This document shows, one piece after another, positions 1 through 64,000 of a stretch of DNA of 64,000 nucleotides. This stretch comes from Methylocystis sp. (GTDB taxonomy: Bacteria; Pseudomonadota; Alphaproteobacteria; Rhizobiales; Beijerinckiaceae): positions 1-64,000 of the forward strand of contig NZ_JAKFWS010000083.1 in the NCBI RefSeq assembly GCF_021731785.1, in the 5' to 3' direction. A program made the position numbers and the translations under genes. Position 1 is the first letter of the stretch. Every line of letters starts with the position of its first letter. The notes under the pieces were generated by a model that had not been told where the DNA came from, did not search any database, and was given only the letters and a program-made list of their open reading frames with translations.

Positions 1-122
1 AGGAGCATCCGCGCGCGTTCGACCCGGCTCGCCGGTTCTGTCCGCGAACGCGCAAGCCTCATTAACTCCGCCAGGTCGCTCTCCGTAAACGCCAACTCGA
101 TCACTCGACGTGGAGCCGCCAT
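1..122 (-). mobile_element. IS630-family transposase, N-terminus (cut by window edge)
   Basis: Reading the minus strand from an ATG at 122 gives MAAPRRVIELAFTESDLAEL followed by an LARSRTEPASRVERARMLL-type stretch. This resembles the N-terminal helix-turn-helix region of IS630-type transposases, in which an arginine/alanine-rich RTEPA..RVERARI segment is conserved. Only about 40 residues are present because the window starts inside the gene. It is too short for the ORF track. No terminal inverted repeat or TA duplication can be assessed from here. Family assignment is from memory of the motif. Confidence 0.7.
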
Positions 123-243
123 GATCAACCTATCTCGTTCAGCAAATCGCTGAACAAGTGTATAAACGCAGCAGTGCTCCGACGGAATCCACCGCATATG
201 AGCGGATTCAAGGAATCTGAGCACTAGGTCGAGGAGAGTGACG

Positions 244-642
244 ATGCGCCGCTACACGATTGCGCTTGTTTTGAGCGCTGTGCTGCTTTCGCCGGCAACG
301 CGCGCCGACGAATTTACGACGACGGACATCGACCGCTGGCAGGGCGAATTTGATTCCGTCGCGAAGAAAGGCCGCGAGCTTTGGACCAGTGGAGCTGTAG
401 GCACGAACGGCGTGGCCTGCGCGCAGTGCCATCCCAACGCCGCAAACACCCATCCGGAGACTTATCCGAAATTCCAAAAGCAGCTTGGCAAGGTCGCGCA
501 GCTGTTCGAAATGGTGAACTGGTGCATCAGAAACCCGCTGCAGGGAGCCGCGCTTCCGGCCGACGATCCGAAGATGACGGCGTTCATCGCCTATATCCAT
601 AAGGAGCGCAAAGGGGTCGCGATCGACGCCGGCAGGCACTAG
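244..642 (+). CDS. Small periplasmic c-type cytochrome, monohaem
   Basis: A protein of about 132 residues with an N-terminal signal peptide (MRRYTIALVLSAVLLSPATRA) and one haem-binding motif CAQCH near residue 60. A downstream DDPKM segment could supply the axial methionine, and VNWCIRNPL resembles the segment around the haem of SoxX/TsdA-like cytochromes. Start: the ORF track uses GTG 238, but GAGGAG at 231-236 is better spaced for ATG 244. It stands alone, so the redox partner is unknown. It is probably an electron carrier exported to the periplasm; the exact family was not resolved. Confidence 0.75.
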   Translation: MRRYTIALVLSAVLLSPATRADEFTTTDIDRWQGEFDSVAKKGRELWTSGAVGTNGVACAQCHPNAANTHPETYPKFQKQLGKVAQLFEMVNWCIRNPLQGAALPADDPKMTAFIAYIHKERKGVAIDAGRH

Positions 643-692
643 AGCGCGCCGCGAAAAAGTGGAATCCGGTTTTTCGCAGAAGAGCGCGCTCT
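641..692. repeat. Interspersed palindromic repeat (Rhizobiales RPE-like)
   Basis: Two nested inverted repeats: AGAGCGCG (641-648) pairs with CGCGCTCT (685-692), and GCGAAAAA (651-658) pairs with TTTTTCGC (670-677), around a GTGGAATCCGG core. The AAAAGTGG..CCGGTTTT core is the layout of the palindromic elements scattered through Rhizobiales genomes. It begins inside the stop codon of the cytochrome gene and may also end its transcript. Confidence 0.6.
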
Positions 693-822
693 GAACTTTT
701 GGAATCGATCACCGCGCCAATAGGGCGGCCGGCTGGAACCATCTCGCCGGCCGCACGTTTGCATAGGAATTATTTCGAGCGCTCGCGCCTTTAGCGTGGC
801 CGTCCAACAAGAGATTTTGAGG

Positions 823-1917
823 ATGGTTCAGGAACTCATCGACCGCATTTACGAATGTTCATTTGCGCCGGACATGTGGCCGGATGTCCTCGACGAGCTT
901 TCACATCTGGCCGAAGCGCAGGGAGGCGTGCTGTTCGCGGCGCGCGAACGAGTCTCACGATGGACGGCGTCTCCAGCGATTTGCGAGCATGTCGAGAACT
1001 TCATGCGCGGCGACTGGTTGAGCAATTGCACGCGCGGCGGCAAGCTGTTCAGCCGGCGCCATCCGGGCTTTCTCACCGATGATGACGTCTATACGGCGGA
1101 GGAGCTCGAACGCGATCCCAACTACTCTGAATTCCTGCGGCCGCGCGGGCTCGGATTCAGCGCCGCGACGGCGATCTCGCTGCCGACCGGCGACACCGGC
1201 ATCATCTGCCTCGAGCGCGCGCATAATCGCGGACCGGTCGAGCCCTCGATCATCCGCCAGCTCGACGAACTGCGCCCGCATCTGGCGCGCGCCGCGTTCC
1301 TCGCCACGCGGCTACAGCTCGAGCGCGCGCGAGTCGCCGGCGAAACCTTCGCGCTCATCGGCCTTCCTGCGCTCGTGCTAGACGACGACGGGCGCGTCAT
1401 TTCGGCCAACGACCCGAGCGGCGGACTGAGCAATTATGTCCGCTGGCGCGCGCATGACCGCGTGTCGCTCATCGACGCCGCCGCCGACGGTCTCCTGCGT
1501 CAAGCGATGAATGCGCTCGATCACGACCGCGTCGGCGCGCCGAGATCCTTCGCGGCCCGCTCAGGCGACGGCGCAAGTCCGATGATCGCCAATCTTGTGC
1601 CGATCCGCGGCGCAGCGCGGGACATTTTCGTGCGCTGCGCGGCGGTTCTGGTGATGACGCCGGTCGGCTCGCCCCAAGCCCCGGCGACCGAGCTGGTTCA
1701 GTCGCTCTACGATCTCACGCCCGCCGAGGCGCGCGTCGCCCGCGGCCTTGTCGCCGGCAAGAACCTCGAAGACATCGCGGCCGAGCAGTCCGTGTCGCGC
1801 AACACTGTGCGCACCCATCTGCGCGGCGTGATGGAAAAAACCGGCTGCAACCGGCAGGCGGAAGTGGTCGCGCTTCTTAGCGGACTGGCCGCGCTCGGCG
1901 GGCCAAAGGACGAATAA
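823..1917 (+). CDS. LuxR-family transcriptional regulator
   Basis: A regulator of about 364 residues with a LuxR/FixJ-type helix-turn-helix at the C-terminus: LTPAEARVARGLVAGKNLEDIA followed by SVSRNTVRTHLRGVMEKTG, the classic recognition-helix pattern. The first 270 residues look like a sensory region without transmembrane segments, and I see no phospho-acceptor receiver domain. The ORF opens at GTG 796; ATG 823 is chosen because neither start has a well-spaced ribosome site and ATG is the better codon. No neighbouring operon suggests the ligand or target. A strong hairpin follows the stop. Confidence 0.75.
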   Translation: MVQELIDRIYECSFAPDMWPDVLDELSHLAEAQGGVLFAARERVSRWTASPAICEHVENFMRGDWLSNCTRGGKLFSRRHPGFLTDDDVYTAEELERDPNYSEFLRPRGLGFSAATAISLPTGDTGIICLERAHNRGPVEPSIIRQLDELRPHLARAAFLATRLQLERARVAGETFALIGLPALVLDDDGRVISANDPSGGLSNYVRWRAHDRVSLIDAAADGLLRQAMNALDHDRVGAPRSFAARSGDGASPMIANLVPIRGAARDIFVRCAAVLVMTPVGSPQAPATELVQSLYDLTPAEARVARGLVAGKNLEDIAAEQSVSRNTVRTHLRGVMEKTGCNRQAEVVALLSGLAALGGPKDE

Positions 1918-1948
1918 GCGTATACAATTGATTTAAATTAATTTTAGA

Positions 1949-1990
1949 CCGGTCTCATCCATTTGGATGATGCCGGCCCGTTTTCTTTGT
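1949..1990 (+). terminator. Intrinsic terminator of the LuxR-type gene
   Basis: CCGGT-C-TCATCC (1949-1960), loop ATTT, GGATGA-T-GCCGG (1965-1976), an 11-bp stem with one mismatch, then CCCGTTTTCTTTG. It lies 30 bases past the stop codon of the regulator. Confidence 0.75.
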
Positions 1991-2354
1991 CTTAACGTTT
2001 TCCTTGAACGTCGGGGGGGCGGACGAAATTTCCGCGGACGCTTCAAAAACTCGGGGTTCCATACTACGCGCTCAATTTTCAACCCGCCATTTGAGTAATT
2101 CTACGAACAGCCCTTTCTGACTCAAATTTGGTGGGCCCTTGCGAGGCCCTTCTTCGCGCCTCTAAAAAAAGTACCCGTCATCATCAATTCGAATGACGCG
2201 CAGGAACGAATTTTATCGTAACTTTTTAATGAACGTTGAGAGGCTCAAGCCCTTGGACGAGGGAGCCCGCTCTCATTGTTCTCTTATCTGGCGCTCACTT
2301 TTAAGCTGTTTTGCATTCCAGACGTTTCCTCCTTCACTTTTCTCCCATGGCTTA

Positions 2355-2381
2355 GGGGCCGTTGCGCGGCCCCTTTTTTTT
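2355..2381 (+). terminator. Strong intrinsic terminator without an obvious gene
   Basis: GGGGCCG (2355-2361) pairs with CGGCCCC (2367-2373) and is followed at once by eight T. The T-run is on the plus strand, so it does not serve guaB, which ends on the minus strand at 2389. The nearest plus-strand gene ends 440 bases upstream and already has a terminator, hence the small-RNA suggestion. Confidence 0.75.
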
Positions 2382-2388
2382 GCCCGTC

Positions 2389-3945
<1,557 letters not shown>

Positions 3946-4121
3946 TCAGGGGTTGGCGGGTGCTCATAGCATTATTCAGGCCGAAGGCAAATGACAGGCG
4001 CCACGGGCGGATTGGAGGGCCAAGAGCGGATCATCGTCGGCGCGATTCTGATAAGCCTTGTTTATGCGCTCCATGGCGCCCTAAAAAGCGCCCGACGTCC
4101 TCCTCGCGCCCGATTTCGCCA

Positions 4122-4922
4122 ATGCTCTTCCTGCGCTCGCTCGTTTTTCAGATTCTGTTTTTCCTGAACATGTTCGGGCTGATGATCATTTGGCTGCCGG
4201 CGATGCCGATGCGGCGCCAGATCAATCAGGAGCTCGGGCGCACTTGGGGGCGCGCCAATCTCTGGCTGCTCGACAAAATCTGCGGACTGAAGATCGATTG
4301 GCGGGGACTCGAAAACATCCCGAAAGGAGCGGTGATCGTCGCTTGCAAGCACCAGTCGATCTGGGAAACCTTCGTCCTGCCGATCAAATTTCCCGACTTC
4401 AGCTACATCTTGAAGCACGAGCTGATCTGGCTGCCTTTTTTCGGTTGGTATCTGCTGGCCGCCGAGCAGATCGCCATCGATCGCGCCAAAGGCGGCAAGC
4501 TCATGCCGCAGCTGATCGCCAAATCGAAGAAAATCTTCACACAGGGACGTCAGCTCTTCATTTTCCCTGAAGGCACCCGCCGTCCGGCCGGAGCGCCGCC
4601 GCAATACAGATTCGGCGTCGCCCAGCTTTACGCCGCGACCGACACGCCGGTGTTGCCGGTTGCGGTGAATTCGGGGCTCTTTTGGCCGCGCCGGTCGTTC
4701 ATCGTCCGGCCGGGAACGGTGGTGATCGAATTCCTGCCGCTGATCGCGCCAGGAATGGTGGCGCGCGATTTTTTCAATCGGCTGACGGGGGAGATCGAGG
4801 AAACGTCCAATCGGCTGATCGATGAGGCGGTGGCGAAGGACCCGTCGCTCGCGGCGATCGTTGAAAAGGGTCGCGCGAAAGAGGCGACCGCGCGAATGGT
4901 GAAGGAGGCGCCGGAAAGTTGA
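4122..4922 (+). CDS. plsC: 1-acyl-sn-glycerol-3-phosphate acyltransferase (PlsC-like)
   Basis: Transfers an acyl chain to lysophosphatidate at the inner membrane during phospholipid synthesis. The called 266-residue protein has an N-terminal membrane helix (LFLRSLVFQILFFLNMFGLMIIWL), the acyltransferase box as KHQSIWE, where the usual HX4D is HX4E, and the second box FPEGTR. The ORF track opens at 3891, but the extra 77 residues are arginine-rich and unlike the family, so ATG 4122 is used. HX4E with an adjacent WETF is, from memory, common in alphaproteobacterial members, so it should be active. Confidence 0.85.
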   Translation: MLFLRSLVFQILFFLNMFGLMIIWLPAMPMRRQINQELGRTWGRANLWLLDKICGLKIDWRGLENIPKGAVIVACKHQSIWETFVLPIKFPDFSYILKHELIWLPFFGWYLLAAEQIAIDRAKGGKLMPQLIAKSKKIFTQGRQLFIFPEGTRRPAGAPPQYRFGVAQLYAATDTPVLPVAVNSGLFWPRRSFIVRPGTVVIEFLPLIAPGMVARDFFNRLTGEIEETSNRLIDEAVAKDPSLAAIVEKGRAKEATARMVKEAPES

Positions 4923-5003
4923 CCGGCCCTTCCGCTTCGTCAAGCCGGCGCGCCACCGTCTTCGCGCGGTGATGATTTTCGCCGCGAAAGCGATTGAGCA
5001 AAA

Positions 5004-6247
5004 ATGAGCCGCCGAAATGAAATTCTCAAACATGCCGACAAAGACGCCAGAGGCATCGAGCTCGGCCCCTATTTCTCGCCCCTCGCCTCGAAGCGCGACG
5101 GCTATAATTGCCTCTATCTCGATGTTTTCGACACGGAGACTATTAGGCGTCGCGCCGCCGCCGATCCTTTTCTTTCGGCCGAGCAGGCCGCTCAGGTCGA
5201 ATCCTCGATCTCGTCGGCGACGCCATGCGCATCGACGAAATATGCCGCGACGCGGGGGAGACCGAGCCTTTCGACTACATCATCTCCGCGAATAATTTCG
5301 AGCATCTTCCCAATCCGATAAAATTTCTGCAGGCCTGCGGGCGCGTCCTCAACTCGGGCGGCTTTCTCTCCATCGTTGTTCCCGACAAAAGCGGATGCCT
5401 TGATTTCTACCGGCCGCGGACGAGCCTGACCGCCTGGATCGAAGCGTTTTTCGAGGAAAGGGAGCGTCCGACCTGCGCTCAGATCTTCGAGCAGGTCAGC
5501 ATGATCGCGAGAGGCGCCGGCGAGGAGGCGTCCGCCGCCTCGTTCAGCTTTGTCGCCGAACGGAATTTGCGCGAGGCTTTCGAAGACTGGGCGCGACAGC
5601 GAGTGGAAAACGACGAAACCTATTTCGACGTTCATTGCTCCGCCTTCACGCCAAACAGCTTCAGACTGCTCCTGACCGACGCCTATTTCCTCGGCCTGTC
5701 GCCCTTCATCGTCGAAGAAGTGATCGACGATAAAGTGCAAGGCGGATCTTACGCGCATTTGCGCCTCGACTCATACAAGACCTTCTCCGAGCCGGAGACC
5801 GCCGCGCATTACGCGCGCCGCCAGGACATTCTTCAAAAGGTCATCGAGGACGAGGCGAGCGTCATCGAGAACGAGCGCAGCTGTCAGATTTTCGAGAGCA
5901 TGTCGCAGCGTTACGGACGCGCCCGACTCGACCGCGCCTTTGCGATGGCGAGAGCCTTCGAATTATTGCTGCGCAGGCGCGACGTGAAGCTCGTCAAGCC
6001 CTATCTCGCCCTGAAGACTTCCGTCCTGTTCGATCCTGCCTTCTATGCCGAGCGCGTTTGGTTCGCGGGCGACGCCGCCATGCATTATCTCCTGCATGGG
6101 GCGAATGAGGGCCTCGATCCGGGACCCTTTTTCTCGACGAACGGATATTTGCGACAAAACCCGGACGTGGCGCAAAGCGGGATGAATCCGCTCGCCCATT
6201 ACGAACTCTTCGGTCGCAAGGAAGGCCGCAAGCCCGCGCTGCGGTAG
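5004..6247 (+). pseudogene. SAM-dependent methyltransferase with C-terminal repeat region, frameshifted
   Basis: Two overlapping ORFs encode one protein. ORF 5004-5321 starts MSRRNEILKHADKDARGIEL and follows the family to about VESS; the frame of ORF 5225-6247 continues as ILDLVGDAMRIDEICRDAG, then ANNFEHLPNPIKFLQACGRVL, typical of class I methyltransferases (Methyltransf_11/23 type). Inserting one base near 5200 (GTCGA-ATCCTC) would give a protein of about 414 residues. The last 70 residues (FDPAFYAERVWF..GYLRQNPDVAQ..ELFGRKEGR) resemble modules seen on glycan-modifying enzymes. The substrate is unknown. It is either a real frameshift or a sequencing error; the flanking code looks well kept. 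Confidence 0.75.
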
Positions 6248-6273
6248 TTCCCCGCCGAGAACACGCCCTGCGC

Positions 6274-6843
6274 TTATCCCCCCGCCGTCCCTGTCAGCGC
6301 TTGCGGCGCCGCGCTCAGCGGGTATTCCGCCTCGACGATATAGGGACCGCCGCCGACTGAATCGCGCGACGAATAGAGCACGAAGCGCTCGGCGGTGAAG
6401 CGCAGCGGCGGGAAATAGCCGCGCGTCCCGAGATAGGCGGCGACGGCGCCGGCGCTGGCGCCGCGCAGCCGCGCCAGCGTCACATGCGGGATGAATTTGC
6501 GCGGCTCCGGCGGCGCGCCGATCCGGCGCAGCAGGCGCTCCTGTTCGGCCTGCATCTCGATCAGCGCCGGCTCCGGTCTTGCGCGCGCGACGATGGCGCG
6601 CGGCTTGTCGCCGCCAAAGGACGTCAATTGGTCGAAAGTTACCGTGACTTCCGGTCGACGGATGAACGAAAGCGCATTCGCCGCGTCGCGCGCGAAAGCG
6701 TCATCCACATCGCCGATGAAGCGCAAGGTGACATGATAATTCTCAACGTCGATCCAGCGGGCGCCGGGGATTCCGCCGCGCAGCCGCGCAATGCTTTCCG
6801 CGATTGGTCGGGGAATCTCCAAGGCCGTGAACAGTCTGGGCAT
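6274..6843 (-). CDS. thpR: RNA 2',3'-cyclic phosphodiesterase (2H family)
   Basis: A 189-residue 2H phosphoesterase. The two HxTx motifs are present as HVTLRF (about residue 38) and HVTLAR (about residue 121), which place the paired catalytic histidines. The start MPRLFTALEIP is typical (MRLFVALxLP). Known members open 2',3'-cyclic phosphate RNA ends and were first described as tRNA-half ligases; the physiological role is unclear. It precedes or follows no clear partner: tesA ends 30 bases upstream on the same strand, so they may be co-transcribed. Confidence 0.9.
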   Translation of the reverse strand: MPRLFTALEIPRPIAESIARLRGGIPGARWIDVENYHVTLRFIGDVDDAFARDAANALSFIRRPEVTVTFDQLTSFGGDKPRAIVARARPEPALIEMQAEQERLLRRIGAPPEPRKFIPHVTLARLRGASAGAVAAYLGTRGYFPPLRFTAERFVLYSSRDSVGGGPYIVEAEYPLSAAPQALTGTAGG

Positions 6844-6873
6844 GACATCCTCCCCAAACGGAATCGCGCCGTC

Positions 6874-7584
6874 TCATTGTGCGCGCGAACTCTTGCTCGC
6901 CCCCATCGAGATGAGCGTTTTTTCGACATAGGGCGCAAGCTTTTTCACGATTTTCGCCACGCCGGCGCCGTTTGGATGAACGCCGTCGGAAATGAGCAGT
7001 GCGGGCGAACCCCAGACGCCTTCCAAGATGAAGGGCACGAGCGGCACCTGATGTTTGGCGGCAAGCTCCGGAAACATCGAATCGAAATCCCGCTTGTAAG
7101 CTTGCCCGTGATTGGCGCTCGACGCCATCGCCGTCAGGATCGGACGAACGCCTTTCTGCTGTAGCACGGTAAGAATTTGATCAAGATTGGCCCGCGCCGT
7201 CTTGGGGTCGTGCCCGTTGAGCATGTCGTTTGCGCCCAGTTCGACGATGGCGATGTCGAACGGGCCGGCGCCCAGCGTATAGTCGAGGCGCGCCAACCCC
7301 GTCGTCGTGGTGTCGCCGGAAACGCCTCCTTGCACGACTTCGACGTCGAACCCATCGTCGCTCAAGCGCCTCTTGAGCTGCGCCGGAAGCGAATCCTCGG
7401 CGGCGATGCCGGCGCCAGCCGTCAGACTGTCGCCGAACGCCAGAATCCGGACCGGCTGGGCCTGCGCCGGCGCAACCGCGAGCGTGAAGAGCGTCAGAAC
7501 GGCGAGAGCCGCGGCTTGGAGAGGACGGCGGAAAGCGCCATAAGGCGAGTGGACCAAGGGCGTCGAATGCGGCGCATCAATCAA
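6874..7584 (-). CDS. tesA: Arylesterase / lysophospholipase L1-like GDSL hydrolase, exported
   Basis: A GDSL (SGNH) hydrolase with a signal sequence ending near APAQAQP. The four blocks are visible: FGDSLTAG with the nucleophile Ser, GGVSGDTT with the oxyanion Gly, LGANDML with the Asn, and SDGVHPNGAG with the catalytic Asp/His. It probably cleaves acyl esters or thioesters in the periplasm. The start at 7584 is a TTG, only 11 bases from the divergent ABC gene's GTG, so the true start may be slightly inside (for example TTG near 7560). Divergent pairing with the ABC exporter matches tesA-ybbAP of Escherichia coli. Confidence 0.9.
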   Translation of the reverse strand: MIDAPHSTPLVHSPYGAFRRPLQAAALAVLTLFTLAVAPAQAQPVRILAFGDSLTAGAGIAAEDSLPAQLKRRLSDDGFDVEVVQGGVSGDTTTTGLARLDYTLGAGPFDIAIVELGANDMLNGHDPKTARANLDQILTVLQQKGVRPILTAMASSANHGQAYKRDFDSMFPELAAKHQVPLVPFILEGVWGSPALLISDGVHPNGAGVAKIVKKLAPYVEKTLISMGASKSSRAQ

Positions 7585-7595
7585 GGTTTTGCTCC

Positions 7596-8285
7596 GTGCG
7601 GCGACAAATTATCGAGGTTGAGGGCGTCGATCTCACTTTAGGCGAAGGCGCCGCCCGCGTGCATGTGCTCAAGAATGTCAGCCTGAGCGTGGCGCAGGGC
7701 GAGACGGTCGCTCTTTTGGGACCCTCCGGCTCCGGCAAATCGACGTTGCTCATGACCCTCGCCGGACTGGAGCGACCCGACGCCGGAAGCGTCAGGATCG
7801 ACGGGCGCGATCTGGGCGCGCTTTCGGAGGACGCGCTGGCACGTTTCCGCGGAGCAAACATAGGAATCGTTTTCCAGTCTTTCCAGTTGATCCCGACCAT
7901 GACGGCGCTGGAGAACGTCGCCGTTCCGTTGGAATTAGCCGGCAAATCCGACGCTTTCCAGCGCGCCGAGGCCGAGCTTGCGGCGGTCGGACTCGCTGAG
8001 CGCCTGTCCCACTATCCGGCGCAGCTTTCGGGCGGCGAGCAGCAGCGCGTGGCGCTCGCTCGGGCGCTGGCTCCCGACCCGCTTATACTTGCGGCGGACG
8101 AGCCTACCGGCAATCTCGATTCCGAAACCGGCGCCGCGGTGATCGACCTGATTTTTGCGCAGCAACGGCGCCGCGGCGCGACGCTGGTGCTCGTCACCCA
8201 TGATCCCGCGCTCGCCGACCGTTGCAACCGTCGCGTGCTGCTGCGTTCGGGCCGCGTCGAGGCGAACGAGCGGGCTGCATCATGA
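7596..8285 (+). CDS. ABC transporter ATPase (YbbA/LolD type)
   Basis: A 229-residue nucleotide-binding subunit: Walker A GPSGSGKST, Q-loop VFQSFQLIP, signature LSGGEQQRVALARAL, Walker B LILAADEPTGNLD and the H-loop VTHDP. It is of the LolD/MacB/YbbA group that works with FtsX-type permeases. It starts at GTG and its stop overlaps the permease ATG (ATGA), so the two are translationally coupled. With the divergent tesA this is the conserved ybbA-ybbP neighbourhood; the transported or extracted substrate is not known with certainty. Confidence 0.93.
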   Translation: MRRQIIEVEGVDLTLGEGAARVHVLKNVSLSVAQGETVALLGPSGSGKSTLLMTLAGLERPDAGSVRIDGRDLGALSEDALARFRGANIGIVFQSFQLIPTMTALENVAVPLELAGKSDAFQRAEAELAAVGLAERLSHYPAQLSGGEQQRVALARALAPDPLILAADEPTGNLDSETGAAVIDLIFAQQRRRGATLVLVTHDPALADRCNRRVLLRSGRVEANERAAS

Positions 8286-10837
8286 GCGCGCTACGCTTCA
8301 GCGCCCTGCCCTTCGCCCTGCGCTTCGCGCTGCGCGACCTGCTCGGCGATCCGCGCGGCTTTGGCGTCTTCATCGCCTGCATCGTCATCGGCGTCGCCGC
8401 AATTTCCGGCGTGTCGGGCCTGTCGCGGTCGCTGGCGCAGGGGCTCGCGCGCGAGGGCCGAACGATTTTGGGCGGCGACGCCTCGTTCAGCCTCGTTTCC
8501 CGGGCGTTTTCGCCAGAGCAGCGCGCGTTTTTCGAGGCGCGGGGACGGCTGTCCGAAGTCTCGCTGATGCGGGCGATGGCGAGGCGCGACGACGGCGAAG
8601 CGGCGCTGGTGGAAATCAAGGCCGTCGATCCGCAGACTTATCCCGCCTTCGGCGCAGTCGCGCTCGAACCCGAGATGCCTTTGGCCGAAGCGTTGGCGGA
8701 GCGGGATGGGCTGCCCGGCGTCGCCGTCGATCCCACGCTGCTCGCGCGCCTCGACGCCAAGCTCGGCGAGACGGTGACGATCGGCGTTTCGCGCTTTTTG
8801 CTGCGGACGATGCTGCGCAGCGAACCCGACAAGCTCGCCGGCGGGGTCGGCTTCGGTCCGCGCGTGATGATGAGCCGCGCGGCGCTCTCGGGCGCGCAAT
8901 TGGCCTCGCCGGGCGCGATCGTCAGAAATGTCATCCGGGTCACTCTCAATGGCGCAGGCGATGCGGACGCGAAAGCTTTCGCCGCCGACGCCGCGGCCGC
9001 CTTTCCGCAAGCCGGATGGGAAGCGCGCACCCGCGACGCCGTCTCGCCGCAGTTCTCGCGCAATCTCGACCGCTTCGCGCAATTGCTGACGCTCGTCGCG
9101 CTCACCGCCCTTGTCGCCGGCGGCGCGGGCGTGGCGAACGCCGTGCAGGGCTTCGTCGAACGCAAGCGGGCGCAATTCGCGATTCTCAAGGCGCTCGGCG
9201 CGGAAGGGTCGCGCGTGTTTAAGATCGCCCTCGCCCAGGTTCTGGTGGCGGCGGCCTTCGCCATTTTGATCGGGCTCGCCATCGGCGCGCTCATTCCCTG
9301 GGCCGGGGCGCAGGCGCTGCGCGAACTCGCCGATCTGCCGGTATCCGCCGCGCTCGACGCACAGGGGGCGTTCTTTGGCGCGCTCTACGGATTGCTCGTT
9401 GTGTTGATCTTCGCGCTCGTCCCGCTGGGCCGCGCGCATGCAACGCCTGTCGCGGCGCTGCTGCGCGACGATTCCAGGGGCGCGACTCTCACGCGCTATC
9501 GCCTGGGCGCGGCGGCGGCGGCGATCGCGCTTGCCGCTTTGGTCATGACCGCATCCTTCGACGTGAAGCTCGGCGCGGCCTATGTCGCCGCCGCCGTTGC
9601 GGCCTTCGCCGCGCTGCGCGGCGCCGCATGGCTCGCCATGCGACTGGCGCGCGCGCTCCCCCGTGCGCGAGATGCGCGGCTGCGGTTCGCGCTGGCCAAC
9701 ATCTGGAGGCCGAAAAGCCTGACGCCGGCGCTGATGATCTCCATCGGCCTGACGCAAACGCTGCTCATTGCGCTCGCGCTCGTCGAAGGCGCCATTCACA
9801 ACGAGCTGGCGCGCGCTGACGCCGGAGAAATTCCCAACTTCTTCTTCATCGACATTCCGAAGGCGCAGACCCAGGCCTTCGCCGATTTCGTTTTGGCCAA
9901 AGCGCCCGGCGCGCGCGTCGAACATGTGCCGATGATGCGCGGGCGCATCGTCGCCGTGAAAGATAAGCCCGTCGACAAGATCGCCGTCGCCGACGACGCC
10001 AAATGGGCGCTCGAAGGCGACCGCGGCGTGACGTTTTCCGCGACTGTTCCGGCGAACTCTACGCTGGCGGAAGGGGAATGGTGGCCGGCTGATTACGCCG
10101 GGCCGCCGCTCGTCTCGCTGGAGCAGAGAATCGCCGAGGGTTTGGGATTGACCATCGGCGACGCGATCCGGGTCAATGTGCTCGGCCGAGAGATTACCGC
10201 GAAGATCGCCAGTCTGCGCAAAGTCGACTGGCGCAGCTACGCCATCAATTTCGTCATGGTGTTTTCACCCAATGTCTTCGACGGCGCGCCATACACCGAA
10301 CTCTTCACCGTCGCTTACGGCGCGCCGACGGTCGAGGCGCGCGACGCCAGCGACGCCCGCCTCACGCGCGAAGCGGCCAAACGCTTTCCGAGCGTCGTTT
10401 CGGTGCGCGTCAAGGATGCGCTCGCGGCGATCGACAAGATCGCCGGGCAGTTGGCGCTGGCGGCGCGCGCCGCGGCGGGACTCGCCATCGTCACGGCGAT
10501 CCTGGCGCTGGCGAGCGCGCTTGCAAGCGGCCAACGCGCGAGGGTCCACGACGCAGTTGTGCTGAAAACCCTCGGCGCAACCCGGCTCTGGCTCGCCACA
10601 GCCTATGCGCTGGAATTCGGGCTGGTGGGTCTCGCCGCCTCGCTGATCGCGCTCGCCGCCGGCGCAGGCGCCGCCTACGCCATGACGACGATCGTGATGA
10701 AGATCGATTTCGCCTTCCTGCCCGGAACCGTGGCGGCGACGACGCTGGCGGCGCTCGGCGTCACGATCGGCCTTGGCCTCGCCGGGACTTGGCGCGTACT
10801 GTCGCGAAGGCCGGGGCCGGAATTGCGCGAGTTGTGA
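8282..10837 (+). CDS. FtsX-family ABC exporter permease (YbbP type)
   Basis: An 851-residue inner-membrane protein. The N-terminal helix (GFGVFIACIVIGVAAISG) is followed by a large periplasmic domain, then an FtsX core (LLTLVALTALVAGGAGVANAV...FAILKALGAEGSRVF), a second periplasmic domain and a second FtsX core near the C-terminus (AAGLAIVTAILALASAL...VVLKTLGATRLWL). Ten or so membrane segments fit YbbP. The ORF track opens at 8222 inside the ATPase gene; ATG 8282 in the ATGA overlap is the natural start. Family members are proposed to extract or export lipophilic molecules. Confidence 0.92.
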   Translation: MSALRFSALPFALRFALRDLLGDPRGFGVFIACIVIGVAAISGVSGLSRSLAQGLAREGRTILGGDASFSLVSRAFSPEQRAFFEARGRLSEVSLMRAMARRDDGEAALVEIKAVDPQTYPAFGAVALEPEMPLAEALAERDGLPGVAVDPTLLARLDAKLGETVTIGVSRFLLRTMLRSEPDKLAGGVGFGPRVMMSRAALSGAQLASPGAIVRNVIRVTLNGAGDADAKAFAADAAAAFPQAGWEARTRDAVSPQFSRNLDRFAQLLTLVALTALVAGGAGVANAVQGFVERKRAQFAILKALGAEGSRVFKIALAQVLVAAAFAILIGLAIGALIPWAGAQALRELADLPVSAALDAQGAFFGALYGLLVVLIFALVPLGRAHATPVAALLRDDSRGATLTRYRLGAAAAAIALAALVMTASFDVKLGAAYVAAAVAAFAALRGAAWLAMRLARALPRARDARLRFALANIWRPKSLTPALMISIGLTQTLLIALALVEGAIHNELARADAGEIPNFFFIDIPKAQTQAFADFVLAKAPGARVEHVPMMRGRIVAVKDKPVDKIAVADDAKWALEGDRGVTFSATVPANSTLAEGEWWPADYAGPPLVSLEQRIAEGLGLTIGDAIRVNVLGREITAKIASLRKVDWRSYAINFVMVFSPNVFDGAPYTELFTVAYGAPTVEARDASDARLTREAAKRFPSVVSVRVKDALAAIDKIAGQLALAARAAAGLAIVTAILALASALASGQRARVHDAVVLKTLGATRLWLATAYALEFGLVGLAASLIALAAGAGAAYAMTTIVMKIDFAFLPGTVAATTLAALGVTIGLGLAGTWRVLSRRPGPELREL

Positions 10838-10897
10838 TGGCGATGCGCAATGAACGCATATCATCGCGGCAATATGAGCGCTTAATCGAAGTCCGCG

Positions 10898-11068
10898 TCA
10901 GGCGTCTACGAGACGGAATTTGAATTCGAGGACCGCCGCGCAGCTCAATGTTTCATCCGGCCCTTTGCGCGTCACGCTGATCCCGGCGTCCTGCATGGCG
11001 ATGATCTCATCGACCTTAAAGGCGCGGCGGGGGTAGCCTTCGGCGGCTTTGGTCAAGGCGGACGGCAT
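10898..11068 (-). CDS. Small hypothetical protein, 56 residues
   Basis: Too short for the ORF track. It reads MPSALTKAAEGYPRRAFKVD, then EIIAMQDAGISVTRKGPDET, ending in EFKFRLVDA. AAAGGAG sits 6 bases before the ATG, a strong ribosome site, which is the main support. RRAFKVDEIIAMQDAGI recalls the first helix of Uma2-type nucleases (FTVEEYLRMEEAGIL), but the catalytic part is absent, so it may be a truncated relic or an independent small protein. Divergent from the DUF2232 gene. Function unknown. Confidence 0.55.
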   Translation of the reverse strand: MPSALTKAAEGYPRRAFKVDEIIAMQDAGISVTRKGPDETLSCAAVLEFKFRLVDA

Positions 11069-11257
11069 GGTCGGCTCCTTTAGGCGATGATATCCAGTCG
11101 GCTCCTGGCGGAGAACGCAGCGTCCCCCAAGGCTTGCCCTCCCGGCCCGTCCGGCCTAAAAGCAAGCGCGCGCCGACGTCTCCGCATGTCTGGCGCTTCT
11201 TGGCTTGCCGCGCGCCTTTCCGCGCCCAGCCATGTCAACCCGAAAGCCCGATCGCCC

Positions 11258-12244
11258 GTGCCCGAAAAGAGCGTTCTCTCCTGGCCGAATTTCGCCGTGT
11301 CGATTCTCGGCGGCGTCGCCGCGGCCGTGATCTTCGCCGTGGTGGCGCGGGGCGGCCTCGGCGGAATCCTTCTGGCGCATCTTGCGCCTTTGACGATCAT
11401 GATCGTCGCCTTCGCTTTCGGTCTCATCCATGGTGCGACGTCGGCGATCCTCGCCTCGGTGATCCTGTCCCTGTGGCTCAATCCGGTGATCGGAATGGCC
11501 TATGCGCTGTTGATCGCGGCGCCGGCCTGGAGCGCCGTTTATGCGGCGTCGGGAGCGCCGCGCGGCGGCCGGGACAGGCTGACGAGCAATCTGCCGGGCT
11601 GGGCGGCGCTCGCGCCGGCGGCCTTTCTGGCGACGGCGATCATCTTCTGGCTGATTGTCGCAAGCGTCATCTTCGGCTCGCTTGACGAGGCGCTCAACCC
11701 GATCCGGGCGCGCGCCTTCATCTTGCTCGACCTCATGGTCAAGGAACGCGACCTTGGCGATAAGATCGATCCGACGACGCTTTCCGCTTCGGTGGCGCGC
11801 GCCGTTCCAGCGTTTCTCGCCGGCTACGGCCTCTTGATCCACGTCGTCAATTTGTGGCTCGCCGCACGGATCGCTCAAGCCTCCAAGCTGCTCGGCCGCC
11901 CCTGGCCGGACATCGCCAAGGAATTCCGCGTTCCAAAGGCGATTGGCGGCCTCTTCCTGAGCGGGATCGCGCTAACCTTCTTCGATGGGCCCGCCGGACC
12001 GATCGGGATGGTGCTGGCGACGACCACGGGATTGCTTCTCGCGTTCCAGGGACTCGCCGTCGCGCATATTTTCCTGCGCGGTTCGCGCTCGAGCGCCCTT
12101 GTCCTGGCGATTATCTATTTCACCCTCGGATTCCTGGGCTGGCCGATCCTGTTTTTCGCCGCGCTGGGATTAGCCGACCTCATCTTCAACTATCGGGCCC
12201 GGATGAACGACGCCGGCCCGGCCGCCATGCAAAAACCGGATTGA
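11258..12244 (+). CDS. DUF2232 (YybS-like) integral membrane protein
   Basis: About 328 residues with roughly eight membrane segments, for example [39 protein letters not shown] and [14 protein letters not shown] at the C-terminus. Members of this family sit beside rplI in alphaproteobacteria; their function is not established. The ORF track opens at 11087, but the first 57 residues are arginine- and proline-rich and unlike the family, so GTG 11258 ([12 protein letters not shown]) is preferred. Lies 52 bases before rplI, probably one operon. The rpsF-rpsR genes usually found upstream are missing here. Confidence 0.8.
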
Positions 12245-12296
12245 CTTTCACCCGGTTTTTCTCGACATAGCCCGCAATCCCGGAGATATAGGACAG

Positions 12297-12860
12297 ATGG
12301 ACGTCATTCTGCTTGAACGCGTGGCCAAGCTTGGCCAGATGGGCGACACCGTGCGCGTGCGCGACGGCTATGCCCGCAATTTCTTGCTGGCGCGCGGCAA
12401 GGCGCTGCGGGCGACGGAAAACAACAAGAAGCATTTCGAGACGCAGCGGGCCCAGATCGAGGCGCGCAATCTCGAAGCCAAGAAGGAAGCCGCCGCCGTC
12501 GCCGAGAAACTGAACGGCCAGAGCTTCACGATCATTCGCCAGGCGGGCGAGAGCGGCCAGCTCTATGGTTCGGTTTCAGCGCGCGATATCGCCGAAGCGG
12601 CCACCGCCGGCGGGTTCTCGGTTAACCGCGATCAGATCGTCCTGGTGCACCCGATCAAGACATTGGGTCTTCATCAGATGCCCGTGCATCTGCACCCGGA
12701 AGTCGACGTGAGCGTCACCATCAACGTCGCCCGTTCGGAAGAAGAGGCCGAGCGTCAGTCGCGCGGCGAGAGCGTCACGCTCAAGGAAGAGACGTCGATG
12801 GACGATCTCGGCCTTGAAGTTGGCGCGGCTCTGGCCGAAGCCGGCGACGTCGAGATGTAA
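12297..12860 (+). CDS. rplI: Ribosomal protein bL9
   Basis: A 187-residue bL9. The N-terminal domain [30 protein letters not shown] is diagnostic, followed by the long linking helix ([20 protein letters not shown]) and the C-terminal RNA-binding domain ([13 protein letters not shown]). A further acidic tail of about 35 residues ([20 protein letters not shown]) is typical for alphaproteobacteria. Binds 23S rRNA near the L1 stalk. Followed by a strong terminator at 12886. Confidence 0.98.
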
Positions 12861-12885
12861 GCTTTCGCAAATTGAAACTGTCAAT

Positions 12886-12915
12886 CGGCGGCCCTTTCGG
12901 CCGCCGTTTTTCTTT
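12886..12915 (+). terminator. Intrinsic terminator after rplI
   Basis: CGGCGGCC (12886-12893), loop CTTTC, GGCCGCCG (12899-12906), then TTTTTCTTTC. Perfect 8-bp GC stem, 26 bases past the rplI stop. It separates rplI from dnaB. Confidence 0.9.
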
Positions 12916-13138
12916 CGGCCAGCCTCACCTCCGATTCTCGCGTCAGCGCAAGCGCGATGCTTCGCACAGTCGAAGATTATTTTTCTCGTGTGGATATGAC
13001 TCGTAACGCCGCGCTTTGGAGAGACGCGCGCAAATGGATGTGGCGACGCCAGCACGTTAATGTATTGTTAACTTCCCCCCGACGAGTCGCGCGTCGCGTT
13101 CGCGACCAAGGGCTGTCTCGCAAAGTCAACAAAGACCG

Positions 13139-14644
13139 ATGCCACCAATCGAACAATTGGCGGGCCGGCGTGCGATTCAGATCGCGCAGCCGGATGCGCC
13201 CGCCTATCGCGCGCCGCCACACAATATCGAAGCCGAACAGGCGCTGCTCGGCGCCATTCTCGTCAACAATGACGCTTTCGACAGAGTCTCGGACTTTTTA
13301 AAGCCCGAGCATTTCTCGGAGGAACTGCACCGCCGCATCTATGAAGTCGCAGCGCAACTCATTCGCGCCGGCAAGCTCGCGACTGTCGTCACGCTCAAGA
13401 CGTTCCTCCCCGAGATCGAACTGCCGGCAGGCGTGACGATCCAGGCCTATTTGGCGCGACTCGCCGCAGAGGCGACGACGATCATCAACGCCGAAGACTA
13501 TGGCCGCACCGTGCATGACCTTGCGGTTCGCCGCGAGCTCATCGTCATCGGCCAGGACATCGTCAATACTGCCTATGATTCGCCGATCGATTCGCCGCCG
13601 CGCGCGCAGATCGAGGAGGCCGAGCGCCAACTCTATTCGATCGCCGAGACCGGCCGCTACGACGGCGGCTTTCAGCGCTTCGCCGACGCGCTCACCACCG
13701 CGCTCGATATGGCGAGCAGCGCCTATATGCGCGACGGCCATCTGTCGGGCGTCGCCACCGGCCTTCTCGATCTCGACGACAAGATGGGCGGCCTGCAGAA
13801 ATCCGATCTTATCATCGTCGCCGGGCGTCCCGGCATGGGCAAGACGGCGCTCGCCACCAACGTCGCCTTCAATGTCGCGAGCGCCTATCAATTCGAAACC
13901 GAACCCGACGGAACGCACAAGACCGTCAATGGCGGGATCGTCGGGTTCTTCTCTTTGGAAATGTCGGCCGAACAGCTGGCGACCCGCGTCATCGCCGAAC
14001 AGTCCGGCGTCGCGAGCTATAAAATCCGGCGCGGCGACATCAACGAGGACGACTTTCGCCGCATCGCCGACGCCGCACGGCACATGCAGAGCATTCCCTT
14101 CTACATCGACCAGAGCGGCGGCATCTCGATCGCGCAGCTCACGGCGCGGGCGCGGCGTCTGAAGCGACAGAAAGGACTCGATCTCTTGGTCGTCGACTAC
14201 ATTCAACTGCTTTCTGGCTCGCGCTCACGCAACGACAATCGCGTGCAAGAGCTCACCGAAATCACCACCGGCCTCAAGGCGCTCGCCAAAGAATTGAACG
14301 TGCCGATCATCGCGCTGTCGCAACTCTCCCGTCAGGTCGAGAACCGCGACGACAAGCGTCCGCAGCTGTCTGATCTGCGCGAGTCGGGCTCGATCGAGCA
14401 GGACGCCGACGTCGTCATCTTCGTGTTTCGAGAAGAATATTACCTGCGCAACCGCGAACCGCGCGAAGGCACCGAAGAACATATCCAATGGATGGCTGAG
14501 ATGGAGCGCGCGCATGGCCGCGCCGAAGCGATCATCGGCAAGCAGCGTCACGGGCCGACAGGCACCGTGCAACTCGCCTTCGAGGCGGAAGTGACGCGCT
14601 TTTCGAATCTCGCGGACGAAGACAAGCTGCCGGCGCAAAGGTAA
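13139..14644 (+). CDS. dnaB: Replicative DNA helicase
   Basis: The 501-residue hexameric helicase that unwinds DNA at the chromosomal fork. The N-terminal domain (PPHNIEAEQALLGAIL) interacts with primase; the RecA-like C-terminal domain shows Walker A GRPGMGKTALA, FFSLEMSAEQL, the Walker B aspartate in LLVVDYIQLL, the ALSQLSRQVE segment and the arginine finger region DLRESGSIEQDAD. No intein is present. It follows rplI after a terminator, with its own 230-base upstream region. Confidence 0.97.
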   Translation: MPPIEQLAGRRAIQIAQPDAPAYRAPPHNIEAEQALLGAILVNNDAFDRVSDFLKPEHFSEELHRRIYEVAAQLIRAGKLATVVTLKTFLPEIELPAGVTIQAYLARLAAEATTIINAEDYGRTVHDLAVRRELIVIGQDIVNTAYDSPIDSPPRAQIEEAERQLYSIAETGRYDGGFQRFADALTTALDMASSAYMRDGHLSGVATGLLDLDDKMGGLQKSDLIIVAGRPGMGKTALATNVAFNVASAYQFETEPDGTHKTVNGGIVGFFSLEMSAEQLATRVIAEQSGVASYKIRRGDINEDDFRRIADAARHMQSIPFYIDQSGGISIAQLTARARRLKRQKGLDLLVVDYIQLLSGSRSRNDNRVQELTEITTGLKALAKELNVPIIALSQLSRQVENRDDKRPQLSDLRESGSIEQDADVVIFVFREEYYLRNREPREGTEEHIQWMAEMERAHGRAEAIIGKQRHGPTGTVQLAFEAEVTRFSNLADEDKLPAQR

Positions 14645-14652
14645 AGAAAGGC

Positions 14653-14670
14653 CTCGCCGCCAGCGGCGAG
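14653..14670. terminator. Hairpin between convergent dnaB and PRC-barrel gene
   Basis: CTCGCCG (14653-14659), loop CCAG, CGGCGAG (14664-14670). On the minus strand it is followed by GCCTTTCTTT, on the plus strand by ACCTTCGCTT, so it suits termination of the minus-strand PRC gene best and may act in both directions. Confidence 0.6.
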
Positions 14671-14709
14671 ACCTTCGCTTCGTACTAAAGGCTTTTTTTG
14701 AGCGGGCGG

Positions 14710-15153
14710 TTACTTCTCGGCGCTGCCGAGCGTCCACAGGCCCTTGTTCTTGTCGAAACGGAAGCCCGTCGCGTTCTTCAATTCGTCTTTGGTGGCGTTC
14801 ATCGTCAGCCACCATTTGTTATTGCGCTCAGCGGCCTTGATATTGTCGAAGGCGACTGCGACATCCTTTTCGCCAATGCCAAGGAAGCCGCCGACCGAAA
14901 CGATCGCCGCAGTGATCTTGCCACTGCGATCCAGCACGAGATCCTTGATTTCGCCGATCTTATTCTCCTGCGGATCGTAAACATTCTGCTCGTGAATGTT
15001 CGAGACGAGCAGCGCGTTCTGCGGAAGCGTGGTCAGGAAGTCCGGCCGACCCATCGCAGCGCCGCCCGTCGTGCGATTCATCGTCTGTTCGGCCAAAGCA
15101 GCGCCTGAAAGCGCCGCTGCGATGGCGCCGGCAAGAACGTAAGACTTGAGCAT
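14710..15153 (-). CDS. Secreted PRC-barrel domain protein 1
   Basis: A 147-residue protein with a signal peptide (MLKSYVLAGAIAAALSGAALA). The mature part holds one PRC-barrel (VYDPQENKIGEIKDLVLDRSGKITAAIVSVGGFLGIGEKDVAVAF), a small beta-barrel fold known from the photosynthetic reaction centre H subunit and RimM. First of three tandem paralogues on this strand; all share the SVGGFLGIG core and a NNKxWLTxNxTK segment. Probably periplasmic; role unknown, often proposed to be stress related. Confidence 0.85.
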   Translation of the reverse strand: MLKSYVLAGAIAAALSGAALAEQTMNRTTGGAAMGRPDFLTTLPQNALLVSNIHEQNVYDPQENKIGEIKDLVLDRSGKITAAIVSVGGFLGIGEKDVAVAFDNIKAAERNNKWWLTMNATKDELKNATGFRFDKNKGLWTLGSAEK

Positions 15154-15304
15154 GATGGTCTCCGTGCATGTGTTATCGCGTCACAGCGAACAAATGTTCC
15201 TGTGCGCTTAGAACAAGCATCGAAGATCGATGTTCCAAGCTTCGCCGCAGATATCCAGCGCGCCCTGAGCGCTGCCGCAGGCGTTTGAAACAAGATTCAA
15301 CCGA

Positions 15305-15724
15305 TCAGATCGGATCCCAAAGGCCGGTGGCTTTGTCGAACTTATACGCGAGGGCTTTCTTCAGCAGTTCCTTCGTCGTATTGAGCGTCAGCCAGGTCTT
15401 GTTGTTCTTCTGGGTGATGGTGATCGCGGAGACCGGAATCGCAATATGCTTAACGCCCAGCCCCAGGAATCCGCCGACGTTCAGCATCACCGCATTGATC
15501 GAGCCGTCAGCCGAAAACAGCATGTCGGCGATCGTGCCGAGCTTCTTTTCGTTGGGATCGTAAACCGGCTGCTTGTACCACGCGGAGACCACCGAACCAT
15601 AGACCGGTAGCCGTTCGAGCGGCACGATGACCATGGTTTCGGTTTGGGCTTGTTGCGCGCCGGCCGGCAGCGCCGCGCAGGCGACAAGGGCCAGCGAGGC
15701 TGCGAAGACCACATGTTTCAGCAT
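15305..15724 (-). CDS. Secreted PRC-barrel domain protein 2
   Basis: A 139-residue paralogue of its neighbours with signal peptide MLKHVVFAASLALVACAALPAGA. PRC-barrel core: PVYDPNEKKLGTIADMLFSADGSINAVMLNVGGFLGLGVKHIAIPV. It shares the VSAWYKxPVYD segment with protein 3, showing that 2 and 3 are the closest pair. The 150-base gaps between the three genes suggest separate transcripts rather than tight operon coupling. Function unknown. Confidence 0.85.
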   Translation of the reverse strand: MLKHVVFAASLALVACAALPAGAQQAQTETMVIVPLERLPVYGSVVSAWYKQPVYDPNEKKLGTIADMLFSADGSINAVMLNVGGFLGLGVKHIAIPVSAITITQKNNKTWLTLNTTKELLKKALAYKFDKATGLWDPI

Positions 15725-15799
15725 GAAAAAATCCTCTTTGACAAAGCGCCTGACGCAACGCGGAAAACGACCTCAGCGAACCCTTCGCCGCGGCGTTTG

Positions 15800-16216
15800 C
15801 TACATCTGCTTCCAGGCATGTTCCTTCGCGTCATATTTGTAGCCGGTGGCCTTCTTCACGACGTCCTTCGTCGTATTGATGGTCAACCAGCTTTTGTTGT
15901 TCTTCTCGGTGATGGTGATCGATTCCGCCGGAATGGCGACATGCTTGGCGCCAATGCCGAGAAAGCCGCCGACATCGAGCATGACGGCATTGATCTCGCC
16001 GCCGGAAAACAGCATGTCGGTAATCACGCCGACTTTCTTCTCATTGGTGTCGTAAACCGGCTTTTTGTACCAGGCGGAAACGAGCGAGCCATAGCGCGGC
16101 AACGCCTCCATGGGCACGACGATCTTGCTTCCCGGCGCGGCCGTCTCGGCGAAGACGGGCTGCGCCACCGCCATGGCCACGCCCAAAGAAAGCGCAACGA
16201 GCAACGTTTTGTTCAT
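15800..16216 (-). CDS. Secreted PRC-barrel domain protein 3
   Basis: A 138-residue third copy: signal peptide MNKTLLVALSLGVAMAVAQPVFA, then SLVSAWYKKPVYDTNEKKVG and the barrel core INAVMLDVGGFLGIGAKHVAI. More than half of the residues match protein 2 by eye. The three genes evidently arose by tandem duplication, protein 1 being the most diverged (it carries an insert with TGGAAMGRPDFLTTLPQ before the barrel). Confidence 0.85.
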   Translation of the reverse strand: MNKTLLVALSLGVAMAVAQPVFAETAAPGSKIVVPMEALPRYGSLVSAWYKKPVYDTNEKKVGVITDMLFSGGEINAVMLDVGGFLGIGAKHVAIPAESITITEKNNKSWLTINTTKDVVKKATGYKYDAKEHAWKQM

Positions 16217-16264
16217 CCGACCATTCCCCCAAGATCGCTGACAGGACCCTGCATCATAGCTGAT

Positions 16265-17323
16265 TCACCGCGGCAGCACGCCCCAATAATCAAGATCAAG
16301 CAGCACCGACGGGTCGGGCTTGCCGTCGGCGCCCTGGAGCGGAAAGTCGGCGCAGGGTCTGTCCTTGGCGGCGACAAGCCGCAGGCGCAGCGAGCCAATA
16401 TCTTTCCGCCCGGGAATCTCCGCTTTATCCAGCACTTCCGACCACGCGAAAACAGTTCCTCCGGCAAACAGCGGATTGACATGGCGCCCGCCGTTCACCG
16501 CCGAGATATGAAAGACATTCTCCAGCCCGTTGAAGGATAGAGCCCGGGCGAGCGATATGACATGGCCGCCGTAGATGATGCGTTTCCCGAACCGGCCTTG
16601 TGCTTCATAATATTGATTGAAATGAACTTTCGAGTTGTTCTGATAAAGCCGCGTCGCGAGCTGGTGCTCCGCCTCCTCGACCGTCATGCCGTCGATATGG
16701 TCGATCTTCTCGCCCTTTTCGTAATCGCCCCAGAAATGGGGCGAGCCGGCAAGCGCCGTGTCATAAGCGGCGGCGTTAATCAGCGGCGCCGCCTTGCCGA
16801 GCTGTGACGGATCGACGGACTTGGGCAGATCAGGAACGACATCCGGCCCAACGGCGGCGTCCTTGTCGCGCTTCTTCACCATGACCCATCGCGCATAGCT
16901 CAGCACGGTCTCGCCGCGCTGATTCGCGCCTGTCGTGCGCACATAGACGACGCCCGTTTCCTTGTTGGAGTTTTCCTTAAGGCCGATGACCTCTGAGGTC
17001 GCCGACAGCGTGTCGCCAGGATAGACCGGAACAAGAAATTTGAAATCGGCGTAGCCGAGATTGGCGATGGCGTTGAGCGAGACGTCCGGCACCGTCTTGC
17101 CGAGCACGAGATGAAATACCAAGAGATCGTCGATCGGCGCGCGCTCATAGCCGATCGCCTGCGCAAAGGCCGTCGACGACTGGACGGCGAAACGCGGCAG
17201 ATAAAGCGCCGTATAGAGCGCAACCTCGCCGACCGTGACCGTGCGCGGCGCGGCGTGGCGAATGATCTGGCCGATCTTGAAGTCCTCAAAGAAATTGCCG
17301 ACGTTGATCTTCGACTTGCTCAT
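16265..17323 (-). CDS. mcd: Mesaconyl-CoA hydratase (double MaoC-fold)
   Basis: A 352-residue enzyme interconverting mesaconyl-C1-CoA and beta-methylmalyl-CoA in the ethylmalonyl-CoA pathway, which regenerates glyoxylate for the serine cycle. The N-terminus GNFFEDFKIGQIIRHAAPRTVT, the DDLLVFHLVLGKTVPDIS-like block, LVPVYPGDTLSATSEVIG and YGGHVISLARALSFNGLEN agree with the R. sphaeroides and M. extorquens enzymes as I remember them (also named mch). Two hot-dog domains account for the length. yggU ends 3 bases upstream, so it is co-transcribed with yggT-yggU. Confidence 0.9.
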   Translation of the reverse strand: MSKSKINVGNFFEDFKIGQIIRHAAPRTVTVGEVALYTALYLPRFAVQSSTAFAQAIGYERAPIDDLLVFHLVLGKTVPDVSLNAIANLGYADFKFLVPVYPGDTLSATSEVIGLKENSNKETGVVYVRTTGANQRGETVLSYARWVMVKKRDKDAAVGPDVVPDLPKSVDPSQLGKAAPLINAAAYDTALAGSPHFWGDYEKGEKIDHIDGMTVEEAEHQLATRLYQNNSKVHFNQYYEAQGRFGKRIIYGGHVISLARALSFNGLENVFHISAVNGGRHVNPLFAGGTVFAWSEVLDKAEIPGRKDIGSLRLRLVAAKDRPCADFPLQGADGKPDPSVLLDLDYWGVLPR

Positions 17324-17326
17324 GTC

Positions 17327-17671
17327 CTAACCGTCCGTTGGCGCCAGCTTCGCCAGCGCGTCGAGATAAAGCGCGGGCGCTCCCGCAACGAAGATTGTTT
17401 TGACGCGGCTTGTCGCGCCGGCGCGGATCGAGACCGCGCTCTTGGGAACGCGCAGCACAGAGGCGATCAGCGCGATCAGCGCCTCATTCGCCCGGCCGTT
17501 CTCCGGCGCGACGCGCACCCGCGCCTTCAGCACGCTGCGACCATCGGCGAGCGCCTCGACGCCTTCGACCGCGTCGCGTCCGCCCTTAGGCGTCAGCCGC
17601 ACGTAAAGCGCGACGCCTCCCGACTCCGCCGCCCATGGGGAAGATGCTTTCTCCGCGCCTCCCTCACCCAA
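17327..17671 (-). CDS. DUF167 (YggU) family protein
   Basis: A 114-residue member of the small YggU/DUF167 family: ALYVRLTPKGGRDAVEGVE at the start of the domain and VRVAPENGRANEALIALIASVLRVPKSAVSIRAGATSRVKTI, the conserved GxANxxL and SGxxSRxK blocks. Function not established. It overlaps yggT by 8 bases and is followed 3 bases later by the mesaconyl-CoA hydratase gene. Confidence 0.9.
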   Translation of the reverse strand: MGEGGAEKASSPWAAESGGVALYVRLTPKGGRDAVEGVEALADGRSVLKARVRVAPENGRANEALIALIASVLRVPKSAVSIRAGATSRVKTIFVAGAPALYLDALAKLAPTDG

Positions 17672-17957
17672 ATGCGGCGCCGGCGCTGCTGGCGATGGCG
17701 TCGCGCAGGAACTGCATCAGCAGCAGCAGAATGAGCGGCGAAATGTCGAGGCCGCCGACGCTCGGCAGCACCGAGCGGATCGGTCCGAGCAGCGGTTCGG
17801 TCATGGCGTTCAGCCATTTCCAGATCGAATAGGCGGCGTTCGAGCGCATATTGATGACATCGAAAGCCGTCAGCCAGGACACGATCACCGTGGCGAGCAG
17901 AATCCACCAGTAAATATCGATGATCGTGAGAAGAAGTTTGACCATTGCGTAGGACAT
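17664..17957 (-). CDS. YggT family integral membrane protein
   Basis: A 97-residue membrane protein with two hydrophobic stretches (VKLLLTIIDIYWWILLATVIVSWL and ISPLILLLLMQFLRDAIA) around the family motif EPLLGPIRSVLPSVGGLDISP. The ORF track starts at 18119, but MSYAMVKLLL at 17957 is the family start. In E. coli YggT protects against osmotic shock when potassium uptake is missing; no role is proven here. Gene order yggT-yggU is conserved widely. Confidence 0.9.
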   Translation of the reverse strand: MSYAMVKLLLTIIDIYWWILLATVIVSWLTAFDVINMRSNAAYSIWKWLNAMTEPLLGPIRSVLPSVGGLDISPLILLLLMQFLRDAIASSAGAAFG

Positions 17958-18076
17958 GAGGCGAGTTCCAGCGGATGAAGCTGCCGACTGTCTAGCCTCC
18001 CCGCCGCGCCGCGGCAATCCTTGGCCGGGCCGCTCCCGTCGGTCCTGCATGGATCCACCGCCGGCGTGGCACGCCG

Positions 18077-21000
18077 TCAGAGCCCGGGCAGCAGCCGGTA
18101 ATCGAGCAGCGCCGTCCATCCGAGGCCGCCGATCGGCAAAAGCAGCGCGCGAATGGGCGGCTGTTGCGAAAGCGGCACGAACGAGCCTTCCCGCAGTCCA
18201 TCGACGAGTTTGAGCAGCGTTTCCAGCTGCGCGGCCTTCCTATCCGAACCCTCCAGCGCTTTGACCGCGACAAGCCTTTTCGTCAGACGTGTCTTTGCAG
18301 TCTCGCGGGCCTTTTCGGCATTGAAGCAAAGCGCCATAGCGCAGCCAAAGATAATAATGAAGCCTACGATTTGTGTTGCCAGAATTGGCACGCTCGACGC
18401 AAACTCCGCAAAAGCAGTGCTGCGGGACATGATCATCAAAGCAAAAATAGCAAAGGGAAAATAGATCAGTTTACTAATACAGTTTGTGCGGCTCGCTATG
18501 AAATTGAGGTCAATCCACTCGTCGATTAGTGGATCTTGAAGCTCGAGCTTTTTCTCGAAGGCGAGATGCGTTTCGGGCGGCCAGAGGGTCTTGTGCTTTC
18601 GTAAGGCGCTTACAAAGCGCAGGCAAAGCAATGTGGAATCCACGACCAAGAAAATCAGGATGAGCATTAGAAATACGACGGGAACCGTCACGTCGGAGTA
18701 CACTTTCCTCAGTTCGCCGCGCCAGGGCACGTTGGGCGTGCCGAAGATAAACGTCAGAAACGTAAATAGCATCAGCATCAAAACCACGTATACGGCTATG
18801 CGATACGTGCTTGGCCAAAGCGCACTTTTCTTCACATACGCATTCCAGATTTGCCTGATGTGAACTCTCCCGTTCTTGTCTTCCGTTTCGGGCAGATGAT
18901 AGCAAAGCATCCCCCATGTAATCGGAAACGATCCCCCCTGGGTACGAACGGACTTTTCGTCAGTCTTCCCAGTGGGATTTTCGCCGAAGAATCTGGCTTG
19001 AACCTGCGCAAGATTGTTCCGAAGCTCCCTTCGAGCATCGAAGATCAGGCAAAATGCGAGTATGGCGGCAATGACGCGCAGCGCGATCGACGGCCAGACG
19101 GATATGCCCTGAGTCCAAGCTATAGGCTCGCCCAATCCATGTTCCGTGGCCGCCTCAGCAAAGAAATCCCATCTCGCAATAACTCCGGCGCCAAGCACCA
19201 GTATCGCCGCGAGGCCAATGCAAGACGCACGAAGAAATGGAAATATCATTCTATTCCAATAGAAGGCCGAAACTACTGCAGTCAAAAGAGCAAGTATCCC
19301 AACAAGCCCGGCTGTGCTTTTTGGTGAAAGCTTAGTATATAGCGCGGGTATGGTTGGATGGATTTCATCGCTTGCCCGCTGCGCCTCTCCGCTCACTTCT
19401 ATTTTTGTGGGTAATGCGATCACTCCTCCGCGCCGATCAATCTCAAACATTCGTGGGTACGAAATCCCATCCCTGATTTTTTTGCGTAAGCCTCTGTTCT
19501 CTTTCGCATCTTCTTCTTGCGCCGCCAAACGGGCTGCGAGAAAAGCGGCTGTCTGGTACGTGGATCGAAATGGCGGGATGTCTTGCTGGAGCTCTTCTGA
19601 CAGCGTGGGTCCGTAGCTTGACGCGATGATCAGATTGCGGGTCCATTGGAGGTCCTCCTGACCAGCGAGCGCAGCGTCATAGTCGGTCGTGAAAAAAACC
19701 GCCTCGGGAAACAGCGGTCTAAGCGCGCGCAGGACGAGTAGCTTGTCGAATACATCATTGCCCAACACCCCAATCGCCGCTATGCCTTCCTCGCCTTGGG
19801 CTCGGAGATCATTATCCTTCTCTTTGAGGCTCGCCGCCAACCTGCGCAGATAATCGAATTGGTCCTGCCCAAAAGGACGCTCAAGCGCTTTAGTGTCCTC
19901 TCGAGCCTTCAAACTCTCGTTCGCGCCGTTCTTGTCCGCGTTTTCGAATTTTGACTTCCCGCCCGTGCTGGTTGGGGGCAGCATGCCATCGAGGCCCCGA
20001 TGATAGGTTCTCGTGTAAATCCACGCTGGCGGCCCATTCCTTGCAAATTCTTCCAGACACTTCTGAGTATCCTTGCCGAACACACGCGGACATTGGAACT
20101 CTCGAGCGAGAGCTTGTATCATGGCGCGTCCATATAGCGTGTCACGATCTGATATCAATACGATCTGCTGTTCCTTGCGTGCATTGAGAAATCCAGCCGA
20201 GCCGGGGTTTACGCCTCTTTGATTCAATTCGGCCGTTATAGCCCGCGCTAAGGAATCGTCCTGCCCATTGGTACGGAAGACCCGCTCAGGAATGTTCTTG
20301 ATCCCGAGCTGTTCGTCGCTCACTGTCGCGCCAAATACGTAGAACTGAGCGTCATCAGATCTTCCATCTTTCTCTGAAGGGTAAGTTAGGGGCGACAATG
20401 ACGCAGTCCTTGTTCTGCTTCGAACGGGGGTCGGCGCCTTTAGCGCTTCTGGCTTACGCACTTTCGCGATGGCGATCTGCCGAAGAATGCCGGAAGAGTA
20501 TGGGCCCAAGACTTGGTAACTCATCGCGGCGCATTGGGTGGCGCTTGCTGATGCGCAAAGCATCGTCTTAAGAGCCAATATCCTTTGCAACGGGTCACTC
20601 GTATCGGACAGCACGTCCTCATCGATCCATAAAAGAAGTATCCGCCTCGATTTTTGTGTCTCGTGATCAAACCATTCATAGGGAATGGCGACCGGAAAGC
20701 CGTTCATCTCATGGTCGCGAGGTCGGAAGTAGCCCATATGCTGCTCGCTACGCGGCTCATAGCCTTCGAGATGCAGCCCGCTGAGCACGGCATACCGGAG
20801 TCGACGACGCGTTTCGCTGTCCTCGAAATAGGAGGCGCCTGGCGCAGTTACGGCGATGATGCGCGTGCCGCCGACTTCGGCGCGCAATTTGCCGCCTTCA
20901 TCGACGAACGGCGGACGACAATGTAGCGGAATCGTCAGAACTTTCCTTGTCCAGGCGTCCTCGCATTCCTTCCTCTCTTCAGGGTCTACTTTCTTGATTT

Positions 21001-21214
21001 GGCGCGCGATGGTATCAAAGGGATCCTGCCAGAGCCGCGCCTCCACGTCCTCTGAGTGAAATTTCTCTTCTATCCGGGATTCCATTGGTGGCGGGCGTAA
21101 TACGGTAAACGGCGCCTGCTGCGCATAAAAGTATGCGCCTGTAGCGAAAAGAGCGACGACGATTGCGCTGTTCGAGCCAATGCCTCCAGAGGCTTTTTTC
21201 TCATCGTCAGACAT
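18077..21214 (-). CDS. Large multi-pass membrane protein with receptor-like region, unknown function
   Basis: A 1045-residue protein I do not recognise by name. One membrane helix lies near residues 14-34; residues about 40-650 are soluble; then about seven helices follow (TAGLVGILALLTAVVSAFYW, CIGLAAILVLGAGVIA, IALRVIAAILAFCLIF, AVYVVLMLMLFTFLTFIF, VPVVFLMLILIFLVV, LIYFPFAIFALMIM, ILATQIVGFIIIFGCAMALC) and a cytosolic tail. Inside the soluble part IVLISDRDTLYGRAMIQAL and AAIGVLGNDVFDKLLVLRAL, with VFFTTDYDAAL, recall the two lobes of type I periplasmic binding proteins. Base composition looks more AT-rich than the neighbours, suggesting transfer. No partner gene lies beside it. Confidence 0.85.
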   Translation of the reverse strand: MSDDEKKASGGIGSNSAIVVALFATGAYFYAQQAPFTVLRPPPMESRIEEKFHSEDVEARLWQDPFDTIARQIKKVDPEERKECEDAWTRKVLTIPLHCRPPFVDEGGKLRAEVGGTRIIAVTAPGASYFEDSETRRRLRYAVLSGLHLEGYEPRSEQHMGYFRPRDHEMNGFPVAIPYEWFDHETQKSRRILLLWIDEDVLSDTSDPLQRILALKTMLCASASATQCAAMSYQVLGPYSSGILRQIAIAKVRKPEALKAPTPVRSRTRTASLSPLTYPSEKDGRSDDAQFYVFGATVSDEQLGIKNIPERVFRTNGQDDSLARAITAELNQRGVNPGSAGFLNARKEQQIVLISDRDTLYGRAMIQALAREFQCPRVFGKDTQKCLEEFARNGPPAWIYTRTYHRGLDGMLPPTSTGGKSKFENADKNGANESLKAREDTKALERPFGQDQFDYLRRLAASLKEKDNDLRAQGEEGIAAIGVLGNDVFDKLLVLRALRPLFPEAVFFTTDYDAALAGQEDLQWTRNLIIASSYGPTLSEELQQDIPPFRSTYQTAAFLAARLAAQEEDAKENRGLRKKIRDGISYPRMFEIDRRGGVIALPTKIEVSGEAQRASDEIHPTIPALYTKLSPKSTAGLVGILALLTAVVSAFYWNRMIFPFLRASCIGLAAILVLGAGVIARWDFFAEAATEHGLGEPIAWTQGISVWPSIALRVIAAILAFCLIFDARRELRNNLAQVQARFFGENPTGKTDEKSVRTQGGSFPITWGMLCYHLPETEDKNGRVHIRQIWNAYVKKSALWPSTYRIAVYVVLMLMLFTFLTFIFGTPNVPWRGELRKVYSDVTVPVVFLMLILIFLVVDSTLLCLRFVSALRKHKTLWPPETHLAFEKKLELQDPLIDEWIDLNFIASRTNCISKLIYFPFAIFALMIMSRSTAFAEFASSVPILATQIVGFIIIFGCAMALCFNAEKARETAKTRLTKRLVAVKALEGSDRKAAQLETLLKLVDGLREGSFVPLSQQPPIRALLLPIGGLGWTALLDYRLLPGL

Positions 21215-21558
21215 AGCCGTACTCCAAAATCACTTTTGCGCCTTCGCAGCGCCAACATCAGAAAGAGGGTGCCACGCCGCGCAGCGACTGGCATTCGATA
21301 GGCCAAACGCCCCTATTAAAATTCGCAAGCATCTCGGCGCTTGCGTAAACCATAATGCTCAAGCAACGAGTTTGGCTTTTTTTTATCAGCCAATACCTAT
21401 TACCAATACCTAGCGTTGGCTTCGCATTAACGACGACCCGCGCCCAACGTATTATTATGCGGCAAGAATTTCCCATGGCAAGCGTAGGCTGCAGTTCGGC
21501 CGCGAGGCCAAATGCAATTGACAGGAAATCGCCCCCCGTGTACCCCACGCGCCGGAGC
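21215..21558. other. Intergenic interval with no recognised feature
   Basis: About 345 bases between the start of the large membrane-protein gene and tRNA-Ala. ORF 21258-21548 (minus) has no recognisable family and no good ribosome site, so it is not called. The promoter of the 1045-residue gene must lie here; I see no convincing operator, repeat or att-like copy of the tRNA. Confidence 0.5.
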
Positions 21559-21634
21559 GGGGCTGTAGCTCAGATGGGAGAGCGCTGCAATCGCACTGCA
21601 GAGGTCGGGGGTTCGAATCCCCCCAGCTCCACCA
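21559..21634 (+). tRNA. tRNA-Ala (anticodon CGC)
   Basis: A 76-base cloverleaf with encoded CCA: acceptor GGGGCTG pairs with CAGCTCC, D-arm GCTC/GAGC, anticodon stem CTGCA/TGCAG with loop ATCGCAC (anticodon CGC, reading the alanine codon GCG), and T-arm GGGGG-TTCGAAT-CCCCC. The ORF spanning it is an artefact. Confidence 0.95.
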
Positions 21635-21773
21635 TATCCCCGGCGAATGATCGAAGCCGCATTCCGCGAAGCGGGCGGGCCTGCCATGCGCGCGTCGGAT
21701 ACTCAATTGCTATCGATTGTTTCGTGTGGATGCTGCGCCATATCCGGTAGGAGAATCTCCCCGGAGCGCGCCG

Positions 21774-22208
21774 ATGTATCGCAAAATTCTTCTACCGATC
21801 GATATCACCGAACGCGCTATGACCGACAGCACGATCGCCGTCGCACAGGGATTGGCGAAGGCGTTCGACAGCGACATGCGCCTCGTCAACGTGCAATCGC
21901 TCCTGCCGATCTCCTTTCTCGACTACGTGCCCGAGAATTTTGACCTTCAGGTGCGTCAAGGCCTCGAGAAGGAAATAGCGGCGGTCGCCGCCAGGATCGA
22001 CTGCGCGCCGGAGCGCGTGTCCACAACGCTTCTGTTCGGTCCGGTCTATCAAAAGGTCTTGGCCGAAGCCGAGGAATGGGGCGCCGATCTCATCGTGTTG
22101 TGCTCGCATCGGCCCGGGATGGATCGTTTTCTCATCGGCTCCAACGCCACGACGATCGTCAATCACGCAAATTGTTCGGTGCTGGTGGTGCGCGGCGCGT
22201 CGCCGTAA
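21774..22208 (+). CDS. Universal stress protein (UspA family)
   Basis: A 144-residue single-domain Usp protein: start MYRKILLPIDIT, and the nucleotide-binding signature GADLIVLCSHRPGMDRFLIGSNATTIVNHANCSVLVVR, matching G-2x-G-9x-G(S/T) in slightly altered form (HRPGMDRFLIGSNAT). ATP-binding is therefore likely. The ORF track opens at 21717; ATG 21774 is used because the domain begins there. Stands alone between tRNA-Ala and a small membrane-protein gene. Confidence 0.9.
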   Translation: MYRKILLPIDITERAMTDSTIAVAQGLAKAFDSDMRLVNVQSLLPISFLDYVPENFDLQVRQGLEKEIAAVAARIDCAPERVSTTLLFGPVYQKVLAEAEEWGADLIVLCSHRPGMDRFLIGSNATTIVNHANCSVLVVRGASP

Positions 22209-22399
22209 CGACGTCGGCGCGCGCATCTGCCGGCGCTGGTTCAACAATCGCCTGCGGAAACGCCGACAGGCCCCGCGCGATGATGAAGCTAAAATGGCGC
22301 CGCAATGACGACGCCTTCACGAAACTCTCATCACGCTCTCACGTGACTTTGCTAACGACCCGTCGATGCGGCGATCACGTGTTTTCGCGGGAGGATGCC

Positions 22400-22600
22400 A
22401 TGTCGAAAGAGGCCATGCACAGCGCCGACGGTTCGGCGACGGAAAAGGCTGAGAGCCACACCGGCAAGATCGTCGGCGGCGTCATCGCAGCGGCGATCGG
22501 CGGCGTGATCGGCGCGCTGCTGATGGGCGGCTATGCGGTGTTTCCGGCGGCGGTCGTCGTCGGTCTGCTTGGGGTCGCGCTGGGATCGGTTTTCGACTGA
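22400..22600 (+). CDS. Small glycine-zipper membrane protein, 66 residues
   Basis: The ORF track frame opens at 22076, but GGGAGG just before ATG 22400 marks the likely start: MSKEAMHSADGSATEKAES, then GKIVGGVIAAAIGGVIGALL and VFPAAVVVGLLGVALGSVFD. Two hydrophobic helices rich in GxxxG spacing, with a short polar N-terminus. Resembles other small glycine-zipper membrane proteins in shape only. Ends 80 bases before a terminator. Confidence 0.6.
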   Translation: MSKEAMHSADGSATEKAESHTGKIVGGVIAAAIGGVIGALLMGGYAVFPAAVVVGLLGVALGSVFD

Positions 22601-22947
22601 GCGGGAGTTCGCGCCGGGCGCCGCGTTTATAAAGGGGTCCGGCCCGGAGCGTGCGTTTTTGAGTTTCGCGCGTGAAAAACTTGGCGGCTTGCGTCTTCCT
22701 TGAAGGCGAAGCCGCCTTTTTCATGTGGAAAGTTCGCGGCGTCCGTTCTATCGCCGAGCGGCTAACCTTAAATCGAACTGGTTCTGGCGCTCTCGGCCAC
22801 GGCTTGGCTAAATCGAAGCGTGGGAATATGAGAATTGCTTACGAGGATTGTGGCCTTGGGCGGAACCGTTTCGTTCTGTTTTCGTTACTCCTGAAGAGCC
22901 AGAGCCTCGCGCTGATAAGGCCAAATTTTGTAACTGGGAGGTAGAAA
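22601..22947. other. Intergenic interval holding a terminator
   Basis: About 345 bases between the small membrane protein and the SH3 protein. ORF 22672-22944 runs across a terminator hairpin and has no family features, so it is rejected. Besides the terminator and the GGGAGG ribosome site at 22937-22942 for the next gene I see nothing defined. Confidence 0.5.
22683..22721 (+). terminator. Intrinsic terminator
   Basis: GGCGGCTT (22683-22690) pairs with AAGCCGCC (22709-22716) and is followed by TTTTTC. The 18-base loop contains a small sub-hairpin (CTTCC/GGAAG-like). Likely ends the transcript of the 66-residue membrane protein. Confidence 0.75.
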
Positions 22948-23430
22948 ATGAATAAAATACTTGGACTCGCCGCAGCCGCCGCCGTTCTGTTCGGGGGAGC
23001 AGCGGTCGCCGATCCGGTGACCAGCCCCGCCAATGTCCGGTCCGGCCCCAGCCCGAAATGGCGCGTCATCGCCACCTTGCCCGCCGGCACCGATGTGACG
23101 GTGATCGATTGCGGAGGCGGCTGGAAGCGTGATTGGTGCGAGATTCAGGCCGGCCCGGTGCACGGCTTCGTCGCCGCGGGCGTGCTCGGGACGCAGGGAA
23201 ATAATGTCCTCGTCGCGCCGGTCGTTACGAATAATGTCGTTGCGATCTACAAGGGCCCCGGCGTCAACTACAAGATCCTCGGCAGCATCCCCGAGAATCA
23301 GACGGTCAATATGGGCGGATGCGTCGCCGGCACGGGCGGCGTCACCTGGTGCAAGGTCACGTTCGGCGGCAAATCTGGCTACGCCATCCAGTCCGAGCTA
23401 CAGCGCCAGAACTCGCTTTTCCCGATGTGA
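22948..23430 (+). CDS. Exported protein with two bacterial SH3 domains
   Basis: A 160-residue protein with signal peptide MNKILGLAAAAAVLFGGAAVA and two SH3b-type repeats: TSPANVRSGPSPKWRVIATLPAGTDVTVIDCGGGWKRDWCEI and NVVAIYKGPGVNYKILGSIPENQTVNMGGCVAGTGGVTWCKV. Each repeat carries a pair of cysteines (DCGG..DWCEI; GGCV..TWCKV) that could form disulfides. SH3b domains often bind cell-wall material. GGGAGG precedes the ATG. Confidence 0.88.
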   Translation: MNKILGLAAAAAVLFGGAAVADPVTSPANVRSGPSPKWRVIATLPAGTDVTVIDCGGGWKRDWCEIQAGPVHGFVAAGVLGTQGNNVLVAPVVTNNVVAIYKGPGVNYKILGSIPENQTVNMGGCVAGTGGVTWCKVTFGGKSGYAIQSELQRQNSLFPM

Positions 23431-23498
23431 TTGCGCGGCGCGGCTATGGCCCCTCCGCCTTCGCCGCGCCGCTCTTTCGGAGCCTCCTTCGACGCCCT

Positions 23499-24430
23499 AT
23501 GATGACTTTTGGCCATCGGCCGCATTTGAGGGCGCCGTCATTCGAGTCGAGACCTCCCGACCCGCTACAGCGCGCGTTTCGCCGCTGACGCGGCGCGCGC
23601 TCGCGCCTAATCCCGGTCCATTCACCCATACGGGAACGTGCAGTTATGTCGTCGGAGCCGGCGATGTGGCGATCATCGATCCCGGGCCTGACGACCCGCG
23701 TCATATCGAAGCGCTGCTTACCGCGATTGCCGGCGAAAGACTGCGCTATGTGCTCGTCACCCATACGCATCGCGACCACTCGCCGGCTGCGCGAGCCTTG
23801 CGGCAGGCCACGGGCGCGACGATCGCCGGATGCGCTCCCTACACGCCTCGTGAGCCGCCAGGCGCCGGCGGCCCCAATCTCGACGCGGCCCACGATCTGA
23901 CCTACGCGCCGGACATTGTGCTGACAGACGGCGACGAACTTGTAATCGGCGGCGGTTCGCTCGTCGCCGTGGCGACCCCGGGTCACACCGCGAACCATCT
24001 GTGCTTCGCGCTCGCCGAGGAGCGGGCGCTCTTCACCGGCGACCATGTCATGGCCTGGGCGACGACCGTGATCGCGCCGCCCGACGGTTCAATGAGCAAC
24101 TATTTGGCCTCGATTGAGCGGCTGCTTGCGCGACCTGACCGCATCTACTGGCCGGCGCACGGCGGTCCGGTGTGCGATCCTCCTCGTTTTCTGCGCGCCC
24201 TGGTTCATCATCGGCGCGGACGCGAAACCGCGATCTTACGGCGTCTCGAAACGGGAGACGAGACGATTGCCGAGATCGTCGCGCACATCTACGCCGGCGT
24301 CGACGAACGCCTCCATCCGGCTGCGGCGATGACCGCGCTCGCGCATCTTGAAGATCTGATCGCGCGCGGTCTTGTCGATTGCGCGGGACGGCCTGTCCTA
24401 CAGGCGCGCTTCTGGCGCCGCGAGGGTTAA
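23499..24430 (+). CDS. MBL-fold metallo-hydrolase (LACTB2-like), 5' end frameshifted
   Basis: A metallo-beta-lactamase-fold hydrolase: the metal-binding motif THTHRDHS, then ATPGHTANHLCF and FTGDHVMAW, and a C-terminal winged-helix-like region (LHPAAAMTALAHLEDLIARGLV), as in LACTB2-type proteins. The domain frame (from YDDFWPSAAFEGAVIRVETS) has no ATG, GTG or TTG between the upstream stop and the domain. ATGATGACTTTT at 23499 is in another frame; one more T in the T4 run would give MMTFWPSAAFEG. So the gene is either frameshifted, mis-sequenced by one base, or uses a rare start. Its end overlaps ftsB by 4 bases. Confidence 0.8.
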
Positions 24431-24756
24431 GGCGCCTTCGTAGCCGGCAGAAATATCACAACGTCGTTCTTATGCGCGCGCCCAAGCCGCTTGCGGGCTT
24501 CTTCATCCAGAATGTCGGCGTCGACGGTCTGGCCCTTGATAAGCGCCAGACGGCTTTCCCAAAGCATGCGTTGAAGCTTGAGAATATTGCGCTCCAGGCG
24601 CAGCTGTTCGAGCTTCTGCTCATATTCCTCGCCGGTCTTCAGCCCGCGCTGGCCGTGAACGCCGTGCCAGACGAAATATGCCGCCGTGACGCCGGCCACA
24701 GAGTAGAGGCTGAGCGGAAGCACAAGCGCGCGAACGAGAACTCGAAGGCGATGCAT
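24427..24756 (-). CDS. ftsB: Septum formation initiator FtsB/DivIC family
   Basis: A 109-residue bitopic protein: one membrane helix (VLPLSLYSVAGVTAAYFVWHG) and a coiled coil with GLKTGEEYEQKLEQLRLERN, followed by GQTVDADILDEEARKRLGRAHKNDVVIF, the usual FtsB tail. Helps assemble the divisome with FtsL and FtsQ. GTG 24765 opens the ORF; ATG 24756 (MHRLRVLV) is preferred. It usually sits between eno and pdhA in Rhizobiales, so its place beside popZ here is unusual. Confidence 0.85.
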   Translation of the reverse strand: MHRLRVLVRALVLPLSLYSVAGVTAAYFVWHGVHGQRGLKTGEEYEQKLEQLRLERNILKLQRMLWESRLALIKGQTVDADILDEEARKRLGRAHKNDVVIFLPATKAP

Positions 24757-24791
24757 GACCGCCACCCTAGCTCTGACGCGTTTATGCGCCG

Positions 24792-25472
24792 TTAAGGCTC
24801 GTTCGATTTGGCGGTTGCGGCCGGAAATCGGCTTCCTGCCCGCGTGATCCGGTCAATTTCGCCGCGCACGAGCCGCTCCACGAGCGACGGAAGATTCTCG
24901 TTGAGCCATTGCTCGACCATCGGCCGCAGCATTTCTTGAGCGCATCGGTCGAGAATGTCGCTTTCGCGGAACGCCACGCCAGCGGCAAGCGCCTGAAACT
25001 GCGACGCGACTTTCGCAGCCGATTCGGCCGACAGCAGCGGACGTTCTTGGCTGGGGGTCGAATCGGCGATCTTTGTGCCGGGATTTGCCTCTTCGGTCAC
25101 CCTTTCGCCTTCTGACGTTTCTCCGGCTTGCGACGAAGGGTCCGCTAACGCCCGCCCCGCACCGTCGGCGACATACAACAGCCGAACCGCCCCCGCGTCC
25201 TCCATCTCGCCATTAAACGCGTCGGCAGGCGACAGTGGTGGCTCGTCCTGGCGGCGCTCGAGCACCGGCGTCGGATAGGCGCTGTGCGCCGTGGGTCCTT
25301 CGTCGATGTCGGCGCGCCCGCGGCGGCGAACGTCGCGACGCATGCCCGGCATATTGTCGTCGTCGGCGATGATGCGACGGATGGAAGCGAGAATTTCCTC
25401 CATTGACGGCTCGTTCGCACGCGCTTCGTCCTGAATCGGGCGCGAAGGAGCGGATGCGTTGGCTGCGCTCAT
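24792..25472 (-). CDS. popZ: PopZ-like polar organising protein (DUF2497)
   Basis: A 226-residue protein with the PopZ pattern: a short conserved N-terminal helix (EPSMEEILASIRRIIADDD), an acidic proline-containing linker (about residues 45-145), and a conserved C-terminal helical bundle (EMLRPMVEQWLNENLPSLVERLVRGEIDRI). PopZ assembles at cell poles and tethers ParB and other partners in alphaproteobacteria. It follows tolC on the same strand, an order seen in other Rhizobiales where valS comes next; valS is not here. Confidence 0.9.
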   Translation of the reverse strand: MSAANASAPSRPIQDEARANEPSMEEILASIRRIIADDDNMPGMRRDVRRRGRADIDEGPTAHSAYPTPVLERRQDEPPLSPADAFNGEMEDAGAVRLLYVADGAGRALADPSSQAGETSEGERVTEEANPGTKIADSTPSQERPLLSAESAAKVASQFQALAAGVAFRESDILDRCAQEMLRPMVEQWLNENLPSLVERLVRGEIDRITRAGSRFPAATAKSNEP

Positions 25473-25609
25473 GGAATTCTGTCGCTTTGCGCGGAAAGTC
25501 CGCGCATGAGGGTGGCCGGATCTCCGATTGCGCCAAGACGGCGAATCAACTCGGTCCGACTGAATTCGACACTTTTCGCGTTATGATGTCACCCGCATTC
25601 GCGAAATTC

Positions 25610-27079
25610 TTATTGGCCGTCGGGCGTGTCGACACCGAACCACTTCTCCTGCACCTGATCGAGATGAACGCTCGGATCATAGAGCGCAACGGCGAGGTCG
25701 AGCTCTTGCGCCGACAGGCGGCCGATCGAACCCAGCGCAGCGTAGGAAGCGACAACGCGATCCCGCTGGGAGGTGAGGAGATTGACTCTGGCGTTAAGGA
25801 GCGACTGCTGGGCATTCAATACGTCGAGGGTCGTGCGCTGGCCGACCTTGGCTTCTTCGCGCACGCCGGCGAGCGCCGTCTCCGCGGCCTTGACCGCCGC
25901 CTGGCCAGAAGCGATCGAAGCCTTCGCGGTTTCGAGGAGTCCGTAGCTCGAAACGACGCTGGCGCGCACGCTGTCGCGCTGCACGTCCGCATTGAGCCTT
26001 GCCTGCCCAAGTTGCTCTTTCGCCTGTCGGATCGAGGCGTATTCTGAGCCGCCCTGATAGAGCGGCACATTCAGTTGTCCGATCGCGGAAGCGGTGAACT
26101 GCTTGGAGCCCGGCAGTCCCAAAAATGAATCGTACTGATTCGAAACCTGGGTGTTGACCGAGAGATTAGGCATCAAGGCGGCTTCCGCGACCTTGACCGC
26201 AAGCGCCGCGGCGTCGACCTGATGCAGCGCCGCCGTCACGCCGGGATGCTCCACGATTGCGATGGCGATCGCCGCCTCAAGCGACTTTGGCAGCAAAGGC
26301 TCGAGGCTGCGCCCAGGCTCCAGACGTTTCGGCTCGACGCCGATGATCTGGCGATAATTCGCCATGCTGTTTTTCAGCTGCGCCTGCGAGGCGTAAAATT
26401 CCGAACGGGCCAAAGAGACCGAGGCTTCCGCCTGGGCTACGTCGGTTCGCGTCACCTCGCCAACCTGGAAACGGTCGCGGGTCTGCTTGAGCTGCTCGTC
26501 CAGCACCGCAATGTTGTTCTTGCGCAAGGATACGACCGCCGTGTCGCGCAGCACGTTCATATAGGCGGTCGCGCCGTTCTGAAGGGTCGCCTGTTCGGTC
26601 AGCCGCATCGTCGATCGCGCCGCGAACACGCCCGATTCTGCCTGCCGCACGGAATTTTCGGTCTTGAAGCCGTCGAACAACGTCTGCGACAGGTTGAGCG
26701 TCGCGCCGCGCGGATAGCCCACATATGTATCTTGGAAATCGCCGCTGGCGCCCGATGCGGCGCCGGCCTGTTGGCTGGAGCTGCCGCCAAACGGAATCTT
26801 GATTGCGGCGTATTGCGCGCCGGCCTGAGCCGTGATGCTCGCCTTCGGCCGGAGGCCCGCCTTGGCTTTCGGCGCGTCCTCGTCGCGCACCCGCACATTG
26901 GCGCGGCTCTGGTTGAGGTCGGGATTGACGTAATAGGCGCGAGCCAGAGCCGAGAGCAGACTTTCGGCTGCAGCCTGATCGGTCGCGACCGAGACGAATG
27001 CAAACGCCAGGACGGCGACCGCGCAGTACGGGAAGCAGGCTGATCGCCGCCCTCCGAGACCACCTCCGTCAGTCGCCAT
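25610..27079 (-). CDS. tolC: TolC-family outer-membrane efflux protein
   Basis: A 489-residue trimeric outer-membrane channel for type I secretion and RND or ABC efflux. The signal peptide ends near TDQAAAE; the mature protein starts SLLSALARAYYVNPDLNQSRANVR, with the two repeated OEP domains and the conserved equatorial sequences EVTRTDVAQAEASVSLARS and GQRTTLDVLNAQQSLLNARVNL. No inner-membrane partner lies beside it, so it probably serves several exporters. popZ lies downstream and a Pcm-like gene upstream on the same strand. Confidence 0.93.
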   Translation of the reverse strand: MATDGGGLGGRRSACFPYCAVAVLAFAFVSVATDQAAAESLLSALARAYYVNPDLNQSRANVRVRDEDAPKAKAGLRPKASITAQAGAQYAAIKIPFGGSSSQQAGAASGASGDFQDTYVGYPRGATLNLSQTLFDGFKTENSVRQAESGVFAARSTMRLTEQATLQNGATAYMNVLRDTAVVSLRKNNIAVLDEQLKQTRDRFQVGEVTRTDVAQAEASVSLARSEFYASQAQLKNSMANYRQIIGVEPKRLEPGRSLEPLLPKSLEAAIAIAIVEHPGVTAALHQVDAAALAVKVAEAALMPNLSVNTQVSNQYDSFLGLPGSKQFTASAIGQLNVPLYQGGSEYASIRQAKEQLGQARLNADVQRDSVRASVVSSYGLLETAKASIASGQAAVKAAETALAGVREEAKVGQRTTLDVLNAQQSLLNARVNLLTSQRDRVVASYAALGSIGRLSAQELDLAVALYDPSVHLDQVQEKWFGVDTPDGQ

Positions 27080-27175
27080 TGTTCTTCAACCTATCCTCGC
27101 GCGCCCGTTTTGCGGCCGGTGAGTTGCAACGATGAACGCCGAACGCAACGCTGGACGATGTGAATTTGGCCGGCG

Positions 27176-27895
27176 CTATAGACTGAATCCAGGGGCCTGA
27201 CCGAATCCTTCGAGAACCGGCGCGCTGGCCGAGAAAAGCGGCCGTTCTCCCGCGGCGCGACCGGCTTGGCGCTCGAAACGCACGACTTGCTGGCCGCCGC
27301 GCGGCTCCGGCGTGACGATCGCCAGCAATCGGCCGTCGGGCGTCAGCTGCTCAAACAAGCCGTCGAGGCCTGCCTCCGCATGTCCCTGGACGATGATCAC
27401 GTCGTAAGGCGCAGCGCTGCGGCAGCCCATTTCCAGCGGCCCCAACTCCAACTGCACGTTTTCGCAGCCCAGCGCGTCGAGCCCTGCTTGGGCGCGCGCA
27501 AATAGATCAGGATCGCACTCGAGCGCGACGACCTTCTCCGCAAGTCCGGAGAGCAACGCGGCGGAATAGCCGGCGCCGCCAATGTCGAGCGCCTTGTCGG
27601 TCTCTTTGATGCCGGCGGCCTGAAGCATTCGCGCCAGCACGAGCGGCGGCAGCAGACTGCGCCGGCGCCCGCCGGCCGACTTCACGGCGACCGCGAGATC
27701 CGAATAGGCGAGCGGCGCGAGCGAATCGGAAAGGAAAAGTTCTCGCGGAACGCTAAGGAAGCGCTCGAGCAAGGGAACATCCGTAACGTCGAAAGGACGG
27801 AGCTGGCGCTCAACCATCGTATGCCGAAGCGTCGCCGTCGCCTTGCCAGTTTTCGCCACTCGCGCCACCACGTCCAACATTCGATTTCCGGCCAC
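27176..27895 (-). CDS. Protein-L-isoaspartate O-methyltransferase-like protein
   Basis: A 239-residue class I methyltransferase of the PCMT family. MVERQLRPFDVTDVPLLERFLSVPRELFL matches the N-terminal region of alphaproteobacterial members, and ALDIGGAGYSAALLSGLAEKVVALECD is the SAM site (usual VLDIGGGTGYS-type, here VLDI replaced by ALDI and one Gly lost). YDVIIVQGHAEAGLDGLFEQLTPDGRLLAI follows. Alphaproteobacterial copies beside tolC may not repair isoaspartate; that is from memory. The exact start is uncertain: the domain begins at about residue 26. Confidence 0.8.
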   Translation of the reverse strand: MAGNRMLDVVARVAKTGKATATLRHTMVERQLRPFDVTDVPLLERFLSVPRELFLSDSLAPLAYSDLAVAVKSAGGRRRSLLPPLVLARMLQAAGIKETDKALDIGGAGYSAALLSGLAEKVVALECDPDLFARAQAGLDALGCENVQLELGPLEMGCRSAAPYDVIIVQGHAEAGLDGLFEQLTPDGRLLAIVTPEPRGGQQVVRFERQAGRAAGERPLFSASAPVLEGFGQAPGFSL

Positions 27896-27990
27896 GCGCC
27901 GGCCCCTCGAGGGAGATGCTGCAGCGCAGGAAACGCCGTCGCAGCTTTATAGGCGCCGTCTTGCGGCAAGTCCATGGCTACTCCATGGCC

Positions 27991-28449
27991 TCACAGCTCC
28001 GCGCCGACGAGCAGACGGACGCTGTCGTCGCCCGCCCCCAATCGGCGCATTTGTTCGAGCGACGTCTTGTCGAGAACATCGGCGATCGCTTCTCGCGCGC
28101 GCAGCATGACGAGACGAACCGCGCATCGCGTCTCGTCGGCGCAATCGTCGCATCGACGATAAACGGTCTTGCTCGCGCATTGAATCGGCGCCAGCGGCCC
28201 ATCGAGCGTGCGCACGATATTGCCGACGCCGATATCCTCTGGCGGGCGCGCCAACATATAGCCGCCGCCCTTGCCCTTTTTCGAATGCACGAAGCCCGCG
28301 TTCCGCAGTTCGCCCAAAATTGCGTCGAGAAACTTTTTTGGAATTTGGTTCGCGGCGGCGATCTCAGCAACCAGAGCGGTCTCCCCCGGCCGCACCCCGG
28401 CGAGGTGAACCATGGCCTTGAGGCCATATTTGGCTTTTTTCGTCAGCAT
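27991..28449 (-). CDS. Rrf2-family regulator with four-cysteine cluster
   Basis: A 152-residue winged-helix regulator: MLTKKAKYGLKAMVHLAG, LVAEIAAANQIPKKFLDAILGELRNAGFVHSKKGKGGGYMLAR is the typical Rrf2 DNA-binding half. The effector region has CASKTVYRRCDDCADETRC, four cysteines in a spacing that differs from IscR (C-X5-C-X5-C-X2-H) but could bind an iron-sulfur cluster. It faces the sulfite exporter/cysK pair across a 170-base gap, so it probably controls sulfur assimilation, in the manner of CymR or CysR-like regulators. Confidence 0.85.
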   Translation of the reverse strand: MLTKKAKYGLKAMVHLAGVRPGETALVAEIAAANQIPKKFLDAILGELRNAGFVHSKKGKGGGYMLARPPEDIGVGNIVRTLDGPLAPIQCASKTVYRRCDDCADETRCAVRLVMLRAREAIADVLDKTSLEQMRRLGAGDDSVRLLVGAEL

Positions 28450-28619
28450 TCCCTTGGACCTTAGGGTCAGCGCCGATCGCGCGATTCCCTCTTCGTCGCC
28501 ATATTAGTGCAACTCTGCAGGTTTTTATAATTGATCGCGGGACAGCCCATAGCCTCGAATTGACAAAGTTGACTATCTTTATAGAGTAAAATTTAGGTCA
28601 CCTGTCGGGTAAAGGAAGA

Positions 28620-29423
28620 ATGGCGGAAATTTTCGACGCTTTGAGCGCAATTAATCCGCTCTATTCCGTTTCTGGCTTCGCTGTTGGCGCGCTTGTTGGG
28701 TTCACCGGCGTCGGCGGCGGCTCGCTGATGACGCCGATTCTGATGCTGGGCTTCGGCATCGCCCCCACGACCGCCGTCGGCACCGACCTGCTCTATGCCG
28801 CCATCACCAAGACAAACGGCACGCTCGTTCACGCCCTGCATGGCACGGTCGATTGGCGCATCACCCGCCGGCTGGCCTATGGCAGCGTGCCGGCGACCAT
28901 TGCGAGCCTGATCCTTCTCTCCTGGCTCGGCAAGTCGAGCGGCCACGCGGCCAATGGTCTGATCACCTCGGCCCTGGGATTCGCCCTCATTCTCACCGCC
29001 TTCTCCATCCTTTTTCGTCGCTGGCTTCTCGATCATATCGCGAAACACACCAACAACATGAGCGACAATCGCCTGCTCGGCCTGACCGTGACTCTCGGCG
29101 TCTTTCTCGGGGTGCTGGTTTCGATTTCCTCGGTCGGCGCCGGCGCGATCGGCATGACCGTGCTGCTGGCGCTCTATTCGCATACGCCGACCGCGCGTCT
29201 CGTCGGCTCCGACATCGCCCATGCCGTGCCGCTGACGCTGATCGCCGGCTTCGGGCACTGGCTGATGGGCGGCGTCGATTGGGTGCTGCTGCTCTCGCTG
29301 CTGATCGGCTCAATTCCTGGCATCGCCATTGGCGCGCATTTCGCCGCGCGCGTGCCAGATCGCTATTTGCGCCCGGCGCTGGCGAGCGTCATGGCGCTCG
29401 TCGGAATCAAACTCTCGATTTAG
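28620..29423 (+). CDS. TauE/SafE-family sulfite or sulfate exporter
   Basis: A 267-residue inner-membrane protein with about eight helices. Two inverted halves are visible: [23 protein letters not shown] and [22 protein letters not shown], the G(V)GGG signature segments of TauE/SafE. Members export sulfite, sulfoacetate and related organosulfur anions. It is 25 bases before cysK on the same strand and faces an Rrf2 regulator, so a role in sulfur balance is likely. The ribosome site AAAGGAAG precedes the ATG. Confidence 0.9.
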
Positions 29424-29448
29424 TCCCGACTTCGCTCAGGAGTGCGAC

Positions 29449-30432
29449 ATGTTGCAGACCGCGCCAAAGTTCACCCCGCCGTCGAAACCCGGCCGAGGCC
29501 GAATCTACGATTCGATCACCCAGACGATCGGCGATACGCCGCTGGTTCGGCTCGACCGGCTGGCGCGAGAGCGCGGCGTGGAGGCCAATCTCCTCGCCAA
29601 GCTCGAATTCTTCAATCCGATCGCGAGCGTGAAAGATCGTATCGGCGTCAGCATGATCGAGTCGCTCGAGAACAGCGGCCGGATCACGCCAGGCAAATCG
29701 GTGCTGATCGAACCGACCTCGGGCAACACCGGCATCGCCCTTGCCTTCGTCGCGGCGGCGCGCGGCTATCGACTCATTCTCGTCATGCCCGAGTCGATGT
29801 CGCTGGAGCGGCGCAAGATGCTGGCGCTGCTCGGCGCCGAACTGGTGCTCACCCCGGCCTCGCAGGGCATGAAGGGCGCGCTGTCCAAAGCCAACGAACT
29901 CGCCGCCGAGAACCCCGACGCCGTCATCCCGCAGCAGTTCGAGAACCCCGCCAATCCCGAGATTCACCGCGCGACGACGGCGGAGGAAATCTGGAACGAC
30001 ACCAACGGCGAAGTCGACTATTTCGTTTCCGGCGTCGGCACCGGCGGCACGATCACCGGCGTCGGCCAGGCGCTCAAGGCGCGCCGGCCCGGCGTGCGCA
30101 TCGTGGCGGTGGAGCCGGAAGATTCGGCGGTGCTTTCCGGCCGCCCGCCGGGTCCGCACAAGATACAGGGCATCGGCGCGGGCTTCGTGCCGCCGATTCT
30201 CGATCGAAGCGTCATCGACGAGATCGTCACCATCGGCAATCAGACGGCGTTCGAAACGGCGCGCCTGCTTGCGCGAATCGAAGGCATTCCGGTCGGCATC
30301 TCTTCGGGCGCGGCGGTCGCCGCCGCGCTGGAAATCGCGAACCGCCCCGAGGCCGCCGGCAAGAATATCGTCGTGATAATCCCCTCCTTCGCCGAACGCT
30401 ATCTTTCGACGGCGCTCTTCGAGGGGCTGTAA
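29449..30432 (+). CDS. cysK: Cysteine synthase A (O-acetylserine sulfhydrylase)
   Basis: Makes cysteine from O-acetylserine and sulfide with pyridoxal phosphate. The 327 residues fit the family: the lysine for PLP in [10 protein letters not shown], the substrate loop [12 protein letters not shown], and the phosphate-binding loop [12 protein letters not shown]. The ORF track opens at 29329 within the exporter gene; ATG 29449 with AGGAG before it is used. Co-transcribed with the sulfite exporter. Confidence 0.96.
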
Positions 30433-30462
30433 GGCGCTGGCGCGCGAGCGCTTGCGTATTCT

Positions 30463-30885
30463 TCAGCCTTTCGACGATCCGCCTCTCTTGCGCTTTTGCG
30501 GCTGCTTTGGCGCAGGGCTCGGCTGTGGCGCGGGCGTCGGCGCCGTCGGCGCCGCCTGCGCGATCTTGCGGCGCTGAAGCATCTGTCGCGAATAGCCGCC
30601 GACGACATAGCCGACCGCGACGATCACGATATAGACGATCACCAAAAAACCGCCCCGCATATTCGCCGACGCCGCCTTCTCCAGAATGCCGACAACTTCG
30701 CTTTGATCGATGAATTTGTCGGCGATGACGCCACAGATGATGCCGACGATCGGCACGAGCCAGGACGGCAATCGGAAATAGCCAAGCGCCATCGCGATGA
30801 GGAAAGCGACAAGCCCGAAAACGTGCAAGAATTGGATGAGGATCGACTGTATGACGAGTCCTACAAAACGGACGAGTCTGACCAT
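30463..30885 (-). CDS. Small membrane protein with Pro/Lys-rich tail
   Basis: A 140-residue protein I cannot name. Three or four hydrophobic segments (FVGLVIQSILIQFLHVFGLVAFLIAMALG, WLVPIVGIICGVIADKF, FLVIVYIVIVAVGYVVGGY) are followed by a flexible cationic tail (PTAPTPAPQPSPAPKQPQKR and a KRGG end). It starts 34 bases after the pyrB stop on the same strand, where pyrC is often found, so it may be read from the pyrB transcript. Function unknown. Confidence 0.65.
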   Translation of the reverse strand: MVRLVRFVGLVIQSILIQFLHVFGLVAFLIAMALGYFRLPSWLVPIVGIICGVIADKFIDQSEVVGILEKAASANMRGGFLVIVYIVIVAVGYVVGGYSRQMLQRRKIAQAAPTAPTPAPQPSPAPKQPQKRKRGGSSKG

Positions 30886-30919
30886 TTCACTCCCCTGGCG
30901 TCATTGATTTTTGGCAAGC

Positions 30920-31870
30920 TTACACATTCGGCAAATGCTGCGCGAGCGCTTCGAGCACCGCCATCCGCACCGCAACGCCCATTTCGACCTGTTCGCGAAT
31001 GAGCGAGCGCGCGCTGTCCGCTACGGCAGAGTCGATCTCGACGCCGCGGTTCATCGGCCCGGGATGCATCACCACCGCATCCGGCGCGGCGCAAGCAAGC
31101 TTCTCCTCATCGAGTCCGAAGAAATGGAAATATTCGCGAGCGCTCGGCGTCAGCGCGCCGGCCATGCGTTCGCGCTGAAGCCGCAGCATCATGACAATGT
31201 CGGCGCTCTCGAGCCCGCGCCGCATGTCGTGAAACACCTCGACGCCGAGCCGCGAGAGACTGTCCGGCGCCAGCGTCGAGGGCCCGATCACCCGCACGCG
31301 GGCGCCGAGCGCGCCGAGAAGCAGAATGTTCGACCGGGCGACGCGGGAGTGCAGAATGTCGCCGCAGATCGCCACTGTCAGCCCTTCGATGCGGCCCTTG
31401 TTGCGCCTGATCGTCAGCGCGTCGAGCAGCGCCTGGGTCGGGTGTTCATGCGCGCCGTCGCCGGCGTTCACCACCGAGCAGTCTACCTTCCGCGCCAGAA
31501 GCAGCGCCGCCCCGGCATGAGCATGGCGGACCACGATGATGTCCGGCCGCATCGCGTTGAGCGTCACTGCCGTGTCGATCAGCGTCTCGCCCTTTGATTC
31601 CGAGGAGCGCGCGACCGACATGTTCATCACGTCGGCGCCCAGACGCTTTCCCGCGATCTCGAAGGACGCCTGCGTGCGGGTCGAGGGCTCATAAAACAGA
31701 TTTATGAGCGTGCGCCCGCGCAAATTCGAACGCTTCTTGTCAACGCGCCGGGACACTTCGATCGCCTCCTCGGCCATGTCGAGAAGAACCTCAATGTCGG
31801 GACGGGCCAGACCCTCGATCCCGAGAAGGTGCCGGTGCGGAAAAGAAGCCTGCGTCGCCCCTGTTTGCAT
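30920..31870 (-). CDS. pyrB: Aspartate carbamoyltransferase catalytic chain
   Basis: Second step of pyrimidine synthesis. The 316-residue chain has the carbamoyl-phosphate site [25 protein letters not shown], and [13 protein letters not shown] near the C-terminus, all catalytic-subunit signatures. The ORF track opens at 32026, but the extra 52 residues do not fit; ATG 31870 ([21 protein letters not shown]) is used. Unusually, pyrC does not follow; a small membrane protein does. Confidence 0.95.
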
Positions 31871-32073
31871 GCGCCGTCTATAGCAGCTTTGCCCAGCGCC
31901 GGAAGCGCCTGTCGCCGCCGCGCTGCAGTTGTCGATCGCGGCTCGCGTCCTTGACATATGCTCGGCCCGAGCACATTTCTTGCGCGACGAAGGTTGCGTG
32001 AATTTAAGCCGCAGCTTAGTCTGCAAAGCTTGAACGCTCCGAGCGGGGATCCGTCTCGGAGATTTTATCGGGT

Positions 32074-32102
32074 CTACTTATACTCATTTTGAGTATAAGT
32101 AG
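32074..32102. promoter_or_regulatory. 29-bp perfect palindrome, probable NAD-repressor (NadQ-type) operator
   Basis: CTACTTATACTCA (32074-32086), spacer TTT, TGAGTATAAGTAG (32090-32102): 13-bp perfect arms. It ends in the AGGAGG ribosome site of nadA, 14 bases before the ATG. The TACTCA..TGAGTA core matches my memory of the predicted NadQ motif of alphaproteobacterial nadABC operons; that link is inference. As RNA it would also form a hairpin hiding the ribosome site. Confidence 0.75.
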
Positions 32103-32116
32103 GAGGCGTTGAAACC

Positions 32117-33217
32117 ATGACCCACCTGACTGCCGATAGGCGCGGCGTTTCGAGCGCTGCGCGCGAGCCTCCGGCGAACGCGCTCGGCGTTGGCCCTGGC
32201 GGCCGGTTTCCGGCCCTGCCCCGCCCCGTTCTGGAATGGACTCCGGAGGTGCAGGCCGCAACCGCGCATCTTTACGAACGCGTGGCGAGGGTCATCCCGC
32301 CCGTCGAGTGGCCGTTCCACGCCCCCTATGTGAAGGCGATCAACGATCTCAAGCATGTGCGCAACGCCACCATACTCGCGCACAACTACATGACGCCGGA
32401 AATCTACCATTGCGTCGCCGATCATATCGGCGACAGCCTGCAGCTCGCCAAGCTCGCCGCGAAATCCGACGCCGACATCATCGTTCAGGGCGGCGTGCAT
32501 TTCATGGCCGAAACGTCGAAGCTGCTCAATGCTGACAAGCTGGTGCTCATGCCCGACCTTAAAGCGGGCTGCTCCCTTGCAGAGTCGATCGCCGGCGCCG
32601 ACGTGCGCGCCTTGCGCAAGCGATATCCCGGCGTTCCCGTCGTCGCCTATGTGAACACCTCGGCCGACGTGAAGGAGGAAGTGGACATCTGCTGCACCTC
32701 GTCGAACGCGGTCAAAGTCGTCGAGAGCCTCGGCGCCGATCGCGTGATCATGGTCCCGGACCGCTACTTGGCGCAGAACGTCGCCGCGCAGACGAAGGTG
32801 AAGATCATCGCCTGGCATGGCGCCTGCGAGGTGCATGAGCGCTTCACCGCCGAAGAGATCGAAAATTATCGCGCCGATCATCCCGGCGTGCAGGTGCTGG
32901 CGCATCCCGAATGTCCCCGCGAAGTGGTTGAGGTCGCCGATTTCGCCGGCTCGACAGCCGCAATGATCGATTTTGTGCGCAGCAAGAAGCCGGCCCGCGT
33001 GCTGCTCGTCACCGAATGCTCAATGGCCGACAATGTCGCGGCCGAAACGCCGGACGTCGAATTCGTGCGGCCCTGCAACTTCTGCCCGCATATGAAGCGG
33101 ATCACTCTGCCGAAAATCCTCGACAGCCTGCTTTACCTCCGGGAAGAAGTAACGGTCGATCCCGCAGTGGCCGAGCGCGCGCGCCGCAGCGTGCAACGGA
33201 TGATCGATCTGGGCTAA
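32117..33217 (+). CDS. nadA: Quinolinate synthase A
   Basis: Condenses iminoaspartate with dihydroxyacetone phosphate to quinolinate, using a [4Fe-4S] cluster held by three cysteines. The 366 residues show [55 protein letters not shown] and the final cluster cysteine region [19 protein letters not shown] lies 10 bases before the ATG, partly inside the palindromic operator. First gene of the NAD operon nadA-DUF4202-nadB-nadC. Confidence 0.96.
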
Positions 33218-33256
33218 GCTGGGGGCCGTTTTGGCCTCACCTCAACAGGGCGGACC

Positions 33257-33877
33257 ATGCCGGCGCTCGATGCGACGATTGCGGCCATCGACGCCGCCAA
33301 TGCCGACGACCCCCGCCTGATTGAGGGCCGCGTCTTCGAGCTGGTCTACGCCGAGCGCATGAGCGCACGGCTCGCCGCGCTCTATCCCGACGCCTCGGAT
33401 CTCCTCATTATTGCAACACGCGCGCAGCACCTGCGCCGCTGGGAGATCGACCGCGCGACATATGAGGAAGGGCGTCGCGGCTATAACGACTGGCGGCGCG
33501 CCTGCCGCATCCACCACGCTAAACTGGTCGAGGAGATCATGCGCGCGCATGGCTATGACGCGCCGGCGATCGCGCATGTCGGCGCGCTGATCCGCAAGGA
33601 ACAGCTCAAGAAGGACCCCGAGTCGCAAGCGCTCGAAAATATCGCCGCGATCGTCTTTCTCGAGCATTACTTCGACGACTTTCTCGAAAAGCATCGAGAT
33701 TACGCCGACGACAAGCTCGTCGACATTCTCGGCAAGACCTTGTGCAAAATGTCGCCCAAGGGCCATGCGGCGGCAGTGGCCCTGCCCTTGGCCCCGCGCG
33801 CTCGCGAGCTTGTCGAAGCCGCGATCGCCCGCGAAGCCGCGGCTCTCGCGCGGCTCGCGGCGGTCGCCGTCGACTAG
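33257..33877 (+). CDS. DUF4202 family protein
   Basis: A 206-residue soluble helical protein: VFELVYAERMSARLAALYPDAS, ATRAQHLRRWEIDRATYEEGRRGYNDWRRA and HHAKLVEEIMRAHGYD. These His/Arg-rich blocks agree with the DUF4202 family as I know it; the HxxRRWxxxR and HH pair suggest a metal- or phosphate-dependent HD-like active site (inference). It sits inside the NAD operon, 39 bases after nadA and 8 bases before nadB, so a link with NAD or quinolinate metabolism is worth testing. Confidence 0.8.
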   Translation: MPALDATIAAIDAANADDPRLIEGRVFELVYAERMSARLAALYPDASDLLIIATRAQHLRRWEIDRATYEEGRRGYNDWRRACRIHHAKLVEEIMRAHGYDAPAIAHVGALIRKEQLKKDPESQALENIAAIVFLEHYFDDFLEKHRDYADDKLVDILGKTLCKMSPKGHAAAVALPLAPRARELVEAAIAREAAALARLAAVAVD

Positions 33878-33884
33878 ACGGTCG

Positions 33885-35429
33885 ATGCGCGAAAATCAGC
33901 CTTCCATCATTATCGTCGGCGGCGGGCTCGCGGGCGTGTTCTGCGCGCTCAAACTGGCGCCGACGCCGGTGACGATCTTCGCGCCGACGCCGATAGGATA
34001 CAGCGGCGCTTCCTTTTGGGCGCAGGGCGGCATCGCCGCCGCCGTCGAACAGGGCGACACGCCCGAAAAACACGCCGACGACACGGTGGCGGCGGGCGGC
34101 GGCATCGTCGAGCGCGACATCGCGCTCGGCATGGCGCAAGAAGCGCGCGCCCGCATCGAAGACCTCGCGGCGATGGGAACGCCGTTCGATCGGTCCGCAC
34201 TCGGCGACTTCATGCCGTCGCAGGAGGCGGCGCATTCAGCCCGGCGCATCGTTCGCGTCAAAGGCGACGTCGCCGGACGGGCGATCATGGAGATTCTGGC
34301 GAAGGAAGTCGCCAGAACGCCGTCGATTCACATCGTCGAGGGCTATTCGGCGCAGGAGATTGTGCTGCGCGCCGGCCGCGCGGTCGGCGTCCGCGCCCGC
34401 GACAATGCCGGCGTGATCCGCGAAACGCCCTGCACGGCGCTCATTCTCGCGACCGGCGGGATTGGCCATCTTTACAGGGTCACGACCAATCCTTTGGAGG
34501 CGCGGGGAATCGGCCTCGCCATGGCGGCGCGCGCCGGCGCGCTGATCGCCGACGCGGAATTCGTTCAGTTTCACCCGACGGCGATCGACATCGACGCCGA
34601 TCCCGCGCCGCTCGCGACCGAAGCGCTCCGAGGCGAAGGCGCGACGATTGTGGACCGCAGCGGCCGACGCTTTATGCTCGACATCGATCCAAGCGGCGAA
34701 CTCGCGCCCCGCGACATCGTCGCACGAGGCGTGTTCGCCAGCATCGAGGCCGGAAATGGCGCTTTCCTTGACGCCCGTTCGGCGGTCGGCGCCGAATTCG
34801 CGACGCGCTTTCCCACGGTTTACGGAAGCTGCATGAGGGCGGGAATCGATCCCTCGCGCGAACTGATCCCGATCGCGCCCGCGGCGCATTACCATATGGG
34901 GGGCGTCTGCACCGACGCGCGCGGACGCACCAGCCTCGATGGCCTTTGGGCCGTCGGCGAAGTGGCATCGACCGGCGTTCACGGCGCGAATCGGCTCGCG
35001 TCGAACTCTCTCCTCGAAGCGATCGTGTTCGGCGCCCGCGTGGCGGCGGATGTGCGCGCGACACCGCTCTCGCCCGTCGACTGGCGACCGCAGGCGGATC
35101 GGATGGAGCCGCCCGCGCGCGATCGCGACTTTGCGGTGATCGAGGAGCTGCGCGACCTGATGTCCGCCAATGTCGGCGTCATCCGCAATGGCGCGGGACT
35201 GGCCGTCGCGTTACGATCGATCCGCCGCATGATGTCGCGCACGAATGACATCGAGGCGCATAACATGTTGACGACAAGCCTTTTCATCGCGGCGGCGGCG
35301 CTGGCGCGCCGAGAGAGCAGGGGCGCGCATTTCCGCTCGGACTATCCCCAACCCGACGCTGCGTTCGCGCGACGCTCGCTGATGACGCTCGAGGCCATCC
35401 TGCGCATCGCCGACGAGGCCGACTCATGA
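33885..35429 (+). CDS. nadB: L-aspartate oxidase
   Basis: A 514-residue FAD enzyme that oxidises aspartate to iminoaspartate for NadA. The N-terminal FAD fold [37 protein letters not shown], the active-site region [25 protein letters not shown], and the C-terminal flavin-binding block [21 protein letters not shown] are all present. The ORF track opens at 33765; ATG 33885 ([14 protein letters not shown]) is the family start. Its stop overlaps nadC by 4 bases. Confidence 0.96.
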
Positions 35430-36277
35430 GTTACGAATTGCCGCCGCTGCTGGTCGAGGAGGCGGTCCGCGCCGCGCTCGCCGAAGATCTGGGGCGCGCC
35501 GGAGACGTTACGACGCAGGCGATCATCCCGGCGAGCGCGCAGGCGCGCGCGGCCATCATCGCGCGCGACTCCGGCGTCGTCGCTGGGCTTGCGGCGGCGC
35601 GCGCCGCCTTCGCGCTGACGGATCGGGCAATCTTGTTCGAGGCGCGTTCGACCGACGGCGCCCGCGTCGAGCCGGGAACGCCGATCGCGCTCGTGTCCGG
35701 CCCCGCTCGCACGATACTGTCCGCTGAGCGCGTCGCGCTCAACTTTCTTGGCCGTCTTTCGGGCGTCGCCACCCTCACCGCCCGCTATGTCAGCGCGGTC
35801 GCCGGCACGTCCGCGCGGATTTGCGATACGCGCAAAACCACGCCCTTGCTGCGCGCCTTTGAGAAATACGCCGTGCGCTGCGGCGGCGGCGTCAATCACC
35901 GCTTCGGCCTCGACGACGCCGTGCTCATCAAGGACAATCACCTCGCCGTCGCCGGCGGCGTCATTCCGGCGCTCCGGGCGGCGAAGGCGAATGTCGGCCA
36001 TCTGGTGAAGGTGGAAATCGAGGTCGATACGCTCGACCAACTGCGGGAAGTTCTCGACGAAGGGGCGGACGCCGTGCTGCTCGACAATATGACGCCCGAC
36101 GATCTGGGCCGCGCCGTCACGCTGGTCGGCGGTCGGATGATCTGCGAAGCCTCGGGCGGCGTTACGCTCTCGAGCGTCGCCGAAATCGCAAAAACCGGGG
36201 TCGACTTGATCTCCGTCGGCGCCCTGACGCACTCCGCCCCGGCGTTTGATGTGGGCTTAGATATCGAAATAATTTGA
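35426..36277 (+). CDS. nadC: Nicotinate-nucleotide pyrophosphorylase (carboxylating)
   Basis: Turns quinolinate and PRPP into nicotinate mononucleotide, CO2 and PPi. The 283 residues show [62 protein letters not shown] with the quinolinate-binding Arg/Lys residues, and [10 protein letters not shown]. The ATGA overlap with nadB indicates translational coupling. Last gene of the NAD operon. Confidence 0.96.
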
Positions 36278-36383
36278 TTATTTTGAGCATTCCGGCTTTC
36301 GCGGCGCACAGCCGCCGCGCGCTTTCGTGGCGGCGCGCGCGCTGCTATAACCCCCTTCCCAAGCTCGAAAACCCTTAGGAGCC

Positions 36384-37163
36384 ATGCCTTCCTTCGTTCG
36401 CAAGCTGATCAGCCGAGCACGGCGAAGGCTTTGGAGCTCCCCGATCTCGTCAATGCCGGGCCCGCTGCGGGCCGAGGCGACGCGCGACAAAACCATTGCG
36501 GCCGAAATCGGCGCCTATGAGCGGGACTTCGGCTTCGCTCACAGCGCAGGATCGATGCCGCTGCGCACCTTGCTACGCATCGAGCGGCTGCTGAATGGAT
36601 CGTCGATCGTGTCGGCCGAAACCGGCTGCGGCAAGTCGACAATATTTCTGTCGCGCATCGCCGATCGACACAAGGTCTTCTGCTATGACGATCGCGGGCA
36701 GAAAAACTCCAGCGTCGACTATTTCCTGAATTGTCCGGCGACGCGTCAAGATCACCTTGACCTTGTCTTTGGTCCGACTCAGTCCACGCTGCCGCGCTAC
36801 ACGGACCATCTTCCCTACGATCTCGTCCTGATCGACGGGCCGCACGGCTTTCCGTTCCCCGATCTCGAATATTACTACTTCTATCCGCACCTGAAGACCG
36901 ACAGTTTGCTCGTCGTCGATGACATCCATATTCCGACCATCAGCCGGCTCGCGGACTTCCTGAGCGAGGACCGCATGTTCGAGAAGGTGGAGTTCGTTGG
37001 CTCAACCGCCATATTTCGTCGCACCGACGCGCCGGTCTTCGATCCGCTGGGCGATGGCTGGTGGCTTCAGGACTTCAACCGCCGGCGGGCGTCTTTCCTG
37101 AAGGATATCTATCTCAAGGACGGCAAGAAACGGACGCCGATTTCCTTCGAGGGGATCTACTGA
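36384..37163 (+). CDS. Class I SAM-dependent methyltransferase-like protein
   Basis: A 259-residue protein with a Rossmann-type SAM motif variant VSAETGCGKSTIFLSRIADRHKVFCYDD, an internal acidic site YDLVLIDGPHGFPFPDLEYYYFYPHL and LLVVDDIHIPTISRLADFL, the layout of Methyltransf_24-like O-methyltransferases. The N-terminus (SFVRKLISRARRRLWSS) is basic. TAGGAG precedes the ATG closely. It converges with hpnK, overlapping by 7 bases. Substrate unknown; a surface glycan is a guess from the neighbours. Confidence 0.7.
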   Translation: MPSFVRKLISRARRRLWSSPISSMPGPLRAEATRDKTIAAEIGAYERDFGFAHSAGSMPLRTLLRIERLLNGSSIVSAETGCGKSTIFLSRIADRHKVFCYDDRGQKNSSVDYFLNCPATRQDHLDLVFGPTQSTLPRYTDHLPYDLVLIDGPHGFPFPDLEYYYFYPHLKTDSLLVVDDIHIPTISRLADFLSEDRMFEKVEFVGSTAIFRRTDAPVFDPLGDGWWLQDFNRRRASFLKDIYLKDGKKRTPISFEGIY

Positions 37164-38044
37164 GCCGCGGCCGCCTGCGGCGCGGACGGCCTTCGGTCCG
37201 CTTGCGACAATCGGGCCAGCCGGAGGCCGCGCCGCTCCAGCATTTCCGGCAGCTTCGACGACAGAAGGAACGCGAGTTCCTGCTCGCGGGTGATCGTCAC
37301 CGTATCGAGCTTGCGCAGGTCTTCGTCCACATGGCCTGGATGGCACATGATGAGGTGTCTGCGGCCAGGCGCTCGAAGATAGCTTTGAAAGATTCTCGCG
37401 TAGTCAAAGCTCGGGTGGAAATCCGAAAATCCCGCGAAGCCGTCGTTGACGCTGAACCCGCGCCTGCGGACTTCCCGGCGAAAGCCGCTGGCCAACGACA
37501 GAGCGGAGAGCGCTTTGCGGGCGTTGGCGCCGCGCGCAAGAATTCGATGCACGCCGTCCCCCGCGTCGCGAACCCAGACCCGGCCGCCAAGCCTTCGCGC
37601 CGCCATCGCGTCAAGCAGCGCCGTTCGAATGCCCGGAAGAACGTGAATATGCTGGTGGCCATCGACATGGTCCGGCGGGCGATCCGTTACGGCTTCGAAC
37701 CTGTCGAACTGCCGATCGATTTCCACGCGGATTTCATCCATTGGCAACCGTCCGCCATAGGCCATCCGGACAACCTGGGAGAGCGGCGGGAACTCGCCAT
37801 TGGGCGCGAATTTCGGCATCGAAGAGAGCGGCCGCCCCAAGGTGAGATTGAAATGCAGGCCAATGTCGGCGTCTCGTCCGCGCCGAACCAGCTCCAAGCC
37901 CATTGCCGGCCAGCGAGGACCGTTCACCAGCGCCGAAACCGCGGTAATCCTTCCTGCGTCGAGCGCCTCCAAAATGCCGGCGCTCACCCCATAAGACAGG
38001 CCATAATCGTCCGCGCACAGCGCAACAATCTGCTCCTTAGCCAT
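37157..38044 (-). CDS. hpnK: ChbG/HpnK-family carbohydrate deacetylase
   Basis: A 295-residue YdjC/ChbG-fold metal-dependent deacetylase. ALCADDYGLSYGVSAGILEALDAGRITAVSALVNGP starts the fold with the metal Asp residues, GLHFNLTLGRPL and HVDGHQHIHVLPGI supply histidines, and LIMCHPGHVDEDLR closes the site. Similarity is closest to HpnK, which removes the acetyl group from N-acetylglucosaminyl bacteriohopanetetrol. The ORF track starts at 38140; ATG 38044 (MAKEQIVALCADDYG) is used. A divergent glycosyltransferase lies next door. Confidence 0.85.
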   Translation of the reverse strand: MAKEQIVALCADDYGLSYGVSAGILEALDAGRITAVSALVNGPRWPAMGLELVRRGRDADIGLHFNLTLGRPLSSMPKFAPNGEFPPLSQVVRMAYGGRLPMDEIRVEIDRQFDRFEAVTDRPPDHVDGHQHIHVLPGIRTALLDAMAARRLGGRVWVRDAGDGVHRILARGANARKALSALSLASGFRREVRRRGFSVNDGFAGFSDFHPSFDYARIFQSYLRAPGRRHLIMCHPGHVDEDLRKLDTVTITREQELAFLLSSKLPEMLERRGLRLARLSQADRRPSAPQAAAAQ

Positions 38045-38111
38045 CGGCCCGCCTCTCCGAATCCGGCAATCATCCCTATGCCGCTCCAATAAATATTGGT
38101 TTAACCCACCC

Positions 38112-39077
38112 ATGAACAGCCCAGACGTCTCGCTTGTCATCCCTCTTTTTAACGAAGCACAAAATCTTCGGCCGCTGGCGGCCCGAATAGAGGCCGCCCT
38201 CGACGCCTGCGACGTCTCCTACGAGGCTGTTTTTGTCGATGACGGGTCGGCCGACGAGAGCCTGGACATTTTGCGCGACCTTTGCGCCGAGGAGCCACGC
38301 TTTTACGCCCTGTCGCTTTCGCGCAATTTCGGCAAGGAGGTTGCGATCGCCGCCGGGCTCGATCACGCCAGCGGACGCGCTGTCGTGATCATGGACGCCG
38401 ACTTGCAGCACCCGCCGGAAGTCATCGCGCAATTCATCGAAAAATGGCGAGAAGGCTACAAGAACGTCTATGGCCAGCGCGTCGATCGTGCGACAGATCC
38501 AAAACTGCGCGTCGCCCTTACCGGCGTCTTCTATCGCCTGCTGGAGAAATTTGGCGACGTGCGGCTGCCGCCCGGCGCAGGCGACTTCCGTCTCCTTGAC
38601 CGGCAGGCGGTCGACGCGCTGCTGACGATGCGCGAGCGCGCGCGCTTCAATAAGGGCCTTTTTGCCTGGATCGGCTTCAAATCGATCGGCGTGCCTTTCG
38701 ACGTCGACCAACGCGCGGGCGGGATGTCGAAATTCAACTTCGCTCGTCTGGTGCGTTTCGCGCTCGACGGGATGATGTCCTTCTCGTCAATTCCGCTCAA
38801 GGTGTGGACCTATGTCGGACTCTTGATTTCGGCCTTCGCCCTCGCCCTGGCGGGCTACTATTGGGTCCGCACGATGCTCTTTGGCGTTGATACGCCGGGC
38901 TTTCCCACGCTCGTGGTCTCGATCGCGTTCTTTTCCGGCATTCAGCTGATTTCGCTCGGCGTGCTCGGCGAGTATGTCGCGCGCATCTTTAATGAGGTAA
39001 AGGGAAGGCCGCTCTATCTCGTCGCCGAGAGGTTGGGCGCGAGGGAAACCCAGCCAAAGGCGGGCGACCGGTCGTAA
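38112..39077 (+). CDS. Polyprenyl-phosphate glycosyltransferase, family GT2
   Basis: A 321-residue enzyme of the ArnC/DPM1 type: SLVIPLFNEAQNLRPLAARIE, FVDDGSADESLDIL, MDADLQHPPEVIAQF with the DxD metal site, and two C-terminal helices (WTYVGLLISAFALALAGYYWV, LVVSIAFFSGIQLISLGVLGEYVARI). It probably moves a sugar from a nucleotide donor to undecaprenyl phosphate, or another lipid, on the inner face of the membrane. Divergent from hpnK, 67 bases apart. Confidence 0.88.
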   Translation: MNSPDVSLVIPLFNEAQNLRPLAARIEAALDACDVSYEAVFVDDGSADESLDILRDLCAEEPRFYALSLSRNFGKEVAIAAGLDHASGRAVVIMDADLQHPPEVIAQFIEKWREGYKNVYGQRVDRATDPKLRVALTGVFYRLLEKFGDVRLPPGAGDFRLLDRQAVDALLTMRERARFNKGLFAWIGFKSIGVPFDVDQRAGGMSKFNFARLVRFALDGMMSFSSIPLKVWTYVGLLISAFALALAGYYWVRTMLFGVDTPGFPTLVVSIAFFSGIQLISLGVLGEYVARIFNEVKGRPLYLVAERLGARETQPKAGDRS

Positions 39078-39190
39078 AGTCCGCAGATAACGTGATTGGT
39101 CTAAAAAGTTTAGGATACGCTCGACGCAAAGGCGGGATTCGGCTTTTCGCTGCGCGTTCTATCCGCACATCGTTGAGAAAGCGCAAATTC

Positions 39191-39607
39191 ATGAGTTCCG
39201 ACGCCAGCCCTTCGCTATTTCGCGGCAGAAACCTCATCATCGCGGCGACGCTCATCGCGCTGTTCGCGGCCTTCGGCGTTCGCATATGGCGCTTTGCGAC
39301 CGCCAGCGGCGTGCCGAGCCTGCTTGAAGGACTGCCCGAGTCAAAAACCGAGGCCGACCAGCAAATCTTCCAGTCGCGGCTCGTCAAACGCTTCCATGCT
39401 GGATCGACCGAGATCGACGATATCATCGACGAATTGCGCGATGAAGGATTTACGGTCGACGCCGACAAGGACATCGCGACATATGAACGTGGCGCGAGCA
39501 TTTCCGACAAGTGCCGCCGCAGCGCCAATATTCACTGGTCACGCGGCGAAGGCGACGAACTCGCGACGATAACCGGCGGCTATTCCTTGCACTGTCCCGA
39601 GCACTGA
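39191..39607 (+). CDS. Hypothetical membrane-anchored protein
   Basis: A 138-residue protein of unknown function. One N-terminal membrane helix (NLIIAATLIALFAAFGVRIW) is followed by a soluble region (FQSRLVKRFHAGSTEIDDIIDELRDEGFTVD and ISDKCRRSANIHWSRGEGDE) with two cysteines near the C-terminus. The ORF track opens at 39092; ATG 39191 is chosen because the helix follows it. Lies between the glycosyltransferase and murJ on the same strand. Confidence 0.6.
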   Translation: MSSDASPSLFRGRNLIIAATLIALFAAFGVRIWRFATASGVPSLLEGLPESKTEADQQIFQSRLVKRFHAGSTEIDDIIDELRDEGFTVDADKDIATYERGASISDKCRRSANIHWSRGEGDELATITGGYSLHCPEH

Positions 39608-39648
39608 GGAGAGCGCAGGCTTAACGGAATCCTGTTAGGACGATTGCG

Positions 39649-41178
39649 ATGATTCGCAATCTGCTCTCGGTCGGCGGCTTTACCCTGCTCTCGCGCGTGA
39701 CGGGATTCCTGTCGCTCGCCATGCAGTCGGCGATCATGGGCGCCGGCGCCGTCTCCGACGCGTTTTTTATCGCGCAGCGATTGCCCAATAGTTTTCGAGC
39801 GATTTTCGGCGAAGGCGCCTTCAATGCCGCCTTCGTTCCGTCCTATTCGATGGCGATCGAGCGGGAGGGCGACGCGGCGGCCGAGGAGTTCGCCGGCGAA
39901 GTCTACACGCTGCTTCTCGCTTCGCAGATCATATTGCTCGCCATCGTCTGGACGCTCACGCCGCAATTCGTCTCGCTGCTCGCGCCAGGCCTCGACGACC
40001 GTCCGGAAAAATTCGCGCTGGCCGTCAATCTGACCCGCATCACTTTTCCCTATCTGCTGTTCATCACGCTCTTCGTTCTGCACCAGGGCGCGCTGAACGC
40101 GCACGGCCGTTTCGCGCTTCCGGCCTTCGCCCCCAATCTGATGAATTTCTCGGTGATGGCCGCGCTCGCCGTCGCCTTTCTTTTTCCGAACGCCGGCTAT
40201 GCGGCGAGTTGGGGCGTCACCGTCTCCGGCGCGCTGGAACTCGGATTGCTGATGTGGCAGGCGCGGCGCATCGGCGTTCTGCAGCGCTTACGAAAGCCGC
40301 ATTGGCCGCGCGTACGCGACTTCTTCATCCGCCTCGGGCCGGCGATCATCGGCTCGGCAAGTCCTCAGATCGCCGTTCTCGCCGATACGATTCTCTCTTC
40401 GATGCTTCCAGACGGCGGCGTTTCCTCGATCTCCTATGCGGAGCGGCTCTATCAGCTTCCCGTCGGCGTGATCGGCATCGCCGCCGGCACTGTGCTCTTG
40501 CCGGAAATGAGCCGACGCCTCGCGTCGGGCGACGAGGCGGGCGCCCATCACGCGCAGAGCCGAACCATGGCGCTCACCGTCGCGCTCGCGGCGCCGTTCT
40601 TCATCGCCTTCGACACCATCCCGGAATTGATCGTCGCAGGCCTTTTCCAGCGCGGCAAGTTTTCAGCCGCCGATGCTTACGCCGCTGGCGACGTGCTCGC
40701 TGCCTATGGCGCCGGTCTGATGGCGCTTGTGCTGATCGCCTCGGCCCGCGCGAGTTTCCAGGCGCGCGGCGATACGAGGACGCCGATGCTCATCGCGCTC
40801 GCGGCGCTGGCCGCCAATGTCGCCTTGAAAGTCGTACTGTTCCAGCCCCTTGGCGCCGTCGGACTCGCGACGGCGACGTCGGTCGGATTGTGGATCAACC
40901 TCGCCGCCCTCGTCGGGATCGCGCTGGCGCAGGACTCAATGCGTTTCGACGCCATTTTCGTAAAGACGCTCGGCGCGACATTCGTCGCCTGCTTCTTTCT
41001 GACCGCGGTCGCGATTTTCGGCCGATCGCCTGCGTTGGCGATCGGCGGACATTTTGGCGCGCTCGCCAATCTCGTCGCGCTTGCAGCGCTCGGCGTTGCC
41101 GGCGCGCTCGTCTATGCCGGCGCGCTCGTTGGGGCGCTACGCGCGCTCGGCGTGACGATCAGAAGCCTCAGACGTTAA
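39649..41178 (+). CDS. murJ: Lipid II flippase MurJ
   Basis: Flips lipid II across the inner membrane for peptidoglycan synthesis. The 509-residue protein begins LLSVGGFTLLSRVTGFLSLAMQSAIMGAGAVSDAFFIAQRLPN, the MurJ signature helix 1 with the essential arginine, then FRAIFGEGAFNAAFVPSY. About 14 membrane segments and ISYAERLYQLPVGVIGIAAGTVLLPEMSR, the second conserved block, are present. Independent of the small proteins that converge with it. Confidence 0.95.
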   Translation: MIRNLLSVGGFTLLSRVTGFLSLAMQSAIMGAGAVSDAFFIAQRLPNSFRAIFGEGAFNAAFVPSYSMAIEREGDAAAEEFAGEVYTLLLASQIILLAIVWTLTPQFVSLLAPGLDDRPEKFALAVNLTRITFPYLLFITLFVLHQGALNAHGRFALPAFAPNLMNFSVMAALAVAFLFPNAGYAASWGVTVSGALELGLLMWQARRIGVLQRLRKPHWPRVRDFFIRLGPAIIGSASPQIAVLADTILSSMLPDGGVSSISYAERLYQLPVGVIGIAAGTVLLPEMSRRLASGDEAGAHHAQSRTMALTVALAAPFFIAFDTIPELIVAGLFQRGKFSAADAYAAGDVLAAYGAGLMALVLIASARASFQARGDTRTPMLIALAALAANVALKVVLFQPLGAVGLATATSVGLWINLAALVGIALAQDSMRFDAIFVKTLGATFVACFFLTAVAIFGRSPALAIGGHFGALANLVALAALGVAGALVYAGALVGALRALGVTIRSLRR

Positions 41179-41555
41179 ACGAACTGAGCGAGGCCGGGGA
41201 CTGAATCGATGATCTCCCGGAGCTTTTCCGGGCCGAGCTCGGCTTCAGCGTAAGCGAAAATCTCATGACCGAGCTTGGGGATTTGGCTCATTTCAACGCC
41301 GGCGCCATTGAGCTTGGCGCCAAGTCCCATCAGCCCGCCCATGCCGCCCATCAATCCTGCGAGACCACCCCCGCCGCCGGCGGATTGAGCAGATTCGATC
41401 GCCTCGCGCGCGCCGGGAAGCTTGTGGAGTAATTCGGCGACGGCGCCGTCGGGCGACTCCTTTTCAAGGAAGCCCAGAACGAGGCCGATAGCGGTCCGCG
41501 CCACTTCGGCCTCAACGCCAAGGGCCGCCGAAACGCGCGCTGCCAATTCATCCAT
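41175..41555 (-). CDS. Small DUF2267/DUF2780-like protein, copy A
   Basis: A 126-residue protein with MDELAARVSAALGVEAEVARTAIGLVLGFLEKESPDGAVAELLHKLPGAREAIE, a four-helix N-terminal domain also seen in copy B, then a run of glycines (QSAGGGGGLAGLMGGMGGLM) and a C-terminal helix pair. Assignment between DUF2267 and DUF2780 is uncertain. Paralogue of the next gene, with which it shares about half its domain residues. It overlaps the murJ stop by 4 bases, convergently. Confidence 0.7.
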   Translation of the reverse strand: MDELAARVSAALGVEAEVARTAIGLVLGFLEKESPDGAVAELLHKLPGAREAIESAQSAGGGGGLAGLMGGMGGLMGLGAKLNGAGVEMSQIPKLGHEIFAYAEAELGPEKLREIIDSVPGLAQFV

Positions 41556-41670
41556 ATCCGGCCTCTCTCGCTTCGATGTTTGAAAAACGCGAGGACTGTC
41601 GCCGCGACGGGGACGAAAATCAAGCGCCGCTACGCGCGCGCTTCCCGCGCGGCAGCCAGACAGGGAAAGG

Positions 41671-41693
41671 CTGGCGCGCGATTGGCGCGCCAG
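41671..41693 (-). terminator. Hairpin downstream of copy B
   Basis: CTGGCGCG (41671-41678), loop, CGCGCCAG (41686-41693); in the minus direction it is followed by CCTTTCCCTG. It lies 9 bases past the stop of the copy B gene and is a plausible terminator with a weak U-tract. Confidence 0.5.
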
Positions 41694-41701
41694 CTGGAGC
41701 C

Positions 41702-42133
41702 CTACGCCGACTGGCGCAAATCTGTCGGCGAGTCGGTGCGCTCGCGCAGGGCCGGCAGGATGCTCTTGATCTTCTCGGCACCCTCGGTGCCGATGACATT
41801 CTCGGCACGCTTCAGGACCTGGCGCACCAAAGCGTCAGTTTGAGCTTCGCTGACCCCCAGTTTTTCGAGCTGTCCGGCAAGAATATTTAAGTCAGCGCGG
41901 CCGTGGCCAATGAAGCTTGACATGCCTTCGATGACCTGAGTGACGCCGCCGTCGCCGACAAACTGCGACGCGTCGATGACCTCCTGGGCGCGGGGCATCT
42001 TGGCGATCATAACCTCCATATTGCCGGTCGTATCCTTGTCCCGCAGGAAACCAAGCACCAGGCCGAGCGCAGCCTTGGCGATCGTCGGATCGAGCTTCGT
42101 ATCGGCGATGACATTCGTGGTGAGTTCTTCCAT
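41702..42133 (-). CDS. Small DUF2267/DUF2780-like protein, copy B
   Basis: A 143-residue paralogue of copy A: MEELTTNVIADTKLDPTIAKAALGLVLGFLRDKDTTGNMEVMIAKMPRAQEVIDASQ aligns with the N-terminus of copy A, followed by GMSSFIGHGRADLNILAGQLEKLGVSEAQTDALVRQVLKRAEN. ORF start 42151 was moved to ATG 42133, where GGAGGACG sits upstream. Cytosolic, function unknown. Tandem duplication is evident by eye. Confidence 0.7.
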   Translation of the reverse strand: MEELTTNVIADTKLDPTIAKAALGLVLGFLRDKDTTGNMEVMIAKMPRAQEVIDASQFVGDGGVTQVIEGMSSFIGHGRADLNILAGQLEKLGVSEAQTDALVRQVLKRAENVIGTEGAEKIKSILPALRERTDSPTDLRQSA

Positions 42134-42217
42134 TGGACGTCCTCCCCGCAAGCATTGCGGTTGCGGGGAAAGATGTCGCGGCGACGCTCGGCTTCAAGCG
42201 TGGCCATGCGAGCGCCA

Positions 42218-43450
42218 CTATGCGGCGTCGAGGCCGTAGAGCGAGTGCAGCGTGCGGACGGCGAGTTCGGTGTAAGCCTCGTCGATCAGCACGGAAAATT
42301 TAATCTCCGACGTGGTGATTGCGCGGATATTGACGCCCTTTTCGGAGAGGGCGCGGAACGCCTGGGCGGCGACGCCGGCATGGCTGCGCATGCCAATGCC
42401 GATCGCCGATATCTTGGCGACGTCCTTTTCGCCCGTCATATGCGCGAAACCGACCGCGTCCTTGACCTTTTCGATGATCGCGAAGGCGCGTTCATAGTCA
42501 GCCGTTCCCACCGTGAACGTCATGTCGGTCATGCCCTCTTCGGAGACGACCTGCACGATCATGTCGACGTTGATCCCCGCCTCGGCCAGCGGCATAAAAA
42601 CCGCGGCCGCGACGCCCGGCTTGTCGGCGACGCGCCGAAGCGTGATTTGCGCCTCGTCGCGCGAGAAGGCGATGCCTGTGACGACCTGGGCTTCCACAAT
42701 GTCCTCCTCGTTGCAGATCAGCGTGCCCTGCCCCGGATTCTCTGGATCGTCGAAGGACGAGCGCACATAGGTCGGCACGCCATGCACCATGGCGACTTCG
42801 ACCGAGCGCACTTGCAGAACCTTCGCGCCAAGCGACGCCATCTCCAGCATTTCTTCAAAGGCGACCTTGTCCATGCGGCGCGCCTTCGGCACGACGCGGG
42901 GATCGGTCGTGTAGACGCCGTCGACGTCGGTGTAGATGTCGCAGCGATCCGCTCTGATCGCTGCGGCAAGCGCAACGGCGCTTGTATCCGAGCCGCCGCG
43001 CCCGAGCGTCGTGATCCGTCCGCTTTCGCGGTGCACGCCTTGAAAGCCGGCGACGACGGCGACTTCTCCACGGGTGAAACCATCGACGATACCCGAGCCG
43101 TCAATCGACTCGATGCGCGCCGCTCCATGCGTGGCGTTGGTGCAGATCGGCGCCTGCCAGCCGAGCCAGGAGCGCGCGGGCACGCCCGCCTTCTGCAACG
43201 CCATCGCGAGAAGCCCGGCCGTGACCTGTTCTCCTGACGCGACGACGGCGTCATATTCGCGCTGGTCGTAAAGCGGCGCCGCCTCCTTGCACCAAGTCAC
43301 AAGTTCATTGGTCTTGCCGGCCATCGCCGAAACGACGACCGCGACCTCGCGCCCGGCGTCGACCTCGCGTTTGACGTGGCGCGCGACATTGTGGATGCGT
43401 TCGACAGTGGCGACCGATGTGCCGCCGAATTTCATGACCAGGCGCGACAT
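42218..43450 (-). CDS. lysC: Aspartate kinase
   Basis: First step of lysine, threonine and methionine synthesis. The 410-residue enzyme starts MSRLVMKFGGTSV, contains TTLGRGGSDTSAVALA and two C-terminal ACT domains (EAQITLRRVADKPGVAAAVF, AKISAIGIGMRSHAGVAAQAF) that mediate feedback inhibition by lysine or threonine. The ORF track starts at 43600, but the first 50 residues do not fit the family. Divergent from ubiG with a 130-base gap. Confidence 0.95.
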   Translation of the reverse strand: MSRLVMKFGGTSVATVERIHNVARHVKREVDAGREVAVVVSAMAGKTNELVTWCKEAAPLYDQREYDAVVASGEQVTAGLLAMALQKAGVPARSWLGWQAPICTNATHGAARIESIDGSGIVDGFTRGEVAVVAGFQGVHRESGRITTLGRGGSDTSAVALAAAIRADRCDIYTDVDGVYTTDPRVVPKARRMDKVAFEEMLEMASLGAKVLQVRSVEVAMVHGVPTYVRSSFDDPENPGQGTLICNEEDIVEAQVVTGIAFSRDEAQITLRRVADKPGVAAAVFMPLAEAGINVDMIVQVVSEEGMTDMTFTVGTADYERAFAIIEKVKDAVGFAHMTGEKDVAKISAIGIGMRSHAGVAAQAFRALSEKGVNIRAITTSEIKFSVLIDEAYTELAVRTLHSLYGLDAA

Positions 43451-43584
43451 GAAGACCGGGAAATGGGCGGGACGCTCGCGTCCCACAGGAAGCGGCGCTA
43501 TATGTGTCCGCGCCGGCGGGCCTGTCAACGCCAGCCCGCCGCCAAGGGAATTATCAATATCTCCGCATCTTCGCGAGGCTCCAC

Positions 43585-44355
43585 TTGCCCCAACAGTCAT
43601 CGCCCCACTCCGCCAGCGTCGATCCCGAAGATGTCGCGCGGTTCAACCGGTTGGCCGAGCTTTGGTGGGACAAGACCGGCAAAATGGGGATTCTCCACGA
43701 GATCAACCCCGTTCGGGTCGCCTACATCCGCGATCATGTGCGCCGTTTCATCCGCCATGACGCCGGCGCGCTGAATGCGCCGGGCGACCGGCCGCTCGAA
43801 GGCGTGCGCATCGCCGATATCGGCTGCGGCGGCGGCATTTTGAGCGAGTCGCTGGCGCAGCTCGGCGCCGATGTGACCGGCGTCGATCCGGCGCCCAACA
43901 ACATCGCCATCGCAAAACGGCACGCCGAAAAGTCCGGACTGAACATCGATTACCGCAATATCACCGCCGAAGACCTCGCCGAAGCCGGCGCGCAATTCGA
44001 CGCAGTGGCGGCGCTCGAAGTCATCGAGCACGTCGAGGGACCGCGGGAGTTCATCGCCACGCTCGGGCGGCTGCTGAAGCCAGGCGGCCTGCTCTTCCTA
44101 GCGACGATCGACCGGACGTTGAAGAGCTATCTACTCGCCATCGTCGCCGCGGAATATGTAATCGGCTGGGTGCCGAAAGGCACCCACAACCACGACAAAT
44201 TCATCCGCCCGGACGAGCTGTCGTCATGGCTGCGCCAGGGCGGCATGCGGGAAATCGACCGCGCCGGGATGAGCTTCCAGCCGCTGACCAGACGGTGGCG
44301 AAAGAGTCATGACACAGACGTCAATTACTTGATGACGGCCCGGAAAGAGGGCTAG
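43585..44355 (+). CDS. ubiG: 3-demethylubiquinol 3-O-methyltransferase
   Basis: Two O-methylation steps of ubiquinone synthesis. The domain begins SVDPEDVARFNRLAELWWDKTGKMGILHEINPVR, the UbiG signature, with the SAM motif VRIADIGCGGGILSESLAQLGADVTGVD and VIGWVPKGTHNHDKFIRPDEL. Start: the ORF opens at GTG 43504; TTG 43585 (LPQQSSPHSASVDPEDVARF) is nearer the family start and is used, with GAGG upstream. No ATG precedes the domain, so the start is uncertain by about 25 residues. Confidence 0.93.
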   Translation: MPQQSSPHSASVDPEDVARFNRLAELWWDKTGKMGILHEINPVRVAYIRDHVRRFIRHDAGALNAPGDRPLEGVRIADIGCGGGILSESLAQLGADVTGVDPAPNNIAIAKRHAEKSGLNIDYRNITAEDLAEAGAQFDAVAALEVIEHVEGPREFIATLGRLLKPGGLLFLATIDRTLKSYLLAIVAAEYVIGWVPKGTHNHDKFIRPDELSSWLRQGGMREIDRAGMSFQPLTRRWRKSHDTDVNYLMTARKEG

Positions 44356-44432
44356 GCTCGGACGCGCTGAACGGGTGAGAACGGCGCTGAAGCCCTTGTT
44401 CGCGCCCGCCGCCGCCGTTAGAATCTTTGCCT

Positions 44433-45101
44433 ATGGATAGAACATCTCGCACGCGCTCCCGACTTCTCCTCACTCTCGCCGCCGCCGGACTGGCCATCGC
44501 CTTCGCGTTCGACGCAGCGGAAGGAAAGCCCAAGCCAGCGGAAGAAGCTCCGGCTCAGGACGCCGGATCGAAAACCGCCAACAAGCGCAAACCGGCGAAG
44601 AACGAAAAGATCGAAAAGCCGGAAAAGCCGGAAAAGACCACCGCCGAAAAAGGCTCCGAGAAGCCCGAGCAGCTTGGCAGCTACGGAGAATGGGGCGCCT
44701 ATGCCGCCCAGAGCGGACGCAATAGGACCTGCTATGCGCTCGCGCAGCCGAAAGAGCGGACGCCAAAAGCGAAGCTCAAAGACGCTTCCGCCTACATTTT
44801 TATCTCGACGCGGCCGGCGGAAAATATCCACAACGAGGTCGCGATCAATTTGGGCTATGCGACGAAGGACGGCTCAGCCGCAGTGGCTGACATCGACGGC
44901 GACAGCTACGAGCTGATCACCAAGGGAACGAACGCCTGGGTGAAGGATCAGTCGCGGGAGCGGGAATTCGTCGGCGCGCTGCGCGGCGGCTCCAAACTCG
45001 TCGTGAAGGCCTCTTCGTTAAAAGGCACAAGCACCACCGACAGCTATTCGCTCAGGGGATTGTCGGAAGCGCTCTCCCGCGCCGTGCAGGAATGCAAATA
45101 G
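44433..45101 (+). CDS. Invasion-associated locus B (IalB) family protein
   Basis: A 222-residue exported protein: membrane/signal segment LLLTLAAAGLAIAFAFDAAEG, a Lys/Glu/Pro-rich linker with KIEKPEKPEKTTAEK repeats (about residues 35-75), and an IalB domain (WGAYAAQSGRNRTCYALAQPKE...IFISTRPAENIHNEVAINLGYA...SREREFVGALRGGSKLVVKASS). The family is named for a Bartonella invasion factor but is widespread in non-pathogenic Rhizobiales; its job is unknown. ATG 44433 is preferred over TTG 44427. Its stop abuts the convergent cupin gene. Confidence 0.82.
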   Translation: MDRTSRTRSRLLLTLAAAGLAIAFAFDAAEGKPKPAEEAPAQDAGSKTANKRKPAKNEKIEKPEKPEKTTAEKGSEKPEQLGSYGEWGAYAAQSGRNRTCYALAQPKERTPKAKLKDASAYIFISTRPAENIHNEVAINLGYATKDGSAAVADIDGDSYELITKGTNAWVKDQSREREFVGALRGGSKLVVKASSLKGTSTTDSYSLRGLSEALSRAVQECK

Positions 45102-45650
45102 CTATCGCGGGCCGCCGCCCGCTGTCAGAGCGTCTCTGACCGACGCCGCTATGGCCCGGATCTCAGGCGCGACGCTGAGATATTTCGTCGCCAGTCGATC
45201 GACATCGCCGATTTCGACATCCTGCGGCGTGACGCCCGGCCATTCGGTGCTGGCGCCGAAAAACCAGCGTCCGCTCCCCAGAAGCCGCGCCGTATGAAAA
45301 GTGTCGCCGGGAATGAGCAGCTGCACGCGCTGACCCGCGCGCAGATCAGGCCCCACCACCACGCGCTCGACCGAGCCGTCGCCATGGAGCAGAAATAGCT
45401 CCAGCGGATCGCCGAGATAATAATGGTAAAGCTGGTCATTGCGGATGCGGTGCAGCCGAACCGGCGCATGCGGCGTCACCAGAAAATAAAGCGCCGAACC
45501 CACTGGCCCGCTGCGCGCGAAGGGCGGCGGCAAAGCGTTGGCGCCGAATGACAACTTGCTCGTGTAGGTGATGCGGACAAAGCCGCACGTCGCGTTCGCC
45601 TCGAGCTCCAGCAGATCGATGATGTCTTCATAGCTCAAAGCGTCGGACAT
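45102..45650 (-). CDS. Cupin-fold DUF985 protein
   Basis: A 182-residue cupin_5 (DUF985) protein: IDLLELEANATCGFVRITY near the start, then SALYFLVTPHAPVRLHRIRNDQLYHYYLGDPLELFLLHGDGSVERVVVG with the typical HR..D..Y..Y....L blocks and PGDTFHTARLLGSGRWFFGAST. The fold resembles sugar epimerases; function unproven. Lone gene. Confidence 0.85.
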   Translation of the reverse strand: MSDALSYEDIIDLLELEANATCGFVRITYTSKLSFGANALPPPFARSGPVGSALYFLVTPHAPVRLHRIRNDQLYHYYLGDPLELFLLHGDGSVERVVVGPDLRAGQRVQLLIPGDTFHTARLLGSGRWFFGASTEWPGVTPQDVEIGDVDRLATKYLSVAPEIRAIAASVRDALTAGGGPR

Positions 45651-45795
45651 GGCGCGGGCTCCTGGGTCCAGAAAGTATAAATCTCATGATACCAAGTATT
45701 TGACCAAGATAAATACTCTCTGTGGTCCTTGTTCTTCGTGACCGCCTCCACAAACTGCGCGTTAGCCACGGCAGTCCCCCTGTAGCTGTCCTGGC

Positions 45796-45860
45796 GGACG
45801 GCGGCGGCTTTTACCGCTGCATCACCCGTCGCCGTCCCTATCCTTCCGGCAAAGGCCGGA
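45796..45860 (+). promoter_or_regulatory. Highly structured leader upstream of a small membrane protein
   Basis: GGACGGCGGCGG (45796-45807) can pair with CCGTCGCCGTCC (45826-45837), 12 bp with one G-U, enclosing an 18-base loop. A second hairpin follows, TCCGGC (45845-45850), AAAG, GCCGGA (45855-45860), ending 11 bases before the ribosome site GGGAGAGG (45868-45875). No known riboswitch class fits that I recognise. Confidence 0.5.
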
Positions 45861-45878
45861 CAACAATGGGAGAGGCAA

Positions 45879-46043
45879 ATGCCAGTTAACGTTCATGACG
45901 GCGAAGTCGGCAAAATCCTGATCTATCTGGTTGGGCTCACGGCTTTTGTCGTCGTCGGCCTGACCTGGGCGCCGCACTGGATTTCGCCCGACACCGCAAA
46001 CTTCACCGGAGACACCGGCAGCACGGCGCGCATGATCCAATGA
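45879..46043 (+). CDS. Tiny single-pass membrane protein, 54 residues
   Basis: Too short for the ORF track. MPVNVHDGEVGKILIYLVGL leads into one membrane helix (ILIYLVGLTAFVVVGLTWAP) and a short polar tail (HWISPDTANFTGDTGSTARMIQ). GGGAGAGG precedes the ATG with suitable spacing, and two strong hairpins lie in the leader, both of which support a real, perhaps regulated gene. I do not recognise the family. It may be a subunit of a larger membrane complex, as many such peptides are; this is inference only. The integrated element begins 163 bases downstream. Confidence 0.7.
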   Translation: MPVNVHDGEVGKILIYLVGLTAFVVVGLTWAPHWISPDTANFTGDTGSTARMIQ

Positions 46044-46179
46044 CGCGGCGACGCTCCGGAAGAGCCCGCCCCTTCCGGAGCGTCGCGGTCAAGCTCCATC
46101 GCCCAGTTGCAAAGCAAATTCGTTTCCGGCATAACGGCGCCGCGACGGTTCTTCGACACGCTTTGCCGGCGCAACGGAT

Positions 46180-46254
46180 GCGGGTGTAGCTCAGGGGTAG
46201 AGCACAACCTTGCCAAGGTTGGGGTCGAGGGTTCGAATCCCTTCGCCCGCTCCA
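46180..46254 (+). tRNA. tRNA-Gly (anticodon GCC), attachment gene of the element
   Basis: A 75-base cloverleaf with encoded CCA: acceptor GCGGGTG with CGCCCGC, D-arm, anticodon stem-loop AACCTTGCCAAGGTT with anticodon GCC, and T-arm GAGGG-TTCGAAT-CCCTT. From 46206 to the CCA end it is repeated exactly at 62724-62772, so this is the attB gene, kept intact by the insertion. Confidence 0.97.
46206..46254 (+). repeat. Left attachment site (attL)
   Basis: 49 bp running from the anticodon stem to the CCA end of tRNA-Gly, identical to 62724-62772. The next base differs at both edges (C46205 against A; A46255 against G), which sets the repeat length. Confidence 0.95.
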
Positions 46255-46286
46255 AAAATCAGCAAAAAAATCAAAGAATTAAAGCT

Positions 46287-46310
46287 CGCCCTTAGGGGCG
46301 TTTTCTTTTT
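46287..46310 (+). terminator. Terminator of tRNA-Gly
   Basis: CGCCC (46287-46291), TTAG, GGGCG (46296-46300), followed by TTTTCTTTTT. It lies inside the element, so the element supplies the terminator for the host tRNA. Confidence 0.7.
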
Positions 46311-46320
46311 GGTGCGCAGC

Positions 46321-46340
46321 GGGGAAGCATGGGGGAAGCA
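46321..46340. repeat. 20-bp sub-terminal repeat, left copy (two GGGGAAGC sites)
   Basis: GGGGAAGCATGGGGGAAGCA; identical to 62588-62607 near the other end. It contains GGGGAAGC twice, 11 bp apart. Probably an arm-type binding site of the integrase, by analogy with other tyrosine recombinases. Confidence 0.7.
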
Positions 46341-46372
46341 AACGCGCCCTGCTCTACCGCCGCCCTACACAC

Positions 46373-46401
46373 GAAAAAGCCCGGCCATTTCTGACCGGGC
46401 T
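46373..46401 (-). terminator. Terminator of the cold-shock gene
   Basis: On the minus strand AGCCCGG pairs with CCGGGCT (plus coordinates 46378-46384 and 46395-46401) and is followed by TTTTT. It lies 110 bases past the cspA stop. Confidence 0.75.
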
Positions 46402-46512
46402 GCTAAGTGAGGGCGGCGTCGACCCATAGGGCCGACGGCCTGCGGCTCAATTAGGCGTCCATGCCCCGAATACAAGCCGATCGCTCATGAAAAATCCCGG
46501 TCGTCGCCGGCC

Positions 46513-46725
46513 CTAATCCGCAATTTTCAAGTTGTCTGCTGACGATTTGCCGCTGCGCCGATCGACGACGATTTCGTAATTTAGCTTCTGACCTTCATTG
46601 AGGGCATGCATCCCTGCGCGCTCGACTGCGCTGATATGAACGAATACGTCCGGTTCGCCTGATTCCGGCTGAATAAAGCCGAAGCCTTTTTGGGCGTTAA
46701 ACCACTTCACGGTTCCGGTTGGCAT
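46513..46725 (-). CDS. cspA: Cold-shock domain protein
   Basis: A 70-residue CspA-type RNA chaperone: [36 protein letters not shown] holds RNP1 (KGFGFI) and RNP2 (VFVHI), and ends [21 protein letters not shown]. The ORF begins at 46746; ATG 46725 (MPTGTVKWF) is the family start. A 300-base upstream stretch free of genes could be the long leader usual for cold-shock genes. It lies inside the element near attL, so it is cargo or was captured. Confidence 0.95.
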
Positions 46726-47025
46726 GACATGTCCTTTCAAGAACAAGCTATCGGGTCCCCGCGGGTTTGCGAGAGCGCGAAAATCGAAGTTCTGGATAGG
46801 AAGTCAGATGCCGACGCGGCCAAATTCGCGAAAGCAAGATCGTTCGGCCGAATTTCGATAGAGTCCATATAGCGCCAAACCTGGGTGAAGCCAAAAGCGT
46901 CGCAACTTGAGAAGCGAGAGGCCGTCTGGACGAATTGCCGGGCAACATCTGTGACTGTTGCTTGAGACTGTCGGGCATCAAGAGAAGCAAAAACGCCAAC
47001 ATCCGCGGTCGGGGCCGCGCCCAGC
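46726..47025. other. Upstream region of cspA and 3' flank of the XRE gene
   Basis: 300 bases without a recognisable gene. ORF 46748-47002 (minus) has no ribosome site or family features. Most likely the promoter and long leader of cspA; no cold-box can be named with confidence. Confidence 0.4.
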
Positions 47026-47262
47026 CTATCTCTTCCTCAGCCGCACGCCCGGCCCGCCGCCGTTCTCTTCGATGAACTCGACACCGGCCGCTTCGAGCGC
47101 CGATCGGATGGCGGCTATCGTCCGTGCTTGAGCGGCAAGCGGTCCAGGCTTCGTTTCGAGTCGCTGGATTGATGGGAGTGAAACCGTAGACGCCTCGGCC
47201 AATTCCCGTTGTTCCCAGCGCAGCAGCGCCCGCGCCGCTCTTACCTGTTCGCTCGTCATCAT
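47026..47262 (-). CDS. XRE-family (Cro/CI-type) regulator
   Basis: A 78-residue DNA-binding protein: MTSEQVRAARALLRWEQRELAEASTVSLPSIQRLETKPG is the helix-turn-helix, and the tail IRSALEAAGVEFIEENGGGPGVRLRKR is the common C-terminus of small alphaproteobacterial phage regulators. Divergent from the rightward operon, with an 11-bp inverted repeat between them, so it is probably the repressor of that operon and of itself. Confidence 0.85.
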   Translation of the reverse strand: MMTSEQVRAARALLRWEQRELAEASTVSLPSIQRLETKPGPLAAQARTIAAIRSALEAAGVEFIEENGGGPGVRLRKR

Positions 47263-47267
47263 TAATG

Positions 47268-47330
47268 GTTCACCAATTGTTTAATAGCTCAGACATTGAC
47301 AACAGACTGACCATCATTTAATTGGTGAAC
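47268..47330. promoter_or_regulatory. Paired operator in the divergent intergenic region
   Basis: GTTCACCAATT (47268-47278) and AATTGGTGAAC (47320-47330) are exact inverted copies, 41 bases apart, in the gap between the XRE gene and the rightward operon. Spacing between centres is about 52 bp, five helical turns, which would suit two repressor dimers interacting across a promoter. Confidence 0.6.
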
Positions 47331-47412
47331 TATCCCAAGCCGCTCGCGAGAGCAACGCCGAAACCACCCGTTTCGGCGAACGCCCTCGGCTTATCCAAAG
47401 GAGGAAGATTGC

Positions 47413-47799
47413 ATGAAAACCCAAACCACCCGCCGCGCCGTGATGGCCGGCCTCGCCGCTGCGCCCGTCGCCGGGCTTCCCGCCATTGCTGGCGCCGCGC
47501 CTATTTCAGAAGCGCTCGCAGGGGCAATCGAGCGCCACAAGGCGGCCCATCTTGCTTACAGGTCGAAACCGTCGCCCGACTACAAGACGGTCGATGCGCT
47601 CTACTTCGCATTGGTGGCGGCTTGGGATGAACTGTCGCTGGCGCCTTGCGCATCCGACGCCGAGCTGCTTGTGAAGCTGAAATATCTCTTCCGGTTCGAG
47701 TGTGACTTTCTCGGCTGTCGGCCGGAACTGAGCGACGAATTCGGGAATGTCCTGCGCGCGCTGGACCTGCATCTGAACGGGGCGGAGTCGCTGTCATGA
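47413..47799 (+). CDS. Hypothetical exported protein with Tat-like signal
   Basis: A 128-residue protein whose first residues MKTQTTRRAVMAGLAAAPVAGLPAIAGAAP look like a twin-arginine signal (TRRAVMA). The rest (SEALAGAIERHKAAHLAYRSKPSPDYKTVDALYFALVAAWDEL) is helical with acidic ends and cysteines in FECDFLGCRPEL. AAAGGAGG precedes the ATG. First gene of the rightward operon, overlapping the next by 4 bases (ATGA). Function unknown. Confidence 0.75.
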   Translation: MKTQTTRRAVMAGLAAAPVAGLPAIAGAAPISEALAGAIERHKAAHLAYRSKPSPDYKTVDALYFALVAAWDELSLAPCASDAELLVKLKYLFRFECDFLGCRPELSDEFGNVLRALDLHLNGAESLS

Positions 47800-48319
47800 G
47801 CACAGCCAATGACAACGCCGCCGCCCCTCTCTTCATCGAACTGCGCCCCGGCATGCGCAAGGCGCTCGCCGACGCCGTGGATGCATTCTTGAACCTGTTG
47901 GACCAGATCGACGCCGACGCCGATCTTGAGGACGCCGACGCGCCGGAAGACGACGCGCCCTGCGAAGATGTGGGCGACGACGAGCCGAGTCTGGGAGCGC
48001 CCGGAGCATCCAGCTTTCCCCCTCAAACGCTATGGGCGCTCGGCGCCGCCGACGACGACCGGGAAGTAGAGGACGAACACGACGAACCAGCGGCGACGAC
48101 GAGCCGGCGCTCGGCGCGACGATGGCCGTCAATCAGCAGCACGCCTGGCGGGCGAATGCGGACGCCTGGGGCTCATGTGACGAAGCTGAGCCTTCGCTCG
48201 GCTGGACAGGCCACGGCCACGGCCATCCCGAGATGGCGCTGCGCGGCTACGACAACGATCGCGAGCACGATGACGAGCGCGAGGAAGATCACGACTTCGA
48301 GGAGGATTACGGCCGATGA
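47796..48319 (+). pseudogene. Acidic repeat protein, apparently frameshifted
   Basis: ORF 47796-48338 starts MSTANDNAAAPLFIELRPGMRKALADAV and carries DDEPSLGAPG and DDDREVEDEHDEP, then turns to nonsense (AATTSRRSARRWPS). The other frame (ORF 48032-48319) continues with SGDDEPALGATMAVNQQHAWRAN, EAEPSLGWTGHGHGHPEMA and an Asp/Glu-rich tail ending DFEEDYGR. One missing base at about 48085-48096 explains both. In that reading it ends 4 bases into the next gene (ATGA), as expected for this operon. Related acidic DEPSLG-repeat proteins occur in Rhizobiales phages (from memory). Confidence 0.7.
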
Positions 48320-48525
48320 CCGACGCGACCAACGGTAAAATTCTGGAGGAGAACCTCAGAGAGGCGGAGTATCTTTCGCGCGCGCTGTGGATGCTGATGG
48401 TTGGACTGACTGGAAACTACCCGCATCAGGTCGGAGAAAGAGATCTATCGGCGATTTACCAGCTTGCGGAAGAAGTCCGAGAGCGAACCGAAGCAGCGAA
48501 CCATCAATGGCATGAGGAGGAGTAG
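48316..48525 (+). CDS. Small hypothetical protein, 69 residues
   Basis: MTDATNGKILEENLREAEYL then SRALWMLMVGLTGNYPHQVGERDLSAIYQLAEEVRERTEAANHQWHEEE. Predicted helical, soluble, acidic at the C-terminus. The ATGA overlap with the corrected frame of the acidic repeat protein indicates coupling. A GGAGGAG run at its 3' end serves the next gene. No family recognised. Confidence 0.65.
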   Translation: MTDATNGKILEENLREAEYLSRALWMLMVGLTGNYPHQVGERDLSAIYQLAEEVRERTEAANHQWHEEE

Positions 48526-48530
48526 CAGTC

Positions 48531-48677
48531 ATGACTGACCTCTCCCAGGCCACCATTCCGCAATTGTGGATCCGCATACAGCGCATTCGCTTGGCACGAT
48601 GGGCCATGCGTGCTTGCCGGGCCTTCGCCGACCTTGCCGAATGGCTCATGCCCGAGGATTTGCGCACGCGGCTCTGA
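48531..48677 (+). CDS. Small hypothetical protein, 48 residues
   Basis: Below the ORF-track limit. MTDLSQATIPQLWIRIQRIR, LARWAMRACRAFADLAEWLM, ending PEDLRTRL: an arginine-rich amphipathic helix. GAGGAGGAG lies 8-14 bases before the ATG. Last gene of the rightward operon before the terminator at 48730. Function unknown; the helix could bind nucleic acid or membrane. Confidence 0.6.
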   Translation: MTDLSQATIPQLWIRIQRIRLARWAMRACRAFADLAEWLMPEDLRTRL

Positions 48678-48729
48678 GCCCTACATCTTGCCAAGCGCCG
48701 GCTTCGATCTCCTCTTTGCCGGCGCAGAG

Positions 48730-48765
48730 ACGCCCCGACCGTGGATGTAACGGCGGGGCGTTTTG
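48730..48765 (+). terminator. Terminator of the rightward small-gene operon
   Basis: ACGCCCCG (48730-48737) pairs with CGGGGCGT (48754-48761), followed by TTTTGCG. The GTG 48741 of the next ORF would fall inside this loop, which argues for the later ATG 48813. Confidence 0.75.
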
Positions 48766-48812
48766 CGTTGCGAATCAGCCACTATGCCGGCCCCCACGTC
48801 GAGGCGGTGACG

Positions 48813-49058
48813 ATGACAAACGGTGCTGAAATAGCGTTAGCCGAGCATTCCGAAAATTCAATCACAGTGGAAATAGAGCGTCCAATTGAGCCACAAATCG
48901 GTATTCCGTTCGTTGCGCTACGCGAGGGGCAATGCAAATTCCCACTGGGACACAATAATGATCCGCCGACGCGGTTTTACGGCGACTCCACGCCGATCGG
49001 CTCTCCCTATTGCTTCGCACATAGACAGCTCGCTTATCGGCCAGTCCCGCGCCGATAA
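48813..49058 (+). CDS. GcrA-like zinc-ribbon C-terminal domain protein
   Basis: An 81-residue protein: MTNGAEIALAEHSENSITVE and a C-terminal GQCKFPLGHNNDPPTRFYGDSTPIGSPYCFAHRQLAY. This recalls the C-terminus of the cell-cycle regulator GcrA (CRWPxG..FCG....YC..H), but the second cysteine position is a tyrosine (RFYGD), so metal binding is doubtful. The GcrA DNA-binding N-terminus is absent. Several phages carry such fragments; it could interfere with GcrA-sigma-70 pairing. That idea is inference. Confidence 0.6.
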   Translation: MTNGAEIALAEHSENSITVEIERPIEPQIGIPFVALREGQCKFPLGHNNDPPTRFYGDSTPIGSPYCFAHRQLAYRPVPRR

Positions 49059-49319
49059 GTCTAGCGCGGCTGGTTCGCGCTTGCTCCCGACGCGCCGCGC
49101 GCCTTCGGATCAGCCTGTCGCCCGCCAATAGGCGACGATCCTTTCTACCGCAAAACTCCAGCCCGGCAGGCGACGACCGGGCTATTTCATGCGCCGCAAG
49201 CGCACAGCGGCAAAATTTGCTCAGCCCTGAACCTTGATCAACAATTTATCGGCCCAGTGTCTAAGAGCGCGGTCCCGTGGGCGCGACGGCTGTGCGCTCC
49301 AAAGGGAAAGCGTGCGCCT
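49059..49319. other. Intergenic interval
   Basis: About 260 bases between the GcrA-like gene and the 3' end of the exported protein gene. A hairpin AGCCCGG (49160-49166) / CCGGGCT (49177-49183) followed by ATTTC may be a weak terminator. No ORF in it looks real. Confidence 0.4.
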
Positions 49320-49913
49320 TCAGGCGTCGCGGAGCGTGGTCTTGCTCGGTCCTCGCTTGCCGAAGGCGTAAGCATACCAACTCGCGCCCAAAGCTATCAC
49401 GACGAGGGTGGCGACGGCGATGGCAGTCCAAGCGCGTTGAAACTCCTCGCCGACCGAGAAGACGAAACGAGCGTTGTATTCCTTGCGGCCGTCCTCGCTC
49501 CGCGCCCGCACCAAAGCGACATAGTCTCCTTTTTCCCTAAAGTCATGTTCGAGCTGGATAACTCCAGTCTGGAAGCGCGCTGGCGGAAGATAGGCCTCGG
49601 CTAGCGCAGCGCTTTCCTGCTCCGTCGAATCCATCTCCTTAACGATGCGCATCTCCACCATCATGTCCCTCAATTCGTCCTGCATGGTGTCGACGACGAT
49701 GATCGTCGGACCCGTTTCGGGAACGTCCTCGCAGAACTGGCTTCTCGACTTTGTCGGCTGATAGAAGCTGAAGGTTATGACGTTCGGGCCCATCTGGGCC
49801 GTGCATTGCTGAACTTTCTGGATAGCCTTGGCGGAATCCCTGCGCACTGCCTGCGCGTCCGCGCGCCCGATCAAGCCGATCGCCGCGACGAAAATGAATA
49901 GGAGTCTCATCAT
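49320..49913 (-). CDS. Exported, membrane-anchored protein with Ig-like region
   Basis: About 197 residues from ATG 49913 (MMRLLFIFVAAIGLIGRADA, signal peptide). The middle QCTAQMGPNVITFSFYQPTK, SQFCEDVPETGPTIIVVDTM and GDYVALVRARSEDGRKEYNARFVFSV looks like a beta-sandwich with two cysteines; the end AWTAIAVATLVVIALGASWYAYAF is a membrane anchor. The ORF track starts at 50198, but those 95 residues are arginine-rich and overlap a ParB relic on the other strand. Shape resembles CopC- or PmoD-like periplasmic proteins without visible His/Met ligands. Unknown function. Confidence 0.65.
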   Translation of the reverse strand: MMRLLFIFVAAIGLIGRADAQAVRRDSAKAIQKVQQCTAQMGPNVITFSFYQPTKSRSQFCEDVPETGPTIIVVDTMQDELRDMMVEMRIVKEMDSTEQESAALAEAYLPPARFQTGVIQLEHDFREKGDYVALVRARSEDGRKEYNARFVFSVGEEFQRAWTAIAVATLVVIALGASWYAYAFGKRGPSKTTLRDA

Positions 49914-50117
49914 GAGCATGTCTCCGCACGCGTGCAGCACATTGGCGAATTCGCCACTCCCGACCTTGAGCAGATCGTGCCGCCGTGGGGGCAGGAACGG
50001 ATGATACGCGCCAAAAAAAGACCGCGACCGTGAAGCCGGCAAGGGACTTACAGGAGCTGCTCTGCTGCACGCCGAGCGACGCCGGTCAGTTAGTCCTGAA
50101 GCGAGCCGAGGCAAGCG

Positions 50118-50339
50118 TGGCAGGCGAAGCGTCGCAAGGACGCCTATGAGGCGCTGCACCCGGAGACGAAGCACGGCAATCCCTCCGTAAGTCGCCAAGT
50201 TGGCGACACACGGGAGCGGAGTGAGACCGACCGCTTCACCGCCGACACTGCCGCAAAGACCGGACAGTCAGAGCGGGCCGCATTGCGCGTCGGTGCGCTT
50301 GGCGCTGCCCGCGACTCGGCGAGCGTGTGCCTGCTGTGA
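50118..50339 (+). pseudogene. Relic of a ParB-like phage/plasmid protein
   Basis: The plus-strand frame from about 50118 reads WQAKRRKDAYEALHPETKHG, then NPSVSRQVGDTRERSETDRF and TADTAAKTGQSERAALRVGALG. This matches my memory of phage-type ParB-like proteins (YEALHPETKHG..RQVG..DRFTADTAAKTGQSERAVQRD), but both the nuclease N-terminus and the rest are missing and it ends at a TGA at 50337. It lies in the gap between two minus-strand genes. No start or ribosome site is seen. Confidence 0.65.
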
Positions 50340-50747
50340 ATAAAACTGATTTGCGAAGCGCAGGAAGCGCCGCCTTTTTTCGTTGTCAGCAAAAACGAAG
50401 TCGACACGTTCGGTCGAGGTCAAATAAAGCCGAACCATGCGATTATCGATTGCATCGATCCGAGAGAGGCTCCTTCCCGGGATTTTTCTGCGCCACAGAA
50501 CGGGAAAACCGACATGCGGAAAGATGCGACGTGGGATGGAAAAACCATTTTCGTCGGCCCACAGCCCCAACGCTTCCGCCAGAAAGCCTTGCAGTACCAA
50601 GAGAGCCATGAGCCCGAGCGACAGGCGCATTTCCGGCGCCAGATTGAATTCTTCACAATTAGTTTTGTCGCAATAAATTAAGCCCAGAACAAAGGCTGCG
50701 CCGAACACGAACCACGAGACGCAACTTCTCCAAGACCGAATGACCAT
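50268..50747 (-). CDS. Two-helix membrane protein with PH-like tail
   Basis: A 159-residue protein: helices SCVSWFVFGAAFVLGLIYCD and MRLSLGLMALLVLQGFLAEALGLW, then a soluble part (GFSIPRRIFPHVGFPVLWRRKIPGRSLSRIDAIDNRMVRLYLTSTERVDFVFADNEKRRRFLRF) whose strand pattern resembles bacterial PH (bPH) domains. Its 3' end overlaps the ParB-like relic. Neighbour of another membrane protein on the same strand. Function unknown. Confidence 0.6.
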   Translation of the reverse strand: MVIRSWRSCVSWFVFGAAFVLGLIYCDKTNCEEFNLAPEMRLSLGLMALLVLQGFLAEALGLWADENGFSIPRRIFPHVGFPVLWRRKIPGRSLSRIDAIDNRMVRLYLTSTERVDFVFADNEKRRRFLRFANQFYSQQAHARRVAGSAKRTDAQCGPL

Positions 50748-50873
50748 CGCAGCTCCCCCAAGCTGTAGCTGAACTTATTCCAATGAACCTAAAATTGCCT
50801 TAAGTTTGAGCATCTGGCAACAGCCTGTGGCAGTAACTTTGTATAATCATGTGATTTTTTGGATGGCTTCACG

Positions 50874-50940
50874 GCCGCCATGGAGGCCGCTGGCGTCGAG
50901 TTCACGAATGGCGACGAGCCGGGCGGTGAAGTTGAAAAAA
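50874..50940 (+). pseudogene. Relic of an XRE regulator C-terminus
   Basis: TAAMEAAGVEFTNGDEPGGE is the common C-terminus of small XRE regulators (compare ALEAAGVEFIEENGGGPGVRLRKR in the gene at 47026). With one base fewer the end would read PGVKLKK. There is no helix-turn-helix upstream, so this is a fragment. Confidence 0.55.
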
Positions 50941-50963
50941 GGCCCGCGGCTGTGAGCCGCGGG
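50935..50963 (-). terminator. Intrinsic terminator for the minus-strand late genes
   Basis: CCCGCGGCT (50943-50951), loop GTG, AGCCGCGGG (50955-50963), a perfect 9-bp stem; in the minus direction it is followed by CCTTTTTTCAAC. Confidence 0.8.
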
Positions 50964-51036
50964 CGAGGTCGCTGACAAGTGCCGCTCTATGTGAGGCGAC
51001 GCCGGTCAACTAGGGCTGGAGCGCGCCAAGGCAAGC

Positions 51037-51310
51037 GTGACGGCGCGCGGCTCGCCAATTGGCGAAGCGAATAGACGCCTGGGCGGCTCGCCAATAGGAC
51101 GCGCCGAGCGTTCGCTGATGTGGTGGATTGGAGATTGGTGGGCGTTCGGGGAGACGAAATACGGCGCGCGAAAATCTATCGTCGATGCTGATGATTGGAC
51201 TGGCCCGGCATTCCAAACATGCCGCAATGCAGCAAGCGTTTGCCGTAGTTTTGAAACGTCCCGCCGGCGGGACGCTCTCTCATTTAGTCATCATGCTGAG
51301 GTTGCTAAGC
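51037..51310 (+). pseudogene. Relic of a ParB-associated/plasmid replication regulator
   Basis: The frame reads GRAERSLMWWIGDWWAFGETKYGARK, then EDWTGPAF-like DDWTGPAFQTCRNAASVCRSFETSRR and DALSFSHHAEVAKRSPP. This WWIGDWWxFGExKYG...FExSRRRxxLSFxHHAEVA pattern is known from KorB/ParB-like regulators of plasmids and phages (from memory). It breaks off at about 51310, where the minus-strand 82-residue gene takes over. A diverged copy of the sequence at 50082-50120 lies at 50998-51036, so the relics share an origin. Confidence 0.55.
51257..51274 (-). terminator. Hairpin 30 bases past the 82-residue gene
   Basis: CGTCCCGCC/GGCGGGACG, a perfect palindrome; in the minus direction it is followed by TTTCAAAAC. 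Either a terminator for the late genes or an operator for the relic region. Confidence 0.6.
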
Positions 51311-51553
51311 GCTCCCCACCTGTGCCGCCTCGACTTCGGCGATGCGCTTTTCGAGCCTCTGCGCCAGCGCGTCGGCGACTGCGTTGAGGTCCTTGCCGGC
51401 AAATTCCTCTTCGCCTGAAAGCCCGTCGATCAGTTCTTGACGAAACCATGCAACAGCCGCGGCGAGCAACGCCGTCGTATCGATCACGCGCCGAATTGAC
51501 GCTTCGACGCCATCGAGGCCGAGCAAATCGGCGACGGGATCACTTTCCGCCAT
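51305..51553 (-). CDS. Small hypothetical protein downstream of the tape-measure gene
   Basis: An 82-residue helical protein: MAESDPVADLLGLDGVEASIRRVIDTTALLAAAVAWFRQELIDGL and a charged coiled-coil-like end (DLNAVADALAQRLEKRIAEVEAAQ). Starts 1 base after the tape-measure stop, so co-translated. Possibly a tail-assembly or virion accessory protein because of its position; no family recognised. Confidence 0.65.
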   Translation of the reverse strand: MAESDPVADLLGLDGVEASIRRVIDTTALLAAAVAWFRQELIDGLSGEEEFAGKDLNAVADALAQRLEKRIAEVEAAQVGSA

Positions 51554-51554
51554 G

Positions 51555-53642
51555 TCAACGCCTATTGTTCCGGTCGGCGAGGATCGATGGAAGGTCGCGA
51601 TTATTGGCCGCGAGGCGCTTCTCGATATGCAGCATAATCTGACCGTCGCTCATGACGCGCGGCGTCACTTCAACGGGAGCATTGTTGTGGATCGTGATGC
51701 GCGGCGCGCCGCCGCCGCTCATCGCCACCGGAATTGAGCGGCCATCGGGAAGCGGGACGAAAGCTTCCGGAGTGCGCCCTTCGCCGAACATGGCGAGCTG
51801 TGGCGAGTCCGCGATACCGCCTCCGGCATAGCGGCGCAGAGGCAACGGGCCTGCGCTCGTCATGATCCCGCCATCGGCGAAGTGGAACGGCTTCCCGGAA
51901 AAAAGCGCTCCGCCGCTGAAATAGCCCGCGCCTTTAGACGCGCCTCCGAAGAAGCCACCGAGCGCGCTGGCGCCGCCCGTAATGAGACCGCCAAGCAAGC
52001 CGCTCGTCCCGCCCTTGCCAGTTGAGCCGAACAGCGCATCGGTCAGGCTGCGCGACGCGATATCGATGGTTTTGCTCTTAATCTGATCGAGGACCGATGC
52101 GAAGGCATGTCCCGCAGTCTCGCCCCGGCGCAGATCATTGGCAAACGACGAAAATGCGCTCCGCGCCACATCGCTGGTTTCTTTTAGACGCTCGGCGATA
52201 CTGTCGATCTGCGTCAACTCGTCGTCACCGGGCTTTTTTTTCGCCGCGCGTGAAACCCGGCGCCGGGACGCGGCTTTGGCCGCCTCGGCGCGCTGTTCGA
52301 AACGCGCCCTCGATGCGCCAGCCGCTTCCGGCTGGGCGATCCCCGACTCGCTTAACGGAATGAGCCGGCCCTTGAAGGGCGTCTCGCCGGTCACAAGCTC
52401 GCGCACCGTATCGAACGGATGCAGAAAGCCGCGCATGACGGCTTGCAGATTTTGCGACTCGGACACCGCCTGCGCAATCGAGCCGACGATTTCATACCAG
52501 CCGAGCTTTAGCGACGCGACCGGGTCGCCCAAATCCTGAAACGCCTTCAAGAGCTTGTCGCTGGCGATCTGCGCCGCCATGTCGATTTGCAATTGCGTTT
52601 CATGCGCGGCGCGTGCCGCCTGGTCGAGATGGTCGCCAGTGCGGCCAGTCGCCTCCGCGAGCCCGCGCATGGACGCCGCGCCGCTTTCGATGGCGTCGAA
52701 CAGCCGCCGGCCGGCGTCTTCGCCAAACAACGATTGCGCCAGATTAATCCCCTCGGCGCGCGGCAAATCCTGAATCTTGCGCTCAACGATATCGATGAAT
52801 TCGCCGGCGGTCCTGGCCCGGTCGGCGACCTTGAGGAAGCCAGCGTCGATCTTCTCCAACGCGCTTTTGACCGCACCTTCATTGCGCGCGAACTGCTCGA
52901 ATTGCTGCGAGGCGTTGGCGAAGGCGCCGACCGCGCTCTTTTCGTCGAGGCCAGCGCCTGCGCCGACTATCTTCGCGCCCTGAATTTGCTCGGCGGACAG
53001 ACCGGATAATTTTGCCGTTTCGCCGATCTTGGCGAGAGCGCTTTCCGCTTTCAGCGCAGCGACTTCGATACCCGCGACGGCGGCCGTGAGTTGGACGGCA
53101 ATTCCGATCGGCGAAGTGAGAGCGCGCACCGCGCCAGCACCGAATGAGCGCAGCGCGCCGGCTGCGCCGGCCCCGCTTGACCCAAAAATATCGGCGATTT
53201 GGCTGCCTTGCTGGAATAGGACCGTCAACGGCGACTGGCCGCCGGCGAGCGATACGCCAACGTCCTGAAATTGGCGGGAGAGATTGATCCATTCGTGCCG
53301 CGCCAAGCCCGCCGCCCGAGCGTTGTCATTGACCGCGCCGGTTAGGCGCCGGTGGCGGTCGGTCGCAAGATCAAGCACCCGCTGCGCGTCCTGTTGGGTG
53401 CGCACGCCAGTTGCGACAGCGGCGTTGGCCTTGACATAGGTCGACGCCACTTGCGCTGCAGAACGCGCCTGGCCGTCGAGGCTCTTTTCCAGCCGATCGA
53501 AGTCGCGCGCGGCGTTCTTGGCCTCGCGGGAGAGGCCCTGCATCGCAGCGTCGCCAGTCTCGCCGATCTTTTTCAGCGCGGCGATGATCTTGTCGTCGCC
53601 TTCCGCGCCGAGGCGCAGTGTGACGCTAGCTTTCGCGGCCAT
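51555..53642 (-). CDS. Phage tail tape-measure protein
   Basis: A 695-residue protein that sets tail length and forms the channel for DNA ejection. The start MAAKASVTLRLGAEGDDKIIAALKKIGETGDAAMQGLSREAKNAARDFDRLEK is a helical tape-measure N-terminus; RHEWINLSRQFQDVGVSLAGGQSPLTVLFQQGSQIADIF is the conserved TMP_2-type (PF06791-like) block; the C-terminus has FGEGRTPEAFVPLPDGRSIPVAMSGG, typical for lambda GpH-like proteins. It is the only clear virion gene in the element; neighbouring tail genes are absent. Confidence 0.92.
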   Translation of the reverse strand: MAAKASVTLRLGAEGDDKIIAALKKIGETGDAAMQGLSREAKNAARDFDRLEKSLDGQARSAAQVASTYVKANAAVATGVRTQQDAQRVLDLATDRHRRLTGAVNDNARAAGLARHEWINLSRQFQDVGVSLAGGQSPLTVLFQQGSQIADIFGSSGAGAAGALRSFGAGAVRALTSPIGIAVQLTAAVAGIEVAALKAESALAKIGETAKLSGLSAEQIQGAKIVGAGAGLDEKSAVGAFANASQQFEQFARNEGAVKSALEKIDAGFLKVADRARTAGEFIDIVERKIQDLPRAEGINLAQSLFGEDAGRRLFDAIESGAASMRGLAEATGRTGDHLDQAARAAHETQLQIDMAAQIASDKLLKAFQDLGDPVASLKLGWYEIVGSIAQAVSESQNLQAVMRGFLHPFDTVRELVTGETPFKGRLIPLSESGIAQPEAAGASRARFEQRAEAAKAASRRRVSRAAKKKPGDDELTQIDSIAERLKETSDVARSAFSSFANDLRRGETAGHAFASVLDQIKSKTIDIASRSLTDALFGSTGKGGTSGLLGGLITGGASALGGFFGGASKGAGYFSGGALFSGKPFHFADGGIMTSAGPLPLRRYAGGGIADSPQLAMFGEGRTPEAFVPLPDGRSIPVAMSGGGAPRITIHNNAPVEVTPRVMSDGQIMLHIEKRLAANNRDLPSILADRNNRR

Positions 53643-53781
53643 TGGTCAGTCCTTCCCGTTCAATACGGTGATGCAAACGACAAATTGTCGTTTGCAGACA
53701 GTCGGCGATGCGCCCACGTCGCTGGCGAACGGCAGCGCGAAGCCGCCGCCCGCCTTGTCGTAGGAGACGCGTCAACGGTAA

Positions 53782-54174
53782 TCACGCGGCCGACGAAGCA
53801 TCCGGTCGACGCAGGATGCGCAGCGTGCCGGAAGCCTCGAACCTCTTGAATGCGAGATACGTTTCCTTTGAGCGAAACTCAGAACGTATCGCCGCAGAGC
53901 GATCATACTCAGCCGCCCAATCATCTTCCGTAGACGCGGCTCGCTCAGACACAACTGGCGGCGCCACGCGTTCCTTGCCCTCGGCGACGCGCCTGCAATG
54001 GCGAGCGCGCTCATAACTTTCGCTGAACGCCCACTGTGCTTCAGACGGCCAGCGGTCGAAGCCTTGCGGATGGCCCTCGCCGAGCAGTCCGGCGCGCGCG
54101 CCGGCTCTCTTTGCTTGCTCTTCAGAGCCGGCAAGCCGCTCGGCGGCGGTGATTGCGTTTTCATCGATCGTCAT
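53782..54174 (-). CDS. Hypothetical element protein, 130 residues
   Basis: From ATG 54174 (GGAGG 8 bases upstream): MTIDENAITAAERLAGSEEQAKRAGARAGLLGEGHPQGFDRWPSEAQWAFSESYERARHCRRV, ending RSKETYLAFKRFEASGTLRILRRPDA. Charged and helical, cytosolic. The longer ORF start at 54423 covers the end of the neighbouring coding region and is rejected. Function unknown. Confidence 0.6.
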   Translation of the reverse strand: MTIDENAITAAERLAGSEEQAKRAGARAGLLGEGHPQGFDRWPSEAQWAFSESYERARHCRRVAEGKERVAPPVVSERAASTEDDWAAEYDRSAAIRSEFRSKETYLAFKRFEASGTLRILRRPDASSAA

Positions 54175-54274
54175 TTCGATTGCCTCCAGTGTTGGAAATA
54201 GGCGCGCGACCCGCTCGCCAAAGTAGGTCGCGCGCCGTCCCTCGGCGGCAAGGTTAACACCGCCGACGGAATCG

Positions 54275-55036
54275 TCATTCCGCCGCCTGCAACAGTTCGG
54301 CGTCTCCTGTGCGCAGCGCCGCCGCTTTCTCGCGAAGCGGTCCGACGATGAGCAGATCGGCGGCGATTGGCGCAGTAAAAACTTTTGGTTCGCCTTGCCC
54401 GCCGAAGGGCGCGAGTCGTCCACCGTCCCAGCTGTAAAGGCTCATGGCCTTCTCAAAATGGGTGTGCTGCTGCTGGAGCGTGTTCGCACGAACTGCTCTA
54501 AGCAGTTCGAACAATCGCGGCTCGTTGTTGTAAATGCCGCTCGCCACGATGGCGCGCGCCACGTCTTCCGGCCTCGCCGGCTGCGGCATAAGGTGACCGT
54601 CGGAATATTTTTCTGTGAAGGTTTCCGCCGGGATCACTTTGACAAGCTCGTCGAAGGCCGCCGCGAGCGCGTTCATCGGCCCTTCCAACGCTTTCGCCTT
54701 TTCCTCAATCGCGGCGGCAGCGCGCTCATGTTCAGTGGCCAGGCGTTCGCGCTCTGATTTGTTGCGCGCGCGTTCAAGCCGGTCTTGCAGTTGAAGTTCG
54801 GCGATCTCGAGCCGCTCGAGGCGAATTTGAGCGAGGTTTGCGGCGGCGTCGAGTTGCGCAATTTCGGCGTCGCTCGCATCGGACAACAGCATCGCGGCGC
54901 GCTTCGGCGCATGCTCTTCGACGACCGCCTCAACGTCCTTGCGCTCGGCGCGCAGCTTCACCAAGGACGCCTGCATTTCCTCGATCTGGCTTGCCACCGT
55001 CTTCTTCGTGGTTTTCAGAAAATCAAGAACTGACAT
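54275..55036 (-). CDS. Coiled-coil protein of unknown function
   Basis: About 253 residues from MSVLDFLKTTKKTVASQIEE. Residues 15-130 form a long coiled coil (VKLRAERKDVEAVVEEHAPK, RLEIAELQLQDRLERARNKSERERLATEHERAAAAIEEKAKALEG), followed by a globular part (DELVKVIPAETFTEKYSDGH, ARAIVASGIYNNEPRLFELLRAVRAN). It resembles scaffold-like phage proteins in layout only. ATG 55036 with GAGGGG upstream is preferred over 55066. Overlaps the next gene. Confidence 0.65.
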   Translation of the reverse strand: MSVLDFLKTTKKTVASQIEEMQASLVKLRAERKDVEAVVEEHAPKRAAMLLSDASDAEIAQLDAAANLAQIRLERLEIAELQLQDRLERARNKSERERLATEHERAAAAIEEKAKALEGPMNALAAAFDELVKVIPAETFTEKYSDGHLMPQPARPEDVARAIVASGIYNNEPRLFELLRAVRANTLQQQHTHFEKAMSLYSWDGGRLAPFGGQGEPKVFTAPIAADLLIVGPLREKAAALRTGDAELLQAAE

Positions 55037-55454
55037 CAGCCCCTCGTTGCTCTGCGAATTGCTCATCGTGAGATTCGCATTGCGGCGTGTGCAATGTCAT
55101 ACGCTCGCGATTGCACACCGCTCCAATGTTGTGGATTTGTCTCCAGCCGAGCGGCTTGCCCTGGCGCGAGCGAAGAATGCGGTGCAATGCGCGACGTTGC
55201 GGCGCCTTGCTGTCGGGCAATTCGTCAAGGCAGCATTCGCGCAGCCAGCCATTTGCGGCATATGCCTGAAGGTGCGCTGCGAGCATTGTCGCGCGCGCAC
55301 GATCAGAGCCGGAATAAAGGCCGAGCGCCTCGACAATCGCGTCCTCGCGCTCTTGCGCTTGGAGGCGGCGCGCCTCAGCCAATGCGGCTTCGTAACGCGC
55401 GCGAAACTCGGCGGCTTTTGCGAAAAGAGCGTCGGCGGTATCGGCCGGCGTCAT
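55023..55454 (-). CDS. Hypothetical element protein, 143 residues
   Basis: MTPADTADALFAKAAEFRARYEAALAEARRLQAQEREDAIVEALGLYSGSDRARATMLAAHLQAYAANGWLRECCLDELPDSKAPQRRALHRILRSRQGKPLGWRQIHNI. A helical N-terminus and a basic middle that could bind nucleic acid. Its start is 6 bases past the upstream stop and its 3' end overlaps the coiled-coil gene by 14 bases, so both are coupled. No family recognised. Confidence 0.6.
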   Translation of the reverse strand: MTPADTADALFAKAAEFRARYEAALAEARRLQAQEREDAIVEALGLYSGSDRARATMLAAHLQAYAANGWLRECCLDELPDSKAPQRRALHRILRSRQGKPLGWRQIHNIGAVCNRERMTLHTPQCESHDEQFAEQRGADVSS

Positions 55455-55460
55455 TGCGGA

Positions 55461-56144
55461 TTATTTCGAGATGCTGTTGGCTTTGCGGGCGCCGCCCTTC
55501 TTATCGCGCGCCGCCTCAGCCTCTTCGCTCCCTTCGATGCCTTCACATTCCCGAGCCAACGCCGACTTGCGCTTTTTCGCGTAGGCGTCCCATTTTTTTG
55601 GCTCATACCGCTCGCCAGCGTCTTCGGCCACGCGTTTCCAGTCGACGCGCATACCCTTCTCGCGCGGCCAAATGGGGGGATCGTCGTCGCCCTCAAACGG
55701 CCCGACGCCGTTCCGGCGCATGAGGTCGCCCGCAATTTCAACGAACATCGTGGGCATGATCTGTTCGACCGTCCTCGCCGCCTCGATGGTGGCCCCAGCG
55801 TCACGGGCAGCCATTGCGGCAATCGCGCCGATATCGCGAACAAAACTCAGGGTCGCGAAGAGCACGCCCCGGTCGAATGGATTCTCACAATCACGAGCCG
55901 GTCGCAGCCAGCCCGGGCACTCCGGCTGCGCCGTCTCGCCCTTGAGCAAGCGAGCCGCGCGCACGGTTCCCTTGTCGGTTTCACGGTCGGACGGAATGAT
56001 AGCCCCAGAAATCCATTTGAGCGCTCGTTCGCGGTCAAGTTTTCCATCTGAACGCGTCGGCATGCCTTTGGTGCAGTATTGGTTGACCCTGACACGGGAA
56101 ATTCCGAGTTCGCGCGCCAATTCAGCTTTCGAGATTGTCGCCAT
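55461..56144 (-). CDS. Terminase small subunit-like (Nu1-type) DNA-binding protein
   Basis: A 227-residue protein whose first domain MATISKAELARELGISRVRVNQYCTKGMPTRSDGKLDRERALKWI is a winged helix-turn-helix like that of the lambda Nu1 packaging protein. A helical middle (FVRDIGAIAAMAARDAGATIEAARTVEQIMPTMFVEIAGDLM) and a charged tail (YAKKRKSALARECEGIEG) follow. No large terminase is next to it; if the element is a satellite, this protein could redirect a helper terminase. It could equally be a general regulator. Confidence 0.6.
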   Translation of the reverse strand: MATISKAELARELGISRVRVNQYCTKGMPTRSDGKLDRERALKWISGAIIPSDRETDKGTVRAARLLKGETAQPECPGWLRPARDCENPFDRGVLFATLSFVRDIGAIAAMAARDAGATIEAARTVEQIMPTMFVEIAGDLMRRNGVGPFEGDDDPPIWPREKGMRVDWKRVAEDAGERYEPKKWDAYAKKRKSALARECEGIEGSEEAEAARDKKGGARKANSISK

Positions 56145-56149
56145 CTATT

Positions 56150-56659
56150 TCACACTCCTGTTAAGTGAATTTTGGGGTTTACACCTAGTTTTCCCCCGAG
56201 GCCCCGCTTTACCCGTATTAGTTGCATCGCCGGGAGGACCCGCGGGGTATGGCTCGCCCTCTCTGCTTCGATCGATGCAACGAGGCGGGCGACGCGCGCG
56301 CCGGGCCAAAGGGCGCTGCATAGGCGCGCCGTCTGCAGCTCGTCTTCGCAGAGATGGACAACGAGCGTCGGCTTTTGCCGGGACAACTCCGCGATGAAAT
56401 CTCGTCGCAAGTCGTCGATTGGGTAGCCGGGGCCAGCGCGCCCCCAGGACGTGCGGCCGAACGCAAGAGCAATGCGACGTATGTCGTCTATGTATTCATA
56501 TACGAAGGCCACCGCCTCATCGTGAGCGACGCCGTCGAGGACCGCCATCTCTCCGAGCAGGTGCTCACGAAAACCGTTGATATGTGACGCGCGTTCCGCC
56601 TCATCCATAACAGCGAACGAAAAGGCCACCGCAACTCGCGAGGGAGCAAACTCAATCAT
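56150..56659 (-). CDS. Hypothetical element protein
   Basis: About 169 residues from ATG 56659: MIEFAPSRVAVAFSFAVMDEAERASHINGFREHLLGEMAVLDGVAHDEAVAFVYEYIDDIRRI and FIAELSRQKPTLVVHLCEDELQTARLCSALWPGARVARL. The longer ORF start would translate the GGGAC repeats and is rejected. The VVHLCEDELQTARLC stretch suggests an alpha/beta fold; no family recognised. It follows the GGGAC cluster on the same strand as the replication genes. Confidence 0.6.
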   Translation of the reverse strand: MIEFAPSRVAVAFSFAVMDEAERASHINGFREHLLGEMAVLDGVAHDEAVAFVYEYIDDIRRIALAFGRTSWGRAGPGYPIDDLRRDFIAELSRQKPTLVVHLCEDELQTARLCSALWPGARVARLVASIEAERASHTPRVLPAMQLIRVKRGLGGKLGVNPKIHLTGV

Positions 56660-56684
56660 TCCTCTACCCCTGATGAAGCCGGAC

Positions 56685-56800
56685 ATGCGGGACATGCGGG
56701 ACATTTCGGGACATTGTCCCGGCTTGTCCTGTCCCGCAAAATAGCTGCAAAGCGGGACGGGACGGGACACAACCCTTTAGGGGTGTCCCGGCGTGTCCCG
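56685..56800. repeat. Cluster of GGGAC motifs, possible iterons
   Basis: At least nine copies of GGGAC or its complement GTCCC in about 115 bases: plus-strand copies near 56689, 56698, 56708, 56754, 56759 and 56764; complements near 56716, 56731, 56785 and 56795. Some form direct repeats of 9-10 bp (CGGGACATG), others inverted pairs (GGGACATTGTCCC). It lies beside the RepA-like helicase gene and is a candidate origin or operator. Confidence 0.6.
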
Positions 56801-56822
56801 TTTGCGGATGCGCCCGAATGAT

Positions 56823-58052
56823 TTAGGGAACCCATAGAACACGCTCCCCATTTTTAGACGCGGCGAAGAGTCTCTTGGCGGCGAGAGCCGCTGCGATCGA
56901 TCTGTTGAAGGATTTGCGCTGGCGCTCGGCAAGTTTTTCTTCGTCTTCGTCCGGCCCTGCCTGTTCAGCAATTCCGGCGTAGTAGCGCTCGCGGACAACG
57001 CCATCGGCGACGGCCTTGACGAACGGCCCGTCTGCGAAGGGACGGAACATCTCGCCGGCTTCGTCGATTGACGCCGCGATGGTGTCCATCAGGAGCCGCT
57101 GTGACGCCGGGACAGTCTTAATCTTGGTGACGCTCTCGGCCTTGGGCGCGTCGGTCCATGCGACGACGGCGGAGCGGACGGGCTGGCCTTCCGGGTCGTC
57201 GCCGATATAGACGTCCGTGAGCTTGAAGCCGTAGGTCTCGCCGCACTCCATATCGCGCTGCTTCGTTACCTTCAGCGCGCCGATTGTCACCTCGATTTCG
57301 GTATCTGTAGCGGCGCGTAACAACGAATGGCCGCGAGCCCCACGCGCCGCATCCTTGCCGGTGTGGTGGACATAGGTAAAATGGGTGCCGGTCTCAGCCC
57401 GGATACGATCAGCGGCGAGGACGATACGCCCCATGTCGACGGGCGAATTTTCATCGCCGCCAGCGAGAGCGCGCGAGAGCGTGTCGACAACAACCCAAAC
57501 GCATTTCTCGCCGGTCTCGGCTTCTGCGTCGCGAACAAGCGCAAGCAACTCTTTCAGGTTCGCGTCATTGCTGCGCAGATCGATAGGAAACCGCACAAGC
57601 GCAAACAGCGGCGTCGGGGCGTCTTCCCCGTGCTCGGCCTCGTATCGCTTTTTCAATGCGGCGAGGCGGCGCATGATGCGCTTGCCGCCTTCGGCTGCGA
57701 CATAGACGACTAGGCCGCGTTTTGTCGCCTTGCCATTCCAAGGCTCTCCGGTTGCGACGGCCATCGCCATATCGAGAGTAACGAATGTTTTGCCGCTGTT
57801 GCTCTCGCCGTAGATGACCGATAGCGCGCCTTCGTCGAGCGTGTCGGCGATAAGAGGATTGCTTGGCTCAGACAGCGCCACGGCGCATGCGTGGATAAAC
57901 CATTCGAGACGCATCTTGCGAGACGGCCGCGCCGGTTCTTCGACATGAATGCGCTCGTCGTGCGTTGACTGTTCGCGCTCCGCGCCGTTGGCGGAGTCGC
58001 CAGGGGTGAAGCGGGCGACGATGCGCCCGCCCTTGTGTGGCTCTGGCGTCAT
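56823..58052 (-). CDS. RepA-like hexameric helicase / AAA_25 ATPase
   Basis: A 409-residue RecA-fold ATPase: Walker A YGESNSGKTFVTLDMAMAVA, VVYVAAEGGKRIMRRLAAL, Walker B CVWVVVDTLSRALAGGDENS and TYVHHTGKDAARGARGHSLLRAATDTEIEV, the pattern of RSF1010 RepA-type helicases. A C-terminal winged-helix-like region follows (ASQRLLMDTIAASIDEAGEM). It is probably the replicative helicase of the element. Its start overlaps the primase stop by 4 bases (ATGA). Confidence 0.88.
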   Translation of the reverse strand: MTPEPHKGGRIVARFTPGDSANGAEREQSTHDERIHVEEPARPSRKMRLEWFIHACAVALSEPSNPLIADTLDEGALSVIYGESNSGKTFVTLDMAMAVATGEPWNGKATKRGLVVYVAAEGGKRIMRRLAALKKRYEAEHGEDAPTPLFALVRFPIDLRSNDANLKELLALVRDAEAETGEKCVWVVVDTLSRALAGGDENSPVDMGRIVLAADRIRAETGTHFTYVHHTGKDAARGARGHSLLRAATDTEIEVTIGALKVTKQRDMECGETYGFKLTDVYIGDDPEGQPVRSAVVAWTDAPKAESVTKIKTVPASQRLLMDTIAASIDEAGEMFRPFADGPFVKAVADGVVRERYYAGIAEQAGPDEDEEKLAERQRKSFNRSIAAALAAKRLFAASKNGERVLWVP

Positions 58053-58996
58053 TGTCGTTTGTCCCGCAATAAGTCGTTGGCGTCTTTGAAGCCGTCAGGC
58101 GGCGTCCAAATCGCGACGTCATGCCCCGCGGCAGCCCAGCGCGGCCCGGCGTCTCGCCAGGCGGATTGCGACGCGCCTGCGTCATTCTCGCCGCTTATGG
58201 TGATGTGCCCCCAATGGAAGGGCGGCTCGAAAGTTCGGAACCGGCCCGCGCCGGCAAGCGCGACGCAGCCCTGAAATCCAAGCTTGCGCATGGCGAGCGC
58301 CGTCTCGACGCCTTCCGCGATCGTCGCCGTCGCTGAGTAGAAACTTTCCCAAATGCTGCTAACAAAGACGACGCTGTTGGCCATCGGGCCGAGTGTTTTG
58401 CGCTCAACCTTCTTTCCGTCGGCCGTAAGTCGGATGCGCTGCACGGCCAGGACGTGATGCGGGTCTTGCAGGAAGCATTGCTCCAGCGCGCCCATATCGT
58501 CCAAGTGGCTGCAAATCTTCATTACGAGATGGGGATCGCGCAGCGCGCAAATCAGCGCTGGCGCTTTCTCACGCCCGAAATGGCAAGCATGATGAAAGCG
58601 AATTGTGAGCGCGAGCGTATCGTCTATGACACCAGGCAAACCGCGCTCTCTGGCGAGATATTGCTCGGCGAGCGTCCCACGCGGGTCGCGCGATTCAAAG
58701 AATAAGTCACGCGCTCGCCGGCTATTGTCTTTGCTGGGCGCTTCGCGGATTTCTCGTTTTACAGAAGGCGTAATGCGGCGACGTTCTCGCGTTATGCCGA
58801 GCCGCGCGCGCACATGCTCTTTACATTCTCGCCAGTCGTCTCCTGAGAAGGAGTGGACGACGAGCCCGTCATCAGATTGGCGCGAGAGCGAGACGGCGAG
58901 GCTTCGATCATTGCGGCTATGTCCCGGTCCCGGCGCGAGAACGCGCCCGCCCGACACTTCGCCCCCAAGGGCGTGCGCGATCTGGCGGAGGTTCAC
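58049..58996 (-). CDS. Toprim-domain primase
   Basis: About 315 residues from GTG 58996, whose GTGA overlaps the previous gene's stop. The N-terminus VNLRQIAHALGGEVSGGRVLAPGPGHSRNDRSLAVSL resembles the zinc-free DNA-binding segment of phage/plasmid primases. The toprim part is near residue 215: ATIAEGVETALAMRKLGFQGCVALAGAGRF with the conserved Glu, and HITISGENDAGASQSAW in place of the usual DxD (here ENDA). It makes RNA primers for element replication, with the helicase downstream. Start alternative 59014. Confidence 0.85.
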   Translation of the reverse strand: MNLRQIAHALGGEVSGGRVLAPGPGHSRNDRSLAVSLSRQSDDGLVVHSFSGDDWRECKEHVRARLGITRERRRITPSVKREIREAPSKDNSRRARDLFFESRDPRGTLAEQYLARERGLPGVIDDTLALTIRFHHACHFGREKAPALICALRDPHLVMKICSHLDDMGALEQCFLQDPHHVLAVQRIRLTADGKKVERKTLGPMANSVVFVSSIWESFYSATATIAEGVETALAMRKLGFQGCVALAGAGRFRTFEPPFHWGHITISGENDAGASQSAWRDAGPRWAAAGHDVAIWTPPDGFKDANDLLRDKRQ

Positions 58997-59472
58997 GGCG
59001 CGCCACCTTTCCACGTTTCCGCGCCGTAGCGCGCAAGTAAGGCAGCCTCCGCCCTACCGTGATCCTTCTTTCGTTCGAACAAATCGGAGCGGGCCGGCCA
59101 TAGACGCAGCGCCAATGCGCGGCTCGTTTCTTTGTCTGAATTCAGCGCGAAATGTTTCTTCCACTTCGGCGGCGTGACGAGAATCGACGGAATGCTCAGC
59201 GCGCCGACAACGCCAAGCAGCGCGCCATATGCAGCGCCGAATTTGAACGTCGACGCGACGCCTTGCTTTGGCATTGCCGCAACGCGTTCAATAACCGCGA
59301 GGCCGGGTTGCATTTGCCTGATTCGAGAGGCGAGCGTTGCAACGTCGATCGCGCCGTCGACGGTCGGCATATCTTCCGCGGCGACAAGGTGAGGAGCGTC
59401 GACGAAATAAAAAGCGACCGCGCCGGAGAGGCCGGGATCAACGCCAAGAATGCACGAGGGAGTTGCTGTCAT
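58993..59472 (-). CDS. RuvC-like Holliday-junction nuclease
   Basis: A 159-residue RNase H-fold protein: CILGVDPGLSGAVAFYF carries the first catalytic Asp, MQPGLAVIERVAAMPKQGVASTFKFGAAYGALLGVV the Glu segment, and KKDHGRAEAALLARYG the C-terminal Asp/His pair expected for RuvC. This fits phage-encoded RuvC-like resolvases. The ORF track opens at 59817 across ssb; ATG 59472 with GGGGAG upstream is used. Part of the replication module. Confidence 0.85.
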   Translation of the reverse strand: MTATPSCILGVDPGLSGAVAFYFVDAPHLVAAEDMPTVDGAIDVATLASRIRQMQPGLAVIERVAAMPKQGVASTFKFGAAYGALLGVVGALSIPSILVTPPKWKKHFALNSDKETSRALALRLWPARSDLFERKKDHGRAEAALLARYGAETWKGGAP

Positions 59473-59483
59473 TATGCTCCCCT

Positions 59484-59894
59484 TCAGAACGGAATTTGGT
59501 CGTCGAGATCGGCGTCGACACGCGGACGGTCGTCGCGCATTCGATCGGGCGCGGCCCAGCTTTCGCGGGGCTTCTCGGCCTTTGGCTTGCGCTCGCGCGG
59601 CGCCGGTTTCAGCGGAAGAACGCTTTCCGCGAACAGCGTGAAGCCGACGCGCGTTTCGCCATCCTTGTCGTATGGCTCCGCCTTGAAGACGCCCTGCGCC
59701 GACACGGCGTCGCCGTCGCCAAGACGCATCAGCTCCGCGCCGGTGCTCTCGCTGAATATGAGCAGCTTCCACCATTGCGTGACGTCGCCGTCCTTCACGC
59801 GAATGGTCGCGCTCCAAAACGGTTTGCCAGCCTTCGAGATCCGCTGCTCGGGCGCGCGAAAGAGTGTTCCGGTAATGAGGGCGTGCACGGTCAC
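59484..59894 (-). CDS. ssb: Single-stranded DNA-binding protein
   Basis: A 136-residue OB-fold protein: MTVHALITGTLFRAPEQRISKAGKPFWSATIRVKDGDVTQWWKLLIFSESTGAELMRL, then a basic linker (KPAPRERKPKAEKPRE) and an acidic C-terminus VDADLDDQIPF, the tail through which SSB recruits replication partners. The start is GTG and overlaps the upstream gene by 4 bases. Shorter than the host SSB family, as in many phages. Confidence 0.9.
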   Translation of the reverse strand: MTVHALITGTLFRAPEQRISKAGKPFWSATIRVKDGDVTQWWKLLIFSESTGAELMRLGDGDAVSAQGVFKAEPYDKDGETRVGFTLFAESVLPLKPAPRERKPKAEKPRESWAAPDRMRDDRPRVDADLDDQIPF

Positions 59895-60025
59895 GGCTGC
59901 GCCTCCTCGAATGCGATGGCGGCGAGCACAGCGCCCAAAATCCCGGCGGGACGGCCCGCGCCGTCTCGCGTCAGTGAGGCGATGGTTTTGCCCGTGCGGC
60001 GGTTGGGGAGCGTCTCGCGTTTCAT
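59891..60025 (-). CDS. Small hypothetical protein, 44 residues
   Basis: MKRETLPNRRTGKTIASLTR, ending LGAVLAAIAFEEAQP. The longer ORF start (60106) lies inside the upstream gene. Both neighbours overlap it by 4 bases, which is the typical coupling in this operon and the main support. Basic start and hydrophobic end. Function unknown. Confidence 0.6.
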   Translation of the reverse strand: MKRETLPNRRTGKTIASLTRDGAGRPAGILGAVLAAIAFEEAQP

Positions 60026-60231
60026 CGCGCTGGCCTCCGCTCGAAGGCCAGATCGGCGAGAACGCGCGCCATTGCTGGCGGGAGCCGGAAGCGTCGCGCG
60101 ATCCAAGCGGCGCGCAACTGTTGAAATTCGATGGGCTGTGGGATAATCTCGAAACTGTCGACGCCCGCCAGGCTATGACAATTCCGAGTCCCGCCGATTC
60201 CCGTCGGCGGGCTCTCTCGTTTTGAGGCCAT
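60022..60231 (-). CDS. Small hypothetical protein, 69 residues
   Basis: MASKRESPPTGIGGTRNCHS, then FEIIPQPIEFQQLRAAWIARRFRLPPAMARVLADLAFERRPAR. The last half is an arginine-rich helical segment that might bind DNA (AWIARRFRLPPAMARVLADL looks like a helix-turn-helix half). Overlaps the next gene by 4 bases and follows the AlpA-like gene by 6. No family recognised. Confidence 0.6.
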   Translation of the reverse strand: MASKRESPPTGIGGTRNCHSLAGVDSFEIIPQPIEFQQLRAAWIARRFRLPPAMARVLADLAFERRPAR

Positions 60232-60237
60232 GGCGCG

Positions 60238-60465
60238 TCACGCTGCCCGCACGTCGGAAGTGGACTTCTGCGGCTCGCCGATCTTGCTCAGCGCCCACTC
60301 GTCAAGTTTGGCGGGCTCATAAAGCGCCGCGCCGAATCCCTTCCGGAACTCAGGGCCTCCACCTACGGAGGCCATCTTGGCGAGAGTCTTCTCGCTGCCG
60401 AAGCCGTATTTGTTCTTGAGATATTCGCCGGCGGCCTTGCGGCGAAGAAACGGCGCGGTGAGCAT
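60238..60465 (-). CDS. AlpA/HTH_17-like DNA-binding protein (possible excisionase)
   Basis: A 75-residue protein: MLTAPFLRRKAAGEYLKNKYGFGSEKTLAKMASVGGGPEFRKGFGAALYEPAKLDEWALSKI. This is the winged-helix layout of small AlpA/excisionase-type regulators, in which the wing contains GGGPxF..G....Y....LDEW. It begins the leftward replication operon and lies 0.8 kb from the integrase, so it may regulate excision or the operon. A GC hairpin lies just upstream (60476-60500). Confidence 0.7.
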   Translation of the reverse strand: MLTAPFLRRKAAGEYLKNKYGFGSEKTLAKMASVGGGPEFRKGFGAALYEPAKLDEWALSKIGEPQKSTSDVRAA

Positions 60466-60559
60466 GTGCTATTCCCGATCAACCGGCCCCGTCAGGCGGG
60501 GAATAGCCATGCAAGTTACTCATATTTTCGCGCTTGTGACGTGGTGCACAGATCGAATT

Positions 60560-60961
60560 TTAATCGCGCTCTCGCGCACCACGTCGCCGAGATGATGCGC
60601 GCTTTCGCGGTTGCAAAGGATTTCCCTTAATCGAGATGGTGCCCGTGGCCACGTCGAAACTGTAATGTTTCTTAGCGGCGTTCCAGGCAGATTTTACAGC
60701 TTCGGCCGTAATCTTCGGTCGTGGACTCTCTGGATCGTATTCGTTCAGGACATAAAGCGCGAAGCGAACAAAAGGCCCATCCGACTCCTCGGTCTTGGGA
60801 TTGGTGGACACCGCAGGCTTTCGTTTGAAATGCCTTTCGTAAATAGGCGCGAGCGAGAAGCCGATTTTGGAATGTGTCGCCTCCAGGTATTGCGCCAGCT
60901 TGTGCGCACTGCCCTTGACTGAAGACGCTTCATTTCTTGCCCAGTGAGCGAGCAAGCGCAA
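60560..60961 (-). CDS. Hypothetical protein next to the integrase
   Basis: About 133 residues from TTG 60961: LRLLAHWARNEASSVKGSAHKLAQYLEATHSKIGFSLAPIYERHFKRKPAVST, then FALYVLNEYDPESPRPKITAEAVKSAWNAAKKHYSFD. The frame stays open upstream (VDRDKLLTQ) without an ATG, so the start is uncertain. Charged, helical, probably soluble. It follows the 100-residue gene downstream of the integrase. Confidence 0.5.
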   Translation of the reverse strand: MRLLAHWARNEASSVKGSAHKLAQYLEATHSKIGFSLAPIYERHFKRKPAVSTNPKTEESDGPFVRFALYVLNEYDPESPRPKITAEAVKSAWNAAKKHYSFDVATGTISIKGNPLQPRKRASSRRRGARERD

Positions 60962-60966
60962 TTGAG

Positions 60967-61269
60967 TTAAGAGCTTGTCCCTATCAACGATGCAGAAATC
61001 GTCAGGAAATTTCTATAGCGCAGCGACTCCGTTTCAAACGAAGCGAGTATTCCCTCCGCATGACGCGCCAGCGCATCGAATTCCCTTTTCGTGTTTTTTT
61101 CCTGCGTCGGATAATCGCGCGCCGTAACATCGTTGCTTCGCAAGCCCTCAGCAAATCGGTCTAAATCGCGCCTCAAGTCATGCAATTTCAGGCAGTCTGG
61201 AGCGTTCCTGTGACCGACAGCCTCGACGAGTTTTCGGACTCTTTCCAGATCGTCCTCTTGCTGCGTCAT
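60967..61269 (-). CDS. Hypothetical protein coupled to the integrase
   Basis: A 100-residue protein: MTQQEDDLERVRKLVEAVGHRNAPDCLKLHDLRRDLDRFAEGLRSND, then EFDALARHAEGILASFETESLRYRNFL. Helical and charged. Its ATG overlaps the integrase stop by 4 bases, so it is made together with the recombinase and could be a directionality or stability factor (inference). No family recognised. Confidence 0.6.
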   Translation of the reverse strand: MTQQEDDLERVRKLVEAVGHRNAPDCLKLHDLRRDLDRFAEGLRSNDVTARDYPTQEKNTKREFDALARHAEGILASFETESLRYRNFLTISASLIGTSS

Positions 61270-62597
61270 CTGCCCCGCCGCTCCCTGTTTGCGCTGGGCA
61301 ACTCGACGACGTCGCCATCACTGCCCGTCATCGCTACCGAAATTCTGGCCGCGACTTTGTCCGCGGCTTCGACGAGCGCGCTATCCGGTCTGCGGATGTA
61401 ATGACGCGCGGTCACGCCGCGGCGGGCATGCCCCAGCATTTCGCCGATTGTCGCGTCGCCATAGCCTTCGTCCGCAGCCACGCTGGCGAACGTCCGGCGC
61501 AGCACTTGCGCCCGCGCATCATGCAGCCCGGCTGCGTCGAAAAGGTCCGCAAGCGCCGATTTAAGATCGGCGTGGCCGGTCCCGTCGCGATTCGGAAAAA
61601 CGAAGTCGCCATGCAGGCGCGGCAGCGCTCCCAAGAGCCCGATCGCTGCCTTGCCGATCGGGCGCATAGATTTTCCGGTCTTCGTCGACTCCAGCCGCAC
61701 GCATTGCGTTGCGACGTCTATTTCCCGCCAGCGCAAACCGCAGGCCTCATTGGCGCGCAGCCCCGTCAGTGCAATGAGCCGCAGAGCGGCGACTGGCATA
61801 GGGTTGTTGGTTTCATGCTCGCGCAGCGCGGCGCCGAGCTTGGCAAGCTCAGGAGCCGATAAGACGCGCTCGCTCGTTTGATCGGCGATCATCTCGACGC
61901 CGCGGGCCGGATTGGCTCCCTTCACAAGCCCGCGCTTGGCCGCCCATGTCCAGATGCCGCCGAATAGACCGACAGCGCGCTTCGCCGCCGGTGCGCCGCC
62001 GGTGACGCGCGCAACTCCCCGAGCCTTTGTCTTGATCGTCGTCGAGGTTTTTCCAGCGGCCACGTCGTCATAGAACCGCTGCAAGATATCCGTGCGGCCG
62101 GCCAATTCGTTCGCGACGCGCTTGCCGAGCAACGGGACGATATGGCGCGCGATGCGTCCTTCGTCGACGGCGAGCGTCGAATCGGCTTTGACACGCTTCT
62201 TATTGGTGACGACGAGCCCTGCCCTCGCCGCCTCAAGATAAAGGTCGCACACTTCAGCGATGGTCAGCGCCTCGCGCGCGACTTGGCGCGCAGACGAAGG
62301 GTCGCCGCCGTCCGCCACTTCGCCCAATAGGCGGCGCGCCTTGGTCCGCGCTTCGTCAGGCGTGAGCGTGCCGAGCTTCGCGAAGGCGTGACGCCTAGTC
62401 TGGCCCTGCGCAGTTCTGTATTGGATGATAAAGGACGCCGAGCCCGACGACTTCATGCGCAGGCCAAAGCCCTTCAGGGCGCCGTCCCAAATGAAAAGGT
62501 CGCGACCATCAGGGGATGGTTTAAGAGCGTCGATCAGGCGCTTTGTGATATTCGCCACGGCGGGAATACCAGGGTTGCGGTCGCGCCGGGGAAGCAT
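61266..62597 (-). CDS. int: Tyrosine recombinase (element integrase)
   Basis: A 443-residue phage-type integrase. The N-terminal DUF4102-like region is ITKRLIDALKPSPDGRDLFIWDGALKGFGLRMKSSGSASFIIQYR; a SAM-like core-binding domain follows; the catalytic domain holds the first Arg in LTGLRANEACGLRW, VLRRTFASVAADEGYGDATIGEMLGH with the second Arg and the box II His/Trp-position His, and the Tyr in VTARHYIRR. The HxxR histidine is replaced by Gln (QVLRR). Start codon 62597 lies inside the 20-bp repeat; GTG near 62558 is an alternative. Placed 127 bp from attR. Confidence 0.93.
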   Translation of the reverse strand: MLPRRDRNPGIPAVANITKRLIDALKPSPDGRDLFIWDGALKGFGLRMKSSGSASFIIQYRTAQGQTRRHAFAKLGTLTPDEARTKARRLLGEVADGGDPSSARQVAREALTIAEVCDLYLEAARAGLVVTNKKRVKADSTLAVDEGRIARHIVPLLGKRVANELAGRTDILQRFYDDVAAGKTSTTIKTKARGVARVTGGAPAAKRAVGLFGGIWTWAAKRGLVKGANPARGVEMIADQTSERVLSAPELAKLGAALREHETNNPMPVAALRLIALTGLRANEACGLRWREIDVATQCVRLESTKTGKSMRPIGKAAIGLLGALPRLHGDFVFPNRDGTGHADLKSALADLFDAAGLHDARAQVLRRTFASVAADEGYGDATIGEMLGHARRGVTARHYIRRPDSALVEAADKVAARISVAMTGSDGDVVELPSANRERRGR

Positions 62598-62607
62598 GGG
62601 GGAAGCA
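62588..62607. repeat. 20-bp sub-terminal repeat, right copy
   Basis: Identical to 46321-46340 (GGGGAAGCATGGGGGAAGCA), in the same orientation. It covers the putative integrase start codon. Two more GGGGAAG sites (62686-62693 and 62696-62703, 10 bp apart) lie between it and attR. Confidence 0.7.
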
Positions 62608-62723
62608 GCCGGCGGAAAGTGTGAGAAACAGAGCGTGAACGCTGGTAAAAGAGAAAAACATCAAAGTCAAGGACTTGGTAATTTCGGGGAAGCCCGGGGA
62701 AGTGGGTGGAAAGTGCGCCAAAA

Positions 62724-62772
62724 AACCTTGCCAAGGTTGGGGTCGAGGGTTCGAATCCCTTCGCCCGCTCCA
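62724..62772 (+). repeat. Right attachment site (attR), tRNA-Gly 3' fragment
   Basis: 49 bp identical to 46206-46254: the anticodon stem-loop, T-arm and acceptor 3' side of tRNA-Gly with CCA. The 5' half of the tRNA is absent, so this copy is not a functional tRNA. It marks the right end of the integrated element. Confidence 0.95.
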
Positions 62773-62822
62773 GTTCAAAGGGCTCCGCGAATTCGATCCC
62801 CACGTGCGGAGACCGGGGTGAG

Positions 62823-63689
62823 ATGCTAACGACGCGCGCCCCGGCGAAAATCAATCTCACGCTTCATGTGCGCGGCCGCCGGCAGGACGGCTATCACGAC
62901 CTCGAAAGCCTTGTCGCTTTTTCCGGCGCCGGCGACAGCTTGTCGCTCACCCCGGGCGAGGCGCTGTCGCTCGACATTTCGGGCCCGACGTCCTCGGACG
63001 CCGGCGATGGCGACGACAATCTCGTGCTGCGCGCCGCGCGCCGGTTCGCCGAAGCGATCAAGGGCGGGCGGCTTGGACGGTTTCGACTTGAGAAGAGGCT
63101 GCCCGTGGCGGCCGGCGTCGGCGGCGGCTCTTCGGACGCGGCCGCGGCGCTGCGCCTTTTGGCCAAAGCGAATGATCTTGCGCTCGACGACCCGCGCATT
63201 CGCGAGGTCGCACGCTCTGTCGGGTCGGACGTGCCGGTCTGCCTTGAAGCGCGGGCGCGCATGATGCGCGGCGCCGGCGAAAGTCTCGGCGCGCCGATTC
63301 ATCTGCCGCCGCTGCCGGCGGCGCTGATCAATCCCGGCGTTCCCGTCGCGACGGCGCCGGTCTTCGCCGCGCTCGGACTGCAACCGGGCGCTTCACGTGG
63401 CGGCGCCGCACATGTGGAGATCAGCGCAGAGCCGAGCGCGGGCGAACTCCTCGCCGCGCTTGCAAAGTGCCGCAACGATCTCGAAGACGCCGCCTGCCTG
63501 CAAGCGCCGGCGATCGTCGACGCGCTCGCCATTTTGCGGGCGGCGCGCGGCTGCAGGCTCGCGCGCATGTCGGGCTCCGGCGCAACATGTTTCGCGCTGT
63601 TTGCGACGCGGCGCGACGCCGTCCGCGCCGCCCGAGTCATTCGCGCCCAGCATCCCGGATGGTGGGTCAAGACAGCCGTGCTGAGATGA
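62823..63689 (+). CDS. ispE: 4-diphosphocytidyl-2-C-methyl-D-erythritol kinase
   Basis: A GHMP kinase of the MEP isoprenoid pathway, 288 residues. [30 protein letters not shown] is the IspE start, [20 protein letters not shown] the ATP-binding glycine loop, and [13 protein letters not shown] the third GHMP motif. The ORF track opens at 62706 in attR; ATG 62823 is the family start. Its stop overlaps the next gene (ATGA). Chromosomal sequence resumes here. Confidence 0.95.
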
Positions 63690-64000
63690 CCCGCCGGCCG
63701 CCGCCGAAAGATCGCAGCGCCCATGAAAGGGGCCGCCGCGCCCCGATCCCGCCATCGGAGGCGCGCGGTACGTTCCGCCCCGCCTCGCCCGACCTCGTCG
63801 CGCTTTACGGCGCGCATCCGGTGCGCGCCGCGCTGACCGCGCGCAAGCGCAAGCTGCTGACGCTTTACGCGACCGAGACGGCCCTGCCGCGCATCAAGGA
63901 TCTCGCCGCCGCGGCGGGACTCGAGCCGCGCCTCGTCGACGCGCGCGATCTCGACCGCCGCCTCGGCGCCGAGGCGGTGCATCAAGGCTTGCTGCTCGAA
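63686..64000 (+). CDS. rlmB: 23S rRNA methyltransferase RlmB-like (SpoU family), 5' part
   Basis: The first 105 codons, cut off by the window end. A Pro/Arg-rich lead of about 40 residues is followed by [69 protein letters not shown], the N-terminal substrate-binding domain of TrmH/RlmB-type enzymes (YGxxPVxxAL, AVHQGxxxE). The catalytic knot domain is outside. Coupled to ispE by an ATGA overlap. Confidence 0.85.

Follow-up and report, generated by a model that had tools for sequence, protein, structure and literature searches.

The window analysed here, a stretch of 64,000 nucleotides of Methylocystis sp. (contig NZ_JAKFWS010000083.1), contains a single ORF standing alone between a tRNA-Ala(CGC) gene and a gene that we take, from the reading of its translation, to be yggT (Table 1). 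The ORF starts with ATG and is free of internal stops. Its G+C content is 54.1%, compared with 62.3% for the window, and its GC3 is 0.60, compared with 0.75 in the MaoC-like gene beyond yggT. The orthologues are likewise low (GC3 of 0.56-0.65 versus 0.78-0.84 for their MaoC genes); in the most distant one, L024, the values are 0.78 and 0.88. A preliminary description of this region had reported a 1045-residue ORF of lower apparent G+C content, lying alone between yggT and a tRNA with no partner enzyme next to it. The ORF proved exact, the other points agree with the present data, and the last is also true of most homologues. The dN/dS ratio between the gene and its orthologue in Methylocystis suflitae NLS-7 (L021) is about 0.09, which indicates purifying selection and therefore a real gene. 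The motif TTGCCA-N16-CATAAT is a candidate promoter, as judged from its sequence. The window also carries two tandem secreted PRC-barrel-like paralogues (15305-16216), and relatives have a third copy further on.

Table 1. Features of the locus and of the encoded protein (window coordinates)
Feature	Position	Strand	Remarks
Whole gene, single ORF	18077..21214	-	1045 codons; purifying selection
tRNA-Ala(CGC)	21559-21634	+	genus-wide fixed left border of the locus
yggT (presumed)	about 17664-17960	-	fixed right border of the locus
Candidate promoter TTGCCA-N16-CATAAT	21454..21481	-	about 240 nt 5' of the ATG; also in L021
N-terminal anchor helix (GSNSAIVVALFATGAYFYA)	21122..21178	-	about residues 13-31; hydropathy and alignment
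Family signature RP...ARLWQDPF	21017..21097	-	residues 40-66
Predicted periplasmic ligand-binding-like domain	19415..20869	-	about residues 116-600; charge distribution and profile comparison
Lobe I core aligning with Peripla_BP_6	20081..20656	-	residues 187-378
Presumed lobe II	19415..19870	-	residues 449-600; conservation
Seven transmembrane helices	18329..19318	-	residues 633-962; hydropathy and positive-inside loops in relatives
Predicted cytosolic tail	18080..18328	-	residues 963-1045; conserved GSFVPLSQQP..RALLLPIGGLGW
Species-conserved 3' end	18080..18208	-	exchange boundary about 130 nt before the stop codon

Searches of Pfam, NCBIfam and PADLOC with the gene product and its homologues gave no family match, and a PDB sequence search returned matches at chance level only, in line with the protein having been called uncharacterised. 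Scans of HMM libraries revealed no catalytic domain in the protein, and domain scans found no cytosolic signalling module in its loops or tail. Profile and whole-genome searches place it in an undescribed family that is sparse in Pseudomonadota, with members in Methylocystis, Methylosinus and their relatives, a Nitrosomonas-like genome and others. Orthologues at the same locus were found in Methylocystis genomes; G012 has one homologue, 33% identical, at another locus. Full-length homologues occur in other genera of the same taxonomic family (two copies in G552, and G599, G575, G574 and G542), and profile searches detected distant members elsewhere in Pseudomonadota (G1051, members of family f219, and G1378). 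The three identical amoA-type copies of G1051 suggest an ammonia oxidiser such as Nitrosomonas. No homologue was present in 288 other genomes drawn evenly across the class, and no relative in the viral contigs and phages searched. Among plasmids the sole relative was a truncated copy of the N-terminal part on the Methylosinus plasmid pMSC49b; searches with core and distant queries yielded nothing else of note. This copy (L034:15001-15459; Methylosinus sp. C49, accession no. NZ_AP022334.1) comprises the first ~140-160 codons of a homologue, is 98% identical to the G542 gene and has a recombinase gene and a Fic gene nearby; it is a broken copy on a mobilizable plasmid. The homologue of G1378 (L133:3183-5417), whose frame stops after the soluble domain, seems to have lost its C-terminal half.

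We also considered a link to methane/ammonia monooxygenase. A gene of the AMO family (AMO/pMMO subunit A) is present in 7 of the 12 homologue-bearing genomes tested (G000, G012, G552, G599, G575, G542 and G1051) and absent from the other five (four genomes of family f219 and G574). Because some homologue-bearing genomes lack such a gene, taxonomy may account for the co-occurrence.

Nearly all full-length members share a common plan, comprised of an N-terminal anchor helix, a soluble domain, seven transmembrane (TM) helices and a tail. The anchor is one hydrophobic segment (residues ~11-31) of nearly all members with a complete N-terminus; in the window protein it scores just under the cut-off, whereas it is called in nearly all of the others. 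In an alignment of 18 rows of family members (A3), the columns R40, P41, R60, W62, Q63, D64 and P65 are nearly invariant. The signatures of A3 are RP...ARLWQDPF, VLAVxVPGxPYxED.E.RRR.RYAVLSGL, PYEWF...LLLWID(E/D), IIGPxSS, RTIxxDDxLA..I..EL..R, LISEWDTxYGR, Y.RGxDG, G..Q.DYLRRL, IGVLGSDxxDKLL.LRAL...FP.A.FFTTDxD, WTRN..VAS, FR..YQT and, at the C-terminus, GxFxPxSxQP. The soluble part spans ~570-690 residues across members (800 in L077). In the window protein its lobe I core contains the motifs ILLLWIDED, GPYSS, FRTNGQDD and LISDRDTLYGR, and the presumed lobe II, which is the most conserved stretch of the family, contains QFDYLRRLA, IGVLGNDVFDKLL, FFTTDYD, RNL and FRSTYQT.

Two of the loops on one side of the membrane (43-61 and 55-130 residues in the closer members) carry 6-11 and 10-23 K/R residues, respectively, and the tail (~83 residues, longer in L052 and L025) carries 9-16, compared with 0-5 in the short loops of the opposite side. 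Since the positive-inside rule places such loops within the cell, the soluble part is predicted to be periplasmic and the tail cytosolic. The same pattern of charges and helices (1 + 7) is found in most relatives down to 30% identity; L077 has additional helices and L076 a different helix spacing. The L077 homologue (L077:7281-11318) also has a K/E-rich, coiled-coil-like insert of ~280 residues that separates the anchor helix from the binding domain. AlphaFold2, run with a two-row alignment (window and L021), gave a pLDDT of 32 for the soluble part and 48 for the TM part, values too low for assigning a fold.

A Pfam scan of 14 members at E values up to 10 gave no match to type I periplasmic binding proteins, and the PDB search contained one weak hmmsearch match of this kind (LacI/periplasmic binding protein 4kqc, E 0.93). 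In a profile-profile comparison, a Peripla_BP_6 alignment built from proteins of 13 genomes was compared by hhalign with the soluble part of A3. The best local alignment places family columns 191-367 onto binding-protein columns 76-205, with a score of 36.5-37.9 for lobe I (P about 1e-3) and with the 'GP-SS' motif, the R...D segment and 'DT-YG' in register. The controls scored 12.5 (reversed), at most 18.3 (columns shuffled) and at most 24.4 (blocks of 20 columns shuffled; 60 shuffles), while type II binding proteins gave 13.0 and the family's own TM part 14.9. The eight more distant rows alone yielded 33.9 and the alphaproteobacterial rows alone 34.7. The probability reported by hhalign itself, computed without secondary structure, is 14-26%, and the case depends on the controls. 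Lobe II alone scored 12.1, at chance level; its best match, PPFRSTYQTAAFLA on the P...A...YxAv stretch, falls at the expected place, with a score that is again that of chance.

It is likely, from these profiles, that the soluble part is a homologue of type I binding proteins, the similarity being significant for lobe I only. The family resembles these proteins (Peripla_BP_6, PF13458, LivJ-like; ANF_receptor fold) in the order of the lobe I motifs, in length scale and in predicted periplasmic placement. Unlike them, it is membrane-anchored and fused to seven helices, and it has long inserts, escapes detection by HMMER and matches in lobe II at chance level. The preliminary description had proposed two type I lobes followed by about seven helices and a cytosolic tail. 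Lobe I (residues ~187-378) stands above the controls and lobe II does not reach significance; seven hydrophobic helices do follow the soluble part, and the anchor helix had gone unmentioned. The receptor-like architecture that it perceived agrees with the conserved topology and charge pattern of the relatives and with the profile-profile similarity above controls.

The order of parts invites comparison with two known groups of receptors. The 7TMR-DISM receptors of bacteria, e.g. RgsP, RetS and LadS (PMC6107284), also have a periplasmic domain followed by seven helices. The helices of the present family are, however, unrelated to theirs by profile: no member matched 7TMR-DISM_7TM (PF07695) by hmmscan, and the hhalign score of the TM part, 14.6, lies within the shuffled range (mean 14.3, maximum 19.6), which rules out such an assignment. 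Moreover, no DISMED, kinase, GGDEF, EAL or PAS domain was found. In eukaryotic class C GPCRs the Venus flytrap has been linked to binding proteins (PMC2670285), and the family is like them, by analogy, in the order and orientation of a flytrap and seven helices. The charge pattern agrees with an outside placement of the flytrap-like part, whose fold is itself putative. Differences from class C GPCRs are the extra N-terminal anchor helix, the lack of any detected sequence relation (Pfam scans, by which the helices were compared, gave no match to 7tm_3 up to an E value of 10) and, presumably, the lack of a G protein.

Methylocystis species carry strongly different alleles of this gene, or none, at the same chromosomal spot. 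Between the sister species L021 and L022 the flanks are 89-95% identical upstream and mostly 93-98% downstream, whereas identity falls to 53-77% in the gene, from about its start codon onwards, and recovers to 91-93% over the final ~130 nt. The dS between them is 0.17 for MaoC and 1.8 for the gene; a tenfold rise in dS is not what a higher rate of protein change would produce, and the allele is of other ancestry. In the gene tree L021 joins the window allele (100/100) and not L022, while the flank tree has both of them in one clade (92/96), separate from the window. The AU test rejected the grouping of L021 with L022 for the gene (p 1.9e-5) and that of the window with L021 for the flanks (p 1e-156). 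For L025 and L033, too, the two trees conflict across these clades. Such conflict indicates that alleles pass from one species to another, homologous exchange being the simplest means. The claim that the gene is unlike its neighbours thus holds in a stronger form, since interspecies swapping of the gene proceeds independently of them. Exchange can also act inside the gene, because dS between L026 and L027 is 0.06 in the TM half and 0.31 in the soluble half. Between most alleles the TM part diverges as much as the soluble part, and dN/dS values of 0.09-0.35 across alleles indicate that they are functional. We rejected integration of a mobile element at the tRNA, because the gene is located 5' of the tRNA, carries no recombinase and has ends that fit homologous exchange.

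We read 30 Methylocystis loci around yggT. The gene was present in 8 (two on broken contigs), 4 retained a deletion scar (G005, G016, G017 and G023), and in the remaining 18 the site was empty, with tRNA-Ala and yggT about 150-240 nt apart. The scars keep only the last part of the gene, about 37-103 recognisable codons, and in them the tRNA flank leads directly into codon ~941 or beyond; the alternative that these C-terminal matches are independent small proteins was rejected. Decayed copies resembling the candidate promoter remain in the empty sites of G004, G006 and G018, which points to loss and not original absence, and a segment resembling a promoter, which lies between the gene and yggT, is also retained in empty sites. 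At L142 (G023), ARAGORN called a tRNA-Pyl (4153-4228) within the UspA region, which is probably false.

The interpretation to which we give an even chance is that the gene, whose alleles are exchanged between Methylocystis species, encodes a periplasmic ligand receptor that has a seven-helix domain of no known class and works with a cytosolic partner encoded at an unlinked locus. The protein would be anchored in the inner membrane by its N-terminal helix, and in the periplasm some 500 residues would form a diverged, Venus-flytrap-like domain of type I that binds a small or peptide ligand. Lobe closure would be passed to the seven-helix bundle, and the conserved cytosolic loops (T-x-W-P, D..FI..RT) and tail (G-x-F-x-P....QP) may contact a partner encoded elsewhere. 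Homologous recombination exchanges the alleles, over a segment that reaches from close to the start codon to within ~130 nt of the stop codon, and deletion is frequent. Because the alleles are exchanged and so often lost, the recognised ligand or target probably differs between lineages; allele exchange suggests that what varies is recognition, of a ligand or of an attacker. The protein is probably receptor-like, and such diversity and loss would be expected if the recognised thing keeps changing. A more far-reaching version, to which we give a rather low probability, is that of a bacterial receptor family whose parts are ordered as in class C GPCRs (periplasmic flytrap, seven helices and cytosolic tail, with no enzyme domain). 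The protein would then be a recognition receptor for phage, competitor or kin signals, with a one-locus allele series, exchanged between species, under diversifying or frequency-dependent selection.

It appears unlikely that the protein is a transporter or ligand-gated channel, i.e. a binding protein fused to a pore of seven helices through which a solute is imported or released when the ligand binds. The combination of a binding protein and a helix bundle, with no signalling domain, would suit this function, as would the lack, in the window, of two-component or second-messenger output adjoining the gene. Yet no permease or channel family matched above chance in Pfam, NCBIfam or PDB, so that the channel proposed earlier is not supported; no ATPase adjoins the gene and, to our knowledge, the swapping of hyperdivergent alleles at one locus is rare among transporters.

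We consider it quite unlikely that the gene encodes a single-gene anti-phage or competition protein, whose periplasmic part would sense an invader or envelope damage and whose membrane part would kill or arrest the cell. Divergent alleles at a fixed site, presence/absence and frequent deletion fit this idea, and so does the distant homologue of L077 (L077:3701-13335; G1004). In this one case, the gene is fourth in a same-strand row encoding a Tle1-like hydrolase/phospholipase domain (PF09994), an unknown protein, a peptidoglycan-binding protein, the homologue and a PhoD-like phosphatase. The row may be an operon and gives a clue to a partner. However, the non-orthologous homologue loci have no common neighbour among the matches listed, and the neighbours look like ordinary chromosomal genes (presumably topA, lpxC-ftsZ, hemW, his genes and others, named from their translations except where Pfam was run). 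The survey of these neighbourhoods revealed no defence-island context, and no PADLOC model matched above chance (PDC-M05B over 20 residues in one member, E 0.027). No homologue was found in phages and viral contigs and, on plasmids, only a truncated one, and replacement is by homologous exchange, not with mobile elements. The defence role once suggested finds no direct support.

A neutral history, in which a dispensable gene in a recombination-prone spot has acquired old allele ancestry by chance, strikes us as distinctly improbable: repeated deletion and lower G+C content are compatible with it, and recombination alone can import divergent alleles, but dN/dS values of about 0.09-0.35 imply a function that is selected for, and the genes on both flanks are unaffected by allele divergence. 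Very improbable is an envelope protein used as a receptor by phages or competitors, whose exposed parts would diverge or be lost under attack: the allele swapping and the deletions in many species with undisturbed neighbours speak for it, but the predicted inner-membrane location, with the large domain in the periplasm and not at the cell surface, speaks against it, as does divergence that is, for most alleles, as great in the TM part as in the soluble part.

The periplasmic receptor that we favour would belong to a family of membrane proteins of ~1000-1350 residues without a Pfam, NCBIfam or PDB match, hosted by methane oxidisers, a Nitrosomonas-like ammonia oxidiser and other Pseudomonadota. 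Its architecture, a putative periplasmic binding-protein-like domain joined to an unclassified seven-helix domain, is testable. Allele swapping between fixed borders provides natural variants, comparable at one locus, for a ligand search, and the natural deletions are ready controls.
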